Shown here: positions 1 through 50,212 of the stretch, in pieces
Numbering within the stretch: the first letter of the stretch is position 1
Layout: every line of letters starts with the position of its first letter
Source: a virus
Length of the DNA: 50,212 nucleotides
Virus record (IMG/VR): IMGVR_UViG_3300027413_000011
Coordinates: 1 to 50,212 of that record
Strand: one strand, 5' to 3'
Program-made: the position numbers and the translations under genes
Notes under the pieces: generated by a model
The model's input: the letters and a program-made list of their open reading frames with translations, nothing else
The model's database searches: none
What the model was told of the DNA's origin: nothing

Positions 1-491
1 TGAGCTAAATCATCTCCATCAATATTACCATTTTCATACTGATTGATATGCCCCATTATCTCATCAGGATCAACAACAACTCCTCTTTTACCTTCACTTA
101 AACCAATCATTTTCATAAGTGGTTCTTCTTCTGCACCTCCACGTTTAGCACCTTCTACTTTACTGATTATTCTTTCTAATCGGTTTTTGATTTGTTTCAT
201 GGCTTCTAGTACTCCACCAGGATAATCCATTTCATTATTGATTTTTTTAGCAAAACTTGCTACTTTTTTATCAAAATTAGGATTGTTACTTTGTTCATCT
301 AAACTTCCATAATTCCCACCTGTTAACCAGTATAAAACAACATCTTTACCATATTTTTTAGTCATATTATTTAATATAGCTACATCCTGCTCATTATCAT
401 TTAAACGATGATAATCTTCTTCTCCTTTATTTTCGGTTAATACAGATTTAATTTCTACTTTGATTGCTTCTTTAAGTTGTGATTTTTTCAT
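1..491 (-). CDS. Partial hypothetical protein with LTE/LSEG motifs, cut by the window edge
   Basis: The reading frame opens with ATG at 489-491 and stays open to base 1, giving 163 codons without a stop, so the C-terminus lies outside the window. The N-terminus is a charged amphipathic helix ending in 'SVLTENKGEE'. Similar helices ending in a short L-x-E tripeptide occur in other proteins of this window (the 423-residue and 505-residue proteins). An internal 'GLSEGKRG' matches the 'LSEGKLLKE' repeats of the tagged proteins at 3.5-5.7 kb. It is the last gene of a group with the kinase and the 91-residue gene to its right. No enzymatic domain is recognised. A virion-internal or head-core role is an inference from the shared motifs only. 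Confidence 0.75.
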   Translation of the reverse strand, partial: MKKSQLKEAIKVEIKSVLTENKGEEDYHRLNDNEQDVAILNNMTKKYGKDVVLYWLTGGNYGSLDEQSNNPNFDKKVASFAKKINNEMDYPGGVLEAMKQIKNRLERIISKVEGAKRGGAEEEPLMKMIGLSEGKRGVVVDPDEIMGHINQYENGNIDGDDLA

Positions 492-504
492 GCTAGAATA
501 TTTG

Positions 505-1044
505 TTATACATATTGTGGAGAAAGTGTCTCTTGTATTACTTTAATACGTTCTTCCGTGCTGCCTTTGATTTCAATCAGGTTTTTAATCCTAGTACCATA
601 TTTGTTTGTAAAGTATTTTATGGTTTCATCAATGGTAGTTCTGTATTTTGCATCTGTTGTTCTAACCCCGTTGTCTTCTATTTCTACTCCTTCAGGCGAA
701 ACGTAAAATATGTAATCGTATTCGTGTAACATGCAATATGCTAAATGTATGAATTTATCTTTTTCTAGATAGTTCATTGAATCAGAACATTGGGCGAATG
801 CCATAACATCTAGAATAGTTCTGTCTGTTATAATATTTTCTTGCATTAACTCAGCTGCTCGTTCAGATAAAAATACTGTTTGTCCCTTTAATGTCGAATC
901 TGTATTTAATGGAATACCCATTGACATTAAGTGTTTGGAGCGTTCTACTCTAAATGTGTAGTCTTTAAATTCAGGTAAGTCTTTTAACGCTTTGACTAGT
1001 GTAGTTTTACCTACACTCATTGTACCACAAAAACCTATTTTCAT
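505..1044 (-). CDS. AAA/NadR-kinase-like P-loop ATPase
   Basis: A 179-residue P-loop protein. Walker A is 'GTMSVGKT' at residues 7-14, followed by the helix 'TLVKALKDL'. 'ITDRTILDVMAFA' (about residue 72) fits the Asp-Arg region of nucleoside or nucleotide kinases. 'DYIFYVSPEGVEIEDNGVR' (about residue 110) resembles the hydrophobic strand and Arg-containing lid of the AAA_28/NadR C-terminal kinase family. In bacterial NadR that domain phosphorylates nicotinamide riboside. The phage substrate cannot be read from sequence and could be another nucleoside or nucleotide. One base separates it from the 91-residue gene upstream, so both probably share the promoter at 1336-1367. Confidence is high for the kinase fold and low for the substrate. 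Confidence 0.8.
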   Translation of the reverse strand: MKIGFCGTMSVGKTTLVKALKDLPEFKDYTFRVERSKHLMSMGIPLNTDSTLKGQTVFLSERAAELMQENIITDRTILDVMAFAQCSDSMNYLEKDKFIHLAYCMLHEYDYIFYVSPEGVEIEDNGVRTTDAKYRTTIDETIKYFTNKYGTRIKNLIEIKGSTEERIKVIQETLSPQYV

Positions 1045-1045
1045 A

Positions 1046-1321
1046 TTAAAATCTTGCTACTGCTTTCATTGATGGGTTCTTGTACCAAGGTAAACCTTCT
1101 TTTTCTTGGTTATATTCATTAAACTCATCTTTAGTTTTTTCAATGCCGTATAGGTAGTATTTTTTAGTAACACTTCTATCACCTTCATTTACTGGTCCTA
1201 TTGCTGGTCCATCTGGATTGTGATGTTTCCAATTTATATTGCCTTGTTCTCTAAATAAATGATGAATAGCATTTTCTACTCTCATCTTCTTATACTCATA
1301 AATTTTTTCTGCTTTTGCCAT
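1046..1321 (-). CDS. Hypothetical 91-residue protein with MORN-like segment
   Basis: A 91-residue basic protein. An N-terminal helix is followed by 'HHNPDGPAIGPVNEG' and 'KKYYLYGIEKTKDEF'. This pattern (x-D-G-P-A ... Y-Y-L-x-G) resembles the short repeats of MORN/YwqK-type proteins, in which such strands are reiterated. Here it occurs only once, so the assignment is weak. It is the first gene after a strong promoter-like sequence (1336-1367). The second promoter box ends 14 bases before the ATG, so the leader would be very short. It is followed by the NadR-like kinase. Function is unknown. Confidence 0.7.
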   Translation of the reverse strand: MAKAEKIYEYKKMRVENAIHHLFREQGNINWKHHNPDGPAIGPVNEGDRSVTKKYYLYGIEKTKDEFNEYNQEKEGLPWYKNPSMKAVARF

Positions 1322-1335
1322 AATATTGTTTTAAT

Positions 1336-1367
1336 GTAATATACGAAAGATTTTTTAAATAGACAAA
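1336..1367 (-). promoter_or_regulatory. Class I promoter (TTTG-N20-TATATTAC)
   Basis: On the minus strand TTTG (1364-1367) is followed after exactly 20 bases, ending in TTCG, by TATATTAC (1336-1343). This matches the Bacteroidetes primary sigma pattern (TTTG about 19-20 bases before TAnnTTTG). The first box lies within the 3' end of the flavoprotein gene. It precedes the 91-residue gene and the kinase. Confidence 0.75.
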
Positions 1368-2707
1368 GCACTTTCGAAAAATTCTGGGTATGGGTCTTCT
1401 GTTTCTTCTAATATACTTTCTGCAACATATATTCCTTGTGCTCCTGATACTGTTATACCTCTTGCACTTAAAGCATCGCCTACAAAGTGTATGTTTGGGT
1501 AATCTTCTAAACTTAAATCATCATAATCTACTAATGGTTCAGGTGATAGATATTTTACTTCAGGCATGTATATTCCCCAATCATCTCCTAATGTTGGAAA
1601 TACTTGAGTCATGTCTTCTATAAAATCTTCTATGTAAAAAGCATATTCACCTAATGCTTTATATAGTGAATCTGTACTATCTACTACATGAGTTTTAACA
1701 TAATCACCTTCTGATGTTTTAGATGGTACTCTGTGTGATGGAGAGTAAAATGTACCTTTTCCATCTACTTGTAGTTTTTTAACTGCCTCTCTAGACCAAT
1801 CAAATGGTTTATCTATATTTTTAATTTCCATTAGTATACCAAAATTAGTCATATCATTACGATATGCTTCGTCTTTTTTAGCATGACCATTGTAACTATA
1901 ATCTCCATATGTGTGTTCTGCTGCTACATAAGCTGCATTATTATTTGTACAAAATGACCTTAATGAAACACCTTTACTATCATATTTTCTATATAATTTG
2001 AAATCGTATGATATGTCTATTAATTTTTGGAAGTGTTTTTGTGGTGCTTCAAATCTAACTCCTATTTGTACTGATTTAGGTTCAGTTGGTAACTTATATT
2101 CTTCAGCTAATTTTTTACCAAAGTCAATTCCTGATTTACCTACACCAAAAATTAAACGGTCATATCTTTCTTCTAACTCATGGTTTTCTTTAGTAAGGTA
2201 CTTTGCTAATACTCTTTGATTTACAAAATCAATTGCATGTACTTTAGTTTCCCAAATAAATTCTACTCCATTATCAACTAAATATTGATACCAGTTTTTA
2301 CCTATTTCATGTAAATAATCTGTACCAACGTGCCATACAGGAAATAATCTTAAACCAAAGTATGGTTTGATAAATTCTGGTTCTTCTTGAGGATCTGAAC
2401 ATTGTACTGCTTCTGGTTTAGGGTGAAAACGTTTAAAATTTTCTATAACCTGATCCATTAATTCCATTGCTTTTTTATCTCCACAATATTTTGATAATTG
2501 ACCTCCTATTGATGTGTGGTATGTTAATTTACCATCTGACCATCCTCCTGCACCTAGCATTCCTGTCATTACTTCTTCAGGTAATCTGTTGTGTGGGTCT
2601 TTACCCATGTCTATGATTGTTATTTTACCTTCATATCCATTGTCTATAAGCTTAGTAGCTGCGTTTATGTTTGCTACTCCTGCTCCTACCATTACTGTTT
2701 TCTCCAT
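1355..2707 (-). CDS. FAD-dependent oxidoreductase (COG2509-like)
   Basis: A 450-residue flavoprotein of normal length for its family. The N-terminal Rossmann motif 'VGAGVANINAA' (residues 7-17) has Asn where the third Gly of GxGxxG usually lies, and an acidic residue follows the second strand ('ITIIDMGKD'). A C-terminal second FAD signature, 'IHFVGDALSARGITVSGAQG', places Gly-Asp against the ribityl chain as in the uncharacterised FAD-dependent dehydrogenases of COG2509. 'RLIFGVGKSGIDFG' lies in the middle. The substrate is unknown. The gene is alone between its own promoter (2728-2759) and the promoter of the 91-residue gene, directly after a terminator, which suggests independent control. 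A flavin oxidoreductase of this type is unusual in a phage and may be host-derived. Confidence 0.85.
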   Translation of the reverse strand: MEKTVMVGAGVANINAATKLIDNGYEGKITIIDMGKDPHNRLPEEVMTGMLGAGGWSDGKLTYHTSIGGQLSKYCGDKKAMELMDQVIENFKRFHPKPEAVQCSDPQEEPEFIKPYFGLRLFPVWHVGTDYLHEIGKNWYQYLVDNGVEFIWETKVHAIDFVNQRVLAKYLTKENHELEERYDRLIFGVGKSGIDFGKKLAEEYKLPTEPKSVQIGVRFEAPQKHFQKLIDISYDFKLYRKYDSKGVSLRSFCTNNNAAYVAAEHTYGDYSYNGHAKKDEAYRNDMTNFGILMEIKNIDKPFDWSREAVKKLQVDGKGTFYSPSHRVPSKTSEGDYVKTHVVDSTDSLYKALGEYAFYIEDFIEDMTQVFPTLGDDWGIYMPEVKYLSPEPLVDYDDLSLEDYPNIHFVGDALSARGITVSGAQGIYVAESILEETEDPYPEFFESALSI

Positions 2708-2727
2708 TTATATTTGAGTTTTTTGGG

Positions 2728-2759
2728 TTAATATACGAAAAAAGAGTGGCATCTCCAAG
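2728..2759 (-). promoter_or_regulatory. Class I promoter (CTTG-N20-TATATTAA)
   Basis: On the minus strand CTTGG begins at 2759 and TATATTAA occupies 2735-2728, exactly 20 bases apart and preceded by TTCG. The upstream box lies inside the terminator hairpin at 2746-2770, and the terminator U-tract forms part of the spacer. The start codon of the flavoprotein follows 20 bases after the second box. Confidence 0.75.
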
Positions 2760-2770
2760 GGAGACGCCAC
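2738..2770 (-). terminator. Rho-independent terminator after the 230-residue gene
   Basis: The minus strand has a stem GTGGC-x-TCTCC pairing with GGAGA-x-GCCAC (2746-2770; one internal mismatch, 3-base loop), then a run of six T at 2738-2743. It lies 66 bases past the stop codon of the coiled-coil gene and separates it from the flavoprotein unit. It overlaps the next promoter. Confidence 0.85.
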
Positions 2771-2835
2771 AACTGTCTAATTATTTTTTTAAAGCGACTG
2801 GTTATGAATCAGTCTGTATGTTTTTTAGATTTATC

Positions 2836-3528
2836 TTAGTCATGGGATATAATAAACTCACCAACTTTTGCATCTGCTATTACTTTTTTTATTTGAGCTA
2901 AATCTGCATCTTTAAAATCCATCCCAAATTCTTTTCTAGGGGTGAATTTAATACCTGCCTTTTTTAAAGCTTGTCTTACTATTTTAGTATCTTCTTTGGC
3001 TTTATCGCTTGTTCCTTTTCTTATGATAGCACCACTATATTTTTCTTCTTTTAATATTTTATTTTCCTGTACCGAAATTCCTGCTAGCTTTTGCCATCTG
3101 TTTACTTCTTCGTTTGTTTCTTCTTTAACGTCATCTTCTTCATAAGTTGAATCATATCCACCTTCGCTTACTGAATCATCTTCTTCATATGTAGATGCAC
3201 TGTAAGTTTCATCCATTTTTTCTTCTTCATCTACTACTTCGACTGGTTTTTTACCATTTTTCTTTTCGTAGACTTTTTTAAGCTTTTCCTGCATTTTTCT
3301 GATTTCTTTTATCTCTTTTTGCATTTCTTTAACTGCTGATTTTGAGATAAGTTCAGATAGATTTTCATCTTCGCTGACCATTTCTAATCTAGTTTCTTTA
3401 GCTTTAGCCATTTCTTCTAGCTTGCTGATTTTGGCTTCCATTGCTACGATAGCTGATTGAGTATCTATTTCAGCTAGTTCAGCCATGTAGTTTGGCTTTC
3501 CTTTTTTACCTTCGTTTAAGTTTTGCAT
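2836..3528 (-). CDS. Acidic coiled-coil protein, probable head-core or virion-internal protein
   Basis: A 230-residue, highly charged protein. The N-terminus 'MQNLNEGKKGKPNYMAELAE' carries an L-N-E-G tripeptide like the tags of its neighbours. Residues about 20-95 are heptad-like, Lys/Glu-rich and predicted to form a long coiled coil. About 97-145 is acidic with the repeated phrase 'STYEEDD'. A more ordered C-terminal part ('AGIKFTPRKEF', 'GEFIISHD') follows. No enzyme motif is seen. It ends the run of tagged genes and is closed by a good terminator. A scaffold, core or packaged role is inferred from composition and neighbours; no family is recognised. Confidence 0.75.
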   Translation of the reverse strand: MQNLNEGKKGKPNYMAELAEIDTQSAIVAMEAKISKLEEMAKAKETRLEMVSEDENLSELISKSAVKEMQKEIKEIRKMQEKLKKVYEKKNGKKPVEVVDEEEKMDETYSASTYEEDDSVSEGGYDSTYEEDDVKEETNEEVNRWQKLAGISVQENKILKEEKYSGAIIRKGTSDKAKEDTKIVRQALKKAGIKFTPRKEFGMDFKDADLAQIKKVIADAKVGEFIISHD

Positions 3529-3542
3529 TTTTCTATTTTTAT

Positions 3543-4292
3543 TTAATATTTTTGTAATAAACCATCTAAGTAAGCATAAACTTCTCCCATATTTAAAAAT
3601 GGATCAGAATTATGTCTATCTAGTACATTACTCATTACTTCTTTTTCTTTATTTATATCCTCTAAATATGAAGCTATCTCATCTATAGCAATCTTCATTT
3701 GATCTATATCTACTCCTTCTTTAATATTATTTTTAGCTTCGTAAGCTGTTTTAACACTTTCTAGAGTTGGTAGAGCTTCACCTTGTTTTCTAGTGGAGTA
3801 TCCAGGTGCATTTTCTTTTAATAGCTTACCTTCTGTTATTTTAAATGTACCTTTAATGTCATTCCCATCTTTTTTAAAATTAACATTATATGCATCAACT
3901 TTTACTGTGGTAGGAAGTGATTGAAGAGCAACTTTAAATTCTTCTTCATCAATAAGGGATTCATCATTTTCAAACTTTACAGTTTCTGTTTCACCAACTT
4001 CTTTGTTAAAATCATCACCACCTTCAAGATATATTTTAAATGCTTTCTTAAGGTAGTTTATACCTTTGTCTTCTTTTAATAGCTTACCTTCAGCTAATTT
4101 ATCCATTAAAGCCTTAACAGATTGGAGATACTTGTCATCACCCCCAAAATCAGAATCAATTACATCTTCAAAAGCCTCTCCTCTTTTAGCAGCATCTTTT
4201 ACTTTCTTTTTTTGTTCATCAGAAAGTTTTACAAATGTTTCTTTTAATAGCCTACCTTCAGCTAAATATTTTCTTAAATTAAAATTATTCAT
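3543..4292 (-). CDS. Tagged protein with three EG(R/K)LLKE motifs, possible packaged polyprotein
   Basis: A 249-residue protein starting 'MNNFNLRKYLAEGRLLKE'. The motif recurs as 'LAEGKLLKED' at residues 66-75 and 'ITEGKLLKEN' at 152-161, dividing the protein into about three modules of 60-90 residues. In T4-like phages the prohead protease gp21 cuts after (L/I)-x-E and removes an N-terminal capsid-targeting peptide. The L-A-E and I-T-E here fit that rule. Module contents are mixed charged helices with no recognised domain. It is one base from the 118-residue tagged gene and 14 bases from the coiled-coil gene. Packaging and processing are hypotheses. Confidence 0.8.
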   Translation of the reverse strand: MNNFNLRKYLAEGRLLKETFVKLSDEQKKKVKDAAKRGEAFEDVIDSDFGGDDKYLQSVKALMDKLAEGKLLKEDKGINYLKKAFKIYLEGGDDFNKEVGETETVKFENDESLIDEEEFKVALQSLPTTVKVDAYNVNFKKDGNDIKGTFKITEGKLLKENAPGYSTRKQGEALPTLESVKTAYEAKNNIKEGVDIDQMKIAIDEIASYLEDINKEKEVMSNVLDRHNSDPFLNMGEVYAYLDGLLQKY

Positions 4293-4293
4293 T

Positions 4294-4650
4294 TTAGTTT
4301 CTTCTTTTATATGGTGTTAAACTTTTTATGTATTCAGTTGGGTCAGATATTGATTCTAAGTCTGATTCTTTAAAAGCGTAGGATGATTTCATTTTACCTC
4401 TATAATTTAATTTTTCAACGTGGTAAAGATATTCACCGTCTTTTGTTTCTAAATTTTCAGGTTTATTAATAAAAACATCCTCAATTTGACCCACATATTT
4501 ACCTGAGATGGTTCCTCTAGGTCTATCTAAGAAATAGTAAGTTGCTCCTTCAATAGGTTGAACAAAATCATCTATTTTAAATTTAGGGGATTGGTTCTCC
4601 TCGTGTAATTTACCTTCTGTTAGATATTTTCTTAAATCGAAATTATTCAT
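4294..4650 (-). CDS. Tagged 118-residue protein with possible SH3-like barrel
   Basis: It begins 'MNNFDLRKYLTEGKLHEE', the same tag as the genes on either side, with a possible processing site after L-T-E (residues 10-12). The remaining about 100 residues look like a single small beta domain: 'FKIDDFVQPIEGATYYF', then 'GTISGKYVGQIEDVF', 'YLYHVEKLNYRGKMKSSY' and a closing acidic helix. The spacing resembles a KOW/SH3-like barrel, but this is a visual judgement. It is separated from its neighbours by one and seven bases. If the tag is a capsid-targeting sequence, this would be a single-domain cargo. Confidence 0.78.
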   Translation of the reverse strand: MNNFDLRKYLTEGKLHEENQSPKFKIDDFVQPIEGATYYFLDRPRGTISGKYVGQIEDVFINKPENLETKDGEYLYHVEKLNYRGKMKSSYAFKESDLESISDPTEYIKSLTPYKRRN

Positions 4651-4657
4651 TTTGTTT

Positions 4658-5668
4658 TTATATTATATCTTGTATTGTGGCAAAGTCTTTTGCTGTTAAA
4701 ACATCAAATTCATAATCTTCAAAATCACCACCATCATAACGTATAGTTGATACTGCTCCAGCAATATCATTTCTTAATTCTTTTGAATTAGCCTTCAAAG
4801 CTTTAACTGCCTTAACATAATCTTCAAATACACCCATAGCTTCATCGGATACTTTTTCAAAATCAGCATCAACACCACCAGCATCAATTATACCATCATT
4901 TCCTACTTCAACTTCTCCTGCTGCCCATTCTGACCAGTAGTCTCTTATATTATTATCTAAAATATCCTGAACATCTAAAAACTCATCCTCAAATTCTTCT
5001 ACATCTTGCCCTTGTAACATTGCAAGAGCTTCAATTGCTTCTTCTCTAGTTAAAGCACCTTTATCAATATGAATTTGTAAAGCTTTGATTTGTAAATCTA
5101 GTGGATCAGCTCCATCATAGAATCTATCAAGGTATTTATCATATATGTCTATAAAATCTTCAACTGGCATTTTAGGAACACTAGTGATGTTATCCTTTAT
5201 ATAATCTATTTCTTCATCTGAAGCATTAGACATAAGGGTATTATTTGGATCTACCATTACAGTAGTATCTACCATTATTTCTTCTTTTAATAGCTTACCT
5301 TCAGATAAACCTACTACTTTCATAGCTTCTTTTTCTTGTTCAGGTGTTATTAACTCTTGTTTAACATGAATTTTAAGACCATCTACTACATGGTCAAGAG
5401 CACCTCCACCAGATGTATCGATTTGTGCTTGTTTTACCCATTTATCGTCTAAATCCATATAATCTTGGATAGACACCCTTTTAGGAGCAGTTAAAATATT
5501 ATTTTTAACCCATTCTGCATCATCTTTATTAAACCCAAAATCGTCAGGTGATGTAAGTACATCTTTAATATAGTCATTACCCCCAAACATAATAATAGGG
5601 TCAACCATTATTTGTTTTTTTAATAGCCTACCTTCAGCTAAATATTTTCTTAAATCAAAATTGTCCAT
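4658..5668 (-). CDS. Tagged protein with tandem internal duplication
   Basis: A 336-residue acidic protein starting 'MDNFDLRKYLAEGRLLKKQ'. At residues 121-130 a second copy 'LSEGKLLKEE' appears, followed as in the first copy by 'IMVD'. The segments after each tag align: 'KNNILTAPKRVSIQDYMDLD' against 'KDNITSVPKMPVEDFIDIYD', then 'GLKIHVKQELITPEQEKEAM' against 'ALQIHIDKGALTREEAIEAL'. About 110 residues are therefore duplicated in tandem. A third, different acidic C-terminal part covers about 225-336. Candidate cleavage sites are L-A-E (10-12) and L-S-E (121-123). The start overlaps the cupin gene by 19 bases, and a promoter lies inside that gene. Confidence 0.8.
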   Translation of the reverse strand: MDNFDLRKYLAEGRLLKKQIMVDPIIMFGGNDYIKDVLTSPDDFGFNKDDAEWVKNNILTAPKRVSIQDYMDLDDKWVKQAQIDTSGGGALDHVVDGLKIHVKQELITPEQEKEAMKVVGLSEGKLLKEEIMVDTTVMVDPNNTLMSNASDEEIDYIKDNITSVPKMPVEDFIDIYDKYLDRFYDGADPLDLQIKALQIHIDKGALTREEAIEALAMLQGQDVEEFEDEFLDVQDILDNNIRDYWSEWAAGEVEVGNDGIIDAGGVDADFEKVSDEAMGVFEDYVKAVKALKANSKELRNDIAGAVSTIRYDGGDFEDYEFDVLTAKDFATIQDII

Positions 5669-5922
5669 TTTTCTATTTTTAGTTTTAAATCCGTAGAGCC
5701 TTTTATAATCCTGTGGATTTCACCCTTGGGTATAAATATACGAACTCCCTCTGTTAATACCAAAGGTAGTTCATTGTCTCGCTGGAATTGCCATCCATTG
5801 CCTTCTAATACTGTTACTGTTCTGTCTTCTTGGTCTGTGTGCCATATTAAAGACATTGCATCTACGTCTTTGGAAAATGTTCTTGTATTGTTTGTATCAA
5901 TATAAGGATTATCTTTTACCAA
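5650..5922 (-). CDS. Small cupin-fold protein
   Basis: A 90-residue single-domain cupin. 'GVRIFIPKGEIHRI' matches cupin motif 2 (G-x5-P-x-G-x2-H) exactly. 'IWHTDQEDRTVTVLEGNGW' supplies the first motif with its His and Asp/Glu ligand candidates. The reaction cannot be predicted. There is no ATG at the 5' end: the frame opens with TTG at 5920-5922, overlapping the stop of the upstream gene (TTGGTAA). The first ATG is at 5854-5856 and would remove 22 residues that look part of the fold, so the TTG start is preferred. A class I promoter for the next gene is embedded in the motif 2 codons. Confidence 0.75.
   Translation of the reverse strand: MVKDNPYIDTNNTRTFSKDVDAMSLIWHTDQEDRTVTVLEGNGWQFQRDNELPLVLTEGVRIFIPKGEIHRIIKGSTDLKLKIEKWTILI
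5733..5764 (-). promoter_or_regulatory. Intragenic class I promoter (TTTG-N20-TATATTTA)
   Basis: TTTGG starts at 5764 and TATATTTA lies at 5740-5733 on the minus strand, with a 20-base spacer ending in GTTCG. It lies within the cupin coding region, 64 bases before the ATG of the 336-residue tagged gene. The bases also encode the conserved cupin strand, so chance cannot be excluded. The exact spacing and matching upstream box argue for function. The sequence also contains ATATTTATA, the second motif class. Confidence 0.55.
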
Positions 5923-7184
5923 AATGTGTTCATTTTAGAACCTAAACCTAATTGGTCAGCGTATCTGGGTAGATTACATGACCAGTATCCAGCCATTGTT
6001 CTGTCTTTTTTGTTCTTGCAGTTGTGACGTGCTGCGAATGAGTTTCTAGCTTCTTTGTTTTTAATTTTAGCTCTTAAACCACCTGAACCAAATGATACTT
6101 TTTTGATTTTTTTAGTCTTTGGGTCTCTGACATATACGTAATATGCTTTTGAGCCGCCTCGTTTTGGTTTGTTTAGTGGTGGGTCTTTTTTTTCTTTTTT
6201 CTTTTTCTTTTTGGCTTCTAGAATAGTGTTTATTCTTTCTTCTAGTGATTCTCCTAAATTTGTTGATTGTGTTCCACCTTGGGGTTTGATTAAATCATCA
6301 GCAAAAGCCATAAGAGATTCTGGTGTTCCAAATACAGGTGTACCTTTAAGTTCTCCACTTTCAATATCGATTACTCGGTATTTAGCTCTTCCTGGTTTAT
6401 CTTGGTAAGTTGGTGTAACTTTTTCTAACTCAAATCTATATTCATCACGGTATCTAGATGGAAGTGTTTTAGGCCATTTTTCCTTTTCTATTAAAGCATC
6501 TATTTCTTCTTTATTTTTGAAATAAAATTCTCTTGGTTTAGAGGGTAAATTAATCATATCAGAACCCCTTTTTTTATAACTTATAATTTGCTTTATCATT
6601 TTTTGCTCAGTGGGGCTAAATTCTTCATTTAATGATTCAGGTGCTACATTAGTTGGTCTAACAATATACCCCATACGATAATATGATTTTTCACCTGGGG
6701 TTAATGTTTGTCTAAGTCTTTTTGCTTTTTGCTTTGCTTCTTCTTTATCAACAAAACTATGTAAGGGTTCATCTTTACCCTGTCCAATACTACCACCTTT
6801 TTTAAAAACCCCAAAGTATTTTTTTTCTTCATTTACCATAGGTAAATCTAAGGGCACTTCTACGCCTTCGTATAATCCAAAATGACCTAAATGTGTTTCA
6901 AGTAACCCCTTATCATCATCACTCACTTCGATGATGCCTCTTATCCAAAGCGCCCTTGCTTCTCTTATAAGCTCTAAATGTTTTTCGGATCCTATTCTGT
7001 ATACAGATTCAAATAGTGAAATCTTTTTATCGATGTGGTGCTGTAAACCTTCTGATATAAGTGATTTGAATTTACCTTCAGTTAATATTGGCGCTTTGTC
7101 GCCACAAGTGTTACAACCACAATTACAGTCCTTTTTTTTAGGTTGTGATAGTATTTCTTTTATTAGGGATCTTAATCGTGTCAT
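5916..7184 (-). CDS. Multi-module virion-type protein with C-terminal DUF5872-like domain
   Basis: A 423-residue mosaic. The ATG at 7182-7184 is chosen over an upstream TTG because the upstream codons are the ATATTTATA motif itself. An N-terminal helix 'MTRLRSLIKEILSQPKKK' is followed by Cys-rich 'CNCGCNTCG', then 'ILTEGKFKSLISEG', an all-helical module (about 50-110), 'VNEEKKYFGVFKKGG' leading a small alpha/beta module, 'SLNEEFSP', another module, and 'ILEAKKKKKKEKK'. The last 80 residues ('YVYVRDPKTKKIKKVSFG', 'HNCKNKKD', 'GYWSCNLPRY') look like the DUF5872 domain of T4-like marine phages, with two conserved Cys. The L-T-E, I-S-E, L-N-E and I-L-E tripeptides fall at module boundaries, consistent with prohead-protease sites. 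Confidence 0.8.
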   Translation of the reverse strand: MTRLRSLIKEILSQPKKKDCNCGCNTCGDKAPILTEGKFKSLISEGLQHHIDKKISLFESVYRIGSEKHLELIREARALWIRGIIEVSDDDKGLLETHLGHFGLYEGVEVPLDLPMVNEEKKYFGVFKKGGSIGQGKDEPLHSFVDKEEAKQKAKRLRQTLTPGEKSYYRMGYIVRPTNVAPESLNEEFSPTEQKMIKQIISYKKRGSDMINLPSKPREFYFKNKEEIDALIEKEKWPKTLPSRYRDEYRFELEKVTPTYQDKPGRAKYRVIDIESGELKGTPVFGTPESLMAFADDLIKPQGGTQSTNLGESLEERINTILEAKKKKKKEKKDPPLNKPKRGGSKAYYVYVRDPKTKKIKKVSFGSGGLRAKIKNKEARNSFAARHNCKNKKDRTMAGYWSCNLPRYADQLGLGSKMNTFW

Positions 7185-7187
7185 GTG

Positions 7188-7196
7188 TATAAATAT
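7188..7196 (-). promoter_or_regulatory. Class II motif ATATTTATA, candidate late promoter
   Basis: The minus strand reads ATATTTATA followed by CAC and the ATG at 7184, only three bases of spacing. It is the same motif as before the tail-fibre and kinase-nucleotidyltransferase genes. If it is a promoter, the transcript would be essentially leaderless. Confidence 0.5.
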
Positions 7197-8713
7197 CAAT
7201 TAACTTGACTACTTACTTGTTCTATTTTTTGAATTTCTAAAGTGCCTTGAGTTGTGCCGTTATTTCTAGCATTTAAAAGTACTGTATGTATTTCTCCTGC
7301 TTTTAATAACATAAATTTAAGTTTTAACCCTCCAAAGGTAGGTGTATCTATTATTTCAATAGGTTCGTAATCTCCCTCTATGTTAAATAATTCTACAGCA
7401 GCTCCTCTCTCAAATGTTTCTACACTAGCAGGTTCACCACTTGATTTGCCTGTTAATTTAAAAAATGTTGGATTAACTCCTGTTAAGGATAAAGCAAAAC
7501 CAGCTAATGCTACTACGGCATCATCAACTTCGTCGTTTGAAAATTGCCTAAATAAAAATTCAATGGATTTTAACGCAGCATATTTACCCCTAGCTTGATC
7601 ATCTTCAATATCTCCTGGTGTTAGGTTATATTCAATGTTTTCGTTACCTTTTATTAATGCTTGAACCTTAGGTCTTAGTTCTTCAATACCCTCTCTATAT
7701 TGATCTGCTGTGTATGATTTTTCATCTTTAGTAAGATTATAATCATTTTTAACTTTAGTATATTGTTGTAGCATTGCTTTAGCTTTACCACCTTGGGCAG
7801 CTTCTTGTTTTAATGAAACCGCAACTAAAGGTTTTTTAGCTTCTCCCCAAAAATCATTAAATAAATCATTTAAAGTTTCAACTCCTTCAATAGCTTGTAT
7901 GTCACCAGGAGAAGATATTTCTATATATAAATCTCCAGGACACCATTTATCAGCAGGATAACCTGTTATTTTAGTTGCTTGGGTTCTTATTTCATCAAAA
8001 TCTCCTGTCCTAATAAGTTTTTGTTTTGGGTATACTTCTTTTATAGCTAGAGCTGAAGATAAGGGTTGATTTAAAAATTTAATGAATCTTGTTGTATTTT
8101 GAGCTCCTTCTAAAAATTCTAATACTTCTTTTTTAACATCATTAGTTTCACCCGGTATTCCTTCTTGAAAACTTTCTATAAGTTGTTCTATTCTAGAATC
8201 AAAATTTTCAGAATCAAAAGGTGAATCTATATTTGAGGCATAAAACATGGATACTAGTCCTTCTTTTACATCTGTGCTTGTGCTATCTTCTTTACCTGTC
8301 CCTTTAATAGGAAGTAAATATTGTTTATCTTTAAATTTAAATTCTGCTCTACCTAAACTAGAACCTTTACCTTTTTCTCCTCTTTTATAATCTGTTAAAT
8401 CCTTTATTTCGGGGTTATCAGCTAATTGTTTAATTAAAGCATAAACTTCATTTCTTAAAGTATCAGAAATTGAACCTTTAGGTGGTATTTCAGAAAATTT
8501 AATACCTTTAGGGGTAATTTCTAAAGTGCCGTAATCTGAAAATAAATTGGTTTTATTAAAAAAATCTTCTAATTCTGGGTTTTCTAGTAGAATGTTAAAT
8601 TCTTCTTTTAGTATATTTTTCATTAATAAGGTATCCTGCTTATCATTCATGTCAGGATATCCTTTATTAAATTTATAAGAATATAATTTTAAAAACTTAT
8701 CTATTGAATTCAT
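7196..8713 (-). CDS. Hypothetical protein with possible PD-(D/E)xK-like nuclease core
   Basis: A 505-residue protein with no certain family. An amphipathic helix 'MKNILKEEFNILLENPE' (31-47) resembles the helical leaders seen in neighbouring proteins. Its Met31 could be an alternative start. In the middle, 'KEGLVSMFYAS' (E151), 'DKWCPGDLYIEI' (D261) and 'KPLVAVSLKQE' (K302) occur in the order and with the strand pattern of a restriction-like fold (E ... P-G-D ... S-L-K). The usual acidic residue before x-K is replaced by Ser, so activity is uncertain. The C-terminal about 150 residues look like a separate beta-rich domain. It overlaps by one base with the upstream 159-residue gene. A packaged nuclease is possible but unproven. 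Confidence 0.7.
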   Translation of the reverse strand: MNSIDKFLKLYSYKFNKGYPDMNDKQDTLLMKNILKEEFNILLENPELEDFFNKTNLFSDYGTLEITPKGIKFSEIPPKGSISDTLRNEVYALIKQLADNPEIKDLTDYKRGEKGKGSSLGRAEFKFKDKQYLLPIKGTGKEDSTSTDVKEGLVSMFYASNIDSPFDSENFDSRIEQLIESFQEGIPGETNDVKKEVLEFLEGAQNTTRFIKFLNQPLSSALAIKEVYPKQKLIRTGDFDEIRTQATKITGYPADKWCPGDLYIEISSPGDIQAIEGVETLNDLFNDFWGEAKKPLVAVSLKQEAAQGGKAKAMLQQYTKVKNDYNLTKDEKSYTADQYREGIEELRPKVQALIKGNENIEYNLTPGDIEDDQARGKYAALKSIEFLFRQFSNDEVDDAVVALAGFALSLTGVNPTFFKLTGKSSGEPASVETFERGAAVELFNIEGDYEPIEIIDTPTFGGLKLKFMLLKAGEIHTVLLNARNNGTTQGTLEIQKIEQVSSQVN

Positions 8714-9192
8714 TATACATCTATTTCTACATCGGTTGTATCATCTATTTCTACCTCTGTTGTATCATCTACAGCTACATCATCGCTTGTTCCTGCATCT
8801 ACACCAGCTGCTGCTTCATCATCTGAACCTGGTGCTCCATATCGTAACATACGAGCTATTGCTTCAACTGCACGTTCTTCTTCAGGAAGATTTAGTAAAT
8901 AATATTTTTTGCCTTCTATTTGTGCTATCCAACTTCTACCCATCCATATTAGATAAAAATTTTGATCGTTTCTTAAGTTAATTCTAAATGTAGTTGGTCT
9001 AGGTGCCACCCAGTCTATTGAGGATAAAAATGGATCAAAATCAGCTGTTAGTAAAGATATTATGATTTCTTTAAGCTCAGGAAATTTCGTTAGCTCATCG
9101 TATTCAACAGATGCTATTTCAGCTTTTTTTCTGTCTCTGATGACTTCAAAGGCTAGGCCTTGAATTCGCTCTTTAAATTCTTGTTTTGTCAT
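8713..9192 (-). CDS. Hypothetical 159-residue protein with acidic repeat tail
   Basis: An N-terminal helical part ('MTKQEFKERIQGLAFEVI') and a compact alpha/beta centre ('TTFRINLRNDQNFYLIWMG', 'SWIAQIEGKKYYLLNL') are followed by a low-complexity acidic tail. The tail ends in two copies of D-D-T-T-(E/D)-V-E-I-D. The start codon overlaps the stop of the 1243-residue gene (TAATG), so translation is probably coupled. No family is recognised. The context is the run of probable virion-internal proteins. Confidence 0.7.
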   Translation of the reverse strand: MTKQEFKERIQGLAFEVIRDRKKAEIASVEYDELTKFPELKEIIISLLTADFDPFLSSIDWVAPRPTTFRINLRNDQNFYLIWMGRSWIAQIEGKKYYLLNLPEEERAVEAIARMLRYGAPGSDDEAAAGVDAGTSDDVAVDDTTEVEIDDTTDVEIDV

Positions 9193-12100
9193 TATTTTCT
9201 AAGTTCTTTAAGAATAGTTTCTGCCATTCTTTTCTTTTGCTTAGCAGTTGGACCTTTACCTCCACCTTTTCTTTTAATATTAGCTATTTTACCAGCAATT
9301 TTACCAGCATATTCTTTATCAACACCTTTTTGTTTATCTAAATCTTTAGATAATGACTTAAAGCTTTCTCTTAACCCCTCTTCTAAAGCTTCAACTTCTG
9401 CAGGGGTCATTTTAAGTTTAAGTTGACTTATTATTTGTTGTGCTGAGGTATTTGGAAGAGTTTTTAGTTTTTTAATTAACTTATGGAGTAAATTTTCACC
9501 ATCTTGTACTTTATTTAAAGTTTTATCTATAATTCTATCTGACATATCAGTTTCATCTATTTTATCTTCTTCTAATCCCAAAATACCCTTTTGAAGTGCA
9601 TCTGGTAGTTTACTTTGTTTACCTTTTAATCCTGGGTTGTCATCGTATTTGTCTGTTGATGCTTGTTTTTCTGGTATTGGACCCATTAAAGCTGCTTTAA
9701 CGAGTTCATTTAGTCTGTTTTTATCCATTTTTTTAAAGTAATTTGAGTAGTTTTTTTCGGATTTTTCTTGAGCGTCTTCCATCATAGCATCTATTTCATC
9801 TAGCTTTTGCTTTTCTTTCTTTAAGAATGCTGCTGTAGCCATCTGTTTTTTCTTTTTATCAGATTTACCTTGGAATTGTGGTGCATCTGAATTCGTGAAG
9901 TCTTCTATATGATCACCTAAATCTGCATTTTTACCTAATTTTTCTCTAAGTTTTGTTATTTCTTTAATAGCCATACCATATATCACTTTATCAGGGTTAG
10001 GGTATTTTTTAATAAAATCTGGGTTTGATTTTAATACCGCTGCATATCTTTGTTTATATTTGTCTAATACTGCTTTAGATTCATCTTCAGTAAGACCTTC
10101 AGTTAAAGTGTAATTTACTTCTTGTGATGCATTCCAAATAGGAGTTTCTATTTCTTTTTCCTTTTCTCCTTTTTGAGTAATTCCTAAACCACTAAAAGCA
10201 GCTTCTATAGCTTTAGCATCTTCTCCTTTAACATTACTTAACTCCATTTTTATTTGTTTTAGAGCATATTCTAGTTCCCCTCTAGTTATTCCAGGCATTT
10301 CATTTAAGAATATTTCAAAAAATACATCTATAACTTGAGACGGTTGTAATAGTTGAGATAGAGATACTTTTAATTGGTCATAATCATCAAATATATCTAA
10401 AACATTAACAACATCTTGAGTTGCTTTTCTCTCAGTTGCTTCTTTAACTTCTTCTTTATCATCTAAGGTTTTTAACCTATCATCCCCAAGCATCTTGTTC
10501 ACCATTCTTACTATGATGCTTTTTTTCTTAAGCTTATCAGGGAGTGCTAAAAATAAAGCTATTATAACTGGGGCAACTTCTACATTTCTATCTATTAATT
10601 TAAGTTTTCGTTTTAAATTAGGTTTTTTATTAAAAAAGGCCTTGACTCTTTTCTCTTGAGAAGTGTCTATGCCATTTTCTTCTTCCCCTTTTTCTTTACC
10701 CTTTTCTAAACCAACCTCTTCTTCACTATCCATAAAAATGTATCTACCACTTTTATCTTTAGTTGAAAATCCTAAACCTTTTAATTTTTCTAGTTCATTA
10801 GGTTTTAAAGTATCTATGTTAAGGATACTTAATCTTTTACCATCTTTTTGAGTAGAAGATTTATACATACTACCTAATAAAGCAATTACTTCATCTCTTT
10901 TACTTGCAATATCTGAATCACTAATTGCTTGTTCTATTCTATCTGCTACTACTCCTTCTTTAATTGAGGTAAATATACTTTCAGCTAATCCTAATTTAGC
11001 AGCGGATTTTCCTTTTTTACCTCCACCTAACATTTTAGCTTTAGCTCTAGTATCAAATTTAATACCTGTTGCTTTTGATATTTTGTCTAAAAATATAGAT
11101 GGATTTTTTCTAATAGAAAGAATTAAGATAGCTAAATCTTTTAGTTCTTTAGAAGCTTCTTCATTATCTCTAATATCTTTTAAATCGCTTACTAATTCAC
11201 TTTTAATACCTTCATTTTCAAGTTTATTATAAATGTCTAATTTAGGATTAATTTGTCCTAGTATTGTAGCAATTTGATTATTTCGATTTACATTATTAAA
11301 ATTAGCTTTTGATGGTTTTGATGTTGTAGTTGTTGTAGATGATTTTGAAGAAGGAGAATCTTTGGGTTTTAATCTTTTTCCATCATCTGGTTTATATCTA
11401 GTGTATAAAAAATTATATATTAAATTTGGAATATTATTAGGTGTTTCTGTTGAGGGGACATCTTTAGCTGCTATATCTCCTATACTTACAGTTTCAAATG
11501 AACTTTGAGTTCCCATATTATCAACAGCATCTTGTACTGTTTGATTTGAAACACTGCTGTGTGTATCTACTTTATTGTAATCAATATTAACTTTTACATC
11601 ATCTCCTAATGCATTTTTAACAATTTTTGTAATTTGTTCACCTGCTTGTTTACTAATTTTTTCAGCTGTACTTATTCTTCCATCTATTAAATCACTACCA
11701 TCATCAGCTTGGTTACTATCTCCATCAGCTTGATTTGATACAGTTCCTCCAAAATCAATGTCTAAATCTATTGATGTTACATTTTTACCCTTTAAATCTT
11801 CTAATTGTTGATTTAAATCTTGTAGTGTTTTTGTAACTAAATCTTTTACAATTTCACCACTTTCTCCATCTGAAAGTTGGTATTCTCCTACATCATAAGT
11901 TTGAACTGCTGCACTATTAGTATCAGTATTATCTAAATTAGTATCACCAATATTTACATTAGCATCATCTAAGGCTTGTTCTACTTGATCTACTATACTA
12001 TCAGAAGTTGAATTAGCAGCATCTGTTCTAATAATTTTTACATTTCCTGTTTGAACATCATCTGTGTCTGTTAAAGCATTTCCATCTCCAGTATCAAGAA

Positions 12101-12923
12101 AATCTGCATATGGGTCTTGGGCTGTGCCTGCTTCTCCACCTTTTGATACGTTCTCGTCACCTCCACCTAATTTTTCTATGTCAGCAACTCCTAAAGCAAC
12201 ACCTCCAACACCAATACTAGCAAAAAGAACTCTTAATAGTTTTTCTGTCCAGGGATATTTTTTAAACATTTTACGAGCCCACATCCCCTCTGGAGATTTT
12301 TCTACCTCTTCAAAATATTCTTTTGAACCAATAAATCCTGGCGTTCTTACAAGGTCTCCATTTCCATCTTCAAATGAATCAGGGGTTGATACTACGTATA
12401 TTACATTGGGTTTTAAAATTCCATCTTCTTTCCTTGCAGTATCATTAAATACAGGCATATCATTAGCTGTAAAGTCTTCAACTTTTTTTCCTTTCCAAGT
12501 AAAGGTATCACCGGGTTTTAAAGATTTAATTTGTTCTGTTGAGGTAAATTCACCTAAATCCTCTTCATTTAAGTTCTTCTTAGTTTTTAGTATTTGAATA
12601 GTTCTAAGAAGTTTCTGAGGGTCTAAATCTTTTGGAATTGAAGTTATATCCTTAAAAAACCCTTTAACATCTTTAGTTTTTGATTTTACATCACCAATGG
12701 TAGACTTAATTTTTGACTTTATATTGGATGGTAATTTTGAAAATTTAGATTTTAGTTTTTTTAAGAAATTTTCATTTAAATTTTCCCTTAAAATATTATT
12801 TTCTTCACAGTAATTTTCAATTATAACTTCAAATAAAAGGTCAAGAAAATCCTCACTATTAGAATTTTCATCTTCTAGTAGAGGATTGTTTCCTAGATAT
12901 TTGTGCAAATCAAAATTTTGCAT
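9192..12923 (-). CDS. Giant tagged protein, 1243 residues, probable virion or cargo protein
   Basis: It begins 'MQNFDLHKYLGNNPLLEDEN', a variant of the tag shared by six genes here, closest to that of the 221-residue gene ('NPLLESE'). Candidate (L/I)-x-E sites in the first 130 residues are L-L-E (15-17), L-N-E (49-51) and L-N-E (118-120). The L-N-E at 118-120 precedes a small beta domain ('GDTFTWKGKKVEDF', 'PNVIYVVSTPD'). A predicted hydrophobic helix follows at about residue 230 ('VLFASIGVGGVALGVADI'), then a Thr/Asp-rich low-complexity region (about 255-490), a Ser/Thr-rich linker, and a long helical Lys/Glu-rich half. No enzymatic motif was found. Very large size with low-complexity linkers suits a structural or ejected protein. 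Function is unknown. Confidence 0.8.
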   Translation of the reverse strand: MQNFDLHKYLGNNPLLEDENSNSEDFLDLLFEVIIENYCEENNILRENLNENFLKKLKSKFSKLPSNIKSKIKSTIGDVKSKTKDVKGFFKDITSIPKDLDPQKLLRTIQILKTKKNLNEEDLGEFTSTEQIKSLKPGDTFTWKGKKVEDFTANDMPVFNDTARKEDGILKPNVIYVVSTPDSFEDGNGDLVRTPGFIGSKEYFEEVEKSPEGMWARKMFKKYPWTEKLLRVLFASIGVGGVALGVADIEKLGGGDENVSKGGEAGTAQDPYADFLDTGDGNALTDTDDVQTGNVKIIRTDAANSTSDSIVDQVEQALDDANVNIGDTNLDNTDTNSAAVQTYDVGEYQLSDGESGEIVKDLVTKTLQDLNQQLEDLKGKNVTSIDLDIDFGGTVSNQADGDSNQADDGSDLIDGRISTAEKISKQAGEQITKIVKNALGDDVKVNIDYNKVDTHSSVSNQTVQDAVDNMGTQSSFETVSIGDIAAKDVPSTETPNNIPNLIYNFLYTRYKPDDGKRLKPKDSPSSKSSTTTTTSKPSKANFNNVNRNNQIATILGQINPKLDIYNKLENEGIKSELVSDLKDIRDNEEASKELKDLAILILSIRKNPSIFLDKISKATGIKFDTRAKAKMLGGGKKGKSAAKLGLAESIFTSIKEGVVADRIEQAISDSDIASKRDEVIALLGSMYKSSTQKDGKRLSILNIDTLKPNELEKLKGLGFSTKDKSGRYIFMDSEEEVGLEKGKEKGEEENGIDTSQEKRVKAFFNKKPNLKRKLKLIDRNVEVAPVIIALFLALPDKLKKKSIIVRMVNKMLGDDRLKTLDDKEEVKEATERKATQDVVNVLDIFDDYDQLKVSLSQLLQPSQVIDVFFEIFLNEMPGITRGELEYALKQIKMELSNVKGEDAKAIEAAFSGLGITQKGEKEKEIETPIWNASQEVNYTLTEGLTEDESKAVLDKYKQRYAAVLKSNPDFIKKYPNPDKVIYGMAIKEITKLREKLGKNADLGDHIEDFTNSDAPQFQGKSDKKKKQMATAAFLKKEKQKLDEIDAMMEDAQEKSEKNYSNYFKKMDKNRLNELVKAALMGPIPEKQASTDKYDDNPGLKGKQSKLPDALQKGILGLEEDKIDETDMSDRIIDKTLNKVQDGENLLHKLIKKLKTLPNTSAQQIISQLKLKMTPAEVEALEEGLRESFKSLSKDLDKQKGVDKEYAGKIAGKIANIKRKGGGKGPTAKQKKRMAETILKELRK

Positions 12924-12929
12924 TGTGTT

Positions 12930-13100
12930 TTATTTTTTATCTTCAGCTACTGATGCTTTTTTGTATTCACCAATAAGCTTTTTTATCTTTGTAGCTGCAC
13001 TTCTTGCTCGGCCATGTGCTGCCTTACTTGGTTTTGAATGTTCTAATGACATTTCAGCCCATAACTCGGCCATTTTTAGATAGATTTCATTTGAGTCCAT
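12930..13100 (-). CDS. Small basic Hc1/histone-H1-like protein
   Basis: A 56-residue protein: an N-terminal acidic helix 'MDSNEIYLKMAELWAEMS', then a basic helix containing 'SKAAHGRARSAATKIKKLI'. The pattern K-A-A-x-x-R-A-R-x-A-x-x-x-I-K-K-L is close to that of the small histone H1-like (Hc1) proteins common in Bacteroidetes, which have an acidic helix followed by such a helix and bind DNA. The start at 13098-13100 is preceded by TTGTTATG, like other starts here. It lies between two tagged genes, suggesting a head-associated DNA-binding protein. The family resemblance is from pattern only. Confidence 0.65.
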   Translation of the reverse strand: MDSNEIYLKMAELWAEMSLEHSKPSKAAHGRARSAATKIKKLIGEYKKASVAEDKK

Positions 13101-13141
13101 AACAATTTAATTTAATAATGTTTATAATAATATTTAGGTGA

Positions 13142-13807
13142 TTAAGCCTCTTCGTCTGCAGCTATACTTCTTTCGTGTTGGATAATAGTATTACTAATTT
13201 GTCTTACTAATTTATCATCACCTTGCTCTCTAGCCATTTCTCTTGCTTTTTTAAGTAAACCTTCTAGTCCTGAATCATCTGCTGATTGTCCAGATACTTC
13301 TGCATCTACTTCAATGTCCATTTCTTCTGATTCGTCATCAATTTTAACATCTTTTTTAATGTCAACATCAATTTCATCTTTTTCATCTACATCAACATCT
13401 ACTTCTTTAGCTTCATCTAAATCCTCTTCATACATTTCTGCTTCTTCATTTAAAATAGAAGTGATTCTTTCTCTGATCATGTCTTTAAGACCTTCTTTAG
13501 TAAGACCTTCTTTAACAGATTTTTTCTTTTTCTTAGCTTTTGCTTCAGCTTTAGCTTCTTTTTCTTCTTTTGCTTCAGCTTTTTTATCAAATGCAAGATC
13601 TTTTTCTAAATCTTTTATTTCTTTAGATACGTTTTTAATAGCTTTTTTATGGTGAGCTGCTTTTTCTTTAGCATCTTCATCTTTCATGTCTACTTTATCA
13701 AGTTTAGCTTCTTGCTTTTCAAGCTTTTCTTTGGCTGCCTTTAATTTAGCTTCGCTTTCTAGTAGCGGGTTGCTGTAAAGGAAACTTCTTAAATCAAATT
13801 CATTCAT
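13142..13807 (-). CDS. Tagged Lys/Glu-rich protein, head-core or scaffold-like
   Basis: A 221-residue protein starting 'MNEFDLRSFLYSNPLLESE', with a possible processing site after L-L-E. Residues about 20-100 are almost entirely Lys, Glu and Ala and should form a long helix or coiled coil. Next comes 'GLKDMIRERITSILNEEAE', the same kind of helix ending in L-N-E seen elsewhere. An acidic repeat-like section ('VDVDVDEKDEIDVDIKKDV') and a C-terminal helical part follow. Composition resembles prohead core proteins such as T4 gp22, gp67 and gp68, but no homology can be shown by eye. A class II motif lies 23 bases before the ATG. Confidence 0.75.
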   Translation of the reverse strand: MNEFDLRSFLYSNPLLESEAKLKAAKEKLEKQEAKLDKVDMKDEDAKEKAAHHKKAIKNVSKEIKDLEKDLAFDKKAEAKEEKEAKAEAKAKKKKKSVKEGLTKEGLKDMIRERITSILNEEAEMYEEDLDEAKEVDVDVDEKDEIDVDIKKDVKIDDESEEMDIEVDAEVSGQSADDSGLEGLLKKAREMAREQGDDKLVRQISNTIIQHERSIAADEEA

Positions 13808-13829
13808 TTTGTTAGGTTTTTAGTATATT

Positions 13830-13838
13830 GATAAATAT
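13830..13838 (-). promoter_or_regulatory. Class II motif ATATTTATC, candidate late promoter
   Basis: ATATTTATC on the minus strand, 22 bases before the ATG of the 221-residue tagged gene. This is one of the larger spacings in the set and would allow a short A-rich leader. Confidence 0.5.
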
Positions 13839-13876
13839 GTGGAAATCTATTGTCTGTGCGGTTTATTTTAGGATTT

Positions 13877-14362
13877 TTATGATTTTTTGCCCCATGTTTT
13901 ACCTTTACCTGAAGCTTTACATTTTGATGGGGTGGGTTTACATGCAGGGTATTTGGCTCTTTTTTCTCCTTTTTTTCTCCCACATGGTTTATATTTCTTT
14001 TTTCCTGTTTTAGGATCTTTTCTTCCAGTGTTACAGTCTACCCATCCTGTTCCTTTATTACGTTTGAACCATTTATTTAATGATTCATCTTCTAGTAATG
14101 TTTCTGTAATTTCTTTTAAATCTTTCCAAATTTTACCATCTCTACATCTAACTACTGCACCTGATTTGTATGCTGATGGTTCATCATATTTACGGTCTGC
14201 GATTCGTAAACATCTGTCACGTTTTTTTTCTTTGGATTTTTTCTTTTTTCTTTTGGCAGATTTACGGGCACGTTTTTTACCCTTTTGTTGTTTTTTCTTT
14301 TTTCTTTCAAAAAGAAGTTCTTCTAGGATACCTTCAACTCTATTTTCTTGAAGATTAGTCAT
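13877..14362 (-). CDS. Very basic protein with conserved Cys motifs, probable virion DNA-binding protein
   Basis: A 161-residue protein, strongly positive. The start at 14360-14362 (MTNLQENR) overlaps the previous stop as ATGACTAA and is preferred to an ATG five codons upstream inside the preceding gene. A helix 'NRVEGILEELLFERKKKK' leads into a 35-residue Lys/Arg stretch. Then comes 'CLRIADRKYDEPSAYKSG' with 'AVVRCRDGKIWK', and finally 'WFKRNKGTGWVDCNTG' with 'CGRKKGEKRAKYPAC'. I recall both segments as recurring in proteins of T4-like marine phages, sometimes with the DUF5872-like domain. The paired Cys and basic content fit nucleic-acid binding or head packaging. Function is unproven. Confidence 0.75.
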   Translation of the reverse strand: MTNLQENRVEGILEELLFERKKKKQQKGKKRARKSAKRKKKKSKEKKRDRCLRIADRKYDEPSAYKSGAVVRCRDGKIWKDLKEITETLLEDESLNKWFKRNKGTGWVDCNTGRKDPKTGKKKYKPCGRKKGEKRAKYPACKPTPSKCKASGKGKTWGKKS

Positions 14363-14912
14363 CGTCTTCCATATCATCTCCTACAGAAGCTAAATCATCT
14401 AAAATAGCTTCAAATGTAGTATCCCTTGGATTTCTACTTGAACCAAAATCAAATGCACTATAAGCATCTCCTTGATTAAATTCATCTGGGAAATATCGTT
14501 CCATTATTCTACTAACTTCACCTGAAATTTCTTGAAGTTTATCCATATAATAATTTAATTCTACAACTGCTTCTCCTGGAGACATATTTTCTTTTAATGG
14601 TTTTTCTTTAGCCAACATAGCCCTAACTTTTTCTGCTGTCTCACTATCTTTTTTATAATTAGGATTTTTTTCTAATTCAGCTTCTATTCTTGCCCTATTT
14701 ATTTCTCTAGTTTTATCTTCAGTATGACCTTCTTTAACAAAGCTAAGAACACTACCATTAGATAAATGAACTACTTCACCATTCTGAAGTCTTTCCATTT
14801 GTTTTTGAGTGATTTCAATACCATCTCCTTTAGCTACTACTTTATCTTCATCTGATTTATCCTCAGCTAGGTATTGTTTTTTAAACCATCTATGTGCATC
14901 GAAATTATCCAT
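14355..14912 (-). CDS. Tagged acidic protein, 185 residues
   Basis: It begins 'MDNFDAHRWFKKQYLAEDK', a divergent tag that keeps M-D-N-F-D and Y-L-A-E, with a possible cleavage after residue 17. The body is helical and charged: 'GDGIEITQKQMERLQNGEVV' looks like a small compact unit, followed by helices with 'KPLKENMSPGEAVVELNYYM' and an acidic tail ending in Asp. It overlaps the next gene by eight bases. A class II motif sits 13 bases upstream of the ATG. No family is recognised. The shared tag suggests the same destination as the other tagged proteins. Confidence 0.75.
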   Translation of the reverse strand: MDNFDAHRWFKKQYLAEDKSDEDKVVAKGDGIEITQKQMERLQNGEVVHLSNGSVLSFVKEGHTEDKTREINRARIEAELEKNPNYKKDSETAEKVRAMLAKEKPLKENMSPGEAVVELNYYMDKLQEISGEVSRIMERYFPDEFNQGDAYSAFDFGSSRNPRDTTFEAILDDLASVGDDMEDDD

Positions 14913-14925
14913 GTGTGTATTTTGT

Positions 14926-14934
14926 TATAAATAT
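14926..14934 (-). promoter_or_regulatory. Class II motif ATATTTATA, candidate late promoter
   Basis: TTAATATTTATAAC on the minus strand, 13 bases before the ATG of the 185-residue tagged gene, followed by an A/C-rich leader. Confidence 0.55.
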
Positions 14935-14952
14935 TAATATCCCTAAGAAAAA

Positions 14953-15522
14953 TTACTTTTTTAGATTATTTAAATATTCTAATCCTTCTTGTAATTCTTT
15001 TTCTAATTTATCTTTGTCTACATTACCTATCCACCTTTCAACTTCACCTGATTCAGTTACAAAACCATCGTTAGATTGTTCTGATTTGGCTTTGATAAAA
15101 GATTTGTATTCTTCTATTAATTTATCTATTTCTTTATTGTGGGTTTGAGTTTTATGATCTTCCCATTTACCCTCTAACTTTAATTTTGTTTCTTTTTCAG
15201 TAGTGCAATTTAAACACATACCATGGGCTTTAAAGTAATGGGAGTCTAGTTGTTTATTCATTATACCCTTACACGTAGGACAAAATAAAGGTACTGCTGC
15301 GGTTTTAAATTTATCTAATTTGGTGATATTTTGCTTAATACCATCCTTTATAGTCCATTTACGACCATTTTCTTCCCAAATATCACCTTCTTTATGAAAT
15401 TCTTCTTGTTTGGTATAGCCTATACCTTGACCAGTTCGTTCACCACTTTTACCTTTAATAATATTACGTAAACGTTCTACGTCTTTTTTATTGAAATCTT
15501 TCTTTAAAACGTTATCGCTCAT
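14953..15522 (-). CDS. Zinc-ribbon protein of unknown function
   Basis: A 189-residue protein. The N-terminal third ('KKDVERLRNIIKGK', 'GDIWEENGRKWTIKDGIKQN') is well ordered. A central zinc-binding motif 'FCPTCKGIMNKQLDSHYF' continues to 'HGMCLNC', giving four Cys and nearby His. The C-terminal half is helical and charged. The layout is one I recall from T4-like marine phages, annotated only as hypothetical. The ATG overlaps the stop of the 43-residue gene (ATGA), so the two are coupled. Nucleic-acid binding is plausible from the zinc ribbon, but no catalytic residues are evident. Confidence 0.75.
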   Translation of the reverse strand: MSDNVLKKDFNKKDVERLRNIIKGKSGERTGQGIGYTKQEEFHKEGDIWEENGRKWTIKDGIKQNITKLDKFKTAAVPLFCPTCKGIMNKQLDSHYFKAHGMCLNCTTEKETKLKLEGKWEDHKTQTHNKEIDKLIEEYKSFIKAKSEQSNDGFVTESGEVERWIGNVDKDKLEKELQEGLEYLNNLKK

Positions 15523-15650
15523 CGTCCTTGCCCTCTGTATGCTTTTTTGTAGTGTTTAGAACTTTTGGTTGATGAAGTTTTAGTTTTAGAGTGTATACCT
15601 TTTCTCTTTTTCTTTACACCTGAAGGTGCGTTTGATGTTAGTATTGCCAT
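15519..15650 (-). CDS. Small basic 43-residue protein
   Basis: A very basic peptide with 'KKKRKGIHSKTKTSSTKSS' and C-terminus 'KHYKKAYRGQGR'. The ATG is one base after the stop of the nucleotidase, and the TGA overlaps the next ATG (ATGA), so it sits in a translationally coupled string. I recall small basic peptides of this type, with the Y-R-G-Q-G ending, from other marine T4-like phages, but no function is known to me. Nucleic-acid or ribosome binding is possible from charge alone. Confidence 0.7.
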   Translation of the reverse strand: MAILTSNAPSGVKKKRKGIHSKTKTSSTKSSKHYKKAYRGQGR

Positions 15651-15651
15651 T

Positions 15652-16182
15652 TTATAAACCTAATTTTTTTAATTGTTGTATTGTGTTTGATGTTGATGTA
15701 TGTAGTATACCAATTCCTCCTTGCGAATCCCACTCTCTTATAGTATCTACTCTATCATCTATTAATATTGCTCCTTCTTTGGAGTAATCTTGTTTGTTTT
15801 TAGCTGCTGCTAATATTAATTTTGTGCCTGGTATTTTATTTTTTACCCATAATCTTTTTCCTAACCTTGAACTATTTTCAGATGATGGAGCTGATAGAAG
15901 GGAAAATAAATTTGGTTTAATATAGTCAAATAATTCTTTACCATCTGACATCCAGGGAATACCAACCCAAAATCCTACACCTTCATCGTTTATTAATTTC
16001 CAAAATGCTTTTATACCATACTTATCTCTATATTCATTTGTAGTTAACCCATCTGAGTATTGTTCGAATCTAGCTTCAAAATCTGCTAATACACCATCCA
16101 TATCACAGTATAAGGTGTATTTTTGAGGTTCTATTTCCTCTACTATTTTATTATATATTTCTTTAAGTTTTATCACATCCAC
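15652..16182 (-). CDS. HAD-family 5'(3')-deoxyribonucleotidase-like phosphatase
   Basis: A 176-residue HAD phosphatase. Motif I is 'LYCDMDGVLADFE' (about residues 24-36) with the nucleophile and acid Asp residues. Motif IV 'GAILIDDRVDTIREW' lies near residue 138. The cap and substrate regions ('EGVGFWVGIPWMSDG', 'LLSAPSSENSSRLGK') resemble NT5C-type deoxyribonucleotidases and their phage relatives, which dephosphorylate nucleoside monophosphates. It would act in nucleotide-pool control. The ATG lies inside the 3' end of the 765-residue gene (20-base overlap), and a class I promoter is embedded in that overlap region. The gene may therefore be expressed earlier than the long gene upstream. Confidence 0.85.
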   Translation of the reverse strand: MDVIKLKEIYNKIVEEIEPQKYTLYCDMDGVLADFEARFEQYSDGLTTNEYRDKYGIKAFWKLINDEGVGFWVGIPWMSDGKELFDYIKPNLFSLLSAPSSENSSRLGKRLWVKNKIPGTKLILAAAKNKQDYSKEGAILIDDRVDTIREWDSQGGIGILHTSTSNTIQQLKKLGL

Positions 16183-18460
16183 AATTTGTCGTGAATATAC
16201 GAACTTCTTTTTGCTCCTCCAAGGATTTTACGGGAGGTTTTATATCTTCTATGTTGAAGTCTTCCATTAACTCTCTAGCATAAGCTTTTAAACCAAATGG
16301 GTCTCCATTTTCTGGTTCATTGTCATAGTCACATTTATGACATATAAATAAATCATCCCCACCATCTACTATGTTCCAGCTCCAACCGCAGTTATCGCAT
16401 TCTATTTTTTCACCTACTATTTTTTCATTTAAACTAGTAACTTCTTCTCCATCTAGGCTATCTGTCCAGTTTCTAAATGTCATGTTACCTTTTGTATATG
16501 CTTCTCTTTCAATATCATTTAGATTATCATCTTCCATTGTATTAGTAGTGGAAATGTTTTCTAATCTATCTTCTATGTTTTGAATATGGTGAACCATTTC
16601 ATGTGCAAATGAACGTACAATATCTTTTGGATGTCTACCTTCAGTGTATAAAACTACTGTCATGTCACTAGGACTGTAATATGCTGTTTTGCCTAAAAAT
16701 TGAGATGCATTTTCTTGATCCCCATGTTTAAATATGACTTTAGGTAAAGGTAAAATGTTCATACCTTTTTTTATCATATGTTTAGTTAAATCTTTTATTT
16801 GTTGTTTATAATCGATTTTACTAGAGTATGTAGCATTTTCATTTAATGGAGTTAGTGGCTCCGTTTTATTTGATGTTGGTTTCGGCGTTGTATTAGTTGA
16901 TTTACCGTTAAGTATGTCTACTATCTTATCAACCTCACCTTGGGTTAAGTTTGCAGGTAGCATATTTCTAAAACCATCTAGGTCTGTTTTTAAAAGTTTT
17001 CTTGCTTCAGTCCCACTTACACTACCTCCTGTTGATACCTCTAAAGGAATAACATTATTGCTATAGTTTTTAACATATTTAGATCTTTGTTCAACATCAG
17101 CTTTATCACCATCATTTCCATCTCTTGACCCTATAAAGACATAAGTTTTATCATCTGTATGGTTTTTAAGGTAATCTTTGAGGTATTTAAAAGGGCTTGC
17201 TTCTATAATTTCAACGTTACTTATAGGAATAAGATTTGCATCATCATAAATTTCCCATATTTCTTTTGATTGTTTTTGAGTTATTCCATCCCTAACACCA
17301 CCACCTACTATAATCTTAAGGTTGTTTATTTCAGGTGCTAGTTTTAAGCCTTGTAAAATTACTTCTAAATGACCTTTTGTTGGTGGTTTAAAACCACCCC
17401 CAAATAAAGCTACTACTTCTTTATATTCTTCATTTAATATACCATCAACTAAAAATTGAGTTAGTTCATTGATTTTTTTTTGACCTATATGAGCCATTGC
17501 CTTTGATGTAGCATCATCTATTGATAAAAATGATTTACCTACGTTTTTAATTGTAGATGAAATATCACTATAAACCCTATCTTTTTCAGTATCTTTTTTT
17601 ACTTTTTTAGACATATAAGATTTATAAACTTCTTCCATACCATTTTTTCTACCTACTTTTTTTAAAGGCATTACCTCATTATTTTTTTCAAAGTATTTTT
17701 GGTATAATTTTTCCATTGCTTCTCTATCATCTTCTTCAAGTTTTAATCCTAATTCTTGTATTTTAAAATTAAAATCAGCTTGTTGTTCTTTAGATAAATC
17801 AGCGGGTTTAGAAACCATTTGAGACGACTCATAATATTCTGGGTCTGAATTTATAACATCTCCAATATATTTTTCTAAAGCCTTTCCTCCTTGTTGTGCT
17901 GCTTTATTAAAAGCATCTATTTTAGAGTTATCCGTTCCTGGTTTTGATGTATTATCTATTATGATAAAATTATCACCAAACATTTTTTGGTAATTTTCTA
18001 TGTGAGGGTCATTATATGAATCAGCCCATGTTTTTAATATAACATATGGTGGTAAACTATCTTCACCTTCTTTACTTGCTCTAGCAAAGTTTTGTTCAAA
18101 TGCTACACTTGGATGAGCATATACCATAATCATTAAAACATCATAACCTGCATCTTGAAGTTCTTTTACTTTTGTAGGATTATTAGCTGTAGTGTCCCAT
18201 ATAATATTTGGTTTATCTTCACTTTTAGCTAAGCTATCTACTTCTTTATTTATTTTTGAAGCTGCTGCTGCTAATGATAATCTTTGTTCAGGGTCTGGGT
18301 TTCTAGCATATTGGTCAGGGTTTAATACTACCCAACCTTTAGATTCAGCTGCTTTTTTGAATTTATCAGTTACAAAAGTTTTACCAACTCCTGCACCACC
18401 AGCCATGATTATAGCTTTAGGTTTTTCTTCTTGTTCTCTTAAATTGACTAACCCCATCAT
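16163..18460 (-). CDS. Fusion: P-loop kinase, cytidylyltransferase-like domain, HExxH metallopeptidase, zinc ribbon
   Basis: 765 residues in four parts. (1) A zeta-toxin-like P-loop kinase with Walker A 'GGAGVGKT' (21-28) and 'WDTTANNP' (89-96). (2) A cytidylyltransferase-superfamily domain with 'GGGFKPPTKGHLEV' (354-367, the HxGH-type site as T-K-G-H) and 'VSGTEARKLL' (481-490), as in NMN adenylyltransferases. (3) A zincin peptidase with 'FAHEMVHHIQ' (618-627) and a downstream Glu (651 or 653) as possible third ligand. (4) A ribbon 'CDNCGWSW ... CHKC' (688-710). The tripeptide L-N-E occurs at 342-344, 539-541 and 677-679, at each region boundary. A class II motif precedes the gene, as for structural genes. 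A packaged, cleaved enzyme set is my hypothesis; substrates are unknown. Confidence 0.88.
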   Translation of the reverse strand: MMGLVNLREQEEKPKAIIMAGGAGVGKTFVTDKFKKAAESKGWVVLNPDQYARNPDPEQRLSLAAAASKINKEVDSLAKSEDKPNIIWDTTANNPTKVKELQDAGYDVLMIMVYAHPSVAFEQNFARASKEGEDSLPPYVILKTWADSYNDPHIENYQKMFGDNFIIIDNTSKPGTDNSKIDAFNKAAQQGGKALEKYIGDVINSDPEYYESSQMVSKPADLSKEQQADFNFKIQELGLKLEEDDREAMEKLYQKYFEKNNEVMPLKKVGRKNGMEEVYKSYMSKKVKKDTEKDRVYSDISSTIKNVGKSFLSIDDATSKAMAHIGQKKINELTQFLVDGILNEEYKEVVALFGGGFKPPTKGHLEVILQGLKLAPEINNLKIIVGGGVRDGITQKQSKEIWEIYDDANLIPISNVEIIEASPFKYLKDYLKNHTDDKTYVFIGSRDGNDGDKADVEQRSKYVKNYSNNVIPLEVSTGGSVSGTEARKLLKTDLDGFRNMLPANLTQGEVDKIVDILNGKSTNTTPKPTSNKTEPLTPLNENATYSSKIDYKQQIKDLTKHMIKKGMNILPLPKVIFKHGDQENASQFLGKTAYYSPSDMTVVLYTEGRHPKDIVRSFAHEMVHHIQNIEDRLENISTTNTMEDDNLNDIEREAYTKGNMTFRNWTDSLDGEEVTSLNEKIVGEKIECDNCGWSWNIVDGGDDLFICHKCDYDNEPENGDPFGLKAYARELMEDFNIEDIKPPVKSLEEQKEVRIFTTNCGCDKT
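16192..16223 (-). promoter_or_regulatory. Intragenic class I promoter (CTTG-N20-TATATTCA)
   Basis: CTTGG starts at 16223 and TATATTCA occupies 16199-16192 on the minus strand, 20 bases apart with GTTCG before the second box. It lies in the last codons of the 765-residue gene, nine bases before the nucleotidase ATG. Confidence 0.7.
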
Positions 18461-18464
18461 ATGG

Positions 18465-18473
18465 TATAAATAT
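18465..18473 (-). promoter_or_regulatory. Class II motif ATATTTATA, candidate late promoter
   Basis: TAATATTTATACC on the minus strand, four bases before the ATG of the 765-residue fusion gene. Its TAA also forms the stop codon of the upstream nuclease gene. It puts the fusion gene in the same expression class as tail genes. Confidence 0.55.
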
Positions 18474-19246
18474 TAGTCTTTTTTCTTCACTTGCGTTCTG
18501 AATTCAGTAAATATTGGTGAGTGTTTTGGGTTTTCTAGGTCAAATAGTCTTTTGACTGTATTGAATATGTCTATGTTTTCGTCTTGTGTACGTTTTGATT
18601 CATACATTTCCCAACCTTTCCCTTGAATTTTACCTTCTTTAGGTCCACGTTTGGATGATTTTAACCATAGAACTCCTAGTCTGTCTATTTTCTTACCAAA
18701 ACACTCTTCATAACATTTGGCGTAAACAGCGGTCTGCAAATCGTAAGTCGTTTGTAAGTGGTTTGATGTTTTGAAATCTATAATCCATAGTTCATCGTCT
18801 ATTTCACATACTAAATCGCAGGTGCCTGCTACTTTAAGTTCATCTGAAAATAGATGTACTTCAGCTTCTAGTAGTGTTGGTTTATATGTTTCCCAAAAAT
18901 CAACAAATTTTAGAAACATTTGCCATACTGTTGGATCATACATTGGGTTACCTGCTGATGATAGAAAATTTAATTCTTTACCGTTTAGGTAATCTTCACA
19001 CATTTCGTGTACTTGAGTACCTTCATCTGCTGCTTTTCTAACAATATAGTCAGCACTGTATCCTACTTTTTTAAGCCAGTCTTGGAAAAATTTACCTTTT
19101 GGGTAGCAGCTTAAAACGTATGTGATTGATGGGTAGTATTCACCATTACGTCTGTAATATCTGGAATCTGGTAAGGTTATTTGTTTAGCATCTTCAGATA
19201 TTTCAAGTATCCTATTGTATTTTTTCTTAATGTTTCTTTTACTCAT
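18473..19246 (-). CDS. Cas4/RecB-like PD-(D/E)xK exonuclease
   Basis: A 257-residue nuclease of the RecB/Cas4-like PD-(D/E)xK group. The motifs are in order: 'GTQVHEMCEDYL' (His80), 'LLEAEVHLF' (Glu near 127), 'GTCDLVCEI' (Asp144), 'LWIIDFKTS' (Asp157, Lys159) and 'YDLQTAVYA' (Gln171, Tyr175). There is no Cys cluster typical of iron-sulphur Cas4. The four-base overlap with the primase gene upstream places it in the replication operon driven by the promoter at 20175-20205. A role in DNA recombination or host-DNA degradation is likely. Which end or strand it attacks is unknown. Confidence 0.85.
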   Translation of the reverse strand: MSKRNIKKKYNRILEISEDAKQITLPDSRYYRRNGEYYPSITYVLSCYPKGKFFQDWLKKVGYSADYIVRKAADEGTQVHEMCEDYLNGKELNFLSSAGNPMYDPTVWQMFLKFVDFWETYKPTLLEAEVHLFSDELKVAGTCDLVCEIDDELWIIDFKTSNHLQTTYDLQTAVYAKCYEECFGKKIDRLGVLWLKSSKRGPKEGKIQGKGWEMYESKRTQDENIDIFNTVKRLFDLENPKHSPIFTEFRTQVKKKD

Positions 19247-20169
19247 ATTAATGAGATTTTCTTCTCCATTAAATCGTATTGATCTATTGGTTCAGTGTTT
19301 TGAATTAGCTTAGTGAAATAGGAAAAACCTAAATCACTTGGATCCTTTCCATCTAATTCTACAAGGTATACTTCTTTACCTTGGTTTAGTAAATATTCGC
19401 AATGTTTTAGTGATTGTTTTATAGCGTCAGTATCTAATGCTATGTATATTTTTTTAACAGTTGATTGTACTATTCTTTTTAGTAGTGTAGATTGTATGTT
19501 TTTACCTAGTAAAGGTATAGCATTTCGTTTTATTGCTATAGCATCGAATGGACCTTCACATAATACTAATGGCGAATCCCAGTTTATGAATAATTCAAAT
19601 GGTATTATGTCTCTTGAACATTCTGGGTTTCTGTATTTTACAAATGGGTCTTGTTCAAATGAACGGCCTGTAAAATAGTTTAGTGTACCATCTTTATCAT
19701 ATGATGGTATGATAACCATGTTAGTGTATCTTCCAAAACTACAATACCCAATATTGTATTTTATAATATCATCGTCTGTTAGATTACGTTTTCTAAGATA
19801 ATTGTATGCTTGTTTTGCTTTCAAATCAGTGTTACCTAATATTTGTTTGAATTCTTTAGGTAATTCTACTATGTTTTCTACTATAACATCTTCTACATGA
19901 CTACCTGTTTTAACTAGTTTACCTAGTTCTATAAACTTGTCAGGTGATACCTTAAGTGCTTTAAATAAGCTTCTTATTGTTTTACCTTTTTTACCACATA
20001 CCCAACATTGAAATGGATTAAATCCTTTCTTGTTTTCTGTGAAATTAACTTCTAGTTTTGGTTTATGGTGATTACAGAAAGGACAATGGTATGCTTGATT
20101 ACCTCGTGCTGTCCTCTTCCCTGCTCCTAAAACTGTGTTGACTAGATTAACTAGTAGCTCATTTACCAT
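19243..20169 (-). CDS. DNA primase, zinc-finger plus TOPRIM
   Basis: A 308-residue DnaG-type primase, short like T4 gp61 (342 residues). The N-terminal zinc finger has 'YHCPFCNHHKPK' and 'FQCWVCGKKGKT'. The TOPRIM core has 'LVLCEGPFDAIAI' (catalytic Glu) and 'IYIALDTDA' (Asp pair), followed by 'VELDGKDPSDLG'. It synthesises RNA primers on the lagging strand, working with a replicative helicase that is not in this window. It is the first gene after its class I promoter, only five bases from the second box, so the message may be nearly leaderless. The nuclease gene follows with a four-base overlap. Confidence 0.92.
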   Translation of the reverse strand: MVNELLVNLVNTVLGAGKRTARGNQAYHCPFCNHHKPKLEVNFTENKKGFNPFQCWVCGKKGKTIRSLFKALKVSPDKFIELGKLVKTGSHVEDVIVENIVELPKEFKQILGNTDLKAKQAYNYLRKRNLTDDDIIKYNIGYCSFGRYTNMVIIPSYDKDGTLNYFTGRSFEQDPFVKYRNPECSRDIIPFELFINWDSPLVLCEGPFDAIAIKRNAIPLLGKNIQSTLLKRIVQSTVKKIYIALDTDAIKQSLKHCEYLLNQGKEVYLVELDGKDPSDLGFSYFTKLIQNTEPIDQYDLMEKKISLI

Positions 20170-20174
20170 GAATC

Positions 20175-20205
20175 GTAATATACGAACTATATTTTATAAT
20201 TCAAA
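20175..20205 (-). promoter_or_regulatory. Class I promoter (TTTG-N19-TATATTAC)
   Basis: TTTG at 20205-20202 and TATATTAC at 20182-20175 on the minus strand, 19 bases apart with GTTCG before the second box. It is five bases upstream of the primase ATG. The first box lies inside the 3' end of the GIY-YIG gene. Confidence 0.75.
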
Positions 20206-20646
20206 GTCCTTTGTGTAGAACTTTCCTAATACATTATCATTGAAATATTCATCGGGTTTTTCTAATACCTGGTGTACGAATTGCATTTGTGTTTCGTAGT
20301 ATGTTAGTAGTTTTTTACTTGATGCCGTTTTAACAATATGACGTTCGAAATTTTCTATTGGCTCTAAATCCATTACTTCTTTAAGTAATTTATTTGAACC
20401 CCAATAATCTAACCAGTTTGATTCTTTTATTACTAGTTTGTAAGATGGTTTCCTACCTACTACACCTTCATATAATGCTAAATCTTTTTTGGTTAATTTA
20501 ACTTTTCGATTAAAGTATAATACTTTTTTACCTATATAGGATTTACCTGTAGGTTTATGTACTATTCTATAAACGAATCCGAATGTGTTATCTGGGAAAT
20601 CTGAAATTGTTGATATGGGTTTGCCGTCTGTATTTATCCATTCCAT
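20194..20646 (-). CDS. GIY-YIG-like nuclease-domain protein
   Basis: A 150-residue protein whose core 'FGFVYRIVHKPTGKSYIGKK' (22-41) matches the GIY-YIG signature as V-Y-R ... Y-I-G. 'LDYWGSNKLLKEVM' (about 89-102) follows. 'LLTYYETQMQFVHQVL' could supply the conserved Glu. Related short proteins occur in many T4-like phages, where they are annotated as putative endonucleases or homing-type enzymes. It sits just before the primase and may be a free-standing homing endonuclease or a structure-specific nuclease. The domain is clear and the function is not. Confidence 0.75.
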   Translation of the reverse strand: MEWINTDGKPISTISDFPDNTFGFVYRIVHKPTGKSYIGKKVLYFNRKVKLTKKDLALYEGVVGRKPSYKLVIKESNWLDYWGSNKLLKEVMDLEPIENFERHIVKTASSKKLLTYYETQMQFVHQVLEKPDEYFNDNVLGKFYTKDFEL

Positions 20647-20676
20647 ATATTTATTTTAGTTAATATTAAGATTTTA

Positions 20677-21777
20677 TTATCCGTCTGATACAGCTATTAC
20701 TCTTAATCCATTTATCTCAGTAGTATATAATTGGTCTAACTGATTTGGATCCACATCAGGTAAAAAATCTATAAAAATTCTAGAACTCGAAATAGTGAGA
20801 TACCCAACAGAATTAATTTCTAGGTTATTACTTATATCTAAAGTACTAGCATTTAAACCTCCACTTGCACTTATATTACCTAATACTGTTAATTTTTCTC
20901 CTGGGTCTGTAGATCCTATTCCTACATTACCTCTATAATCAACTCTAAACCTTTCATCTAAATTAGATGGACTACCTGGGCCATTACCAGTTGCATTATT
21001 AGTATACACAACAAAAGCTCCTTTACCTTCATCTGGGAGGCTTCCAGCATCAATATTAGGTCCAGCTTGAGCACCAATTCTTACTTGAGGCCATTCGTTA
21101 ACATTTGTGTCTGTAAATTTAAAATCAATAAACCCTTTATTACGCATAATATCAACAGAACTATTTGCCCAAAGAGTCATAAAACTACTGCTTTCATAAC
21201 CATTACTTTGTGATTGTTGTATAGTTAAAGCGTTAGTAGTTGAAGAACCTGAGTCTGTTACTTGTTGAAGGGTTCCTACACTACCTCCGCCACCACCACC
21301 ACTACCAATGGAATATGAACCTGTTCTATAAAATCGTCCTGTAGCTGTATCATATACTACTACTTTAAATAATGAATTATTATTATCTGCTACACTAGCA
21401 AATAAATTTCCACTTGCGCTAATTACTCCTGTTGATGTTATATTACCTGTAGTAATAGCATTAGTAGTTGTGTTTCCTGCTGTAGTTACTGTTTCTAAAC
21501 TTGGGGTTGGCCCACTACCTCCACTAGAATATGAACCTGTTCTAAATATTTTACCCGTAGTTGGATTAATAGTTAGTACAGAAGTTCCTGTGGTAGAAGA
21601 TGATGGGTTAAAAAATATATCTCCATCTATATTTGTAGATCCAGTTATAGTTAATGAACCAGATATTGTAATATCATAAGCTTCAGTTCCTGTAAGAGCG
21701 TCTATAGATTGGGAAATTTCTGAAGCTTTTATAGTTTGCCCTGTTACTATTCCTGAATTTGATAATGTTTTTGCCAT
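20677..21777 (-). CDS. Tail-fibre-like protein
   Basis: A 366-residue Gly/Ser/Thr-rich fibrous protein. It has repeated beta motifs such as 'YDITISGSLTITGSTNIDG' and 'TATGRFYRTGSYSIGSG', and two parallel phrases 'GKIFRTGSYS' and 'GRFYRTGSYS'. A poly-Gly hinge and the trimeric fibre signature 'GNVGIGSTDPGEKLTVLGN' near the C-terminus follow. Such repeats form the shaft of trimeric tail fibres that recognise host receptors. No tail-spike enzyme or intramolecular chaperone motif is seen. A class II motif lies three bases before the ATG. It is the last of the tail block in the direction of transcription. Confidence 0.8.
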   Translation of the reverse strand: MAKTLSNSGIVTGQTIKASEISQSIDALTGTEAYDITISGSLTITGSTNIDGDIFFNPSSSTTGTSVLTINPTTGKIFRTGSYSSGGSGPTPSLETVTTAGNTTTNAITTGNITSTGVISASGNLFASVADNNNSLFKVVVYDTATGRFYRTGSYSIGSGGGGGGSVGTLQQVTDSGSSTTNALTIQQSQSNGYESSSFMTLWANSSVDIMRNKGFIDFKFTDTNVNEWPQVRIGAQAGPNIDAGSLPDEGKGAFVVYTNNATGNGPGSPSNLDERFRVDYRGNVGIGSTDPGEKLTVLGNISASGGLNASTLDISNNLEINSVGYLTISSSRIFIDFLPDVDPNQLDQLYTTEINGLRVIAVSDG

Positions 21778-21780
21778 GTT

Positions 21781-21789
21781 TATAAATAT
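21781..21789 (-). promoter_or_regulatory. Class II motif ATATTTATA, candidate late promoter
   Basis: TATAATATTTATAAAC on the minus strand ends three bases before the ATG of the fibre gene. The very short spacing implies a leaderless message or a non-promoter role. Confidence 0.5.
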
Positions 21790-21794
21790 TATAG

Positions 21795-22697
21795 TTATAA
21801 GTCTAAGTTAACTAATATAGTTGTATCAGTAACATTAGAACTTTGTAAAGGTTGAGATAATTTACCTACTGCTACTAATTGATTTGCTTTATTGTATAAC
21901 CCTACTGTTGTAATGTAGGGTTGAAAATATGAACCTGTTAGAAAGTTATATACTATTCCACTATTAGTACTACCTGAAATAGCTGATGGGTTCTGAGTGT
22001 AAGTATATTCATTTGGGTTAAAAGTACATTTATATTGAGATTCAAATATAGTTACTGTACTTTGAAAAGAACAAGTTACGTTGTTTGTTTTTGTTATTGC
22101 TGAGTTTAATATTGAAATATTATCTGTAAGTATAATATTACCCTGTCCATAAATTATATCTCCTACTTTTTGAGAACCCGATATAATTTTACCTTCACCA
22201 TTATCTGTTAGAGTGACAATGTTAGTATCTTGTAAATATTTAAATTCAAAACTTCCAGGTTTAATGTATTCCCCAAATAAATTAGATGGGATGGATATTA
22301 TACTGATAGAATCTCCTGAGCCTGTTGGGAAATATCTACTTGCAGTATATGTAGATTGAAGGAAATTTTCATACATAGGTTGGTAAGCTCCATTTGTAGA
22401 AGTTATAGTACCATCAGTATTAAAAGAAGCAGTAGTAACAGGTGAACCATTACTACCTGATATAAAATTTGAATAGTATAATTGTTTAGCTGATTGGTAT
22501 ATTAAAGCTTGGGATTGACTTGTAATATTGCCTGTTATTTGTGAACCTGATGTATAAGGAATATTTCTCCCTAAAAACCTATCTATACCTACATTTAAAG
22601 TAGTAAGAGTACTTCCACCTTGAAAAGAAAAAGATTTATTTACTTTAAACGGGGTTACTAAAACATCCGATGTGGTTAATGACTTGTAAACACTCAT
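21795..22697 (-). CDS. Virion structural protein, paralogue of the next upstream gene
   Basis: A 300-residue Ser/Thr-rich beta protein. The C-terminal 'TTVGLYNKANQLVAVGKLSQ' aligns with 'TTVGMYNDANELVAVAKLSR' of the 336-residue protein encoded just upstream, and each ends in a similar strand (L-V-N-L-D-L against R-V-K-L-D-F). The middle parts share 'GSTNSGIVYNFLTGSYFQPY' versus 'GSTGEVIYDTFINNPQVYAT'. The pair therefore arose by duplication. Such proteins occur in tail or neck regions of marine myoviruses. The exact role (fibre attachment, sheath-associated or decoration) is not known. The two genes are five bases apart. Confidence 0.72.
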   Translation of the reverse strand: MSVYKSLTTSDVLVTPFKVNKSFSFQGGSTLTTLNVGIDRFLGRNIPYTSGSQITGNITSQSQALIYQSAKQLYYSNFISGSNGSPVTTASFNTDGTITSTNGAYQPMYENFLQSTYTASRYFPTGSGDSISIISIPSNLFGEYIKPGSFEFKYLQDTNIVTLTDNGEGKIISGSQKVGDIIYGQGNIILTDNISILNSAITKTNNVTCSFQSTVTIFESQYKCTFNPNEYTYTQNPSAISGSTNSGIVYNFLTGSYFQPYITTVGLYNKANQLVAVGKLSQPLQSSNVTDTTILVNLDL

Positions 22698-22702
22698 TCA
22701 TC

Positions 22703-23713
22703 TTAAAAATCAAGTTTGACTCTTATTAAGGATTCTTTTGTAAAATCTTTAAGTAAAGGTCTTGAAAGTTTTGCTACAGCTACTAATTCATTAGCATCAT
22801 TATACATTCCTACTGTAGTAGCATATACCTGAGGATTGTTAATAAAAGTATCATATATTACTTCTCCGGTTGAACCAGATATAAATGATGGATTAGTTGA
22901 ATAATTAAACTCTGAATTTCTTGCTCTAACAAATACATAATCAGATGTAATAGTTTCTTCAGCATTTAATGTAAAAGAAGCACCTGTTGAAATTGCAGTA
23001 AACATAGAACCATAATTTACATCATTATCTGTACTATTTCCTCTTACGGGAGTTAAACCTATTTCTGCAGATAAAGCATCTGGGTTTAATAATATTGTAC
23101 CCATTTCTGGGAGAAATAAACCATAAGAACCTGAGTTTGTGAAATATCCATTTCCATTAGCTGCTGATCCATTTGAACCAGATACTATTTGGAATACTCT
23201 TGTTGAACCTATAAAGGTTTGAGTTAGAACATCATTTGAATTATCTGTTAATTCAATACTTTGACCTCCTACTTCTAACTTTAAATTAAAAGTACCAGGG
23301 TACATTTTTTCTTTATATCTTGCTCTATCTATAGATAAAACCCAAAAATCTACGGGTTCATGAACATTAGTTCCATCCCCATATGAAAATTTAGAGTTTT
23401 CATCTTCTAAAACCATTGATCTATATTGACCATATATAGTTGATGAGGGTGATAATCTTGGATATTGAGTATCATAAGGAGTACTACCACTACCTAAAAT
23501 ATTTCCATATGCTATATCAAATTGGACTTCAGCTGCATCAGCTGTCGGTGTTACTTGAAAAACACTAATATAAAAATTTGCTGATGTACTTCCTGCTTGA
23601 TTTGAAGAAGTATAAAATTGAGTTAGTGTTGGTGTTCCTGTTGACCATGCTGTAGATTGTACTGCATCAGCACTAACTACAAAATCTTCGGCGTCTAATC
23701 TTTTAAATCCCAT
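22703..23713 (-). CDS. Virion structural protein, paralogue of the next downstream gene
   Basis: A 336-residue beta-rich protein starting 'MGFKRLDAEDFVVSADAVQS'. It shares its C-terminal domain (about 80 residues, 'NDANELVAVAKLSRP') with the 300-residue protein encoded five bases downstream. The central part ('PVDFWVLSIDRARYKEKMYP', 'SYGLFLPEMGTILLNP') is well ordered and probably forms a beta-sandwich. Low charge and no enzyme motif suggest a tail-fibre or baseplate-peripheral structural role. Its neighbours are the 222-residue structural protein and the fibronectin-containing protein. Confidence 0.72.
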   Translation of the reverse strand: MGFKRLDAEDFVVSADAVQSTAWSTGTPTLTQFYTSSNQAGSTSANFYISVFQVTPTADAAEVQFDIAYGNILGSGSTPYDTQYPRLSPSSTIYGQYRSMVLEDENSKFSYGDGTNVHEPVDFWVLSIDRARYKEKMYPGTFNLKLEVGGQSIELTDNSNDVLTQTFIGSTRVFQIVSGSNGSAANGNGYFTNSGSYGLFLPEMGTILLNPDALSAEIGLTPVRGNSTDNDVNYGSMFTAISTGASFTLNAEETITSDYVFVRARNSEFNYSTNPSFISGSTGEVIYDTFINNPQVYATTVGMYNDANELVAVAKLSRPLLKDFTKESLIRVKLDF

Positions 23714-23719
23714 ATTTTA

Positions 23720-24388
23720 TTAATTTGTTGTTGTTTTAGTAATAGTTAATGGAATTGTTATTCTAGCTCCACTATCTAAACCTACTACTGTTAATGTTGT
23801 AAATAATTGAGCATTTGAACCAAATAAAGTATTTACTGTAGTTGCTCTTAAATTAACTTGAGATCCTATTACTGTTGAGGATACATTTGTTCCTAATGTT
23901 TGTGTTGAAGTAGCATTTTGAGCTGTTGCAGCTTGACTTTGAATTCCTATTCCGTTAAAAGTAGCCATTGTTCTAACATCTGCTATTGTAGCTGTGTATC
24001 CTGCTGTTTCAAAAGCTGTTGCATTGCCTAAGTAATTTAAAGTTTGAGGAGTTATAGATAATGAAGCTCCTTGTCTTAAAGTTATAGATGCAAAACCTAA
24101 ATCTAATACAGGTAAAACTGCTGTACCTCTTGGTAGTGTAGCTAGTTTATATTTCATTATTTGGTTTTGATCTGGGAATGCCTCTAGTAAAGGCATACCA
24201 TCTATAGCTTGCCCATAAAAGGAAGAACCATTTTGATTTTGAGGATTATAAAGTGTATAATCTATTTCATCATCTGCGAGTGCAAATTGTGTTATTCTAA
24301 AAGAACCATCATTTTTTGCTAACAATTCTCTACCTTTTGTTGTTAAGATGGCATCAACTGTTACTACTTGATTGTTTAAATATCCCAT
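23720..24388 (-). CDS. Conserved T4-like virion structural protein
   Basis: A 222-residue protein starting 'MGYLNNQVVTVDAILTTKGR', continuing 'ELLAKNDGSFRITQFALADD'. I recall this N-terminus as a recurring one among structural proteins of marine myoviruses. The remainder is beta-rich with 'GTAVLPVLDLGFASITL' and a C-terminal immunoglobulin-like strand pattern ('TLTVVGLDSGARITIPLT'). Its place beside fibre-like genes suggests a tail-periphery component. A class II motif lies 18 bases before the ATG in the 58-base gap from the upstream gene. Confidence 0.75.
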   Translation of the reverse strand: MGYLNNQVVTVDAILTTKGRELLAKNDGSFRITQFALADDEIDYTLYNPQNQNGSSFYGQAIDGMPLLEAFPDQNQIMKYKLATLPRGTAVLPVLDLGFASITLRQGASLSITPQTLNYLGNATAFETAGYTATIADVRTMATFNGIGIQSQAATAQNATSTQTLGTNVSSTVIGSQVNLRATTVNTLFGSNAQLFTTLTVVGLDSGARITIPLTITKTTTN

Positions 24389-24406
24389 TTGTGTTTAATT
24401 ATATGT

Positions 24407-24415
24407 TATAAATAT
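24407..24415 (-). promoter_or_regulatory. Class II motif ATATTTATA, candidate late promoter
   Basis: ACATATTTATAACA on the minus strand, 18 bases before the ATG of the 222-residue structural gene, in one of the few real gaps of the tail block. Confidence 0.55.
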
Positions 24416-24446
24416 GTGTATTATTTGTTTCTAATCCAAATTATTT

Positions 24447-27400
24447 TTAATTTGATGTGTTATTTCCAAATTGTCTTGTAATAGAATTAAAATTGTTTGT
24501 GTTTAAATCTGTTGTTGTTGTTGACATAAACCCTCCAGCTGTTACTTGTGAGGTATTTTTATTAACTATAGTTGATACCTCTTGGTAATTTTTAGAAGAT
24601 TTCCATATTAAAAATCCTAAATTTCCAATGCCAGCAGTTGCAACTGCTTTATCACCAGCAAATAAAGCCTTACCTGATGTATTTTTTGTTTTAGGGTCAA
24701 ACATTATTTTAATATTACCAGTACCTACATCTGTTCCAACTGTGGGGTTACCTCCACCACTAAATGTAATTCCTTTTATTTCAAATACTCCTATTGAATT
24801 TAAAGGTGGGTTTGCTCCATCTGTTATTTTCCTAAAAACTTGATTTGGATTATCTACATTTACAGGAAATTCAAAGTCATTAAATAAAGTGATAAACCAT
24901 CTTTCTCCTTGAACTAATTTGTTATTTATTTCAAATAAAAATGAACTTTCAAAATTATTGGAATTACCCTGCAGTTCTAAAACAGGTTCACTAGTAGAAG
25001 TTGAATAATCAGGCCCAAACACTGTAAATGATGGGTATTTTGCATACGAGACGTTTCCTCCGTTGTATTTTTGAATTGTTAAATAATTATGATCCTGTTG
25101 CCATATAAAATAATTCCAGGTAGGTGGGTTAAAACTCCTTCGATAAGAACCACTACCCCCATAAATAGATATTGATGGGGCTTCTATAGTTGTTTCTATT
25201 ATTTCGGCAACTTTAGGTAAAACTGGAGTTCCTGTTGAAGCATATTGAATAGGCACTAATTGTGATCCTACAGGATAGCTATTATTTAATACATTATAAT
25301 AATCATCTCTTTCTTCTATAAAAGATGCAGATGCATTGTAGGTTGTATCACTTCCACTCCAAATATAATTATAAATTGTTTGGTTTAATACATTAGTTCC
25401 TGGGTTTACGCTTCTAACAGATGAAATATCACTTACTTCTAATATTAAGTTTGCTAATTTAAAACTACCTCCAAATGGTATTTCGGGGGATGTTCCTCCT
25501 GCCCAATCAAATTCAACTATAGTATTATCTTTAGAATCAACTGAAGGTAATTGACCAAAAGTTCCTACATTAGTAGGCACTCTATCCCATAATAAACCAG
25601 CTAAGGGGTTATATACATTAAAATCACTAGATTGGTTTTTAGCTCCAATATACTTAGGTATAAGTGAGGATAATGAAGTATAATATGATCTAGGAACTGT
25701 TCCTTTAGATGCTGATCCTAATAATATTTGAGGATAATTTATTGCTACTGTTGTAGAAGTAGAATAATCTAAATCCTGTAGAAATTTATTAGTTGAATAT
25801 TGATTTGCATTATTTAATAAAACCTCAGCATCAGAGTTTTGAAATTTGAATTTTAGAAAAGGTTCTAATGTAGATTGATTAAAATTTCCTGTAGTCTCAG
25901 AAGAACTAATTATCATAGATCCTGTAGCAAGAACTCCAAAAGAAGTTGCACCTTGGGAAGTTCTAAACCAACCAGCAAAAACATATTGATTTATAGGAAT
26001 AAAAGCTTCAGTTGTAAGTGTAATGTTATTATTACCTTGAAATGCAAGAGATGAGGTAATTAAACCCAGCCCAGTTCTAGTATTTCCTGAGTAACTAGCA
26101 GAAAAAATTCCTATATAATAATTATTTGTTGTGTTTGTAGTAGAGATGTCAATACTTGCAGTTATTTGAATTGGTTTTTCTTGTAATGTATTTATTCTAG
26201 CTCCCTGATTAGTTCCTTGACTTATACGTTGGATGGCTCTATTAGAATTTATAACTGTTGTTGATGAATTACATAAGTTTATAGGTGCAACAGAGCTCAT
26301 ACCTGGATAAGAGGAAAAAGATGCAGTTAAATTTTCGGTATATCTATACTGTATAGATCCAGTTGCACTGTTATCTATTTTAGATCCTGAAGCAGGAATA
26401 GCTGTATATGTGTAAAAATAAGGGTTTTCACTTATACCAATAACATTAAAATCAGCTTTATCACCATTACTTGATGGTATAGATAAAAATGATAATTGAG
26501 ATAAAGTGCTACTATTATTGTTTCCATTAGCATCAAGTTTTGGTATTTTAATGTAAGTTAAATTATCAGTTGTTCCTGAGCCTGTTGGTGTTGGAGTTGG
26601 TAGATTATTAGTTAAAACATTAATAGTATTACTAAAAATTGATTCATTATTAGCACCATCAAATGCACTTACATAAAAACTATAATTTGTATTAGCAGTT
26701 AACCCAGTTACAGTATGTGAAGGGGTTGCGGATGCAGGGATGTTAAGTAATGATAATCCATCTTGATAAATTTTGTAAGCAGTAACTCCTACATTATCAG
26801 TAGCTGCTGTCCAAGATAAATTAGTTGTAGTAGAAGTAGTGCCTGATGCATTTAAGTTTGTAGGTGCTGTTGGGTCTGTTGTATCTGTTGTTTGTGTAGT
26901 TAATGTATTGGTAGTTCCAGAATCATTACCAGCTGGATCTTGGGCATAAACTCTAAATTCATATTGAGTAAAAGGAGAAAGTCCTGTTAAAGTTGCAGTT
27001 TGTGCACTATAAGCATTTCCAGTATGAAGATAAAAATTTGAAGGATTAGTATTTGGAACAAATGAACCAACTCCTGCAGTTCTAAATTCAATATAATATT
27101 TTAATCCTGTTATTCCATATATAGCATCATTAGAACCATCCCAATTTAATTGTATAGTATTTTCTGTTATAGTTCCTGCAGTTAAATTAGAAGGGTCATC
27201 TGGGGGGTTAGGGTCAGCTGGCGTAGTAGTTGTATATGTTCTTACAGCAGAATATCCTAATGTAGTTTGATTAGTTGGAAGAGTACTATCTCTAAATCTA
27301 AATTTAAAGTCATATTGAGTATTAAATGATAAACCTGTATATGTTACCGAATTAATAAAGTTTTGCGCATTTACTTTTTCATTATTTGCAGTAGGACTTG

Positions 27401-27581
27401 GGTTTTGAATGGTAGCATCAACCCAAGTACTAGTTCCTGTTTGTCTTTGAAAAAATTGAGTATATATTGGGGTGTTACCTGATGTACCAGTAGCTTCATA
27501 GTACTGCATTTCTACTGTAGTAGTAGTAACAGTTGCACCTGGAGACAAAAACCAGACGGGTGGTGTTGGATTAATAGACAT
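24447..27581 (-). CDS. Large tail-fibre protein with fibronectin type III domains
   Basis: A 1044-residue protein. The first about 330 residues hold three fibronectin type III domains. The second and third carry the usual signatures 'ENTIQLNWDGSND ... YKF/YIEFRT' and 'TTTNLSWTAATDNVGVTAYK ... NYSFYVSAFD'. The first is more divergent. The rest is Ser/Asn/Thr-rich beta structure with short fibre-like repeats ('IPASGSKIDNSATGS', 'GGSGSYRRSFNPP'). Fibronectin III domains on phage tails commonly bind glycans on the host surface, so host adhesion is likely. The gene abuts the 1392-residue gene upstream, and both probably form one tail-tip or fibre assembly. Confidence 0.8.
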   Translation of the reverse strand: MSINPTPPVWFLSPGATVTTTTVEMQYYEATGTSGNTPIYTQFFQRQTGTSTWVDATIQNPSPTANNEKVNAQNFINSVTYTGLSFNTQYDFKFRFRDSTLPTNQTTLGYSAVRTYTTTTPADPNPPDDPSNLTAGTITENTIQLNWDGSNDAIYGITGLKYYIEFRTAGVGSFVPNTNPSNFYLHTGNAYSAQTATLTGLSPFTQYEFRVYAQDPAGNDSGTTNTLTTQTTDTTDPTAPTNLNASGTTSTTTNLSWTAATDNVGVTAYKIYQDGLSLLNIPASATPSHTVTGLTANTNYSFYVSAFDGANNESIFSNTINVLTNNLPTPTPTGSGTTDNLTYIKIPKLDANGNNNSSTLSQLSFLSIPSSNGDKADFNVIGISENPYFYTYTAIPASGSKIDNSATGSIQYRYTENLTASFSSYPGMSSVAPINLCNSSTTVINSNRAIQRISQGTNQGARINTLQEKPIQITASIDISTTNTTNNYYIGIFSASYSGNTRTGLGLITSSLAFQGNNNITLTTEAFIPINQYVFAGWFRTSQGATSFGVLATGSMIISSSETTGNFNQSTLEPFLKFKFQNSDAEVLLNNANQYSTNKFLQDLDYSTSTTVAINYPQILLGSASKGTVPRSYYTSLSSLIPKYIGAKNQSSDFNVYNPLAGLLWDRVPTNVGTFGQLPSVDSKDNTIVEFDWAGGTSPEIPFGGSFKLANLILEVSDISSVRSVNPGTNVLNQTIYNYIWSGSDTTYNASASFIEERDDYYNVLNNSYPVGSQLVPIQYASTGTPVLPKVAEIIETTIEAPSISIYGGSGSYRRSFNPPTWNYFIWQQDHNYLTIQKYNGGNVSYAKYPSFTVFGPDYSTSTSEPVLELQGNSNNFESSFLFEINNKLVQGERWFITLFNDFEFPVNVDNPNQVFRKITDGANPPLNSIGVFEIKGITFSGGGNPTVGTDVGTGNIKIMFDPKTKNTSGKALFAGDKAVATAGIGNLGFLIWKSSKNYQEVSTIVNKNTSQVTAGGFMSTTTTDLNTNNFNSITRQFGNNTSN

Positions 27582-30500
27582 TATTCGAAATTATTATAAA
27601 TTGATATAAACCCATCTATAGGGTCATTATTTAAAGAATTAAAATCATTCTCATTATAACTTGCACTATCATAAACTCTTAATCTATAGGGCAATGTAGC
27701 ATACGAAGGATTTTTAGCCCATCCAATTTCTTCATTTAATTCTCCATTAGTTACTAGTATTTCTGAACCACTTAACTCACCATTATAAAATTCATCTTGT
27801 GAATCGTGTATATAGGTAATAGAGCCTGATAAAGTAGGTTCTGTAATTTCCCAACTTTGGGTGATATTAAATTGGGGAGGAGTTGGATATGTGTTTATTG
27901 TTTGAGTTACTAGTGCTGTAGAAGAAGATGCAAATAATATAGAATTTCCACCTGAAGAAGAATAAAAAGTTGCGTTTTGTCCTGTTGTAGCATTAAAGGA
28001 TATTACATATCCCGAAGCTAATTCAACTCTTCCTGTATTTAAGTTAATATTTGAAACTCTAGCTCTTTTTGCATTTGCAAAATTAGAACCTGAATAAAAA
28101 GGTGGTGTATTTGGACTTACTGTAGGTGAAATATCTACCCATAAATTAGGGTTACCATCGTAAGAAGAAGAAATAAATCTATTAAACCATTCTAAATCTG
28201 GGGCATTAGTAGAAGGTGAAAATGAAGGGAAACTTATATAATCCTCTGATTCTATAGGAGCATCAATATTTCCTAAACTTCCTGAGTATCTAAATTGTGT
28301 TGTTTGTAAAGAACTAGTTGTTGAAGACAAATAATTATTGTTAAAAGGATTAAACATTCCTGCTGGTCCACCTTCTGTTGTTACTATTCTAGAACAAGAT
28401 ATTTCTGTTTCTTGAGAAGCCGTATTCCATATATGGTGAGTTTTAATGCAACCACTTAAGTCTTCTTCAGTATAAGACATTTGTGGGTGAGGGTATTTAT
28501 CTCTTTCTAATAAATGTTGTTTTATTACTAAACCTGATGCTAAACTAGTTCTTGCAGGTATAAAATCTTTAATCATTTTAAATAATGAATTATCAAAGAA
28601 TTTTATTAACCTAACAAAATCTACTAAATCATATTGTTTAATATATTTTTTAAAATAATCTTCACTTAAATTGTTTAAATCGGGATAAATTATAGACCTA
28701 GATGACCTTTGTCTAGGATCACCTATATAATCACCAATATTAAAATGACCCATTTGTCCTATAATATCGTCATTAATTTGATTTTGTGGGGAAAATGCTA
28801 CTTCTAAATAATTTATATTTTCAGAATATGATGCACTTGCTTCTGTTGTTTGAGCTATTTTTCTATATTGTGATAAAGTATTACCAGGAAGGACATTACT
28901 TTCCCATCTTATTTTATCATTAATTCTATTTTTAATACCTACTGCAGGTTGGTCTTGGAAGAAATATTCTGTGTTAGGTAATGGGTTATGAGATACATTA
29001 TATGTAAAAGAATTATTATCATTCATAAATGATGAAGTAGTAACCCAAGATCCTGATACTTTAGGGTGGATTGAAGAAGTAGACATTTGTTGTACTACTT
29101 TAGTACTACCTGAAATTAAAGTACTTCCATAATTAGAAGCACCATATATTCCAACACCATATAAAGTAGGTGCAAAAGAACCAGTTGTAACATCTTTTAA
29201 TAATTCACTTCCTAAAGCAGCTCTAAATATTAATTGATCAGGTGAACTATTAATTCCATTACCTTCAAAAGATAAGGGGTTCATTATATAATCCTTAAAT
29301 ACATTTTCATTAATAGGTGTAGTATAATATCTTATTTCTTGGAGTGAACCTGAAAATCCTGGGTAGTTTGTAGTAATTCCATCCGTGTGGGCTTTAGCAA
29401 AATTTGATATATAAGAAGTATCCCATAAATTTGCATCCCCAATAACACTCGAGGTATTATAAAAACCAATTGAAGTTCCTGTGTTACCATTATATATTTT
29501 ATTCCCTGCTGATAATATAAATGTATCGGACTCTGTTTTTTTAATTTGCACAGACCACCAACCCCCATCAAAAAATGGTAATTGTATAACAGCCTTTCTT
29601 GTAACGTCAGATGCATCAGGTAAAAAAACTAAATTTCCAGTTTTATAATTAGGGTCAGGTATAGAACCATTATATAATGAACTACTTAATAAACCTGATT
29701 CGCGATATTGTAAGTATAGTTGACTACTAGTTCCTGCACCCCCACCACTAGTTAAACCCCATAAAGTTTGACTTGTATTACTTAAACCATAGGGAGAGGT
29801 CCCTGATGTAATTTCTTCTGCTTTAAATCTAAATTGAATAGTATTAGCTCCAGAATCTAAACCATTATAGTTAGGATTGGGTTTCCATTTTTTGTTAATA
29901 CCTATTCCTATACTATTATCTCCCCAAGGAGTTGTAATGAAATTATTGTTTCTAGTATTAAGTGAATAGTTAAAATTGTTAGAATATAAATCCCAATCAT
30001 TAGCGTTAACTTTATCTTTACCGCCAAATTCAGATATTTTTAATATAGTATCAGGTATACCATATGATGTTATCAATGCTCGTAGTCCAGCAGTTGTTCC
30101 TTTAGAATTAAGTAAATATGGGATGTTATGGTATAATCTTTTATATAAGGATTTATTAGTATCATCCATTGATATAACATCATTTGATGCTGATATTAAT
30201 GTGTTTACAAATTCCATTCCTGTAGGTACTGGGAGAGTTTGGGATATTTCTGGGAAAGGGAATAAAGAACCACTTGGAGTAATACCTAAAAATGCCGTGT
30301 ATAGTTCTTGGTTAGAAAAGTTATTTTGATATAATTTTACACCAAAATCTTTTATAGCATCAGATACTAAATCTTTAGAAATACCAAAATCTAACCTATT
30401 ATCAGCATTATACTTTTGAGAAACATCTTTAGTATATATCCAAACATTATCATAATATTGAGCAACCATATCAACAAATAATTCATAAGGTTGATTAGCT

Positions 30501-31759
30501 ACATCTTCTCTTAAATATTCAGGTATGGATTTTAATAGTTGGTCTGGGTTTTGGTTGTCAAAATACCAAGCATTATATAATTGACCTCCATAATAAGCAT
30601 TAGATTCAATTAAACTCCCATACCATTGTAAAACTTCTATACTTCCAGTTTCAGCTAATTCGTAAGGTTTTATTGAATTTGTTTTAGGCCAAGATTTAGA
30701 ACTTGATTGGTAATATAAAAACTTATCATAGTTATCAAAATTAGTAACAATAGAACTTATCTTATTTTCAAATAAAGTAATAGATGAAGATGAGCCAGAA
30801 GACAATTGTAATTTGTATATTGAGTCTGAATACTGTTCTAATAAACTTGCCTTGTAATAAAAATTTTCTAAACGAGTTTGGGCTGAGCTAAAGTGAATAA
30901 ATTCATTATAATTACTATAGTCTATACTTATATTAATAGAAGATTGAGATAATAATCCTTGTAATTGATTGTAAGATCCTGTTGGGCCTCCTAATAAAAT
31001 ATCATTTTCTGATAGATTTAATGATGAATTATTAACTTCACCTTTAATTGGAATATTAAAATTAGGACCTTGTAATGGGAATGAATCTATAAAATTTTGA
31101 ACTTGAGGTATATAATTTACTCTAAAAGCTTCTGGGTTTGAAAAATTAGTTACAATATGAAGTTGAGATTGTAAACTAAATTGAGGAGGTAAAGGTTCGT
31201 ATAACTTAATTAAAATCGATAGATTGTTTTCATTTTCATCATCTAATTTAATATTATTAGCTATAATTAATTGATTATTACTAAAATTTAATTGAAAATC
31301 CGTAAAATAAACGTTTTCTTCTCTAAAATCTATAAAATCATCAGTTTGGTCTTCAATATCAAAATCAGATAAAGCAGTACTTTCTAATCTAAGTTCTGTT
31401 CTGTCTGATGAGATTTCAGATATATAAAGTTGTTGAAATTGAGAACCTATTCTATTTGTTACAAAATTATAATAAGCTATATATTTTCCACTATCATAGC
31501 CTTGACTTTGGACATCTATATCAGGATCAATATCAAATTGAGATATTCCTTCTCCAGATGAAGGGCTATCATCTAAAACTGTATATCTTTTATAACTGTT
31601 ATTAAAAAATACTAATTCATCATTTAAAGTATAAATACTGAATTCTATAAAACTAGAGCCTGTTAAGGTAGTATCGATATCAACTTGGGGTATTAAACCT
31701 GAGTCTGATTGTTTATAAAATTGAAACTGATATTTATCTGCTGATACTGGAGTAGCCAT
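27581..31759 (-). CDS. Very large tail structural protein with LamG-like domain
   Basis: 1392 residues. The N-terminal about 300 residues ('KYQFQFYKQSDSGLIPQVDI', 'IEFSIYTLNDELVFFN') appear to be an attachment region. The centre holds a concanavalin/LamG-like domain at about residues 640-830: 'NTIQFRFKAEEITSG' starts the sandwich and 'FSGSLQEIRYYTTPINENVF' is the typical closing strand. After about 1180 the sequence becomes Ser/Thr-rich. A carbohydrate-binding fibre or baseplate-distal protein is the best guess. It abuts the genes on both sides (one-base overlaps), showing a single late operon from the baseplate genes. Confidence 0.78.
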   Translation of the reverse strand: MATPVSADKYQFQFYKQSDSGLIPQVDIDTTLTGSSFIEFSIYTLNDELVFFNNSYKRYTVLDDSPSSGEGISQFDIDPDIDVQSQGYDSGKYIAYYNFVTNRIGSQFQQLYISEISSDRTELRLESTALSDFDIEDQTDDFIDFREENVYFTDFQLNFSNNQLIIANNIKLDDENENNLSILIKLYEPLPPQFSLQSQLHIVTNFSNPEAFRVNYIPQVQNFIDSFPLQGPNFNIPIKGEVNNSSLNLSENDILLGGPTGSYNQLQGLLSQSSINISIDYSNYNEFIHFSSAQTRLENFYYKASLLEQYSDSIYKLQLSSGSSSSITLFENKISSIVTNFDNYDKFLYYQSSSKSWPKTNSIKPYELAETGSIEVLQWYGSLIESNAYYGGQLYNAWYFDNQNPDQLLKSIPEYLREDVANQPYELFVDMVAQYYDNVWIYTKDVSQKYNADNRLDFGISKDLVSDAIKDFGVKLYQNNFSNQELYTAFLGITPSGSLFPFPEISQTLPVPTGMEFVNTLISASNDVISMDDTNKSLYKRLYHNIPYLLNSKGTTAGLRALITSYGIPDTILKISEFGGKDKVNANDWDLYSNNFNYSLNTRNNNFITTPWGDNSIGIGINKKWKPNPNYNGLDSGANTIQFRFKAEEITSGTSPYGLSNTSQTLWGLTSGGGAGTSSQLYLQYRESGLLSSSLYNGSIPDPNYKTGNLVFLPDASDVTRKAVIQLPFFDGGWWSVQIKKTESDTFILSAGNKIYNGNTGTSIGFYNTSSVIGDANLWDTSYISNFAKAHTDGITTNYPGFSGSLQEIRYYTTPINENVFKDYIMNPLSFEGNGINSSPDQLIFRAALGSELLKDVTTGSFAPTLYGVGIYGASNYGSTLISGSTKVVQQMSTSSIHPKVSGSWVTTSSFMNDNNSFTYNVSHNPLPNTEYFFQDQPAVGIKNRINDKIRWESNVLPGNTLSQYRKIAQTTEASASYSENINYLEVAFSPQNQINDDIIGQMGHFNIGDYIGDPRQRSSRSIIYPDLNNLSEDYFKKYIKQYDLVDFVRLIKFFDNSLFKMIKDFIPARTSLASGLVIKQHLLERDKYPHPQMSYTEEDLSGCIKTHHIWNTASQETEISCSRIVTTEGGPAGMFNPFNNNYLSSTTSSLQTTQFRYSGSLGNIDAPIESEDYISFPSFSPSTNAPDLEWFNRFISSSYDGNPNLWVDISPTVSPNTPPFYSGSNFANAKRARVSNINLNTGRVELASGYVISFNATTGQNATFYSSSGGNSILFASSSTALVTQTINTYPTPPQFNITQSWEITEPTLSGSITYIHDSQDEFYNGELSGSEILVTNGELNEEIGWAKNPSYATLPYRLRVYDSASYNENDFNSLNNDPIDGFISIYNNFE

Positions 31760-32343
31760 TATAAATTATATTGTTTTTTTATCTTTTTAATAAAATTTTT
31801 ACTTAGATTAAGTCTTTTTGCTCTTTTACTTTTATTTGATTTTGGATATGTTTTAAAATCATCTCTTACCCTTTGAGTTGGGGATTTGGTTGGTGGTGGA
31901 GGTGGTGGTTGTGGTTGTGGAGTATTTTCTACTTCTGCTTCTGGGATTATAATAGGTTCTGGTTCTACTTCTGGTGGTTCAGGGATTGTAATATTAGGAG
32001 CATCAGGAAGGGATGTAGCAAAATTTGCTACTTCTCTTTGAGAATCTAATAATTGTTCTCTTAATGTAGCTATTTCGGCTTGCAATAAAACAACTATATC
32101 ATTTTCTGCATTGAAATTTATATATTCACCGCTTGTTTTAACTAAATATTCATGGGATTCAGGACCTACTTCATTTATTTGAAAAAATAATTCGTTGTAC
32201 ATATTAAAAAATTCTTTTACAGAGGGTTGGTCCTGGACTTGTTCTTGAATAGTTTTAACTCCTAATTCTTTAAACTTAGTATCAATTACTTTAGTGTAAG
32301 AATTTTTATTAAATACGTCTTTATTTAGTTGTATATTTGGCAT
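31759..32343 (-). CDS. Structural protein with coiled coil and proline-rich linker
   Basis: 194 residues. A mixed N-terminal part ('VQDQPSVKEFFNMYNELFF') precedes a heptad-like coiled coil ('VVLLQAEIATLREQLLDSQR', about 82-104). A Pro/Glu-rich linker with seven consecutive prolines and a very basic C-terminus ('KSNKSKRAKRLNLSKN') follow. The one-base overlaps with the genes on each side indicate coupling. It may be a connector between the fibre proteins and the baseplate. No named family is recognised. Confidence 0.7.
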   Translation of the reverse strand: MPNIQLNKDVFNKNSYTKVIDTKFKELGVKTIQEQVQDQPSVKEFFNMYNELFFQINEVGPESHEYLVKTSGEYINFNAENDIVVLLQAEIATLREQLLDSQREVANFATSLPDAPNITIPEPPEVEPEPIIIPEAEVENTPQPQPPPPPPTKSPTQRVRDDFKTYPKSNKSKRAKRLNLSKNFIKKIKKQYNL

Positions 32344-33497
32344 TATAATGTATTAACTATCTTAAAATAATAATTGTCATCTAATATCATTGTTGATCCC
32401 TTTAGTTTTGTTTTAACTAAAATTTTGTAATATCTTTCTGGTTCTAATCCATTCATATATAAATCAAAATAATTACCTTGGTTATCAGAACTTAATTTAG
32501 TATATGTTTCGTCGAAATCTACAACAAATTCGTTGGTATCCAAATCTTTTACACCATAATATGATTCTGTTGGTAAATAATTTACAGATGTATATAAAGA
32601 TGATGTAGTCCAAACTCTAGGTGGGTATTTAGGTGCTACATTAAATCTAAATCTATTTACTCCTTGAGGTGTGAATTTACCTGGGTTTTCAGCTAATGAA
32701 GATACTATATTTGTAGTTTGTAATATACTTCCAGTTGCTGAGCCTGTTAATACTGTTTTATAATCTACCCATTTAAATTCTAATTGTGGTGGGTATATAG
32801 TATTTGTGTCAACACTATAAAATTGCATTACAGGTTGAATTTGAGGATTACTGTTAAATTCAGCTTGACTTTCAAATTTAGTTAAAAAACCATAATTAGG
32901 TAAAGATGCTGTTGAAGGATATGCTATAGAACTACTATACCATCTATTTACTATAGTTTTAACTTCTACATTTAAATCTTTATCACTTCTAGTATCAAAT
33001 GACTGTGACACAACAAAACCAGGATACCATGTTCCCCCTCCTGGTGGTGAGTAATTTGGGTCATATGAACCTGTTACTATTATCCCTGCAGCGTCACTAC
33101 CACTTAAGGGCCACCTTAAATTTGAACCTTCAAAAGCTGGGGTAATCCATGAACATCCATCTGTAGTCATGGGAACATCTAAATACATTCCTGAACCATT
33201 CCACCAATATGAACCTGCGGGGTAAACTTCTACAAACATAGATTCAACTATACCTTGAGCAGTTGCTATAAATTGTCTAAAATTAGCAGTCCATTGGGAA
33301 CCTGATATTAAATTATTAAGAGTGTCTTCAATTTCTTCTTGTGAAAATTCTGTTATAATTCTAGCTACTTGGGGGCTAGTGTCTACTGAAATATTTAAAT
33401 TAGAAATTTGATTAACAGCATCTATCCCGGAATTCATAAAAGGATAGAATGAATAAATACTTGCGTCTTTTATTGGGAATAGTTTATATATTGCCAT
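32343..33497 (-). CDS. Structural protein with DNRLRE-like domain
   Basis: A 384-residue beta-rich protein. The opening 'YKLFPIKDASIYSFYPFMNS' with 'GIDAVNQISNLNI' matches the start of DNRLRE-type jelly-roll modules (K-D-A-S-I-x-S ... N-x-G). The C-terminal part ('SSLYTSVNYLPTESYYGVKD', 'LEPERYYKILVKTKL') looks like a fibronectin-like sandwich. It lies between the gp6-like baseplate gene and the coiled-coil linker gene, so it is probably a baseplate-peripheral or fibre-attachment component. The DNRLRE resemblance is a visual judgement. Confidence 0.7.
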   Translation of the reverse strand: MAIYKLFPIKDASIYSFYPFMNSGIDAVNQISNLNISVDTSPQVARIITEFSQEEIEDTLNNLISGSQWTANFRQFIATAQGIVESMFVEVYPAGSYWWNGSGMYLDVPMTTDGCSWITPAFEGSNLRWPLSGSDAAGIIVTGSYDPNYSPPGGGTWYPGFVVSQSFDTRSDKDLNVEVKTIVNRWYSSSIAYPSTASLPNYGFLTKFESQAEFNSNPQIQPVMQFYSVDTNTIYPPQLEFKWVDYKTVLTGSATGSILQTTNIVSSLAENPGKFTPQGVNRFRFNVAPKYPPRVWTTSSLYTSVNYLPTESYYGVKDLDTNEFVVDFDETYTKLSSDNQGNYFDLYMNGLEPERYYKILVKTKLKGSTMILDDNYYFKIVNTL

Positions 33498-33509
33498 TAT
33501 TTTAAATTT

Positions 33510-33905
33510 TTAAGGTGTTTGATTAAAAAATGAACCTATACTACTAAATGCATCTGATGCCCCATCTTTAACATTATCTATATAACCTTGTAATTTATCT
33601 TCTACTTTATTAATTTTATTTTTTATCTTATTTTTAATGGAAGAATCTTTAACTGGGTTATTTCTGTAATAATTATCTAAGGTAAAAGGTTGGTTAAATT
33701 GAGAAATATAAGGATTTTTATCTCTCCATTGATTTAAAGTATTATTTACAATTTTTCCATCTAAATCCTTTATAGGTCCTCCAATTGAATATTCGCTGTC
33801 ATATAAGTTATTTGCTTTTATATTAACATATTTCCCCCCTGGGATATTGGGAGCATTAGTTCTAACAACGGGACTATATTTAGATTTTTTATTTCTTAAA
33901 CTCAT
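33510..33905 (-). CDS. Hypothetical 131-residue basic protein in the baseplate cluster
   Basis: A basic, Asn/Lys-rich protein with little predicted core in its first 80 residues ('NIPGGKYVNIKANNLYDSEY'), then 'KNKIKNKINKVEDKLQGYID' and a C-terminal amphipathic helix ('SDAFSSIGSFFNQ'). Twelve bases on one side and eleven on the other separate it from the gp6-like gene and the DNRLRE-like gene. It is likely a small baseplate accessory protein, inferred only from position. Confidence 0.65.
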   Translation of the reverse strand: MSLRNKKSKYSPVVRTNAPNIPGGKYVNIKANNLYDSEYSIGGPIKDLDGKIVNNTLNQWRDKNPYISQFNQPFTLDNYYRNNPVKDSSIKNKIKNKINKVEDKLQGYIDNVKDGASDAFSSIGSFFNQTP

Positions 33906-33916
33906 GTTTTATTTTT

Positions 33917-35773
33917 TTATAAAGGTACTACTCTACCTTTTATATCATCATTTGGAAACCTTACTTCAAATATACTTGGATCTAAACTAGGATAAATTAC
34001 TCGGTTTAATGTAGCCGATGACATATCATAGGCATATTGAGAGTATCCTAAAGAGGCTCCTACTTTATTTGAAAATTTAATATCTTTTACAGTTTGTACT
34101 CCTTCTACTCTATCTAATCTAACAAATAAATCACTTGTAATAATTGGTTGGTTTATTTGCCATTTATCTCTACTAAAATATTCTTGTAATGAATTAATAC
34201 AAGCTAGTATTACTTGGCTATTTATAAAATTAGGTAAAACTATAATTTCAAAATCAATAGCTATGTTAATAACATAAGCATTTTTTATTTCAATACTATC
34301 ACCTATCATTTTATTTTGGGATAAATAAGTTCTTAGGTTTTTCTTTAGTGCATCTGAAGCATCTACAAGTTGGTTGTCAGTATTTTGAGATAAAATATAT
34401 AAACATAAGGTTTCAACTGTAGATATTTGGTTATCTAATGTTGGTTTTTCAATATAAGCTTTAGCTACAGATCCAAATTTAGGGGGCATACTCATAGCTC
34501 TAACCATATAATCATCTAATGTAACTGATCTTTGCTGAGATGCTATTTGCATTAAAGTATTTTGTCTAATTTCTTCATCTGTATCTCCTGCTTGTCCTCC
34601 ATCTGCTGCTGCTGGGTTAGTACCTGCGACAGTTCCAAATACATAATTAGCTATATTTTCGTCTAAGTTAGGTATATTAAATTTAGTATTTTCAGTACTA
34701 ACTCCTTGTAAATCATTAGCAGGAACATTAGATTCAACACCACCACCAGTTAAATATCTTACTGTTAAAGTTGTATTTGAAGGTGCTATACCATAAGTAT
34801 TAGTAAATAAAAAGTTTGTTGGTGAAAAAGCTGTTGTAAGTTTAGTTTTTTCAAAGGGTAAACCTATACCTATATTATTTGGGTTTGGTGTTATTAATTC
34901 ATCTGTATCTGCTGAGTTTCCTGCTCCAAACTGTATTTGTAAATTTGTTTCAGATGTTAATCTTGTAGTAAATCTTCTTTGTATTTTTTTTAATTGTAAT
35001 AAAAAAGGAGCATTACTGTTATCCGAATAATAATTTGGGTCATTTACATTAGTATTTTTAATACTATTATAAACCATTTCTTGTCCTAAATAATCTACTT
35101 CATACCAGGTATTATTATCTGAATCTTTTATGTCTAAAACACCCATTATATTACCCGTATTAATATTAATAGTTGGAAATTGCTCAAAACTTCCAAAGCT
35201 AAAAATTTTTTGTTGAATATTGGAAGAAATAGCATTTCTTGTCTTTTTTAATAAATAATATTGTGGAGAACTATTTGCTATTTGATAAATTGATATTTCA
35301 GTAGGGTCTGAAGAACTTGAAACTGAAAAATCACATTTGTCTTCTATTATAAAAGTTGATTCTGGGTTTATATTAGAGGTTATAGTAGTGTTTTCTTCTA
35401 TAGTTACAGCATAATCAAAATCAGGAACAAAATTTCCACCTACTTGCTTTGAAGGAATTTGTTGATATAATTCCATAGTAGCCTGAGCTGCTCCTGTTGC
35501 TTTAGGTTTATACCCAAACATATAAGCTAACTCATATAAGTTATTGGTTTGTCTAGCAAATTGTGTAAATGTTTCTTGTAGTTGATTATCTAAATAGAAT
35601 GACATTACATCACCTACATAAGCAGCTTGTTCCATAAACATCATTCCAGGTGATGCTGGTGAAAAATCATTGTAAGTATTAGGAAAATATGTTTTAGAAT
35701 ATTCTATTAATTTAGATCTTATATCTGAAAAATCTCTATTTATGTATTTTATATCTCTTTTTAACTCAGCCAT
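33917..35773 (-). CDS. Baseplate wedge protein, gp6-like
   Basis: A 618-residue homologue of T4 gp6 (660 residues) and phage Mu/P2 gpJ-type wedge proteins. The N-terminus 'LKRDIKYINRDFSDIRSKLI' with 'NDFSPASPGMMFMEQAAYVGD' and 'SFYLDNQLQETFTQFARQT' is the characteristic conserved region. The C-terminal 'ITSDLFVRLDRVEGVQTVKD' is the second conserved block. gp6 dimers form the inner ring of the baseplate wedge and trigger sheath contraction. It overlaps the gp25-like gene by one base, as expected for partner proteins. Confidence 0.92.
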   Translation of the reverse strand: MAELKRDIKYINRDFSDIRSKLIEYSKTYFPNTYNDFSPASPGMMFMEQAAYVGDVMSFYLDNQLQETFTQFARQTNNLYELAYMFGYKPKATGAAQATMELYQQIPSKQVGGNFVPDFDYAVTIEENTTITSNINPESTFIIEDKCDFSVSSSSDPTEISIYQIANSSPQYYLLKKTRNAISSNIQQKIFSFGSFEQFPTININTGNIMGVLDIKDSDNNTWYEVDYLGQEMVYNSIKNTNVNDPNYYSDNSNAPFLLQLKKIQRRFTTRLTSETNLQIQFGAGNSADTDELITPNPNNIGIGLPFEKTKLTTAFSPTNFLFTNTYGIAPSNTTLTVRYLTGGGVESNVPANDLQGVSTENTKFNIPNLDENIANYVFGTVAGTNPAAADGGQAGDTDEEIRQNTLMQIASQQRSVTLDDYMVRAMSMPPKFGSVAKAYIEKPTLDNQISTVETLCLYILSQNTDNQLVDASDALKKNLRTYLSQNKMIGDSIEIKNAYVINIAIDFEIIVLPNFINSQVILACINSLQEYFSRDKWQINQPIITSDLFVRLDRVEGVQTVKDIKFSNKVGASLGYSQYAYDMSSATLNRVIYPSLDPSIFEVRFPNDDIKGRVVPL

Positions 35774-36180
35774 TATTGAAAGTTCATTTGTAAGGTATCT
35801 GTAATATTAGTTTGGTTAACTGAATATTCTAATACTGCATTTATAGTATGTGTATCTTCTATAGTATTTAAATTTAAACCTAATACTGATATATTAGGGA
35901 AAAATAATCCAATATCACTTTCTATTTTTTCTTGTAAGAAATCCATATTATTATCCGTTATTTGTTCAAATATAAATGATCTTAACCCTCCCCCAAATGT
36001 AGGATTTAAAGGTCTTTCTCCAGGATTTGTTAGAAAATAATTTATTAGGTTATTTTTAATAGCTGCGGCTGTAGTATAATTTTGATAAAATACTCCAGGA
36101 GCAGAAAAAGGTAAATCTACCCCTACAGCAGCACTTTTATTAAAGTCTATAGGAAATATTTGTTGTGCTCCAAATGCCAT
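35773..36180 (-). CDS. Baseplate wedge protein, gp25-like
   Basis: 135 residues, close to T4 gp25 (132 residues). It has the family's diagnostic features: 'AAAIKNNLINYFLTNPGERP' followed by 'LNPTFGGGLRSFIFEQ', which contains the conserved P-G-E-R and F-G-x-G-L segments. gp25 nucleates sheath assembly at the baseplate. It was once called a lysozyme, but the phage wedge protein is structural. The order gp5-like, LysM protein, gp25, gp6 in transcription direction matches other T4-like genomes. Confidence 0.93.
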   Translation of the reverse strand: MAFGAQQIFPIDFNKSAAVGVDLPFSAPGVFYQNYTTAAAIKNNLINYFLTNPGERPLNPTFGGGLRSFIFEQITDNNMDFLQEKIESDIGLFFPNISVLGLNLNTIEDTHTINAVLEYSVNQTNITDTLQMNFQ

Positions 36181-36551
36181 TATCTAGTCATTAATCCCAT
36201 TATTTGATTCATATTTACTTCTCCATCAGGTAAAGCTCCATTTGGTGAAGTTGTGTCTCCACCACCTTGAGGATTAAAAGGTTTATTGCCAAATCCTTGA
36301 GCATGTGAGCTATTTAAGTTTAACCCTGTTTCACCTATAATATCTAAATAAGATTGTCTTTGTTCAGCTAAAGATTTTTTAGGTGTTTGTGTAACAGGTG
36401 CAGGTGTAGTTGATGTAATACTTTCTTGTATTGGTTGTGTAACTACAGCTTTAGGTGCTTTAACTGCTTCTAGTAAAACTTCCTTTAGCTCCTCTTGTAT
36501 GGCCTCTCTAACGGCTTCTTTGATTATTTTTTTAAGTGCTTCAGTTTTCAT
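36180..36551 (-). CDS. Hypothetical protein with amphipathic-helix leader
   Basis: 123 residues beginning 'MKTEALKKIIKEAVREAIQE', continuing 'ELKEVLLEAVK'. This is a long amphipathic helix of the same type as the leaders of the left-edge protein and the 423-residue protein, containing I-Q-E and L-L-E tripeptides. A Pro/Thr/Gln-rich disordered stretch and a short 'QRQSYLDIIGETGLNLNSS' segment follow, then a Gly/Pro-rich tail. It has its own class II motif and abuts gp25. If the helix is a packaging or processing signal, it would extend the cargo family into the tail block; this is speculative. Confidence 0.68.
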   Translation of the reverse strand: MKTEALKKIIKEAVREAIQEELKEVLLEAVKAPKAVVTQPIQESITSTTPAPVTQTPKKSLAEQRQSYLDIIGETGLNLNSSHAQGFGNKPFNPQGGGDTTSPNGALPDGEVNMNQIMGLMTR

Positions 36552-36562
36552 TATTGTGTTTG

Positions 36563-36571
36563 TTATAAATA
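36563..36571 (-). promoter_or_regulatory. Class II motif ATATTTATA, candidate late promoter
   Basis: TTAATATTTATAAC on the minus strand, 11 bases before the ATG of the 123-residue gene. It could drive that gene, gp25 and gp6. Confidence 0.55.
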
Positions 36572-36576
36572 TTAAA

Positions 36577-38532
36577 TTAATCTGCTTTTAAATTATTTTG
36601 TTTAATGTAAAAAGTTAATTCATCTATTAGTATCTGATCATTAGATGAAAACGACCATTCTCCTTTTAACATTACTACACCACTAGGTGATTTTGCTATT
36701 CCTCTTTTTCTTTTTATCGTTGATTGAGTTGTTTCTACTTCAGTATCTAAAGTAAAACCATTTACAATTGGAAGGTTATTTGATTCTTTTTCTGTTCCTG
36801 GAGGGAATAGTATTGTAGGAACTTGTTCGTTAGGTAGAGCCCCTTCAATATGACATTTTTGAATTAAAGCATCTAATAAACTTAAAAATGATAAAAGTTT
36901 TGCCAACATAGTTGTTATTAATGTTAAAATCATTAATAATCCTGAAGTTACTACTTTTAATTTTTTTAAAAGTTTATCTAATTTATCTAAAGTTCCACCT
37001 GGGGTTAGTAATGATTTTGAAGGGTCTGGGGCTCCTAATCCTGCTATTGGAAATGAAGCAACTACAGTTTTTACTACATCTAATACTACTTGACCTATTG
37101 TTACAGCTTTATCAGCAAAATCAACACCAATTTTAATAGTATTTAAAACATTAAATATATTTTGTAATATTCTAGTTAAATCATTCTTTATTTTTATTAT
37201 TTTATTTAAATCATCTAAGTTTGTAGGACAAGTTGTATTTAATTCATCCATTTTTTTCCCTAAAGCTTCTTGAGCTTTTCCTATTCCAAACTGTGTTATT
37301 AATTGTAAAACCTGTGGAATTAAAGACTGGCGTATTCTATCTATAATTTGGTTACCCATATCTTTGATAGCAAAAGTTTCTGGATCTTTTAATTTTTGTG
37401 CTATTTCTATTCCTTTTATTACAGGAGGGGGAATAACTATTTGGTCTATTATTGCTTTTTTAACTGAGATTTTTTGATTTTCTAAAGGTATGATTATTTC
37501 AACATCTTTAATACTTTCATCTAAATTAAAAGGAGAGTATCTTTCTGTAGAATAAAATATTTTAGAAGCTATAACATCAAATAAAAAAGTTTTTTTATTT
37601 TCATTTCCTAAGTTGTCTAAAACTTTCCAGGTTTTTTCTCCTACTTTACCATCAACTTTAAGTCCCTTTTGACCTTGAAAAGTTTTAACAGCTGCTTTCG
37701 TTTTTGATCCAAAATCACCATCTACTTTTATAGCTAATATTTCTTGTAAATCTTTAACAGCATCACCTTTTGAACCCTCTACTATTAATGGTCTTTGGAG
37801 AGAAACAACTGGAACATATGTTCCTATTAATTGAAATTTTCCATCTACATCCGTAGTTGTAGATTCAGATTTACCTGGTTTTTTAACATTGGTTTTTACA
37901 GTTGCTCCTTCAATAGGGTCATTAGTTTCTTTATCTATAACCATCCCAATTAAATCAAAATTTTTCAATGGTGTTCCTACACATGGAATATTTAATACAT
38001 CTCCAGGAAATAATAAATTTTTATTTTGTAAATAATTTTTACCATGAAAATAAGTTTTATCATTAGATTCAATTCTTCTTCCTTTTAAATAAGGGTTTGC
38101 TTTGTATATTTGGTCAACCCTTTTACTTTCACTAATACCATCTACTGGGAATTTTCTTGCTATTTTGTATAAATTATCATCTTTAACTACGATGTATTCA
38201 TCCATAATTCCATCTTTGCATGGGCTTTCAGCAACAACTTCAAATTCATCTAAAGTTTCATTTGATTCTTCTAATTTAATAGTTCCAAAATCTAAAATAT
38301 TATTAGTAATGGTTTTAGATATTGTTTTAGGAGTATAACCAATAGATGTAAAATTAAAACTATAAGTAGAACCTATACTTAAAACATGAGAAGCATTGAT
38401 ATCACCATTTACATTAGCCGCAAACCCAACAGTACCAGGATTTGGGAGGATTTTACAATTAACTAAAGGAACCCCTTCTGTTTCATTTGTACTTTCAACT
38501 ATTTTACCTATGATTGTTATTACAGTTGCCAT
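36577..38532 (-). CDS. Baseplate protein with CarboxypepD_reg-like, LysM and peptidoglycan-binding domains
   Basis: 651 residues. An N-terminal carboxypeptidase-regulatory-like beta domain (1-90; 'YSFNFTSIGYTPKTISK') and a LysM domain (112-183; 'YIVVKDDNLYKIARKF ... FPGDVLNIP') come first. A second regulatory-like domain (192-240; 'IEGATVKTN ... TTDVDGKFQL') and a PG_binding_1 domain (about 245-308; 'KDLQEILAIKVDGDFGSKTK') follow. The C-terminal half is helical, with a strongly hydrophobic stretch near residue 545 ('SGLLMILTLITTMLAKLLSF'). T4 gp53 also has a LysM domain, so a wedge or hub role with cell-wall binding is likely. The regulatory-like domains are typical of Bacteroidetes surface proteins and support the host inference. 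It abuts the gp5-like gene. Confidence 0.82.
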   Translation of the reverse strand: MATVITIIGKIVESTNETEGVPLVNCKILPNPGTVGFAANVNGDINASHVLSIGSTYSFNFTSIGYTPKTISKTITNNILDFGTIKLEESNETLDEFEVVAESPCKDGIMDEYIVVKDDNLYKIARKFPVDGISESKRVDQIYKANPYLKGRRIESNDKTYFHGKNYLQNKNLLFPGDVLNIPCVGTPLKNFDLIGMVIDKETNDPIEGATVKTNVKKPGKSESTTTDVDGKFQLIGTYVPVVSLQRPLIVEGSKGDAVKDLQEILAIKVDGDFGSKTKAAVKTFQGQKGLKVDGKVGEKTWKVLDNLGNENKKTFLFDVIASKIFYSTERYSPFNLDESIKDVEIIIPLENQKISVKKAIIDQIVIPPPVIKGIEIAQKLKDPETFAIKDMGNQIIDRIRQSLIPQVLQLITQFGIGKAQEALGKKMDELNTTCPTNLDDLNKIIKIKNDLTRILQNIFNVLNTIKIGVDFADKAVTIGQVVLDVVKTVVASFPIAGLGAPDPSKSLLTPGGTLDKLDKLLKKLKVVTSGLLMILTLITTMLAKLLSFLSLLDALIQKCHIEGALPNEQVPTILFPPGTEKESNNLPIVNGFTLDTEVETTQSTIKRKRGIAKSPSGVVMLKGEWSFSSNDQILIDELTFYIKQNNLKAD

Positions 38533-39800
38533 TATAAAGTAAATACTTTTGTTGATTTAATATTTTCTAGATCTTCTAATAATAGTTTTAAAATTTCATT
38601 TGTAGAATCTGCTGCTTGTCCTTTACCCATGTCAGCAACAGGATTTCCACCTGGCCATACTGTATCTAGAGCCATAATACTTATGGTTTGTGATAATGCG
38701 GTTATTAGGTTAAATAAAACATCATATAACTCATGACCTTTAATTAAAGGTTGGTTTGCATTTTTACTACCTAATTTAATACTAGTACCAGCATCTACAA
38801 CAAAATTAGAAGGAGTATCAAAATTAAAACCTTTTTGGGCCCCAAAACTAATTGTTTTTTGAGAACTTAATAGGATGTGGTTATCTGTAGAATTGAATAC
38901 TAACCTTCCAGAATTAATTATTATTTGTTTTCCTGCATAACTTAAGGGAGAAGTTGGTGTTTGTTCTTGGACTGAGTATGAATTATATCTTCTAATTGAG
39001 GCTTCAAGTGGTACTTTTTGTGTTGAAGTTAAATAAATAGATGAATCATTTTTATTTATATTTTCAGTTACCCAATCAAATCCATTTTCATTTTGACCAT
39101 TTGATATAATTGTTATGGGAGAACCATTATCTCCTACATTAGACCAATTATTGGATGCTGTAATCTTTCCTATTAAGGGTCTAGCAGTACTCCCTAATCT
39201 TATAGTATTACCAAATCTACCTTGATATATGTTATCTCCTGCAAATGGTAAAAGTGGTGTTGAAAGTTCATCTTGTTCAATAAATGTTTTTTGTGATGGG
39301 TTTATGGAACTATTAAATTCATAATTTGGTGTTGGGTTGCTTATTGTTTCTTTTCCAAAACTATCACCTTTTAATGAAATATTATAAGATTTTGTTGGTA
39401 GTGGGTTTATGTGAGGGTTATTAAAGAAATTAATAGCCGGGAGATAATAAAATAAATTTTTTCCTTTACTTGTAATATTAAAAATATCAGGAAGATTAAA
39501 AAGTAAAACATATTCGTTTATTAAAGGAAAGGAAGAAATATTAGAAAAGTAAGGTTTAGCGAATTGTTCATCAGAAGGATTTTCACCATTAACAGAGTAA
39601 AATATTGTTCCTATACTACCCCAGTATCCTTTTTCTACATATTTAGGGTGTTGTGGGTTTAATATAATATCCGTTACTTTGCCTATTTGAACCTTTGCGT
39701 TAAAGCTAGATTCAAATTTTTCTTTAAATATACCAGCTCCATTACTTGAGTTATTCCCACTATTATTACCTTTACTACCTTTACCCCCAAATAATGCCAT
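38532..39800 (-). CDS. Baseplate central spike/hub protein, gp5-like
   Basis: 422 residues. After a Gly/Ser/Asn-rich N-terminus, an OB-fold-like part ('NAKVQIGKVTDIILNPQHPK', 'GYWGSIGTIFYSV') resembles the gp5/VgrG N-terminal domain. 'GDNIYQGRFGNTIRLGSTA' is a characteristic segment of T4-like gp5 relatives in marine phages. Beta-helix-like strands ('QIIINSGRLVFNSTDNHILL', 'SIKLGSKNANQPLIKG') and a C-terminal helix follow. No lysozyme domain is present, unlike T4 gp5 (575 residues), so wall digestion must be done elsewhere. It is two bases from the 116-residue gene upstream. Confidence 0.8.
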   Translation of the reverse strand: MALFGGKGSKGNNSGNNSSNGAGIFKEKFESSFNAKVQIGKVTDIILNPQHPKYVEKGYWGSIGTIFYSVNGENPSDEQFAKPYFSNISSFPLINEYVLLFNLPDIFNITSKGKNLFYYLPAINFFNNPHINPLPTKSYNISLKGDSFGKETISNPTPNYEFNSSINPSQKTFIEQDELSTPLLPFAGDNIYQGRFGNTIRLGSTARPLIGKITASNNWSNVGDNGSPITIISNGQNENGFDWVTENINKNDSSIYLTSTQKVPLEASIRRYNSYSVQEQTPTSPLSYAGKQIIINSGRLVFNSTDNHILLSSQKTISFGAQKGFNFDTPSNFVVDAGTSIKLGSKNANQPLIKGHELYDVLFNLITALSQTISIMALDTVWPGGNPVADMGKGQAADSTNEILKLLLEDLENIKSTKVFTL

Positions 39801-39802
39801 AA

Positions 39803-40153
39803 TTATCCTTCTTTTTTAGGTGGTAGTTGTAAATTATTTATTTCTTTAAGGAGTTGTTCTTTTTCTTCTTCTGAAATACCAAATCCATTTTCTTCTGTTC
39901 CTTCGTTTGCGAAGATACGTTGGAATATTGTTGCTACTTTTATAAGCGCTTCATCGTTTTTAATACCAAGTTCCATGTATTCTTTGATGAGTGGCACAAT
40001 CATTGTAGCATCACCTATATCGCTTATTAATGGTTTAAGCTCATTGATTAATGCGCTAATTTGTGTTTCTTTCTTCTTTTGATTATCGTAAATTTCTTTA
40101 AGTAAATCCGAGTAGGATTTTTTCCCGAATACTTTTTTATCTAAATGACTCAT
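39803..40153 (-). CDS. Hypothetical helical protein, baseplate cluster
   Basis: A 116-residue, all-helical, charged protein ('KKVFGKKSYSDLLKEIYDNQ', 'LINELKPLISDIGDATMIVP', 'IKEYMELGIKNDEALIKVA'). I believe proteins of this type occur next to gp5-like genes in other marine T4-like phages, but I know no function. It is the first gene of the late tail operon: the class II motif lies 20 bases before its ATG, and the gp5-like gene follows after two bases. An assembly chaperone or small hub protein is possible. Confidence 0.7.
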   Translation of the reverse strand: MSHLDKKVFGKKSYSDLLKEIYDNQKKKETQISALINELKPLISDIGDATMIVPLIKEYMELGIKNDEALIKVATIFQRIFANEGTEENGFGISEEEKEQLLKEINNLQLPPKKEG

Positions 40154-40173
40154 AGTTATACGTTTAGTTCGAG

Positions 40174-40182
40174 TATAAATAT
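40174..40182 (-). promoter_or_regulatory. Class II motif ATATTTATA at the head of the tail operon
   Basis: TTATATTTATACTC on the minus strand, 20 bases before the ATG of the 116-residue gene. It stands at the start of an almost gapless run of about 15.7 kb of tail genes, the best place for a late promoter. Confidence 0.6.
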
Positions 40183-40188
40183 AATTAA

Positions 40189-40932
40189 TTAAGATTTTTC
40201 GAAGTCTATATAGCCTGTTTCTAAATAAAAAATATAACTTCCTTTAAATAAACCATATAATTTAGTAGCTATTTTAGTTATTTTGGGGGTTTTTACTTCT
40301 AAACCATGACTAGCCATTATTTCTCTAATGTAGATGTATAATGCTTTTTTGTTAAATATTTCTAAATTTTCTCTTTTACGAAATAATTCTAATATTGCAT
40401 CTGCTACTTGAGCATCATTTCCTTTTGAAAAAAAGACATCAAATTTGTTTTCAACATATTTTACATAAGCATCTATAAAAATAGATAATCTGTCTTTTTC
40501 TTTTTCTTCACCCATTTGATATGAGTAATTGTCATCTTTAAATAATTCATCCACAGGTGCTGTTTGTACACGTTTTTTATAATTTTTTGTGTTATATATA
40601 ATTAACCAATTTTTTGTTATAGTACCAAAATATGAATATGCTTTTGCCCCATTATCTGGGTTGAATAAGTGAATTTTTGATAATAAAAATGTTATTACTT
40701 CATGTTGTAGATGTTCTATTTTATCTACTTCTGTATAATAAAATTTAAAGGTGTGAATTATATTTTCTGTTAATTTAAAAAAAGCATAATGAATTTCATT
40801 TCTATAGATATTGCTTCTTAATTTAGAATCTTTAATTGAATCTAATGAATTATATCTGACAATTGCTTGTTCTGTATCTTTAGTAAAGTAGTTTTTACTC
40901 TTAGGTCGTCTTTTTTTAGCCACGGTAATCAT
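40189..40932 (-). CDS. Late-transcription sigma factor, gp55-like
   Basis: 247 residues, a diverged sigma-70-family factor of the T4 gp55 type (T4 gp55 has 185 residues). Conserved region 2 is visible as 'KLTENIIHTFKFYYTEVDKI', then 'VITFLLSKIHLFNPDNGAKA' and 'YSYFGTITKNWLIIYNTKNY'. The F-x-P-x-x-G-x-x-x-x-S-Y-F-x-T pattern is the region 2.3-2.4 signature. gp55 directs host RNA polymerase to late promoters. Here that would be the ATATTTAT(A/C) motif found upstream of structural genes. It overlaps the membrane-protein gene upstream by four bases and belongs to the operon started by the class I promoter at 42155-42186. Confidence 0.85.
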   Translation of the reverse strand: MITVAKKRRPKSKNYFTKDTEQAIVRYNSLDSIKDSKLRSNIYRNEIHYAFFKLTENIIHTFKFYYTEVDKIEHLQHEVITFLLSKIHLFNPDNGAKAYSYFGTITKNWLIIYNTKNYKKRVQTAPVDELFKDDNYSYQMGEEKEKDRLSIFIDAYVKYVENKFDVFFSKGNDAQVADAILELFRKRENLEIFNKKALYIYIREIMASHGLEVKTPKITKIATKLYGLFKGSYIFYLETGYIDFEKS

Positions 40933-41213
40933 TTTAGTCTTTTTAACTTGAAATCGTTTAGGATATCTTGTAGTTGATGAATAGATTTGAAAAAGAATCC
41001 AACTTCATCATCTGACTTAAATGCTCCGGATTTATCTATTTCTTCTAATTTTTTATCTGAAAGTTCTATTACTTTAGAAAGTCTATCTAAATATTGTAAA
41101 TATTCAACTAAAACATCTTCTTGCTTTTCGTTTTTACGCATTAAATTAAAAGTAGTAAATCCTAAGATTACTACTAATATTGATAAAACTGATATGGAAA
41201 CTATTTCAATCAT
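40929..41213 (-). CDS. Small membrane-anchored coiled-coil protein
   Basis: 94 residues: an N-terminal membrane segment ('IVSISVLSILVVILGFTTF', 4-22), then a charged helical part ('LVEYLQYLDRLSKVIELSDK') and a basic C-terminus. Four-base ATGA overlaps with the HD gene upstream and the sigma gene downstream indicate translational coupling. It probably sits in the cytoplasmic membrane with the helical part inside. Function is unknown. Confidence 0.75.
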   Translation of the reverse strand: MIEIVSISVLSILVVILGFTTFNLMRKNEKQEDVLVEYLQYLDRLSKVIELSDKKLEEIDKSGAFKSDDEVGFFFKSIHQLQDILNDFKLKRLK

Positions 41214-41965
41214 AAACTATTTAACATATTTTTTAACCCTTCACTTTTCATTGAGCCAAGTGCTTTAGTTTTTACATCCAATTTTTTAGCCTTAGGTTTA
41301 TCTAAAACTTCTTCATTGAATTTTGATAGCCATACGTGTTCGAATTCTATTCTTGCTGCCATTAAGTCTGCCTGATGGACAATAAATATCATGGAAGTTC
41401 GAGGTTTTTGCTCTGGCATGTAATTCTTTAAATAAGGCTCATTTGCTTGGTCATATAACCCGTCATGTAGTTTAATACACATCCATTCGTTTTCGGTAAG
41501 CTTGATATCATGGTCAACTAGTAATTTAATAGATCTGTCTGGGACTGACATATAAGCTAGTTTCTTGTTGTATTGATACATTTCACCTAGGTTCTTTTTT
41601 CTCCAATCATCTTGAGATGGTAAATAAGCTATTTCTTCACCGTTACCCATTTTACCTAAATCATGGTTTATAGCTGAGAATACTAATTCTTCAATGGTGA
41701 ATGTAGACCTATCCATTTCAAATTCTGCCCATACATCATACATTCTAAGAGATGCTTCAACTACTCTATTTACATGGTCAATATAACCACCTGGGAATGC
41801 ATTGTGGTAAGCTGTTTTATGTGATGCTGGCATTAGTACAATGTCATCTTCGAATTTCTTGTAAAATGCTAGTACTTTTTCTCTTCTAGGATTTGAGATG
41901 TAGGTGTTAATGTAACCTATAAATTTTTCCCAATTTGATTGGATTTGTTCTGCTGATAGACTCAT
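41210..41965 (-). CDS. HD-domain phosphohydrolase
   Basis: 251 residues with metal ligands of the HD superfamily in order: 'AFPGGYIDHVNRVVEAS' (His64), 'FSAINHDLGKMG' (His101-Asp102) and 'FIVHQADLMAARIEFE' (Asp200). The fold resembles HD hydrolases that cleave nucleotides or cyclic dinucleotides. The substrate is not evident. A role in nucleotide-pool control, or in countering a nucleotide-signalling defence, would fit a phage, but this is inference. The ATG overlaps the stop of the 56-residue gene (TAATG). It is cotranscribed with the late sigma factor. Confidence 0.83.
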   Translation of the reverse strand: MSLSAEQIQSNWEKFIGYINTYISNPRREKVLAFYKKFEDDIVLMPASHKTAYHNAFPGGYIDHVNRVVEASLRMYDVWAEFEMDRSTFTIEELVFSAINHDLGKMGNGEEIAYLPSQDDWRKKNLGEMYQYNKKLAYMSVPDRSIKLLVDHDIKLTENEWMCIKLHDGLYDQANEPYLKNYMPEQKPRTSMIFIVHQADLMAARIEFEHVWLSKFNEEVLDKPKAKKLDVKTKALGSMKSEGLKNMLNSL

Positions 41966-42135
41966 TATGATTCCCTTTCAATTATATCCATTAAATCTTG
42001 GAGGGTTTCTTTAATTGATATGTAGGTGTTTTTATAATCTTCTCTGGAACCACCTCTATTAATATTCATATCTTGTCTTTGGATTAGACCATTTAATTTA
42101 CCTAGTCTATTTTGAACTATTTGTTTATTTCTCAT
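41965..42135 (-). CDS. Small 56-residue helical protein, first gene of the HD-sigma operon
   Basis: Starts at 42133-42135 in the context AAAGTTATG, shared by about ten genes here, and ends in TAATG overlapping the HD gene. The protein is helical ('QIVQNRLGKLNGLIQRQD', 'YISIKETLQDLMDIIERES') and mildly basic. The class I promoter lies 19 bases upstream. No family is recognised. Confidence 0.7.
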   Translation of the reverse strand: MRNKQIVQNRLGKLNGLIQRQDMNINRGGSREDYKNTYISIKETLQDLMDIIERES

Positions 42136-42154
42136 AACTTTATTTTAATATACG

Positions 42155-42186
42155 GTAATATACGAATGTAATCTGGGGTGTCCAAA
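42155..42186 (-). promoter_or_regulatory. Class I promoter for the HD-sigma operon (TTTG-N20-TATATTAC)
   Basis: TTTGG starts at 42186 and TATATTAC occupies 42162-42155 on the minus strand, with 20 bases between ending in TTCG. A second TATATTA follows directly downstream (42146-42152), so there may be two overlapping start sites. The region from the first box to the spacer (TTTGGACACCCCAGAT) closely resembles that of the lipoprotein promoter. Confidence 0.75.
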
Positions 42187-42200
42187 TTATTCTTAATTTT

Positions 42201-42220
42201 ATCCAACGTTATCCAACGTT
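42201..42220. repeat. Tandem 10-base direct repeat
   Basis: ATCCAACGTT occurs twice in direct tandem, in the about 100-base gap between the 147-residue gene and the HD-sigma promoter. It could be an operator or protein-binding site upstream of that promoter. There are only two copies, so chance duplication is possible. Confidence 0.6.
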
Positions 42221-42282
42221 ATTACCTTTTACCTTTTTTTATTATACGTTTTTTTCAAACCCCGTGATGGGAACGTAATAGA

Positions 42283-42726
42283 TTAGGGTTTTGACTCCAA
42301 ATTATCTTTAAGATACTTTTGAATTTTTACAAAAAAAGCACATTTTTCATACTCTTCTCGCTCTTCAAAGAAAGATATTGATAAGTTTAGTGCTGTGTCT
42401 AAATAATCATCATGTTGGATTTGTAAACTGCCTTGCCATATTTCTTCATCTATCAGACAATCTTTAATGTAACTCCAGGCTCTGTGGTGTGCTATATATT
42501 CTCCTACTTCTTCCATTCCCTCCATCTCAAACTCATCTTCAGGGGTTTGAAACATATTGATAAGTTTCTTTTGGAATACATGCTGGTTTAAGATGATTTT
42601 TTTAAACATTCCAACTTTATAGGTTGGTGTTCTTTCAAAATCAGCCATATTAATGGTAGAAGGTGTTTTATTAGTGGACTTTTTATCGTCACTTCCAAAT
42701 AGGTTAAATATAGAGTTTATATCCAT
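42283..42726 (-). CDS. Hypothetical 147-residue protein
   Basis: A disordered N-terminal 25 residues precede a helical domain: 'VGMFKKIILNQHVFQKKLIN', 'GEYIAHHRAWSYIKDCLIDE'. The C-terminal helix-turn-helix 'SISFFEEREEYEKCAFFVKI' resembles the tail of the 71-residue protein at 49.3 kb ('YFEEIEDYDKCIQIRDRK'). The two share a (F/Y)-F-E-E-x-E-(E/D)-Y-(E/D)-K-C motif and may be distant relatives or contain the same binding element. A class II motif lies six bases before the ATG, so it may be a late gene. Confidence 0.7.
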   Translation of the reverse strand: MDINSIFNLFGSDDKKSTNKTPSTINMADFERTPTYKVGMFKKIILNQHVFQKKLINMFQTPEDEFEMEGMEEVGEYIAHHRAWSYIKDCLIDEEIWQGSLQIQHDDYLDTALNLSISFFEEREEYEKCAFFVKIQKYLKDNLESKP

Positions 42727-42731
42727 TACGG

Positions 42732-42741
42732 TAATAAATAT
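42732..42741 (-). promoter_or_regulatory. Class II-like motif ATATTTATT
   Basis: TAATATATTTATTACC on the minus strand, five to six bases before the ATG of the 147-residue gene. The final base differs from the consensus. It also forms a near-palindrome (GGTAAT...ATTACC). Confidence 0.4.
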
Positions 42742-42771
42742 ATTACCCTTTAAATAAAACCCAAATTTATT

Positions 42772-42906
42772 TTAACTTCTAAATTCTTTACTTAATTGTT
42801 CTAATGCAGTAGAATATTCTATTTTTTCAAGTTTGGTAAGTGATGCATACCATTTAGGGAAATCTCCTCCCTTTATTTCCATTAATTGTTCTTTTATATT
42901 TCTCAT
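42772..42906 (-). CDS. Small 44-residue protein coupled to the T5orf172 gene
   Basis: The ATG at 42904-42906 overlaps the stop of the gene upstream (ATGA). The peptide reads 'MRNIKEQLMEIKGGDFPKWY' followed by a helix 'LTKLEKIEYSTALEQLSKEF'. Its length and coupling support a real gene. Function is unknown. Confidence 0.6.
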   Translation of the reverse strand: MRNIKEQLMEIKGGDFPKWYASLTKLEKIEYSTALEQLSKEFRS

Positions 42907-43373
42907 TTGTATTGTTTTCCTATTTTTTCAATTGCTTCTTGTGCTTCAACTAATGGTATATCAAAAAATTCTCGTTGTTGATTCACGCGGTAGGTCGCTA
43001 ATTCTTCGTGGACTTCTCGCTCTAGTTGCTCGCCGTTGAAACATTGAAATGCCCATTCTACTTTATATGGTAGTGCTACACCGGTGGAAGCACTTATTTG
43101 TTTAGCTCTAACCTCAGGTTCGTGTTTGGTGTAACCTATTTTGAGTATATTGGGTAGTGTGGGGTTTGATAAAATGTATACCCATTGGTCAGCTTCACCT
43201 CGGTTGGAATATATGTCTTTACGTCTGGAGGTGTAGTATGTTATTTTATCCCATCCATCGTCGTCTTCTGTTTTAGTGTAAAAGCGGATAGGTGAGTCTA
43301 GTAAGTCTTCTTCTAAACTAAAATATTTAGATGCTTTTTCTTCTGTTATTTTTTTAATCTTGGGTAGTGACAT
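42903..43373 (-). CDS. T5orf172/MUG113-type GIY-YIG domain protein
   Basis: 156 residues. After about 60 residues of leader ('YYTSRRKDIYSNRG') the GIY-YIG superfamily domain follows: 'ADQWVYILSNPTLPNILKIG', 'YTKHEPEVRAKQISASTGVA', then 'EWAFQCFNGEQLEREVHEEL' with the family's Glu-x3-His-x3-L helix and 'REFFDIPL'. This is the T5orf172 (MUG113) family, whose members are probable endonucleases. It lies among small accessory genes and is coupled to the 44-residue gene. A role in host-DNA attack or as a mobile nuclease is possible. Confidence 0.85.
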   Translation of the reverse strand: MSLPKIKKITEEKASKYFSLEEDLLDSPIRFYTKTEDDDGWDKITYYTSRRKDIYSNRGEADQWVYILSNPTLPNILKIGYTKHEPEVRAKQISASTGVALPYKVEWAFQCFNGEQLEREVHEELATYRVNQQREFFDIPLVEAQEAIEKIGKQYK

Positions 43374-43649
43374 TTATCTTATTTTTTGGGAAATTAGTGC
43401 ACGGGCTTCTGTAACTTCTGATTCTACAATACCATTTCTACCTTCTTTCAAAGCTAAACGATTGGTACCATAACAATATAAGGGCCCATCGTAATCTTCT
43501 CCATTAATCCTTCTTTTACCATCCCAACTTTTAAAATCATTACAAGTTACTCTATGCCATCGCTGACCACCTGTTAAATATACTTCTAAGTTAGCTGAAG
43601 TATTAAAATCATATATTGGTTTATCTGTAAATCCAGTTTTTTCTGCCAT
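43374..43649 (-). CDS. Hypothetical 91-residue protein
   Basis: A compact-looking alpha/beta protein: 'NLEVYLTGGQRWHRVTCNDF', 'RRINGEDYDGPLYCYGTNRL' and a C-terminal helix 'SEVTEARALISQKIR'. It has two Cys and several aromatic residues but no zinc motif. Separated by single bases from the lipoprotein gene upstream and the T5orf172 gene downstream, it is in their operon. No family is recognised. Confidence 0.7.
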   Translation of the reverse strand: MAEKTGFTDKPIYDFNTSANLEVYLTGGQRWHRVTCNDFKSWDGKRRINGEDYDGPLYCYGTNRLALKEGRNGIVESEVTEARALISQKIR

Positions 43650-43650
43650 G

Positions 43651-44325
43651 TTATATAATGTTTATAGTGAATTGAAATGTTTCGATTTGCTCATCTCCAA
43701 AATGAGAATTGTTGTAGTGAACTTTTACAAATACATTTATTTGGTCTCCTATCATCTCATCATCTAACATAAAATTTTGGGTAGGATTATAGTTATATCT
43801 TGAGTGTGAACCTATTATGGTTGGAGCATAAGGACAGGTTGTGCAAAAATGCATAGGTATTTGATATCCAGCTATATTATATGGTGGGTGAGAAGCAATT
43901 AAATCATTCATAGTGTAAGTGTAATTGCCTATTGGGATTGGAGTTGATAAAGTGTTATCATTGAACCATCCTAAATATGAGTATTGTGGTATTGTAAATG
44001 AAAGTGAATCAAATACTACCCAATAATCTGAGTCGTACATGCAGTCTATTTGTGGTACGTCATTAATCTCAACATAATTACCTTCCATTTTTTCTAGTTG
44101 GCCTGTTATTTGAAAATAATTTAATCCATCCCATGGTATGTTATATTCTCCATTTGAGCTTGGGTTTATAGCTTGTCCTTTATATATTATTTGGAATGTA
44201 GAATTACAATCTCCATCGGGACATGGGGAACCTGTTGTTGTTTCTATTTTAGTACATGATGGGTGTAGGCATAGTATTAAACCTAGTAATATTAGTGCGA
44301 GTATTTGTTTTGTTGTTTCTTTCAT
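43651..44325 (-). CDS. Phage-encoded lipoprotein
   Basis: 224 residues with a clear type II signal peptide: 'MKETTKQILALILLGLILCL', then lipobox 'HPSC' with the acylated Cys near residue 24, followed by 'TKIETTTGSPCPDGDC'. The mature part is beta-rich ('YKGQAINPSSNGEYNIPWDG', 'VFVKVHYNNSHFGDEQIETF') and looks like one or two immunoglobulin-like sandwiches. It should be anchored in a host membrane facing the periplasm or surface. Roles might be superinfection exclusion, receptor blocking or lysis control; none can be chosen from sequence. It has its own class I promoter, and its start context is AAAGGTTATG. Confidence 0.82.
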   Translation of the reverse strand: MKETTKQILALILLGLILCLHPSCTKIETTTGSPCPDGDCNSTFQIIYKGQAINPSSNGEYNIPWDGLNYFQITGQLEKMEGNYVEINDVPQIDCMYDSDYWVVFDSLSFTIPQYSYLGWFNDNTLSTPIPIGNYTYTMNDLIASHPPYNIAGYQIPMHFCTTCPYAPTIIGSHSRYNYNPTQNFMLDDEMIGDQINVFVKVHYNNSHFGDEQIETFQFTINII

Positions 44326-44350
44326 AACCTTTATTTCTTTATTTACGTCG

Positions 44351-44382
44351 TAAATATACGAATCCTATTTGGGGTATCCAAA
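44351..44382 (-). promoter_or_regulatory. Class I promoter of the lipoprotein operon (TTTG-N20-TATATTTA)
   Basis: TTTGG starts at 44382 and TATATTTA occupies 44358-44351 on the minus strand, 20 bases apart, with TTCG adjacent. The first box is inside a small perfect inverted repeat (ATTTGG/CCAAAT, 44367-44383), which could be an operator or simply the promoter's symmetric edge. Confidence 0.78.
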
Positions 44383-44399
44383 TATTTTTATGGGAGTCT

Positions 44400-44744
44400 T
44401 TAAGAAATAGGTCCTAGTTGTGTGCGGTTGTCAAATTCTACAATATTTGCAGCTCCTCCGTTTAGTGAAACTTCTACTTTACCTGCTCCTCTTAAGGTTA
44501 TTAAACCTCCTGGGATGTTTGTTCCTGGTGTGAATACTATTGATGAAGAGCCTTCTGGGACTGATATTGCCATTTGGTAGTCTCTTACTACTATTGCTTT
44601 TCTTTCTATGTTGACTAGGTTTGTAAAAGTGGTTCCTAGAAAAAATTTTTCAAGGAAGTTAGAAGGGTAGGGTTGGTTTTCGGGTTGAGTTTCTAAAACT
44701 ACATATCCTCCTTGCCCAGTGTTGTTAAATGTTAGTGTTGCCAT
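44400..44744 (-). CDS. Small beta-rich structural-type protein
   Basis: 114 residues, almost all beta strand with low charge: 'ATLTFNNTGQGGYVVLETQP', 'KAIVVRDYQMAISVPEGSSS', 'GGLITLRGAGKVEVSLNGGA'. Composition and the class II motif three bases before its ATG suggest a late virion protein such as a decoration, collar or tail accessory protein. It stands apart from the main structural block, between membrane-protein genes. No family is recognised. Confidence 0.7.
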   Translation of the reverse strand: MATLTFNNTGQGGYVVLETQPENQPYPSNFLEKFFLGTTFTNLVNIERKAIVVRDYQMAISVPEGSSSIVFTPGTNIPGGLITLRGAGKVEVSLNGGAANIVEFDNRTQLGPIS

Positions 44745-44747
44745 GGT

Positions 44748-44756
44748 GATAAATAT
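44748..44756 (-). promoter_or_regulatory. Class II motif ATATTTATC, candidate late promoter
   Basis: ATAATATTTATCACC on the minus strand, three bases before the ATG of the 114-residue gene. It overlaps the end of the upstream membrane-protein gene. Confidence 0.5.
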
Positions 44757-44956
44757 TATCTACCCCAAGGAAAATTTTTAAGTATTATGAAAATGGCAGC
44801 AGGCCATACTACTATTATGAAGATTCTAGTGAAATGGTCATATTCTATCTTTTCCCCCATGTCATTTTCGATTTTGTCTCTATAGGCACTTAAATGCATG
44901 TCTAGTAGAAACATTATAATGATTCCAATTAGTAGGTAGTATAGTATAAACATCAT
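44756..44956 (-). CDS. Small membrane protein with two hydrophobic segments
   Basis: 66 residues: 'MMFILYYLLIGIIIMFLLDM' (first membrane segment), a charged loop 'HLSAYRDKIENDMGEKIEYD', then 'FIIVVWPAAIFIILKNF' (second segment). The frame stays open to an upstream ATG at 45025, but those codons are the class I promoter itself, so the start at 44954-44956, 12 bases after the second box, is preferred. It is probably in the inner membrane. A lysis-related or exclusion role is possible but not supported by any motif. Confidence 0.65.
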   Translation of the reverse strand: MMFILYYLLIGIIIMFLLDMHLSAYRDKIENDMGEKIEYDHFTRIFIIVVWPAAIFIILKNFPWGR

Positions 44957-44968
44957 ATTTTTTTGGGA

Positions 44969-45000
44969 TAAATATACGAACCTTATGTGGGGGAGCCAAG
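44969..45000 (-). promoter_or_regulatory. Class I promoter (CTTG-N20-TATATTTA)
   Basis: CTTGG starts at 45000 and TATATTTA occupies 44976-44969 on the minus strand, with 20 bases between ending in GTTCG. It precedes the small membrane protein. Confidence 0.75.
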
Positions 45001-45826
45001 TATTTCTCATGAGCTCTTTCTTCATTGTGTATACTTAACATACATATATACTTTAACCCTAACCCTTTATCTTAAGAAAAATTTGGGGGGTGTGACCTCT
45101 TTTATTATATTAATCATAACCCTTGAATGGGGAATCTAATAATACCGAATATATAGGAAGCGAGTATTATTATTTCCAGTATTCATGTAACGGGTAAGTT
45201 CATTGACGTACTGAGTGGGATATTTATGCTATGTTATGGTATTATCCCCTATATTTTTAATTACTGTGTTTCTATCGTGGTGGTGTATTATGTATTTTGT
45301 TCTGGAATATATGGATGGATGAAGCTAGGTTCTGCTTCTAAAATAACATCCCACATTTTTTTGTATATATCTTGGTTCGGTATGGAGAATCCGTCGGTGA
45401 GGAAGATTTTGAGAATCTTGGATTTTGTATCTTTTGGATTTTATGGGCTTTGGTATGTAGGATATTTGTATATACAACATCGATGGTAAAGGGTGGTACT
45501 TCTGCTAAACATACATCTACCTTTCTTTGGGCGGTATACACGCGCTATATGGACACCTACGCATATGGGCTATATAGCATAATATGCGCGTACGTACGCC
45601 GGCCGCCGCATTCCATACTACGGTATAACTTAAGTTAATATAACATGGTAAATACTATAAATGTAAGGGGTAATATAGTTGTGAGGGCGTTATGAACACC
45701 GACGGTAAACATTTACCCGTATAACCAGGTACGGACAACAGTATCCCTACCGTGGTAGGGAGTACGTTGGACCTTATTTATGCACGCGGTGTAAGTATTA
45801 ACTACACACCGGGCCAGTCATTATCA
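45001..45826. other. Non-coding, palindrome-rich region with unusual composition
   Basis: About 825 bases with no convincing gene. It is less AT-rich than its surroundings and dense in dyad symmetry. Examples are GCTATAT/ATATAGC (45544-45578), CGCATAT/ATATGCG (45560-45588), the perfect 12-base palindrome GCGTACGTACGC (45588-45599) and CGGCCG (45600-45605). From 45702 to 45811 three hairpins follow one another. Short open stretches exist on both strands (plus 45226-45489; minus 45288-45440 without ATG), but neither has start signals like the real genes, so a decayed gene is possible. It may hold a replication origin, a structured RNA, or a packaging or recombination site. Confidence 0.6.
45702..45811. 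ncRNA. Candidate structured RNA or hairpin cluster
   Basis: There are three consecutive hairpins: ACGGTAA/TTACCCGT with one bulge (45702-45720); CCCTAC-CGTG-GTAGGG (45745-45760); and CGGTGT/ACACCG (45787-45811). Longer-range AGGTAC/GTAC...ACCT complementarity encloses the second. There is no T-loop or CCA pattern for a tRNA. The strand cannot be decided. Only inspection supports this. Confidence 0.3.
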
Positions 45827-46063
45827 TTACCTGCCTTGTATACAGTTATGCACCAACCATGCAGGCACCAATGTGCTCGACGGTGAAGGCTGAATATCAT
45901 TATACTCATGTTTAATCTCCTTCACACGGCACATATATTCTCCATTCTTTACCACCGTATACATTAATTCTCCTTTACACGTGTTGCTATATTGCTTGTT
46001 GATGAAGAATTGCTTACCCACCATGTTGTTTAAATCCTCTATTTGATAATCTTCTATATACAT
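45827..46063 (-). CDS. Hypothetical 78-residue protein
   Basis: A small protein with 'IEDLNNMVGKQFFINKQYSN', beta strands 'CKGELMYTVVKNGEYMCRVK' and C-terminus 'LVPAWLVHNCIQGR'. Three Cys are present without a zinc pattern. The start has the AAAGGTTATG context shared with neighbours and lies five bases past the stop of the 35-residue gene, so it belongs to that promoter's unit. The sequence suggests a small beta barrel. Confidence 0.65.
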   Translation of the reverse strand: MYIEDYQIEDLNNMVGKQFFINKQYSNTCKGELMYTVVKNGEYMCRVKEIKHEYNDIQPSPSSTLVPAWLVHNCIQGR

Positions 46064-46068
46064 AACCT

Positions 46069-46176
46069 TTATTTTAATTTAACTATTTCTAATGCTTCGA
46101 TGTATGATAGGTCAATACCTCTCTCTTCTGCCATCATCATCTCTAATCTTGCTAAGTGGTGTAATATATCTGTCAT
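46069..46176 (-). CDS. Small 35-residue protein
   Basis: MTDILHHLARLEMMMAEERG followed by 'IDLSYIEALEIVKLK': one or two helices. It has the shared start context AAAGGTTATG and lies 24 bases after a class I promoter, with the 78-residue gene immediately downstream. It is too short for family assignment. Confidence 0.6.
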   Translation of the reverse strand: MTDILHHLARLEMMMAEERGIDLSYIEALEIVKLK

Positions 46177-46200
46177 AACCTTTATTTCTTATTTACATGG

Positions 46201-46232
46201 TAAATATACGAACCCTCCCTCGCCCCTCCACG
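46201..46232 (-). promoter_or_regulatory. Class I promoter variant (CGTG-N20-TATATTTA)
   Basis: TATATTTA at 46208-46201 on the minus strand with GTTCG before it. The first box position (46232-46229) reads CGTG rather than TTTG, and the spacer is extremely G-rich. It precedes the 35- and 78-residue genes. Confidence 0.65.
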
Positions 46233-46598
46233 CCTCCCCGCATAAGTCGTTGTGAGGTGTTTGTGAACAATCGTATGTTCATATATATTTTTAAGGTAAG
46301 TTGAAAAGGATGTGGATGATGGCAATGAAGGTTAACACCAGATGCATCTTAACCCATACCCACCCATACACGTTGTTTAGATACTATTGCTTGTCTATAT
46401 TGGTTTGTCATATTTAGTGATTGTTATGTAGATGTTATATAATTTACCCATCCACCCCATCAAATACCACGTTAACCAACTATCTACAACGCGATATAAA
46501 CACGTTCAACCAAAAAACATGGAATGTTATTCAAAAATGTAACCGCGCTTCATACGCCAAATATATTCCAGATTAATCTAAATAAGCTTACTAGCTTA
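46233..46598. other. Intergenic stretch without a supported gene
   Basis: About 366 bases. It contains small inverted repeats GAACA/TGTTC (46263-46278) and GGTTAA/TTAACC with GATGCATC in the loop (46330-46355). Two very short minus-strand open frames (about 20 and 18 codons) cannot be supported as genes. I see no terminator with a T-run. Confidence 0.5.
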
Positions 46599-46814
46599 TC
46601 ACACCGTAGTAGGACCACTATGTTGTTCTTCTACATTATGTTTTATACCATATCGATTTAAGATGGTAATGTCTTGTTGAGTGCCCATCAAGGTATGATG
46701 AGTAAAAGACATATGCGTCATAGGAATATTTATCGTATATGTTATTATTGCTGAGATATCCGTATCACCCCCCACATTACTGTTATCAAGAGCTTTTTTA
46801 TTTTTCCCACTCAT
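46599..46814 (-). CDS. Hypothetical 71-residue protein
   Basis: 'MSGKNKKALDNSNVGGDTDI' leads into 'SAIITYTINIPMTHMSFTHH', then 'TILNRYGIKHNVEEQHSG'. It is Thr-, His- and Met-rich with no recognised domain. The start (GTAAGTTATG) overlaps the stop of the gene upstream by four bases, supporting a real coupled gene at the end of the small-gene operon. Confidence 0.6.
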   Translation of the reverse strand: MSGKNKKALDNSNVGGDTDISAIITYTINIPMTHMSFTHHTLMGTQQDITILNRYGIKHNVEEQHSGPTTV

Positions 46815-47026
46815 AACTTACCCATTTCATAATACGAGCCATCCTTACTTTCCCCACCATCAAAAAAACCAAACAACGCCATATCCGATTCCTTTATAAC
46901 AACTGAATCCCAATACCCCATAGACATAGTAGTCTTATAGATATTAGCCTCATCCAACGTTTTAAATCTCTGCAAATCAACCTGACCATTACTCTGATCC
47001 CTAGAAAAAACATATAACCACTCCAT
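46811..47026 (-). CDS. Hypothetical protein, about 71 residues
   Basis: Reads 'MEWLYVFSRDQSNGQVDLQR', 'FKTLDEANIYKTTMSMGYWD', 'SVVIKESDMALFGFFDGGES', with a strand-helix-strand look. The frame stays open to an ATG at 47087-47089 inside the previous gene. I prefer the ATG at 47024-47026 because it has the A-rich AGTTATG context shared by about ten genes here. The longer form would add 21 basic residues. It overlaps the next gene by four bases. Confidence 0.6.
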   Translation of the reverse strand: MEWLYVFSRDQSNGQVDLQRFKTLDEANIYKTTMSMGYWDSVVIKESDMALFGFFDGGESKDGSYYEMGKL

Positions 47027-47063
47027 AACTAACTTATTATTTTTTATTTTAGCCTTATAATAC

Positions 47064-47324
47064 TTACTGAACAAAGCTCGTATCGGCATTCAAACCACCA
47101 TTAGCACAACAAGACCCCAATATAGAATTATCCGTTTCCAATGTCATAACATATTCCATCAAATCGGTATTTTCCTGTTCCAAATCAAATAAACGATCAA
47201 CGTGCATAGCATCTTGTATCTTACTATTCTCCAATAACTGAGTTAGCGCCCTATTCTTTCCATGTTGCCAAGTAATAACAACCATAGCTCCAATAATCGC
47301 TAACATAATAAACCTTCTTTTCAT
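47064..47324 (-). CDS. Small membrane-anchored coiled-coil protein
   Basis: 86 residues: an N-terminal anchor or signal ('MKRRFIMLAIIGAMVVITW'), then a coiled-coil-like helix ('VDRLFDLEQENTDLMEYVMT') and a Cys-containing tail ('ILGSCCANGGLNADTSFVQ'). The start context is AAAGTTATG. The arrangement resembles Rz-type spanins only superficially (one anchor plus helix). No proline-rich partner lipoprotein overlaps it, so that identity is not claimed. Confidence 0.68.
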   Translation of the reverse strand: MKRRFIMLAIIGAMVVITWQHGKNRALTQLLENSKIQDAMHVDRLFDLEQENTDLMEYVMTLETDNSILGSCCANGGLNADTSFVQ

Positions 47325-47336
47325 AACTTTACTTAT

Positions 47337-47534
47337 TTACTTTATTTTACTCTGCAATTTAACCAAATACCCATTATACTTCAAAAACCGAGCACGAGCT
47401 TTCTGATCAATAAACCCAAACTTAACTGCCTGTTCTGATATCTGCTTATACAACTCCGCAATCCTAGCTTCAACACGCCTAGCATGTCTCTTATACTTCA
47501 TTTTCTTCAAATAATTCATAATATATTTTACCAT
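47337..47534 (-). CDS. Small basic helical protein
   Basis: 65 residues, highly basic: 'MVKYIMNYLKKMKYKRHARR', 'VEARIAELYKQISEQAVKFG', 'KARARFLKYNGYLVKLQSKI'. Two or three helices are expected. It may bind nucleic acid. Met6 is an alternative start. It sits between two small membrane proteins, five bases from the upstream gene. Confidence 0.65.
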   Translation of the reverse strand: MVKYIMNYLKKMKYKRHARRVEARIAELYKQISEQAVKFGFIDQKARARFLKYNGYLVKLQSKIK

Positions 47535-47539
47535 AAATA

Positions 47540-47929
47540 CTATTCTTTTGAATCACCTTTCAAATCATTCCCATCCATTTTCTTTTGAAATTTCACAAAA
47601 TCCTTATCCTTATCTGCTGTTAAACCACCAATAGTATAAGACTTATCATACTGCTCATCCCAAGGACCTTGTTCATCTGCACGTTCTAAAAAATCCAATA
47701 CATCTGGATCATCAAATGGATTATCTTCATCATCTATTTCCTCTTCACCTAGCAATGGTTCATTAACACTCAAAATACTCTCATCCTCATACTCGGCTTT
47801 CTTATTAACCAAATACTTTTCTTCCCATTTATCCATAAAACCATCAAACACACCCCTCAATATATTAAATACCAAACCCAAAAACACACTTACAATAGCC
47901 AATGACCAAAGCCACAATACAATTTCCAT
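47540..47929 (-). CDS. Membrane-anchored acidic protein
   Basis: 129 residues from the ATG at 47927-47929, which overlaps the stop of the 40-residue gene as TGATG. An ATG five codons upstream is possible. A hydrophobic N-terminal segment ('IVLWLWSLAIVSVFLGLVF') anchors it, followed by a short amphipathic part ('GVFDGFMDKWEEKYLV') and a long acidic cytoplasmic tail ('GEEEIDDEDNPFDDPDVLDF'). The acidic tail might mimic DNA or recruit a basic partner. Function is unknown. Confidence 0.68.
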   Translation of the reverse strand: MEIVLWLWSLAIVSVFLGLVFNILRGVFDGFMDKWEEKYLVNKKAEYEDESILSVNEPLLGEEEIDDEDNPFDDPDVLDFLERADEQGPWDEQYDKSYTIGGLTADKDKDFVKFQKKMDGNDLKGDSKE

Positions 47930-48051
47930 CACTTGAGATCCCATACACTCGATTTTTTACGTTTAACTCTTCTAATTTTCTTTAATAGGGGCATATCAAC
48001 ATTATCCCAAAACGCCCACCAATTTGTTTTAGTCTTCGATTTCTTCTTCAT
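47929..48051 (-). CDS. Small basic 40-residue protein
   Basis: 'MKKKSKTKTNWWAFWDNVDM' followed by 'PLLKKIRRVKRKKSSVWDLK'. Basic and Trp-rich. It overlaps the end of the 135-residue gene by 23 bases and the start of the membrane protein by one base. The coupling on both sides supports it. Possibly it is membrane- or nucleic-acid-interacting. Confidence 0.55.
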   Translation of the reverse strand: MKKKSKTKTNWWAFWDNVDMPLLKKIRRVKRKKSSVWDLK

Positions 48052-48436
48052 CTATACCATATTCTAATTTAACAAACACCAATTCTTCCTTAGTAAACGA
48101 CTCCGGATTAGCCGAAACAATATCCTCAACATGAGACATAAAATACTCCTCAAACTGATCATCCAAATAAACATCATCATACAAATACTCATCAATATAA
48201 ACTGAATACCCTTGATCCAAATGCTCCATCACACGATCCGCAACATCTGAATCATAATAATGCACATCCTCATTTATAGAAGGATTCTGATCATCAAAAG
48301 TAACAACAAACAACTCATACCCATCCGCTGTAGACTCCGTATACGCTTTAACATCTGCCTTATCCCAATCATTCATATCATGATACATTGTAGTATCCAA
48401 ATAACCAAGCACTATTTTCTTATAATTCAATTCCAT
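48029..48436 (-). CDS. Acidic hypothetical protein, 135 residues
   Basis: Very acidic (Asp, Glu and Tyr-rich): 'YKKIVLGYLDTTMYHDMNDW', 'YELFVVTFDDQNPSINEDVH', 'DQGYSVYIDEYLYDDVYLDD' and a C-terminus 'EYGIDEEEIED'. The pattern of a small alpha/beta domain with high negative charge is typical of DNA-mimic inhibitors, but composition alone cannot prove that. The start context is AGAGTTATG. The weak promoter-like sequence upstream (TACGTATATACA) lacks a TTTG box at the right distance. Confidence 0.68.
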   Translation of the reverse strand: MELNYKKIVLGYLDTTMYHDMNDWDKADVKAYTESTADGYELFVVTFDDQNPSINEDVHYYDSDVADRVMEHLDQGYSVYIDEYLYDDVYLDDQFEEYFMSHVEDIVSANPESFTKEELVFVKLEYGIDEEEIED

Positions 48437-48468
48437 AACTCTTATTTATTAATTCCTGTATATACGTA

Positions 48469-48624
48469 TTACTTATTACTATTATGTGAAGAAGGCCTTT
48501 GATTTTTCGCTTGCTTACGTCTCTTCCATTCATCTGCTTTCCGTTTTGCTTCCACTATATGGTTCAAGCCACTTCTCCAACTTGACATCGTACTAACTGT
48601 TTGCCTTATACTATTTACACTCAT
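48469..48624 (-). CDS. Small basic 51-residue protein
   Basis: 'MSVNSIRQTVSTMSSWRSGL', then a basic helix 'EAKRKADEWKRRKQAKNQRP' and a Ser/Asn tail. It is the first gene after the class I promoter at 48652-48683, with start context AAAGTTATG. It is four bases past the stop of the 53-residue gene. Possible nucleic-acid binding is inferred from charge. Confidence 0.6.
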   Translation of the reverse strand: MSVNSIRQTVSTMSSWRSGLNHIVEAKRKADEWKRRKQAKNQRPSSHNSNK

Positions 48625-48628
48625 AACT

Positions 48629-48790
48629 TTATTTTAATTGTTTTATTTGATTAAATATACGAACCTTTTTATTACCCCGCACGTTATTTTTTATTTGCTT
48701 TGTTGATTTCTTAATTAACTTGCCCTTTAACTCGGCAGTTACTTCATAACACCAACCAATACCACTAACTAATACTTTCTTACTCCCCAT
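48629..48790 (-). CDS. Small basic 53-residue protein
   Basis: 'MGSKKVLVSGIGWCYEVTAE', 'LKGKLIKKSTKQIKNNVRGN', 'KKVRIFNQIKQLK'. The last third is encoded by the class I promoter of the next gene (V-R-I-F are the TTCGTATATTT bases). The ATG overlaps the stop of the 55-residue gene. It may be a real peptide or a permissive frame over the promoter; the coupled start favours a gene. Confidence 0.5.
   Translation of the reverse strand: MGSKKVLVSGIGWCYEVTAELKGKLIKKSTKQIKNNVRGNKKVRIFNQIKQLK
48652..48683 (-). promoter_or_regulatory. Class I promoter variant (CGTG-N20-TATATTTA)
   Basis: TATATTTA at 48659-48652 on the minus strand with GGTTCG before it. The first box position (48683-48680) is CGTG. 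It lies in the 3' end of the 53-residue gene, 27 bases before the 51-residue gene. Confidence 0.65.
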
Positions 48791-48947
48791 CTTTATTTAT
48801 TTCCTCCACATATTCTATTTTATTTTCCTCCTCATTCTTCAAAACACAAGCAGCACAACACATACCTGAATTAGCCATCTGGACAGGTGAAAACCATGAC
48901 ATTAAACCTGCCATCAACATACTTACTATTTTAATTAATTTTCTCAT
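48780..48947 (-). CDS. Small Cys-containing protein with hydrophobic N-terminus
   Basis: 55 residues: a hydrophobic leader 'MRKLIKIVSMLMAGLMSWFS', then 'ANSGMCCAACVLKNEEENKI' and an acidic tail. The C-C-x-x-C cluster after an export-like leader could be a metal or redox site, or the leader could be a Met-rich membrane helix. It overlaps its neighbours by four bases (ATGA) and eleven bases, supporting a coupled gene. Confidence 0.6.
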   Translation of the reverse strand: MRKLIKIVSMLMAGLMSWFSPVQMANSGMCCAACVLKNEEENKIEYVEEINKDGE

Positions 48948-49105
48948 ATTATCTCCTCTACATTAAATAACTCCCTAAAATGCATAGGCGATAATTTTTT
49001 CTTATATGATGCTTTAATATAAGCTTCATGTAAATCTTTAGCATTTATTACACCTACTATTTCTTTATCTAAATCTGATACGTGAAAATATTTATATTTT
49101 TTCAT
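48944..49105 (-). CDS. Small 53-residue protein
   Basis: 'MKKYKYFHVSDLDKEIVGVI' followed by a helix 'NAKDLHEAYIKASYKKKLSP' and 'MHFRELFNVEEII'. The strand-strand-helix pattern suggests a tiny alpha/beta fold. ATGA overlaps occur at both ends. No family is recognised. Confidence 0.6.
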   Translation of the reverse strand: MKKYKYFHVSDLDKEIVGVINAKDLHEAYIKASYKKKLSPMHFRELFNVEEII

Positions 49106-49245
49106 TTGCTATAATGTTTATATAAGTTAATTGCTGCGTATATAAATATCCCAACTAAAATTACTGGTGGGTATAATATTGCTAAAGGTATTACTACTAA
49201 ACCTACTATAATCCACATTAATATTATTTCTTCTTTATTTTTCAT
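49102..49245 (-). CDS. Small membrane protein, 47 residues
   Basis: A single long hydrophobic segment ('ILMWIIVGLVVIPLAILYPP', then 'VILVGIFIYAAI') after a short charged N-terminus, ending in a basic tail. One hairpin or two short membrane helices are possible. ATGA overlaps with the 71- and 53-residue genes place it in a coupled chain. The chance ATATTTATA at 49141-49149 encodes part of the second segment. Confidence 0.62.
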   Translation of the reverse strand: MKNKEEIILMWIIVGLVVIPLAILYPPVILVGIFIYAAINLYKHYSK

Positions 49246-49457
49246 ATTTTTCTATCTCTTATTTGAATACATTTATCATAATCCTCTATTTCCTCAAAAT
49301 ACTGGAGTACTGTATCTGCATCATCATAATCCTTAGGTAAATAAAATTCATCCTGATTTGACAATGTATCAAAATCTGTATTGCCTATTAGTAAATCAAA
49401 TGCATTTGTAAAACTTGCATTTACTATTTCGTCTGTAATTGTTTCTACTTCTTCCAT
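49242..49457 (-). CDS. Acidic hypothetical protein, 71 residues
   Basis: Acidic: 'MEEVETITDEIVNASFTNAF', 'LPKDYDDADTVLQYFEEIED', 'YDKCIQIRDRKI'. The C-terminal F-E-E-I-E-D-Y-D-K-C motif resembles that of the 147-residue protein at 42.3-42.7 kb. It might be a small adaptor such as a transcription co-activator, but no homology can be shown. The start context is CAAGTTATG, directly after a terminator-like hairpin. Confidence 0.65.
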   Translation of the reverse strand: MEEVETITDEIVNASFTNAFDLLIGNTDFDTLSNQDEFYLPKDYDDADTVLQYFEEIEDYDKCIQIRDRKI

Positions 49458-49475
49458 AACTTGTTTTTGGCCCCC

Positions 49476-49492
49476 AAAAGCGCTTGCGCGCC
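49476..49492 (-). terminator. Short GNRA-loop terminator after the ATPase gene
   Basis: On the minus strand GGCGC-GCAA-GCGC (49492-49480) is followed by TTTT (49479-49476), 35 bases past the ATPase stop. The T-run can alternatively pair in a second hairpin TTTTGG/CCAAAA that reaches to 49463, which would compete with termination. Confidence 0.6.
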
Positions 49493-49526
49493 GGGAAATG
49501 AGGGTTGGTTATGTGTAGTTAATATC

Positions 49527-50212
49527 TTATTCAGCATTCATTGCTTCAGTGAATAACCATCCAACATGATTACTCTGATCAAGGCTAAAATGTAATTTAT
49601 CCATTTTACCACCTCTTCTATTTTTACTGAAGAATAATACTCTACTACCTTCAGTGAATTTCATATGACCCATTCCTGTTAACATATGCTTGAATCTGTT
49701 TGAACCAGCAAACTCACCACCTTTGGTAACTTGTTGTATTATCATGAATGTTGTATTCTTTTTAGCTATATTTTCAGCTTTATTATGCTTTTCAAGTAAA
49801 TTTAATACTTGGCTCTCAGCATTCTTGAAAGTACCACCATGAAAATCTACTATATTTGTACAAACTTCAGCCATACTATCTATAAGAACAACATCAAACC
49901 CTTGAGCTAATACACTCTTTAATACTACTATTGGATCTTTTTCTATGTAATCACCTAAAAATAATATATCTAATTGACCGAATTTTGGAAATCTTTTTAC
50001 GTATCCAAACATATCTATGCTTGTCATTTCACCAGATATGAATAAACATTTCTGACCTTTTGCTTGTAAATCAGCTAATATATCAAGCATAACTGTTGAT
50101 TTACCAACTCCTGGATCACCTACAAATGCAAAATTTGTACCTTTCATTAATCCACCTTCACTACTTAATAATGAATCTACTTTTTTACCAGTTGGCATTG
50201 GAACGAATAAAT
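49527..50212 (-). CDS. RadA/RecA-like ATPase, N-terminus outside the window
   Basis: At least 228 residues. The frame continues past the internal ATG at 50198 to the window edge ('FVPMPTGKKVD'), so the true start lies further right. Walker A is 'FVGDPGVGKSTVML'; Walker B is 'FDVVLIDSMAEV'. 'GSNRFKHMLTGMGHMKFTE' matches the segment after the L1/L2 region of RadA/Sms-type proteins. 'MPTGKKVDSLLSSEGGLMKG' is the usual entry to the RecA core ('x-P-T-G-x-x-x-x-D'). It probably acts in recombination-dependent replication or branch migration. Whether it is the phage recombinase (UvsX role) or a RadA-like accessory cannot be decided from this part. Confidence 0.85.
   Translation of the reverse strand, partial: LFVPMPTGKKVDSLLSSEGGLMKGTNFAFVGDPGVGKSTVMLDILADLQAKGQKCLFISGEMTSIDMFGYVKRFPKFGQLDILFLGDYIEKDPIVVLKSVLAQGFDVVLIDSMAEVCTNIVDFHGGTFKNAESQVLNLLEKHNKAENIAKKNTTFMIIQQVTKGGEFAGSNRFKHMLTGMGHMKFTEGSRVLFFSKNRRGGKMDKLHFSLDQSNHVGWLFTEAMNAE

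Follow-up and report, generated by a model that had tools for sequence, protein, structure and literature searches.

A single open reading frame in a T4-like marine phage joins a kinase, a nucleotidyltransferase, a peptidase and a zinc ribbon, and the question it raises is whether this chain acts whole or is divided into separate proteins. The stretch of DNA analysed here (the window, 50,212 nucleotides) is a 50-kb IMG/VR record, a fragment. An earlier note, made from the letters alone, had proposed a polyprotein that is packaged into heads, cut by the prohead protease and delivered with the DNA. That proposal is supported by the comparison of module boundaries, by the S77 protease and Gp23-type capsid protein of the relatives and by a cytidylyltransferase reported from cyanophage virions (PMC10665884). 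The best explanation, and a likely one, is in our view that this T4-like phage packages the polyprotein into its head as cargo and that the prohead protease cuts it there; cleavage, packaging and injection of the window protein are what we infer from these comparisons.

The gene and its domains

As the earlier note had it, the reading frame is open from an ATG over positions 16163-18460 of the minus strand and encodes 765 residues. The gene order primase, exonuclease, polyprotein, 5' nucleotidase is identical in a 160-kb relative (G001), and Flavobacterium phage immuto, the closest cultivated relative of the window, has the same order with one additional gene between exonuclease and polyprotein. 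Besides the primase and exonuclease, the window carries baseplate-wedge matches and SegE-type genes. The host is probably a flavobacterium, because relatives of the peptidase module sit in Flavobacteriales and Winogradskyella genome bins; others are in unclassified bacterial bins. A PHROGs search with the 765-residue frame gave almost no matches, PDB sequence searches gave matches at chance level only, and PADLOC gave no defence-family match. The features of the locus are as follows.

16163..18460, minus: putative cargo polyprotein reading frame, 765 aa (open frame with ATG; gene order kept in G001)
18463..18474, minus: AATATTTATACC, candidate late-promoter-type motif in front of the ATG (pattern copies in the window)
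18434..18460, minus: N-terminal leader MMGLVNLRE, residues 1-9, ending L-R-E and resembling a capsid-targeting sequence (LRE at 7-9; relatives)
17831..18433, minus: zeta-toxin-type P-loop kinase, about residues 10-210 (Pfam Zeta_toxin, Foldseek)
17429..17479, minus: internal leader INELTQFLVDGILNE, within residues 328-344, ending L-N-E, with predicted cleavage after 344 (N-termini of relatives)
16910..17419, minus: NMNAT/cytidylyltransferase-type nucleotidyltransferase, about residues 348-517 (CTP_transf_like, cyt_tran_rel, motifs, Foldseek)
16838..16846, minus: L-N-E 539-541, predicted to be cut, ahead of the peptidase (context comparison; coil, pLDDT <50)
16424..16837, minus: HExxH peptidase module, residues 542-679 (structure model and alignment)
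16424..16432, minus: L-N-E 677-679, predicted to be cut, at the end of the peptidase (context comparison)
16325..16399, minus: zinc-ribbon module, about residues 688-712 (CxxC...CxxC)
15652..16182, minus: HAD/5'(3')-deoxyribonucleotidase gene, the next cargo candidate (PHROG 2643, E 1e-23)

The fusion of four regions described earlier was confirmed. By its P-loop kinase domain, the N-terminal domain is a member of the zeta toxin family: the Walker A motif GGAGVGKT occupies residues 21-28, Pfam Zeta_toxin matches residues 10-132 above its cut-off (E 9e-15), and Foldseek matches zeta toxin (1gvn) and PezT (2p5t) with probability 1.00. For the nucleotidyltransferase, Pfam CTP_transf_like matches residues 352-446 with an E value of 6e-4, slightly under the curated cut-off, accompanied by a cyt_tran_rel match and a Foldseek match to phosphopantetheine adenylyltransferase. 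The motifs GGFKPPTxGH and SGTxAR are conserved in its alignment (26 rows), and the window domain contains the NMNAT/NadR signature (T/H)xGH and SxTxxR; the NCBIfam NMN/NaMN and PPAT models matched it weakly, far under their cut-offs. Its substrates are probably host NAD or nucleotide pools.

In the peptidase module, HEMVH lies at residues 620-624, and both histidines, the glutamate and one downstream glutamate are invariant over 36 aligned rows. The module was modelled as an autonomous fold (pLDDT 81.5, pTM 0.79) with both edges at low confidence; its nearest solved folds, IrrE and selecase, are weak matches, as is a Pfam PipA/HExxH match at 606-646. The zinc ribbon (C..C...C..C), which is followed by a short tail, is common to many polyproteins with varying downstream neighbours; it had no confident library match and no match among phage records. 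Long AAA+ ATPase matches returned by Foldseek for the full model were disregarded, their source being the low-confidence multidomain model.

The motif AATATTTATACC ends two bases from the start codon. Four sites in the window match its pattern exactly, each of them on the coding strand and directly upstream of a gene, and in relatives the core ATATTTATA stands ahead of portal, sheath and tube genes, in agreement with the earlier claim that the upstream motif matches that of structural genes. AATATTTATACC presumably acts as a late promoter. Another motif, TTCGTATATT, precedes the minus-strand genes that start at 1321, 2707, 20169 and 44325, where it may indicate a separate class of transcription.

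Tripeptides at the module boundaries

The tripeptide LNE occurs at residues 342-344, 539-541 and 677-679 of the window protein, and a leader-like N-terminus closes with LRE (residues 7-9), which the earlier note had missed. Structure prediction, one of the checks proposed in that note, placed all three LNE copies outside the confidently modelled domains, in low-confidence stretches of the model: residues 341-345 form a helix end with pLDDT <50, and 521-548 and 671-765 are coil. The linkers contain many charged residues. Three LNE would be expected by chance in this composition with p ~0.003; because five other tripeptides also occur three times each in the frame and a shuffled copy gives ~4.7 such tripeptides, the bare count is no evidence and was rejected as such. 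The wider pattern [LIV]xE is also present inside domains (98, 401, 418) and in a helical linker (234, 241, 330), and therefore the motif alone does not decide where a chain would be cut.

The evidence that the positions matter comes from relatives, found on viral contigs, that reach up to 1,325 residues and contain extra modules, among them cupredoxin (Pfam E 2.5e-15 in L011), ParB-like (identified by eye from sequence), HAD nucleotidase and basic DUF-like modules. Whole modules are inserted, lost or swapped at [LIV]-x-E, and the positions that LNE occupies in the window protein are module breakpoints in the relatives. Among 74 polyproteins, 64 different segment orders were counted, a number inflated by incomplete contigs and by within-domain copies of the motif. 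At alignment starts (498) 51% of the breakpoints fell on [LIV]xE and at alignment ends (666) 49%, compared with 14% of random positions (maximum 18% in 300 random draws), and the peaks were sharp and in exact register.

[LIV]xE precedes the peptidase module in 64 of 66 distinct contexts with 23 different neighbours (background 28%) and follows it in 66 of 67 distinct contexts with 17 different neighbours (background 20%). Since common descent links these contexts, they cannot be counted as independent, and the neighbour numbers give the more conservative measure. Far fewer matches were obtained in the same windows when the third residue was D, K or Q instead of E. The tripeptides are thus conserved at boundaries while the neighbours change completely, which is the pattern that the earlier note had set as a check. 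At the boundaries E occupies P1 and one of L, I and V occupies P3, whereas P2 is variable and 29 codon triplets were used in 60 contexts. Variable P2 and codons next to retained P3 and P1 place the constraint on the protein; this ruled out that the junctions are marked by a DNA recombination tag, and it points to selection acting on the protein.

The kinase is a separate gene in many relatives, and in L008-L010 its end overlaps the start of the next gene, so that gene fusion is evident in this family from the sequences. L010 and L012 have the HAD/5'(3')-deoxyribonucleotidase joined to the C-terminus of the polyprotein, with a VxE site in front of it. In a further chain, at 65782-66972 of G001 (L019:5782-6969), a basic part is found together with a second stretch of metallopeptidase type, HEHTH, and with the IDYDSIF module behind LNE; modules therefore move between different polyproteins. 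A plastocyanin/azurin-type copper-binding module inside a phage polyprotein, framed by [IV]xE, was observed in varied neighbourhoods (L011/L133, L134, L135).

Leaders, protease and known head cargo

The sequence of INELTQFLVDGILNE in the window protein corresponds to the N-terminus of a separate NMNAT-polyprotein gene in relatives, where the nucleotidyltransferase comes straight after a short leader, for example MNELTKFLVDNILNE or MNSLVKSLIQPLLE. The first 10-15 residues of relatives form a leader with [LIV]xE as its last three residues; this ending was found in 87 of 92 distinct N-terminal nucleotidyltransferase leaders, and the other five have no leader. Polyproteins that start directly at the nucleotidyltransferase are L052, L041, L037, L130 and L135. 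At the place of the kinase leader of the window protein, relatives have MINLVNLKE, MIKLVDLLLE and MIGLVQLLRE. The leaders of the relatives resemble the capsid-targeting sequences of T4, and by this analogy a targeting role is putative.

Genes for an S77 prohead protease and for a Gp23-type capsid protein are present in both G001 and immuto; the capsid gene was not found in the 50-kb window, a fragment, and the protease was seen only in the relatives. Read from sequence, the propeptide of the capsid protein seems to finish with LVVE (residue 61) in G001 and with IVSE (residue 59) in immuto. Within G001, an N-terminal [LIV]xE is present in 17 of 30 head-cluster genes and 40 of 128 other genes (p 0.012), an excess that lends modest support. 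Cyanophage cytidylyltransferases (P-SSM7, S-RIM14, S-CREM2) have MK[KN]FS-type leaders ending in [LI]xE, and that of S-CREM2, gp154 (N-terminus MKNFSSFLTE|AD), was detected in purified virions by mass spectrometry with 3 unique peptides, a detection that its authors caution could be carry-over (PMC10665884). Pelagibacter phage HTVC008M has the same order of kinase and cytidyltransferase with a nucleotidase nearby, and its cytidyltransferase leader is without the motif. No virion proteome of immuto was found in the literature.

These features recall several known systems. In T4, gp21 cleaves after L/I-x-E and the internal proteins have leaders of 10-19 residues, with processing determined at residues 8 and 10; the T4 Alt protein is an enzymatic cargo that is packaged and injected (PMC9026906). 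The window family shares short N-terminal [LI]xE leaders, in the relatives the S77 protease, and putative enzymatic cargo with the T4 internal proteins and Alt (PMC9026906). It differs in that V is also accepted at P3, and in that each T4 cargo protein has a gene of its own and is trimmed only at its ends, whereas here many unrelated enzymes per chain are shuffled at the sites. A mixture of unrelated enzymes with HExxH is also typical of polyvalent proteins, which are delivered (Iyer, Burroughs, Aravind 2017); a zeta-type kinase is reported in some of them, and zincin peptidases are often present (PMC5512222). For polyvalent proteins, however, processing by the embedded zincin has been proposed, whereas in the window family a prohead-protease motif at the boundaries defines exchangeable modules. 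S-CREM2 gp154 is similar in being an NMNAT-type enzyme with an [LIV]xE leader that was detected in virions, but it is a one-enzyme protein from a different phage family, and a polyprotein is not reported (PMC10665884). In jumbo phage SPN3US, internal head (ejection) proteins are cut by the prohead protease with multiple propeptide cleavages; these cleavages trim propeptides, and modular enzyme cassettes are not described in the available part of that report (PMC10052503).

Weighing the explanations

The main rival is a self-processing polyvalent protein, in which the HExxH module itself would cut at [LIV]xE, before packaging or after injection; it earns this place because the module is almost always present. 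It is intact, its active site is invariant in the alignment, and it is carried by 93 of 94 complete nucleotidyltransferase polyproteins, a figure biased upwards because many relatives were collected with the HExxH module as query. Processing of this kind has also been suggested for polyvalent proteins that contain a zincin (Iyer et al. 2017, PMC5512222). The motif, however, also occurs where no such module is available: it ends the leaders of cyanophage cytidylyltransferases that lack HExxH and is repeated in neighbouring proteins of G001 (64338-65780) that lack this module. It is found in addition at the apparent end of the capsid propeptide and equals the known specificity of T4 gp21. We regard self-processing as unlikely.

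A chain that is never cut would instead consist of fused metabolic enzymes made during infection, with the motif as a permissive linker or a relic of gene fusion. The overlapping genes of L008-L010 and the charged-rich linkers fit such an origin, yet P3 and P1 persist over 23 and 17 neighbours while the linkers vary, and control residues at P1 are not similarly enriched. Moreover, no pathway obviously unites the enzymes, and even so dissimilar a module as a cupredoxin is swapped at the same type of site, so that an uncleaved intracellular protein is quite improbable. The last alternative accepts the virion location and disputes injection, the fragments remaining in the head as remnants of core or scaffold. 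Neighbouring genes do resemble head-core proteins with similar leaders, but the conserved catalytic residues of nucleotidyltransferase and peptidase argue for enzymatic roles in the cell, and we give this reading very little credence.

If the preferred reading, cleavage of packaged cargo by the prohead protease, is correct, the polyprotein would be expressed late and its short N-terminal leader would direct the chain into the prohead core. There, the S77 (gp21-type) protease would cut after [LIV]-x-E, at residues 9, 344, 541 and 679, to free the zeta-type kinase, the NMNAT-type nucleotidyltransferase, the small HExxH peptidase and a peptide with the zinc ribbon, and these products would be stored alongside the DNA and enter the host together with it. 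The gene thus described probably works as an exchangeable package of head-carried proteins injected with the DNA; because each module ends at one short site, modules could be gained, lost and reordered with processing kept. On balance, we favour the broader view that flavobacterial T4-like phages retain a core of nucleotidyltransferase and peptidase to which changing effectors, framed by prohead-protease sites, are added, so that head maturation would free a customised injected cocktail.

No description of a modular head-cargo polyprotein was found in the open-access literature searched, outside which most subscription papers lie; for phage polyproteins cut by prohead proteases, it yielded only the neighbouring concepts of T4 gp21, polyvalent proteins, S-CREM2 and SPN3US. 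If true, the proposal would mean that the maturation protease sets the exchange points for cargo modules, which would explain the quick change of injected proteins in T4-like phages, and modules framed by [LIV]xE would provide a sequence rule for finding unknown injected effectors in metagenomic phages. The cultivated phage immuto offers a direct test system.

Two further observations were made. The 'cytitidyltransferase' of Stenotrophomonas phage DLP_6 (KU682439, L124:2809-4977) is 722 aa long, its C-terminal part looks ParB-like and its linkers contain [LI]xE; it may be a polyprotein of this kind from another group of phages. LAEGKLLKE-like stretches form a second separator type, at the N-termini of several window genes and repeated inside those proteins (3543-4292, three copies, and 4658-5668, minus strand; also in L103), which suggests further cut-up head proteins.
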